The notes beneath the pieces were generated by a model, which worked only from the letters and a program-made list of their open reading frames with translations, had not been told where the DNA came from and did no database searches. A stretch of DNA of 11,876 nucleotides, from positions 1-11,876 of the forward strand of contig SOKD01000055.1 in the NCBI GenBank assembly GCA_004376305.1. Reading direction: 5' to 3'. This DNA is from Candidatus Cloacimonadota bacterium. Its GTDB lineage: Bacteria; Hydrothermota; E44-bin80. The translations under genes were made by a program, and so were the position numbers. Shown here piece after piece: positions 1 to 11,876 of this stretch. The stretch's first letter is position 1. Every line of letters starts with the position of its first letter.

Positions 1-17
1 GCCACATCTGCAACCAT
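1..17 (-). CDS. Start of an unidentified minus-strand gene, cut by the window edge
   Basis: On the minus strand a purine-rich site reading GAGGAGG (plus positions 26-32) lies exactly 8 nt before an ATG at 17-15, the best-formed translation start in the window. Only five full codons (M-V-A-D-V) remain before the edge, so the product cannot be identified. The codons match a stretch of the neighbouring transposase helix-turn-helix (V-A-D-V-A, plus 694-708; 14 of 15 bases identical). The reading could therefore be a remnant of a related transposase rather than a new gene. The gap to the transposase stop codon is 57 nt and both lie on the same strand, so they could share a transcript. Confidence 0.3.
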
Positions 18-74
18 GCCATATTCCTCCTCATTTTATCATAAAAAAGGTAACTGATATATCTCATTTTTTTA

Positions 75-1064
75 TTATAGACCCCGCAAGTCTTCTTTTA
101 TCACCCATCCTTTGTATCGGTACTTCCAAAGTCGTTTAAGCTGGTCTTTAAGGATATAAACCGTAGAAAGATTCTTGTTGATCTCCAAAAGTTCTTTCAG
201 TCTTCTGGACTCCTTTCTCTTAAGGTTTTTCCTGTTTTTAAGCAGTATATATTTCGTCCCTTTTATGACATCTTTGTTTTCACCAAAAGCCTTTTTGTAT
301 TCCCTGTTTCTGACTTTATTGATGACCTTGCCAAATGCCTGAACAACATGGAAAAGATCGAAGACTATGGATGCATCGGGACACCATATGGTAACCGCCT
401 TAATATAAGGATCCCACATATCCATACAAACCGCCTCAATCCGTCTTCGTTCTCTTTTAGGAATCTTCTTAAAGAATCCCTTGAGTGTTTTATACTTCCT
501 CTCTCGCCCTACATGAACAATCCTTCCTGTTTCATAATCAGCCACTATGGTAAGATAGTTGTGTCCCTTCTTAAGCGATATTTCATCAACAGCAAGCACC
601 CTGAGCCCGGAACAGACCTCTTTGCCAAATGCAGATTGAAGATATTCCTTGTGAAGTCTCTTCACCAGCTTTCTGTCAACCTCAAGCAGATATGCTACAT
701 CTGCAACCGTCATATATTTGCACAGGTCCACGATGTATTGAGCAAACCTTCGGGTTATCCTCATATAAAGGTCAATAAAGCCGAGCTTTTCTACCTTTAT
801 GCCCGAGCACGTATGACATCGTATCTTTCTATAGGTATATTCAATAAAAACCTTCGTCCTGAACATATTCATATCCCGCACAATCCTTGTCTCATACGAA
901 TGAATGCTCCGAGTCTTTGTCCCGCATTCAGAACAGACGGGGATATATCTTTCGTCGGGAACCGTCTTAATCAATACCATACTCAGATCATCCGAAACTT
1001 TTTGTTCAACAATTTTCACTTGACGAAACTTAAAAAATGGTGTAACGTTAATTTTGGACATCAT
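75..1064 (-). pseudogene. ISL3-family transposase, C-terminally truncated, probably inactive
   Basis: This is a DDE transposase of the ISL3 type, which would cut and rejoin the ends of its own insertion sequence. Visible parts in order are a zinc-finger-like N-terminus with Cys44/Cys47 and Cys83/Cys86, a helix-turn-helix around 117-140, and the start of the RNase-H-like core. The core carries Asp160 in VDEISLKKGH and Asp236 in the DLFHV motif, the first two catalytic acids as known for the family. The reading frame ends at residue 329 just after the conserved WKYRYKGW. Family members usually run past 400 residues and carry the third catalytic acid, a Glu in an EG-x-NNKIK-like motif, in the missing part. 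Plus positions 18-74 do not encode that part in any frame I checked. Two consecutive ATG codons (1064 and 1061) follow AGGAGG. The second ATG has the better spacing (8 nt). Loss of the catalytic Glu suggests a dead or decaying copy. Confidence 0.8.
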
Positions 1065-1133
1065 GTAAACCTCCTGCTGAGGTTGATTTTAGGTTTTTAT
1101 CCTATTAAATACCTAAAATTTGCATGATGTCCA
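1055..1133 (-). promoter_or_regulatory. Nested inverted repeats masking the transposase ribosome binding site and start
   Basis: An 11-bp perfect inverted repeat joins 1055-1065 (tggacatcatg) to 1123-1133 (catgatgtcca). In the minus-strand RNA the inner arm contains both candidate start codons. Two more hairpins sit inside it. One at 1086-1119 has a 9-bp stem (attttaggt / acctaaaat) continued by 4 bp after one mismatch. One at 1068-1084 (aacctc / gaggtt, 5-nt loop) includes the AGGAGG site. A transcript entering from upstream would fold with both start and Shine-Dalgarno paired. For IS10, IS50 and IS200-type elements such structures are known to block translation of transposase from read-through RNA. 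The same role here is inferred. Confidence 0.5.
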
Positions 1134-1358
1134 TACTTTTTTATGCCTATGCTCTATTTCTTGCAACTAATTCGGACATGAACCGAAAGTTTTTACTCAC
1201 GGCTTAAAGCCGACTACAGACGTCATCGCGGATTGTCGCAAAAACATAAAATTCACTATTTAAAATGGTATTGTTTTTTAAAAAATAACAACATTTCATG
1301 ACCTTTATGCCCAGAATGACAAGTACTGTAAAGCTATTCGCGTGATAGAACACTAATA
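1134..1358. other. Intergenic stretch with short palindromes, no gene seen
   Basis: No reading frame with a start signal is visible between the transposase leader and the end of the GTPase gene. The stretch holds a perfect palindrome at 1200-1212 (cggcttaaagccg), a small hairpin at 1171-1187 (ttcgg / ccgaa, 7-nt loop), and an AT-only hairpin at 1271-1291. The first two may belong to the outer end of the insertion sequence. No clear terminal inverted repeat or target duplication could be matched to the left side of the transposase. Confidence 0.4.
1271..1291 (-). terminator. Weak AT-rich hairpin downstream of the GTPase gene
   Basis: The stretch ttgtttttt / aaaaaataacaa folds on itself with one bulged base. 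It lies about 70 nt beyond the stop of the minus-strand GTPase gene. The stem has almost no GC pairs, so it is a poor intrinsic terminator. It is listed only because nothing better is visible between the two genes. Confidence 0.2.
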
Positions 1359-2345
1359 TTACTTTGTGTGGAATTCGACAATATCATGATCCTGAAGGAT
1401 CTCGTCTCTATCGATTCTCATCCCTTTGTATTTTCCCTGTCGCCAGAGACGGACGTACTTGAGGCTGGTCCTGAAATCCTTATGAATCTGTGCTGCAAGT
1501 TCAATGATTTTTGAGCCCTTTTTGAGCACATAGGGGCGAGACCTGTCAATATCCCGATGGGGAGGTTTTGTATACACGCGTATAATCTCTAACCGATTAA
1601 AAATTTCATCCTTCAGTTTTTCAACTCCATTTCCTGTTGCTGCAGAGATCCGGAGAACCGGACACTTCTTTTTCAGTTGTTTCAGTATCTCCGCATAACG
1701 GGCATCTGCACCCGGACTGTCACCTTTATTACATACAAAGATTGCTTTTTTGAGCATAAGATCTTGATTTTCAGTTAATGTTCCGTTTGCAATTGGTTCT
1801 ATTCTTGCTGATTCGAGAAGAGCCATAAATGTTTGCATTGATTCAATGACACTCTCTTTTTTGAGATCGAGAACAAGAAGAAGCAAATCACTTCCGCGCG
1901 CAATACCAAAAATCCAACCAGGTGCATAATCTTTTGAAATTGGTGGCATATCTACAAGCTGTAGTTGAATATTTTCATACAGAATCATTCCCACTTGTGG
2001 TTTCTGAGTTGTGAAAGGGTAGTTCCTGACTTCTGGCTCCGCATTGGTTAAAACTTTGAGAATTTGCGATTTTCCAGTATTTGGCGATCCGAGCATAACA
2101 ACCTGTGCAGCGCCTTCCTTTGACACGTGGTAGAAATCGAATCTTGATACGCCCGATTTCTTGCCAATTTCCTTCCTGAATTTCGAGATTTTTGCCCTGA
2201 GATCCCCTTTGAGCTTGTCAGTGCCTTTATGTTTGGGCATTATTGCAAGCAGTTCCATAAATATTTGGATTTTCTCTTCAGGGGTTTGAGCGAATTTTAA
2301 TTCTCTTTCTTTTTCGTAGTAGGGAGGAGGGAGATTTGCTGGCAT
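1359..2345 (-). CDS. DRG/Obg-type GTPase with C-terminal TGS domain
   Basis: This is a cytosolic P-loop GTPase of the TRAFAC/Obg-DRG group. Relatives bind ribosomes or RNA, but the role of this bacterial branch is not well defined. An N-terminal helical region (1-75) rich in Lys and Glu is followed by the G domain. G1 is GSPNTGKS at 86-93, a G2 region NYPFTT is at 108-113, G3 reads DMPP at 132-135, G4 is NKGD at 206-209, and the G5-like SAATG is at 234-238. A TGS domain fills about 252-328. DxPP in place of the usual DxPG at G3 removes the invariant glycine and appears to be a feature of this subfamily. The start MPANLPPPYY fits the family, but no Shine-Dalgarno precedes it. The gene lies 92 nt behind the secreted-protein gene on the same strand and may depend on its transcript, past the hairpin between them. 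Confidence 0.85.
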   Translation of the reverse strand: MPANLPPPYYEKERELKFAQTPEEKIQIFMELLAIMPKHKGTDKLKGDLRAKISKFRKEIGKKSGVSRFDFYHVSKEGAAQVVMLGSPNTGKSQILKVLTNAEPEVRNYPFTTQKPQVGMILYENIQLQLVDMPPISKDYAPGWIFGIARGSDLLLLVLDLKKESVIESMQTFMALLESARIEPIANGTLTENQDLMLKKAIFVCNKGDSPGADARYAEILKQLKKKCPVLRISAATGNGVEKLKDEIFNRLEIIRVYTKPPHRDIDRSRPYVLKKGSKIIELAAQIHKDFRTSLKYVRLWRQGKYKGMRIDRDEILQDHDIVEFHTK

Positions 2346-2380
2346 TCTAAATTGTGTTTCTTTGTGATAAAAGCATGTTG

Positions 2381-2427
2381 AAACCCTCTGTCTTGGTAGA
2401 TCTATTCATAGCTAAGCCAGAGGATTT
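2381..2427 (-). terminator. Long imperfect hairpin between the secreted-protein and GTPase genes
   Basis: Pairing arms are aaa-c-cctctg-t-cttgg and ctaag-c-cagagg-a-ttt around a 15-nt loop. The single mismatches are symmetric, giving about 14 pairs including one G-U. On the minus strand the hairpin begins about 10 nt past the secreted-protein stop and ends about 35 nt before the GTPase start. The following sequence is not a strong T run. A partial terminator, an attenuator, or an mRNA-stability element are all possible. Confidence 0.4.
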
Positions 2428-2437
2428 CACTCTACTC

Positions 2438-3829
2438 TTAATTGAGGAGAATCACTTTCCCTGATTCGGTTCTTTCATCGATATTCACTTTAATGAAGTA
2501 AACACCTGCTGAGACAGTATTCCCATTCCAGGCGATAATGTGTGAACCATGATCAAGGGTTTTTGTGAGGAGCGCTGCAATTTTTCTTCCGGTAATGTCA
2601 AAAACAGAAATATCGGTTTTTGCGGCCCTGTTAATCGTCAGGTTGATGTAAATCATGTTTGAAGAAATGGTCGGGAAAATAGTCCAATTCGGATGGTTTA
2701 CGACTTCTCCTTTGTTTGAAACACCACTTCCAGGAACAATATCGCTTGAATCGCGGGGTTCCATCTTAAACTCACCGACTGAGTACATAATTGGTCCGGT
2801 TATCGTATAAGTTTGTCCGGAATCCGGAACGTATGCAACATCCATATCATCGATTATGAGAGGACCCGAACCATCATCTACTTCCCATTGCCCGGAGCCA
2901 AGCGAGTCGTTCGTACAGATTGCATCAAAAATCCTGACAAGTACACTTTCATATTCCTCAACCGATATGCTGCCAGTTTGAAGTACCGTAGGACCGGGAA
3001 TTGAAGCGCCAACGGATAATACATCAACGATTGGTCCTGTTATTTCCGTCATTCCGAAATGTTCAGTAACGATGCCGGTTACTTGAACACTGTCACTTCT
3101 GTTTGGTGCCGATGAACCCCCAAACACGTAAATACCATGCCATGCACTACCTGGCTGCTCTTCAATAAAGAAGTCGTTTCCAAAAACCCCTGTTACAATT
3201 CCATAGGTGACAACAGCAGAATTCACATAAGGAGATGAAGTTGCCTGTCCCTGAATGTCATAGATGCTCAGTGTTTCGGGCGGTGTCCCGGAGCCAAGGT
3301 CTTGCAATGAAGCATCATCAACATAGATGGTTGCGCTGTCGAATGAAGCGCCGACATCATAGAGGCGTACCTCAACATGAGCTGATTCTGCTGAAGGGGG
3401 CGCTAATTGTGGGCCTGAGTTTAGTTGCTGCCAGGCTGTTGAATCGGAGCTGTAAGCACCATAGTAGCCGCTGATGAATCCCCCGCCTGCATTATACCAT
3501 CGTATTACAATGCGAGCGCGACCTTGTTGATCATTGTCAAAGCACCAGAAGTAAAATTCGTAGTCATTACCAGAACTAATACTGCTAACATATTGGGTAA
3601 ATCTTTGTGTACTTGTTGATTTTAGAACAAGTTTTGCACTGAAAGTGCCCGAATGCACAGTTCCTGATTCCCGATACAGGTCATACCCGGATGTTTCACT
3701 ATCCCAGTAATGTGCTGAGTCACCTGTCCAGTCTTCAAATCCTGGATTTTGAAGGATATTCTGCGCCCATAGAAAGGTTCCTGAAAGCAAAAACAGGGGA
3801 AGGATACATATTAGAAAAGAACGTTTCAA
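2438..3829 (-). CDS. Secreted multidomain protein with T9SS-type C-terminal sorting domain
   Basis: This is a predicted exported protein of unknown target. A Sec signal peptide covers about residues 1-22 (charged start, hydrophobic core, cleavage near WAQ). Residues 24-177 look like a carbohydrate-binding jelly-roll of the CBM4/9 type (LQNPGFEDW opening, IYVDDASL close). Residues 187-367 resemble an OB-like beta domain (IVTGVFGNDFFIEE, VQVTGIVTEHFGMTEI), seen in extracellular nuclease-associated and lamin-tail-type proteins. No catalytic domain is recognised. Residues 378-463 form a T9SS type A sorting domain (ISVFDITGRKI, then SAGVYFIKV and GKVILLN). T9SS export across the outer membrane is inferred from that tail. 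Translation starts at TTG, 5 nt after a GGAG core, and the MKRSFLI signal peptide begins exactly there. A well-formed promoter lies upstream. It may bind sugars or cell-surface polymers as an adhesin or scaffold. Confidence 0.8.
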   Translation of the reverse strand: MKRSFLICILPLFLLSGTFLWAQNILQNPGFEDWTGDSAHYWDSETSGYDLYRESGTVHSGTFSAKLVLKSTSTQRFTQYVSSISSGNDYEFYFWCFDNDQQGRARIVIRWYNAGGGFISGYYGAYSSDSTAWQQLNSGPQLAPPSAESAHVEVRLYDVGASFDSATIYVDDASLQDLGSGTPPETLSIYDIQGQATSSPYVNSAVVTYGIVTGVFGNDFFIEEQPGSAWHGIYVFGGSSAPNRSDSVQVTGIVTEHFGMTEITGPIVDVLSVGASIPGPTVLQTGSISVEEYESVLVRIFDAICTNDSLGSGQWEVDDGSGPLIIDDMDVAYVPDSGQTYTITGPIMYSVGEFKMEPRDSSDIVPGSGVSNKGEVVNHPNWTIFPTISSNMIYINLTINRAAKTDISVFDITGRKIAALLTKTLDHGSHIIAWNGNTVSAGVYFIKVNIDERTESGKVILLN

Positions 3830-3833
3830 AAAG

Positions 3834-3840
3834 TCTCCTT
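3834..3840 (-). promoter_or_regulatory. Ribosome binding site deciding a TTG start
   Basis: AAGGAGA on the minus strand stands just before TTG at 3829-3827. No ATG in the same frame lies at a suitable distance, and the signal peptide begins exactly here, so TTG is the start. Confidence 0.7.
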
Positions 3841-3868
3841 TTAAAATTATTGTATTTCCATGAAAAAA

Positions 3869-3897
3869 ATTCTATAGGCTTTTGCAGGAATTGTCAA
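3869..3897 (-). promoter_or_regulatory. Sigma-70-type promoter for the secreted protein
   Basis: On the minus strand a perfect -35 TTGACA (plus 3892-3897) is followed after 17 nt by TAGAAT (plus 3869-3874). The predicted start of transcription is near 3862, giving a leader of about 32 nt that contains the ribosome binding site. The -35 box sits in the longer word CTTGACAATTC, shared with the deacetylase promoter. Confidence 0.75.
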
Positions 3898-3918
3898 GGG
3901 AAAATTTAGAAGAAAAGG

Positions 3919-3946
3919 TTGACTTTGAGAAAGAGTATGGTATAGT
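3919..3946 (+). promoter_or_regulatory. Sigma-70-type promoter for the 164-residue unknown protein
   Basis: TTGACT at 3919-3924 and TATAGT at 3941-3946 are separated by 16 nt. The -10 box ends only 9 nt before the ATG at 3956. The transcript would start at or within a few bases of the ATG, and no Shine-Dalgarno exists in the T-rich gap. This promoter lies back to back with that of the secreted-protein gene, their -35 boxes 21 bp apart. Confidence 0.65.
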
Positions 3947-3955
3947 TTTTTTGAT

Positions 3956-4450
3956 ATGAGCAAGGAACTGATAGATACTATTGAGCACATGCTTGAAAAT
4001 GAAGACGAAGTTATCGTTCCGGTAAAACGAATCTGGAAAATTCTGCAGGTTGATGATAAATACCACAATTTAGAAATACCGGTATTCAGTGAATTTTCAG
4101 AGCTCCTGCATAGTGATAACAGGTTTGAATTTATGCATCCGGTGAATTATGATGATATGTACGATGCATCCGGTGAGCGCATTGATCGGGAAATTGAAAT
4201 GGAATCACTTGGTTTCTACAGCGGTGAGCGCATTAAGCTCAAGAAGATACCAATGACAGGGGCGATGCTTGCTAAAATGATTGAGCGGTCGTCAAACAGA
4301 ATGATGGAAGCGCTCAAAAAGGCATGGGAAACAAAACCTGAAGACAGCAAAGCGGGAAACCGTTTACTCGAAATTATGCAAAAAGCGCAGAAACTCGAGA
4401 AGGATATTCAGAAGATAGTTAAAAAAATAAGAGAGGAAGAAAACCAGTAA
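3956..4450 (+). CDS. Uncharacterised charged protein, possible winged helix plus coiled coil
   Basis: I do not recognise a named family. The 164-residue product has no signal peptide or membrane segment and should be cytosolic. Residues 1-62 run as short helices with a VPVKRIWKIL stretch, then FSEFSELLHSDNRFEFM. This resembles a small winged-helix or HARE-HTH-like fold, which would suggest nucleic-acid or polymerase contact; this is inference from pattern only. Residues 63-98 are acidic and then basic. Residues 100-164 are a long amphipathic, Lys/Glu-rich helix likely to form a coiled coil (EIMQKAQKLEKDIQKIVKKI). It is a single-gene unit with its own promoter and probably a leaderless mRNA, and it converges on the lipoprotein gene with a 61-nt gap. 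The real-gene call rests on the promoter, the unbroken frame and the protein-like composition. Confidence 0.7.
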   Translation: MSKELIDTIEHMLENEDEVIVPVKRIWKILQVDDKYHNLEIPVFSEFSELLHSDNRFEFMHPVNYDDMYDASGERIDREIEMESLGFYSGERIKLKKIPMTGAMLAKMIERSSNRMMEALKKAWETKPEDSKAGNRLLEIMQKAQKLEKDIQKIVKKIREEENQ

Positions 4451-4511
4451 TCAATTTTTCGCGGTTTCTCTCTGTGCTCTCTTATCTGAGGATCAGCAGC
4501 TCCGGAGTATT

Positions 4512-5714
4512 TTATTGCAGTGTTTTTCTTACCCTGACGATTTGTTTATTGATCCTGTCATGGATCAAGCAGGAAATTTCTTTTTCAGAAGAGAAATATT
4601 GCTGATACACTTCAGTATTATAGAGATCGAAACGGATTTGTACTTTCTGATCAAGTGCAACGATCTGGTTTGTTCCTGAACCAGCAATATACAGAAGACG
4701 TGTTCCAGTGGGGTCAAAAACAAGAGGTCTTCCTTCCTTGAAACATTCGTTTATTGTGGAAAAATTTGGATCGAATGATGGTATTTCTTTACCGTCGAAA
4801 AGAAGCCCTGCCTTGTTCATTGGTGGTTTGAATATAACCAGAGCATAGTGAAGATCATCTTCAGAGAAGGAAATACTGTTAGTGAATATATCGGATGCAG
4901 AGTATACAATTACCCCATCATATTTTATTTTTAGATCGCCAGATGCTCTGTCGTTCTGTACAAGAACATAGTGTTCACCTTTTTCGGATAGAGCAAATAG
5001 CACAACACTATTTTTTGAATCAAATGAAATTTTTACTGCTCCGTCAATAAGTACCGCGTTCTTGTTCTTTCCTTCGCGGATGATAGCACCGTAGTGTTTT
5101 CCGTCCCCTGAAATGGCAAGGAAAAAAGGAATGTCCTTTATCTTCTTTTTCTTGCCATCAAAAACCAGATAATCACCTGTTCCATCAATCGACCAGAAAA
5201 GCAGGTGGTTGCCGTTCTTACTTACTTCTGGTTTTGATGAATAAGGTGAAGCATCTATCGGTTTATTGTTCTTGTATACCTTTTTCATATTCTTGGGTTC
5301 TTTTTTGGTATAAATAACAGAACCATCGTTGAGTAACTGGATGGTTTTGAATTCTTTATCTCGCCTGATAATTGTCTTTGATTTATAATGTGCGATTTCC
5401 TCTCCATCTTTTACTACTATCTCGCTTTTACCATCGGTGGCAAGATATGCATAGTGTGTTCCGTCTGGGCTCAGGCAAAGCGCATCGATAATGAGGTACG
5501 TTTTATCTGTGTTCCCGTTGTAAATAACTGCCTCGCCCTCTGTCCCTTCTTTAATAAAAGCAAAATGTTCTCCATCCCGCGAGAAGATAATAGAACAATC
5601 TTTGACTTTTGTCTCAAGTGGTATCTGGTAAAGAACGTCTTTCTTCTCCCCTGCGCATGAAAACAGGATGGCAATGATTGCTATACAGAATATACAGGAA
5701 ATCAGTTTTTTCAT
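4512..5714 (-). CDS. Lipoprotein with eightfold repeats, probable beta-propeller
   Basis: This is a predicted lipoprotein of unknown function. Residues 1-19 are a hydrophobic signal and LFSC ends at Cys20, a workable lipobox, so the mature protein should be lipid-anchored in the envelope. The rest is built of about eight units. Each has a motif of the form S-x-D-G-x-H-Y-A at 45, 82, about 127 (degenerate), 165, 202, 243, 284 and 334. About 16-20 residues later comes a second motif of the form h-x-D-G-K-x-I, at roughly 65, 101, 147, 184, 222, 264, 305 and 353. The spacing of 37-50 residues and the DG turns resemble PD40/TolB-like propeller blades, so a seven- or eight-bladed propeller is likely. 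No catalytic residues are evident; a binding or scaffold role is plausible. GGGAGGT stands 6 nt before ATG 5714. The gene follows ruvA by 94 nt on the same strand. Confidence 0.75.
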   Translation of the reverse strand: MKKLISCIFCIAIIAILFSCAGEKKDVLYQIPLETKVKDCSIIFSRDGEHFAFIKEGTEGEAVIYNGNTDKTYLIIDALCLSPDGTHYAYLATDGKSEIVVKDGEEIAHYKSKTIIRRDKEFKTIQLLNDGSVIYTKKEPKNMKKVYKNNKPIDASPYSSKPEVSKNGNHLLFWSIDGTGDYLVFDGKKKKIKDIPFFLAISGDGKHYGAIIREGKNKNAVLIDGAVKISFDSKNSVVLFALSEKGEHYVLVQNDRASGDLKIKYDGVIVYSASDIFTNSISFSEDDLHYALVIFKPPMNKAGLLFDGKEIPSFDPNFSTINECFKEGRPLVFDPTGTRLLYIAGSGTNQIVALDQKVQIRFDLYNTEVYQQYFSSEKEISCLIHDRINKQIVRVRKTLQ

Positions 5715-5808
5715 GGTTCTACCTCCCTTTCTGGCATAGTGTTGTTTAAAACGAGTATTTATTTATCTCCCGGGAAATATCCTGATTTTACCATTTCGAG
5801 TTTTATTA

Positions 5809-6378
5809 CTATACGCATTTGAGAGTTTCCTTTATTAATTCTTCTATTGTTTCTATCTTTTTCTCTTTGAGAACCTTTTCAACAAGCATCCGCGCTTTCG
5901 AGGCTTTGAATCCAAGTGATACGAGTGCACTTACCGCATCTTTCTTAATTGGTGTTGTGGGGTCAATAAATGCTGCTTCGCTGATTTCATCCTTTAGCTC
6001 AAAGAGAATCCGCTTTGCAGTTTTGGAGCCGATTCCGTGAATAGAGGTAAGCGTAACCATGTCTTCATTAATAACAGCATTTTCGAATTCATCAACGGGC
6101 ATTTCCGAAAGAATTGCAAGCGCAATTTTTGTGCCGATTCCGGACACGGAAATGAGTTTTTTGAAGAGTTTTCTCTCGCGAAATGTCGCAAAACCGAAAA
6201 GATTGAGTTCCTCATTTTTTATTGAGACATAGGTGAGAAGTTTTACCTCATCTCCAGTTACTCCAATCGATTCATAGGTTGAGATGGGTATATGCAACAC
6301 CAAACCAACGCCGCCTATTTCGACGACAACGGATGTAAGGGATTTATGAACTATTTTTCCTTTTACAAAGTCGATCAT
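5809..6378 (-). CDS. ruvA: Holliday junction branch-migration protein RuvA
   Basis: RuvA binds four-way DNA junctions as a tetramer and loads the RuvB motor for branch migration in recombinational repair. The 189 residues match the usual length. The N-terminal OB-fold domain is about 1-62 (MIDFVKGKIV opening, LLTYVSIKNEELNLFGF). Two helix-hairpin-helix motifs follow, with SVSGIGTKIA at 77-86 and SIHGIGSKTAKRIL at 112-125. A flexible linker at about 130-144 leads to domain III (145-187, DAVSALVSLGFKASKA), which contacts RuvB. ruvB and ruvC are not in the window, so the usual ruv cluster is split here or lies elsewhere. The start ATG follows a TTGACA promoter closely. TAGGTAG before the ATG is at best a weak ribosome site. 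Confidence 0.95.
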   Translation of the reverse strand: MIDFVKGKIVHKSLTSVVVEIGGVGLVLHIPISTYESIGVTGDEVKLLTYVSIKNEELNLFGFATFRERKLFKKLISVSGIGTKIALAILSEMPVDEFENAVINEDMVTLTSIHGIGSKTAKRILFELKDEISEAAFIDPTTPIKKDAVSALVSLGFKASKARMLVEKVLKEKKIETIEELIKETLKCV

Positions 6379-6388
6379 TTACTACCTA

Positions 6389-6417
6389 TCTTTAGTGCTT
6401 TCTTCCAGATATGTCAA
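6389..6417 (-). promoter_or_regulatory. Promoter for ruvA
   Basis: The minus strand shows TTGACA (plus 6412-6417), a 17-nt spacer, and TAAAGA (plus 6389-6394). The -10 box ends 10 nt before the ruvA ATG, so the leader would be only a few bases long. No LexA-type operator is recognised at the promoter. Confidence 0.55.
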
Positions 6418-6502
6418 GGGATTTTTTAAACTATTGTGTATTGTCTTGTGACATGTTTTCCCTATGCAGCAGAAATTTCATTGTAATTCTTAAAGATACA
6501 GG

Positions 6503-7453
6503 TTACGCTTCCATAAGTGCACTTAGGTGTGCGTGAGCAGAGCGTTTTAAGGCATCAAGATTGTAGCCACCTTCAAGGGTTGAAACGATACGTCCATTGC
6601 AGATGTCATGAGCGCAGGAGATTAGAAGTTTGGTGAGAAGATAGTAATCCTCTGTTTGAAGATAAAGCTGTGCTAATGGATCATCTGCGTGAGCATCAAA
6701 ACCGCTGGAGATCAAGATGAAATCCGGGTTGAATTTTTTTATTGCCGGGATGAAATGCTTCTCAAATGCGTCTTCGAATGCCTGTATATCTGCACCCGGT
6801 AAAAGTGGGACATTCATAGTGAATCCAATGCCCTCGTTAGAACCGGTTTCACCGGAATTTCCCGTTCCCGGATAATGGGGGAATTGGTGAGTTGAAAAAT
6901 AGTAGACCGATGGATCGCTGTAAAATGCAAACTGAGTTCCATTGCCGTGATGTACATCCCAGTCGACAATTGCAATCCTTTGCAGGCTATATTTCTTCTG
7001 AATATACCGGGCAGCAATTGCAATATTGTTAAAAATACAGAATCCCATACCTCTCTCCGGTAGAGCGTGATGCCCGGGCGGTCTAATCAGGCAAAATGCA
7101 TTTTTTACCGTTCCGTTTATTACCGCATCTACTGCGGCAAGCATACCTCCTGCAGCAAGGAGAGCTGTATCGTACGTTTCAGGTGACACAACGGTATCGA
7201 GATCGAGCATCCCACCGCCGCAAGTGGAAATGCTTTTAACACTGTCAATGTATGATTGTGTGTGGATGTATTGGATGACATCAAGAGGAGCAGGATACGG
7301 TTTGATCTTTTTAATGCTCTTATGCACTCCCTTTGTTTTGAGATATGTATAGATGGCAGTTAATCTCTGTGCCGACTCAGGATGATTGCCTGTTTCGTGT
7401 TTAAGGTATTTCGTATCGCAGACCACGCCTGTAAGCAGTGGCATATTTTGCAT
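6503..7453 (-). CDS. Histone-deacetylase-family zinc amidohydrolase (AcuC/acetylpolyamine type)
   Basis: Bacterial members of this arginase-fold family remove acetyl groups from proteins or polyamines using zinc. The 316 residues carry the hallmark set: IRPPGHHA with the His128-His129 dyad, GMGFCIFNN at 135-143, VDWDVHHGNGT with zinc ligands Asp166 and His168, SSGFDAHADDPL with the third ligand Asp253, and LEGGYN with the catalytic Tyr297. All key residues are present, so it should be active. There is no signal peptide; it is cytosolic. The substrate cannot be read from sequence, and no acetoin or acetyl-CoA synthetase genes lie nearby. I chose ATG 7453 because GGGAGGT stands 10 nt before it. 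The in-frame TTG at 7495 would lie at or just inside the predicted transcription start. Its promoter is back to back with that of tilS. Confidence 0.9.
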   Translation of the reverse strand: MQNMPLLTGVVCDTKYLKHETGNHPESAQRLTAIYTYLKTKGVHKSIKKIKPYPAPLDVIQYIHTQSYIDSVKSISTCGGGMLDLDTVVSPETYDTALLAAGGMLAAVDAVINGTVKNAFCLIRPPGHHALPERGMGFCIFNNIAIAARYIQKKYSLQRIAIVDWDVHHGNGTQFAFYSDPSVYYFSTHQFPHYPGTGNSGETGSNEGIGFTMNVPLLPGADIQAFEDAFEKHFIPAIKKFNPDFILISSGFDAHADDPLAQLYLQTEDYYLLTKLLISCAHDICNGRIVSTLEGGYNLDALKRSAHAHLSALMEA

Positions 7454-7504
7454 AATGAATTTTACCTCCCTGAAGTGGGTGTTTGTGTACGGCAATCCTG
7501 CAGA

Positions 7505-7533
7505 AGATTATCATACCTGTATTGAATTGTCAA
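7505..7533 (-). promoter_or_regulatory. Sigma-70-type promoter for the deacetylase
   Basis: On the minus strand TTGACA (plus 7528-7533) and TAATCT (plus 7505-7510) are 17 nt apart. Transcription should begin near 7498, about 45 nt before the ATG at 7453. The -35 context CTTGACAATTC is the same as in front of the secreted-protein gene. Confidence 0.7.
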
Positions 7534-7565
7534 GAAGTAGGTGAATCACGCTGCAAATATTTTTC

Positions 7566-7594
7566 TTGCTTATATGGTTATAATTTGGTATAAT
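7566..7594 (+). promoter_or_regulatory. Promoter for tilS and its operon, with leaderless start
   Basis: TTGCTT at 7566-7571 is followed after 17 nt by a consensus TATAAT at 7589-7594. A second TATAAT at 7579-7584 lies 10 bp earlier without a good -35. The main -10 box ends 8 nt before the tilS ATG, and the gap has no Shine-Dalgarno. The mRNA should therefore begin at or next to the start codon. Confidence 0.65.
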
Positions 7595-7602
7595 AATCTG
7601 TT

Positions 7603-8994
7603 ATGACTTGTAACGATGTTAGGGTGAAGGTTTTGCATTATATTAAGGATAAATCACTCATTGAATCAGGTGAGCGAATACTCGTTGCTGTTTCTGGAGG
7701 ACCCGATTCTATGCTTCTCATGCACATATTAAATGGCTATAAATCTGAGCTTAATATCAGCCTTGTATGTTGTCACGTTAACCATCAACTGAGAGATGTG
7801 GCTTCAAATCGGGATGAATTGTTTGTCAGGAATGTTTGCCGCCAGATAGGGGTCCCGTTTGTTTCAAAAAGGATTAATGTCTCCGCATTGAGTAAGGAAA
7901 AACATATTTCCATTGAGGACGCAGCACGACAGCTAAGGCTTGGTGCACTTTATGACATTGCAGAAGAAAGAAAATGTCAAAAGATTGGTGTTGGGCACAC
8001 ATCGGACGATACTATGGAAACCTTTATCCTGAATATATTGAGAGGAACTGGAAGGAAAGGACTCTCAGGAATTCATCCAAAGCGGGGAAAATTCATCCAT
8101 CCACTACTGTGCTTGAAAAAACGGGAAGTTCTGCACTATCTGAAAAATCACCATATAGATTATCAGATCGATGTAACGAATTGGAGAAGTGACAACAGAA
8201 GGAACTTTATAAGAAGGGAGCTCGTTCCCCTTATTGAAAAAAAGTTCAACAAGAGAGTGAAGGACAATATTTTACAACTAATAAAAATCATTATTGATGA
8301 GGAGGATTTGCTCTCAACCTTAACGGGTAAAACATTAGAAGGTTTACAAAAAGAGAGAGATGAAGGCATAGTCTTTGACAGGGATAGCATCAAAGCACTT
8401 CATCCCGCAATCCAGCGAAGGATACTGATAAGAAGTTTCGAAAAGTTAGCGGGTGAGATGAGGTTGAACTTCAAGGAAATTGAGGCTTTGCGAACTGCAA
8501 TAATCAGTGATTGCTCAGGAATGGTATTTCCATACCATGGAATTATCTTTCTTATCGGTGCTAATTCTATCCTTGTTCGGGTGGAAAGCAGGAAAAAGGA
8601 GGTAAGAGAGGATATCCATGCATGCCTTTCTATTCCTGGAAGCATAAGGTTTCAAAACCGTTATCTTATCAAAACAACAGTCCTTGAACAAATTAATGGT
8701 AATATTGATAGTCGTGATTGTGTTTATTACGATCTTGATTTGATTCAGCAGCCGCTGATTATACGGACGAGGAACAATGGCGATACCTTTATACCATTTG
8801 GCATGCATCAAAAGAAGAAGGTTAAAGAATTTTTTATTGATGCAAAAGTTCCCTTCTGGGAACGGGATGAAATTCCAATTATTGCGGATGAAAAAGGAAT
8901 TTTGTGGATAGCAGGATTGAGAAGGGCGGATAGTGCAAAAGTCAGGAAGGATACGGAACGAATTTTAAAAATAGAAAAGAGGTATATTGGATAA
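7603..8994 (+). CDS. tilS: tRNA(Ile)-lysidine synthetase
   Basis: TilS joins lysine to C34 of the CAU anticodon of a minor tRNA-Ile using ATP. This makes the tRNA read AUA and accept isoleucine, an essential step in most bacteria. The PP-loop SGGPDS at residues 31-36 starts the N-terminal ATPase domain. GHTSDDTMET at 131-140, RGTGRKGLSGI at 147-157 and a family-typical NWRSDNRRNFIRREL at 193-207 follow. The middle region (about 215-330) corresponds to the substrate-binding linker. The C-terminal domain (about 383-457) has the typical GDTFIPFGMHQKKKVKEFF and WIAGLRRADSAKV. At 463 residues it is a full-length long-form enzyme. Its end overlaps the start of hpt by 8 nt, so the two are translationally coupled. 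tilS-hpt-ftsH is a conserved order in many bacteria. Confidence 0.95.
   Translation: MTCNDVRVKVLHYIKDKSLIESGERILVAVSGGPDSMLLMHILNGYKSELNISLVCCHVNHQLRDVASNRDELFVRNVCRQIGVPFVSKRINVSALSKEKHISIEDAARQLRLGALYDIAEERKCQKIGVGHTSDDTMETFILNILRGTGRKGLSGIHPKRGKFIHPLLCLKKREVLHYLKNHHIDYQIDVTNWRSDNRRNFIRRELVPLIEKKFNKRVKDNILQLIKIIIDEEDLLSTLTGKTLEGLQKERDEGIVFDRDSIKALHPAIQRRILIRSFEKLAGEMRLNFKEIEALRTAIISDCSGMVFPYHGIIFLIGANSILVRVESRKKEVREDIHACLSIPGSIRFQNRYLIKTTVLEQINGNIDSRDCVYYDLDLIQQPLIIRTRNNGDTFIPFGMHQKKKVKEFFIDAKVPFWERDEIPIIADEKGILWIAGLRRADSAKVRKDTERILKIEKRYIG
8977..8982 (+). promoter_or_regulatory. Ribosome binding site inside the tilS end, supporting TTG start of hpt
   Basis: AAGAGG lies 4 nt before TTG 8987, within the last codons of tilS. 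No in-frame ATG lies before residue 20 of hpt, and the reading from TTG (MDKKTKRLLGKGEI) gives a normal family N-terminus. Confidence 0.55.
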
Positions 8995-9508
8995 AAAGAC
9001 AAAACGTTTGCTCGGAAAGGGCGAGATACGTAAGGGCATCAAAATGCTCGCAGAGAAGATTGATAATGATTATGAAGGTGCATCACCTGTGATTATCTGT
9101 ATATTGAAAGGAGCATTTGTCTTTCTGGCTGACCTTATTCGGGAATTGAAAATTCCGATGAAGTTGGATTTTATTTCCGTTTCAAGTTATGGGGATTCAT
9201 CTCGAACAAGAGGCGTCGTTAAAATTCTAAAGGATATTTCAATTGATATTGCGGGGGAAGATGTTATTATTGTGGAGGATATTGTGGATACAGGACTAAC
9301 ACTTGTCTCTGTGCATGATTTTATAAAAAGAAAAAACCCTCGTTCTCTGAAAATTTGTACTCTCCTTGAAAAAAAGGTTAAAAGAGTAAAAAAGGTGAAA
9401 ATTGATTACCGGGGATTTGTGGTGCCCAATAAATACGTTATTGGCTATGGGCTTGATTTCGGGGAGAAACACAGAAATCTTCCAGAAATAAGAATAATGG
9501 AGTTATAA
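8987..9508 (+). CDS. hpt: Hypoxanthine(-guanine) phosphoribosyltransferase
   Basis: Hpt salvages purines by joining hypoxanthine or guanine to PRPP, giving IMP or GMP and pyrophosphate, in the cytosol. The 173 residues match the bacterial short form. Visible motifs are VIICILKGAFVF (35-46, pyrophosphate-binding loop I), ISVSSYG (63-69, mobile loop II), the PRPP signature VIIVEDIVDTGLT (93-105), and the base-binding region KYVIGYGLDFGEKHRNLP (149-166). The start is TTG, overlapping tilS by 8 nt, with AAGAGG upstream. The stop lies 2 nt before the next ATG, and the GGAG used by that ATG is inside the last codons of hpt. Tight coupling on both sides marks one operon led by tilS. Confidence 0.93.
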   Translation: MDKKTKRLLGKGEIRKGIKMLAEKIDNDYEGASPVIICILKGAFVFLADLIRELKIPMKLDFISVSSYGDSSRTRGVVKILKDISIDIAGEDVIIVEDIVDTGLTLVSVHDFIKRKNPRSLKICTLLEKKVKRVKKVKIDYRGFVVPNKYVIGYGLDFGEKHRNLPEIRIMEL

Positions 9509-9510
9509 TA

Positions 9511-11163
9511 ATGGAAACAAAGGGAAAAAATACAAGAAAACAGTCTTCAAACACTATGTGGAAGGGTATTTTTGTCTGGGTAAGTATCATACTGCTTCTT
9601 ATGGTTGCCGTGGGTATTTTCAACCAGAAGAAGAAGGTTGAAGTTAAAATAAGTTTCTCGAAATTTTTAAGTGAGGTTGAAAGCGGAAATGTTGAAACAG
9701 TAACAATTTATAACCTGGGTATGCAAGGTAAGCTGAAAACTGCAGTGACCGTAAAAGGGAAAGAAGGAATGATTCAGTTTGATAAGTTCAAAACTCGGAT
9801 GCCATTTGAAGATTCAGAGCTCCCTAAATACCTTGCAGGAAGGGGGGTTGAAGTTGAATCACGGTCAAACTTCGGAAATGTTATACAGAATGCAACCGCT
9901 AATGTTATACAAACAGCAGGTGCAACCCAGGCAGTAACCTCAACGGCAACACCCAAAGGCGGCATTCTGGTAACCGGGGCTACCTATGATGCAAGATGGC
10001 AAACGATCAAAGATGGAAGTGATGATATGCCCGTTTACAATTACGATATCTATCTGCAGCCAGATTCACTGCTCCTTTCGGATATTGATGCTTTCGTAGA
10101 ACTCGCATCAGTATTCGTCTCTGCAACTGAATCGGTAACCGTTGACACAAGTGGTGATACCATCACAACAACAACACAGTACGATTCCCTCTTTGCAGTA
10201 AACACAGATGGTAGTTTCGTATCACCATTCTTTGACGGAATTGAATACGGAGGTTCAATCAGCGTCCACTATGCTGATTCAACCCATACCGTTGTTCATG
10301 CAGAAGCTGTCATTGCAGACACCGATACAGTAATCACTGAAACAATATCCGCTGTGACAACAATCGTTCTCACGGCAGATTCCATCGCGGTAACAACAGA
10401 CCAGGGTGTCATCTATACGGATACTCTCACAATTGATGGTATTCATAATCCCTGGGCATTCAGGGGTGGTGTAACCTATGAAATCCGTTGGAAAACCATC
10501 AACGCAGATACGATTACGGCAACCATATATGATGTCACCAACAATGTTACCGTTCCATTCGGAGCCACATGGGGAGACAACTGGAGCTTCGGACCGGTGA
10601 GCTTCTCAAATCCTGATGTCAATTCAATGTATCTTGCATCTGATAACCTTTCATCCAGGACATACTTCTATATCTGCGGCACCAAATTCTACTTCAATTT
10701 TGCAGGCAGCGAAGCATATCCGATGAATTGGAGCAACCATCCTGTTGATGGTGAGGAATGGACAGTCTATTGCTCAGGTGATGTGGTTCCAACAGCAGGA
10801 AACGAATTTACGATAACCAGCACCGCCTTCGTCTTCGGTGAACGGACACTTGATAATATAATGGTGGTACCGAATCCTTACATTGTCAGAAATCCATGGG
10901 AAGTCAGCAGTGACTATGCAGTATTGAGATTTACCAATCTCCCTGATGAATGCACAATAAGGATATACACGCTCGGAGGAAATCTTATTAAGACAATGGA
11001 ACATAAGGTTGAAGCCACTGCTGCGAGCGCAATACAGGGTGGAAGCGAAAAATGGGATGTTCTTACAGATAACAATCAGAGACCGGCAAGCGGAATCTAT
11101 ATTTATCACATCTTAACACCTGACGGAGATACAAAAACTGGTAAGTTTGCTCTGATACGATAA
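9511..11163 (+). CDS. In-frame chimera: FtsH N-terminus joined to the C-terminal part of a T9SS-type surface protein
   Basis: Residues 1 to about 122 read as the N-terminus of the membrane protease FtsH. A basic start leads into a transmembrane helix (17-37) and a periplasmic domain (KISFSKFLSEVESGNVETVTI at 46-66, YLAGRGVEVESRS at 107-119). The second helix, the AAA+ module (Walker A/B) and the HExxH zinc protease are absent, so this cannot be a working FtsH. Residues 123-550 are a Thr/Asp-rich beta protein ending in a T9SS/FlgD-like tail (MVVPNPYIVRNPWE at 451-464, CTIRIYTLGGNLIKT, NQRPASGIYIYHI, TGKFALIR). Such tails normally close much larger secreted proteins whose own N-terminus is missing here. 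Lysine is 16 of 122 in the first part but 9 of 428 in the second. ATG 9511 has GGAG 8 nt upstream. The protein would be anchored with its C-terminus in the periplasm. It is either a recombination product or an assembly chimera. Confidence 0.75.
   Translation: METKGKNTRKQSSNTMWKGIFVWVSIILLLMVAVGIFNQKKKVEVKISFSKFLSEVESGNVETVTIYNLGMQGKLKTAVTVKGKEGMIQFDKFKTRMPFEDSELPKYLAGRGVEVESRSNFGNVIQNATANVIQTAGATQAVTSTATPKGGILVTGATYDARWQTIKDGSDDMPVYNYDIYLQPDSLLLSDIDAFVELASVFVSATESVTVDTSGDTITTTTQYDSLFAVNTDGSFVSPFFDGIEYGGSISVHYADSTHTVVHAEAVIADTDTVITETISAVTTIVLTADSIAVTTDQGVIYTDTLTIDGIHNPWAFRGGVTYEIRWKTINADTITATIYDVTNNVTVPFGATWGDNWSFGPVSFSNPDVNSMYLASDNLSSRTYFYICGTKFYFNFAGSEAYPMNWSNHPVDGEEWTVYCSGDVVPTAGNEFTITSTAFVFGERTLDNIMVVPNPYIVRNPWEVSSDYAVLRFTNLPDECTIRIYTLGGNLIKTMEHKVEATAASAIQGGSEKWDVLTDNNQRPASGIYIYHILTPDGDTKTGKFALIR
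9877..9911 (+). repeat. Short direct repeat at the FtsH/surface-protein junction
   Basis: The 11-base word aatgttataca occurs at 9877-9887 and again at 9901-9911, 24 bp apart and in the same frame. It encodes NVIQ at residues 123-126 and 131-134. It starts directly after the last residues that look like FtsH (SRSNFG). It may be an ordinary two-unit repeat of the surface protein, or the scar of a recombination event. Confidence 0.45.
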
Positions 11164-11179
11164 CGAATTAGAACAGAAT

Positions 11180-11185
11180 GGAGGT
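11180..11185 (+). promoter_or_regulatory. Ribosome binding site of the PorV/PorQ gene
   Basis: A consensus GGAGGT lies 5 nt before ATG 11191 in the 27-nt gap behind the chimera. No promoter is seen in the gap, so the gene should be read from the upstream transcript. Confidence 0.7.
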
Positions 11186-11190
11186 ATAGA

Positions 11191-11876
11191 ATGATAAAGA
11201 AGATTACATTGCTGGCGGTTCTCCTGCTGCTCACTGCATCCTTATCTTTCGCAGCCTTTTCCAAACTCGGAACAGCAGGTGCTCAGTTCCTGAAAATTGG
11301 TGTTGGTGCAAGGGGTCCCGCAATGGCAGGCGCATTTACTGCAGTCGTTGATGACGCTTCGGCTCTCTACTGGAACCCAGCCGCCGCCGCAAATATCACC
11401 AGGAATGAACTCCTGGTGAGTGATGTTGAATGGGTGCTTGATATCCGCAACAATTTCTTCTCCTATGTGAAACCAATGGGAATGTTAGGCAACATTGGCT
11501 TTGGACTTACACTCCTCACCATGGGCTCAATGGATGTAACAACCGTGTACGAACCCGATGGCACAGGAGAAACATTCGGTGCAAGTGATATTGCAGCCAC
11601 TGTGAATTATTCAAAACGATTCACCGATATGTTTTCATTCGGGATGAACATCAAGTGGATTCAGCAAAACATATGGGATATGTCAGCGAATGGCATTGCC
11701 TTTGATTTCGGAACGCTTTACAAGCCAACGTTCATAAAAAACTTCAAACTTGCATTTGTTGTTGAAAACTTTGGTCCCGAAATGGTCTTCAAAGGCGGTC
11801 ACCTTCAAACAGAGCTTAAAGAGGATGACTGGTATGGTGCAGACCAACCAGTGGAATTGAGCGCAACATCTTATGC
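11191..11876 (+). CDS. PorV/PorQ-family outer-membrane protein, 5' part (runs off the window)
   Basis: Only the first 228 complete codons lie in the window; the frame is open at the edge. A signal peptide covers residues 1-20 (MIKKITLLAVLLLLTASLSF, then A-A-F-S). The mature start SKLGTAGAQFLKIGVGARGP and the motif ALYWNPAA at 58-65 are typical of PorV/PorQ-like (UPF0164-related, FadL-like) beta-barrels. Alternating hydrophobic strands follow (IGFGLTLLTM, FSFGMNIKW, FKLAFVVENFGP). PorV is known in the type IX secretion system as the outer-membrane shuttle that takes cargo from the translocon to the attachment complex; PorQ-like members are less defined. In candidate FCB phyla such genes often follow genes for sorting-domain proteins, as here. 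Whether this copy is PorV proper or a paralogue cannot be told from the part seen. Confidence 0.85.
   Translation, partial: MIKKITLLAVLLLLTASLSFAAFSKLGTAGAQFLKIGVGARGPAMAGAFTAVVDDASALYWNPAAAANITRNELLVSDVEWVLDIRNNFFSYVKPMGMLGNIGFGLTLLTMGSMDVTTVYEPDGTGETFGASDIAATVNYSKRFTDMFSFGMNIKWIQQNIWDMSANGIAFDFGTLYKPTFIKNFKLAFVVENFGPEMVFKGGHLQTELKEDDWYGADQPVELSATSY

What the first reader, a model, noticed from the sequence alone, without database searches (positions are those of the whole stretch)
9511..11163. FtsH N-terminal domain fused in frame to a type-IX-targeted surface protein, replacing ftsH in the tilS-hpt-ftsH operon
Behind tilS-hpt the expected ftsH begins normally and then changes after about residue 122 into a Thr/Asp-rich secreted domain with a C-terminal sorting tail. 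Both parents are incomplete: FtsH lacks its ATPase and protease, and the surface protein lacks its signal peptide and N-terminal bulk. The join is in frame and falls where FtsH's second membrane helix should start. The product would therefore keep one anchor and place the surface domain in the periplasm, the right side for export. If real, this is a new anchored substrate design, and the cell would need another FtsH. If not, it is a chimeric assembly of two loci.
Basis: partly seen in the sequence, partly recalled or inferred. Interest (0 to 1): 0.75.

Follow-up and report, generated by a model that had tools for sequence, protein, structure and literature searches.

The report
Artificial join of two separate genes
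The apparent fusion of a membrane protease start with a secreted surface protein is almost certainly two ordinary genes wrongly joined in a fragmented genome assembly, because close relatives carry both genes whole and apart, and the protease's missing half begins at the very end of another contig of the same genome.

Summary
The reading frame at 9511-11163 (550 aa) is real: residues 1 to about 118 are the start of FtsH, the rest is the last ~440 residues of a T9SS-type surface protein. The three same-family relatives found carry both as separate, intact genes on separate contigs: FtsH (631-640 aa) directly after hpt, and a 980-995 aa surface protein before a PorV-family gene. In the window's own genome (400 contigs, 77.6% complete) the rest of ftsH (AAA plus M41) lies on contig C289, cut off by the contig end. 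G001's FtsH matches it at residues 207-633 and the window at 1-122: complementary, without overlap. Only one M41 gene is found, as in most relatives. Among 147 genomes of the phylum, only this one matches both sides of the join over their length. The switch falls within about 10 bases (9860-9869) where both parents fit, in the same frame. A chimera, from library preparation or assembly, is the best explanation (0.92). A true inversion cutting both genes is not excluded without reads. A designed, anchored secretion substrate is very unlikely.

The parts
7603..8994 (+). tilS, tRNA(Ile) lysidine synthetase; left flank, collinear with relatives
   Evidence: Pfam ATP_bind_3 and TilS_C; 54-56% identical to the gene before hpt-ftsH in G001, G002, G003
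   Evidence: Pfam Pribosyltran; 74-77% identical to the gene directly before intact ftsH in 3 relatives
9511..9869 (+). 5' part of ftsH (residues 1 to about 118): first membrane helix and periplasmic domain; its continuation belongs with contig C289
   Evidence: FtsH_ext; 60-66% identical to the N-termini of intact FtsH of G001-G003; base-by-base comparison
9860..9869 (+). join: 10 bases in which the sequence fits both parents (9868 fits neither); 9857-9859 fit only ftsH, 9870-9872 only the surface gene
   Evidence: a base counts as fitting if any of three relatives has it
9862..11163 (+). 3' part (last ~440 residues) of a surface-protein gene; relatives are 980-995 aa with a signal-peptide-like start
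   Evidence: 68-75% identical to the C-terminal parts of full-length genes in G001-G003; no close match to the N-terminal 539 residues in the bin
11191..11876 (+). PorV/PorQ-family gene, cut by the contig end; follows the surface-protein gene in relatives too
   Evidence: NF033709 137.7 bits; 82% identical to G001 PorV over its residues 4-237 of 349; gene order; contig length 11876

Best explanation
The ORF is a chimera made by a false join, not a gene of the organism. The real genome very probably has an ordinary ftsH in tilS-hpt-ftsH-folE-folP and, elsewhere, an ordinary TonB receptor - ~980 aa surface protein - PorV operon. A template switch during amplification or library preparation, or a mis-join by the assembler, connected ftsH at about codon 118 to the surface gene where both read nearly the same ten bases in the same frame; this also explains why the frame stays open. 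Shown: the complementary parts, the intact separate genes in relatives, and that no other genome searched has the junction. Inferred: the order in the real genome, and the step (library or assembly) at which the join arose.
For: (1) In G001, G002 and G003, the only same-family relatives among the 60 genomes, the query splits into two genes on different contigs: residues 1-122 (G003: 4-122) in ftsH ORFs, and residues 112-550 (G001), 99-550 (G002), 115-550 (G003) in ~1000 aa surface ORFs. (2) The own genome's only M41 match is on C289, whose frame is cut by the contig end just before Walker A, with a stop codon in that motif 25-27 bases from the end, which suggests a poor contig edge. G001 FtsH matches C289 at residues 207-633 and the window at 1-122: no overlap. 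The next genes on C289 (folE, folP, cdaA by eye) are those that follow ftsH in G001. (3) M41 is single-copy in the relatives: 56 of 60 genomes (own included) have it, 55 with one match and one (G017) with two complementary pieces on two contigs. (4) Phylum search with a 160-aa piece across the junction (join at its residues 67-70): 90 of 147 genomes match, and only the own genome matches both sides over their length. (5) In 15-base bins identity to ftsH falls from 0.87 (9847-9861) to 0.13-0.20 (9877-9891), while identity to the surface gene goes from 0.33-0.47 to 0.53-0.67, with 0.60-0.93 in the bin between. (6) Left of the join, 164-aa gene, ruvA, HDAC, tilS and hpt lie in the same order in G001 C92, which lacks only the window's 400-aa gene at 4512-5714; right of it, surface then PorV matches G001-G003.
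Against: No reads or coverage could be examined. The shared stretch is far shorter than an assembler k-mer (general knowledge), so a pure de Bruijn graph error is not the obvious cause; a chimeric library molecule would have to have won over true molecules. Parent-to-parent likeness at the join is modest: in relatives 8-9 of 18 bases, reached by 3-9% of in-frame position pairs. The ~84 missing FtsH residues and the surface protein's first 539 residues were not found in the bin, so the reconnection is inferred from relatives, not seen.
Confidence: 0.92

Rival explanations
1. A true chromosomal inversion of about 12 kb in this organism (or in part of its population) with break points inside ftsH and inside the surface gene. 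It would give this ORF and, at the other end, the reciprocal surface N-terminus - FtsH C-terminus fusion.
For: Combining two contigs of two genomes puts the parents on opposite strands near one another: own C289 reads ftsH-folE-folP-cdaA-840 aa gene-sigma factor, and G001 C85 reads sigma-antisigma-htrA followed by PorV and the surface gene on the other strand. An inversion between them gives exactly the orientation seen.
Against: In G003 htrA is followed by a 1074-aa gene (ileS by eye), not PorV, so this order is not general and is composite for the own genome. The reciprocal junction is not seen: C289 ends inside ftsH. It would break the only ftsH found. The same geometry is what inverted amplification chimeras give (PMC4595205).
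Confidence: 0.06
2. A functional fused protein: FtsH's first membrane helix anchors a T9SS-tailed surface domain in the periplasm, replacing ftsH in the operon.
For: The frame is open, in frame, and joined just before FtsH's second membrane helix.
Against: No other genome of the 147 searched in the phylum matches both sides of the junction over their length; both halves are incomplete while intact parents exist in 3 of 3 same-family relatives found; the rest of ftsH is cut by a contig end in the same bin. From general knowledge, T9SS substrates lose their signal peptide and are free in the periplasm before export; an uncleaved inner-membrane anchor would block that. The one paper search made for such a design listed 2 papers, neither about it by title and start of abstract.
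Confidence: 0.02

Closest known systems
FtsH, ATP-dependent zinc metalloprotease (TIGR01241; Pfam FtsH_ext, AAA, M41)
   Same: Residues 1 to ~118 are the FtsH N-terminus, in the place where relatives have ftsH, after tilS-hpt.
   Different: Second membrane helix, AAA and M41 are missing here; AAA (profile 38-130 of 131 in the stretch scanned) and M41 are found on C289.
T9SS-type surface protein of 980-995 aa encoded before a PorV-family gene (G001 C85, G002 C262, G003 C353)
   Same: The last ~440 residues are 68-75% identical, with the same C-terminal tail and the same PorV neighbour.
   Different: The signal-peptide-like start and first ~540 residues are absent here.
Chimeric junctions of multiple displacement amplification (PMC4595205; passages read, including of its abstract)
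   Same: Short overlap at the join: that paper reports a peak at 6 nt, mostly 5-8 nt; here at most ~10 bases fit both parents. Parents may lie on opposite strands, the most numerous kind there.
   Different: Whether this genome came from amplified DNA is unknown; the inferred ~12 kb separation is longer than most distances there (0 to over 5,000 nt, peak 250-300 nt).

Membership tests
FtsH protease | N-terminal FtsH_ext domain | tested here: met
   39.9 bits, cut-off 25.5
FtsH protease | AAA domain and M41 zinc protease in the same chain | tested here: not met
   No match in the ORF; present at the end of contig C289
T9SS substrate | C-terminal sorting domain over cut-off | tested here: inconclusive
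   TIGR04183 22.3 bits, cut-off 23; of three full-length relatives two score 20.6 and 21.0, the third was not listed at E up to 0.01
T9SS substrate | Cleavable N-terminal signal peptide | tested here: not met
   By eye only: the ORF begins with FtsH's first membrane helix, whereas relatives' surface genes begin with a signal-peptide-like hydrophobic stretch; no signal-peptide program was run
T9SS substrate | T9SS (SprA) present in the lineage | tested here: met
   SprA TIGR04189 over cut-off in 17 of 20 genomes, the 3 same-family relatives among them; no match in the incomplete own genome
Natural gene fusion | Same junction in a second genome | tested here: not met
   Of 147 phylum genomes searched, 90 match some part, only the own one both sides over their length; the scan of named genome contigs gave 4 loci, 3 surface genes and 1 ftsH, no fusion
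Assembly or amplification chimera | Complementary remainder of a parent gene at another contig end | tested here: met
   For ftsH: C289 ends inside it; G001 FtsH residues 207-633 there, 1-122 in the window. For the surface gene: not met, its N-terminal part is not in the bin
Assembly or amplification chimera | Missing read support or coverage step at the join | not testable with these tools
   No reads available

The most novel reading that the evidence does not exclude
A real ~12 kb inversion between short matching sequences in ftsH and a surface-protein gene, present in the organism or a subpopulation, which swaps the two genes' ends in frame and so yields two reciprocal hybrid proteins.
Probability: 0.05. 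Interest if true: 0.5.

Novelty: not a real feature. Interest (0 to 1): 0.05.

Why it matters
It matters mainly as a warning: an in-frame, plausible-looking fusion in a fragmented genome can be a mis-join, and it would enter protein databases as a false FtsH-surface protein. The tell-tale is the complementary part of a single-copy gene starting at another contig's end.

Tried and rejected
Other FtsH copy in the genome: none found. The M41 family finds only C289; G001's FtsH finds C289, the window's N-terminus and one chance-level match (E 0.104, two stops inside).

Rest of the surface protein in the bin: G001's full-length protein finds the window's C-terminal part (75%) and otherwise only matches of 30-38% identity. 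Orthologs of the TonB receptor and htrA that flank the operon in G001 are not in the bin either: its matches are 31-41% identical. The remaining PorV C-terminus is missing too; the next best PorV match is 39%.

Overlap of C289 with the window: no shared word of 15 bases on either strand with the 2,721-base piece L001, which includes the C289 end; some 12-base words are shared.

Other long FtsH-like ORFs as natural fusions: G052 (814 aa) and G105 (855 aa) run through stretches of N into other proteins, so they are no evidence of fusions; whether the N are assembly gaps or masking is not known.

Strength of microhomology: parents in relatives share 8-9 of 18 bases at the join, not rare (3-9% of in-frame pairs), so the shared bases explain the position only weakly.

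Papers: three searches. Passages of one paper (PMC4595205) were read; the others were seen only as listings. No structure was predicted, as the protein is probably not real.

Full report
What is there. The window is the whole of contig C107 (11,876 bases) of a 400-contig, 1.75 Mb, 77.6% complete genome. The ORF at 9511-11163 exists as described. Residues 20-118 match Pfam FtsH_ext above its cut-off; no FtsH ATPase or protease domain was listed, and one further match (DUF3048_C, residues 257-354) is below its cut-off. The tail is close to, but just under, the cut-off of the T9SS type A sorting domain. The next gene is a PorV/PorQ-family protein cut by the contig end.

Relatives. A search of 60 genomes (own included) with the whole ORF gave hits in 59 (its list of matches was cut short). 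In the three same-family relatives the query falls into two genes on two contigs: ftsH ORFs matched at residues 1-122 (G001, G002) or 4-122 (G003) with 60-66% identity, and surface-protein ORFs of about 1000 codons matched at residues 112-550 (G001), 99-550 (G002) and 115-550 (G003) with 68-75% identity. Reading those loci: tilS-hpt-ftsH (640, 631 and 638 aa, intact)-folE in all three, with folP next in G001 and, cut by the contig end, in G002; G003's ftsH contig ends after folE. Separately, a TonB receptor - surface protein (980, 981, 995 aa) - PorV in all three; in G002 both the receptor and PorV are cut by contig ends. The names folE, folP, cdaA, ruvA, HDAC, sigma, antisigma, htrA and ileS are by eye and come from no family search; TilS, the TonB receptor (G001), FtsH and the window's PorV-family gene were tested. 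That scan gave 4 loci, 3 surface genes (query residues 86-550, 86-550 and 115-550) and 1 ftsH (1-122), no fusion; the own genome may be left out of it.

The missing half. The own genome holds one M41 match, on C289. Its reading frame runs to the contig end and contains a stop inside the Walker A motif, 25-27 bases from the end. G001's FtsH matches the window at residues 1-122 and C289 at 207-633: two non-overlapping parts of one gene, with about 84 residues missing between them. folE, folP and cdaA follow on C289 as in G001. M41 occurs in 56 of 60 genomes, 55 with one match and G017 with two complementary pieces on two contigs; 4 have none.

The join. Aligned codon by codon with the three relatives, bases 9857-9859 fit only ftsH and 9870-9872 only the surface gene; in between, 9860-9869 fit both, save 9868, which fits neither. 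Further out single bases fit either parent, as expected by chance (9855, for one, fits only the surface gene). Identity in 15-base bins switches between 9847-9861 and 9877-9891. Both parents read the shared codons in the same frame, which keeps the frame open; no selection for a fusion is needed. Parents' likeness there is modest in relatives (8-9 of 18 bases, reached by 3-9% of in-frame pairs).

The flanks. Left of the join the window's 164-aa gene, ruvA, HDAC, tilS and hpt lie in the same order in G001 C92; the window's 400-aa gene at 4512-5714 has no match there, and the two genes next to the left (1359-2345 and 2438-3829) have none in the loci compared. Right of the join, surface then PorV is the order of G001-G003.

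Is the junction found elsewhere? A 160-residue piece across it, with the join at its residues 67-70, was searched in 147 genomes of the phylum: 90 match. FtsH-type matches end at or before residue 80; surface-type matches begin at 59 (G001), 65 (G003) and 45 (G002, 54% identity, in its surface gene). So some matches pass the join by 10 to 25 residues, but only the own genome matches both sides over their length. The large protein database could not be asked.

How it arose. Own C289 runs ftsH-folE-folP-cdaA-840 aa gene (DUF2723-like, a name recalled)-sigma, and G001 C85 runs sigma-antisigma-htrA, then PorV and the surface gene on the opposite strand. If the own genome shares that order, the parents lie roughly 12 kb apart in inverted orientation (my sum of lengths from those loci). 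G003, however, has a 1074-residue gene (ileS by eye) after htrA, so the order is not general. Inverted parents with a join of 5-8 shared bases are typical of phi29 amplification chimeras, although the distances reported run from 0 to over 5,000 nt with a peak at 250-300 (PMC4595205, passages). A real inversion would have the same geometry; it would break the only ftsH found, and its reciprocal junction is not seen. I therefore put 0.92 on a chimera, 0.06 on a real rearrangement and 0.02 on a functional fusion.

Verdict. The bold reading is not.

Noticed in passing
window 75-1064 (-): ISL3-family transposase gene near the contig's left end; the DDE match stops at profile position 164 of 240, so the gene looks shortened.
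   Followed up: no
window 2438-3829 (-): A 463-aa protein with a clear T9SS type A sorting domain (TIGR04183 40.5 bits, Pfam Por_Secre_tail 34.8), a likelier T9SS cargo in the same window.
   Followed up: partly
L042 7238-7240 (G000 C289): In-frame stop in the Walker A motif of the ftsH fragment 25-27 bases from the contig end; probably an edge error.
   Followed up: partly
L090 377-2821 (G052 C2); L091 632-3199 (G105 C1): Two other over-long FtsH ORFs in the phylum run through stretches of N into unrelated proteins (one tail looks like a dihydrodipicolinate synthase, one like a prolyl oligopeptidase, by eye): artificial fusions if annotated.
   Followed up: partly
L081 and L079: In G001 htrA is followed by PorV on the other strand, in G003 by a 1074-aa gene that looks like ileS: different neighbours in genomes of one family.
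   Followed up: no
window 4512-5714 (-): A 400-aa gene present here between the 164-aa gene and ruvA has no match in G001 C92, where those two are neighbours.
   Followed up: no
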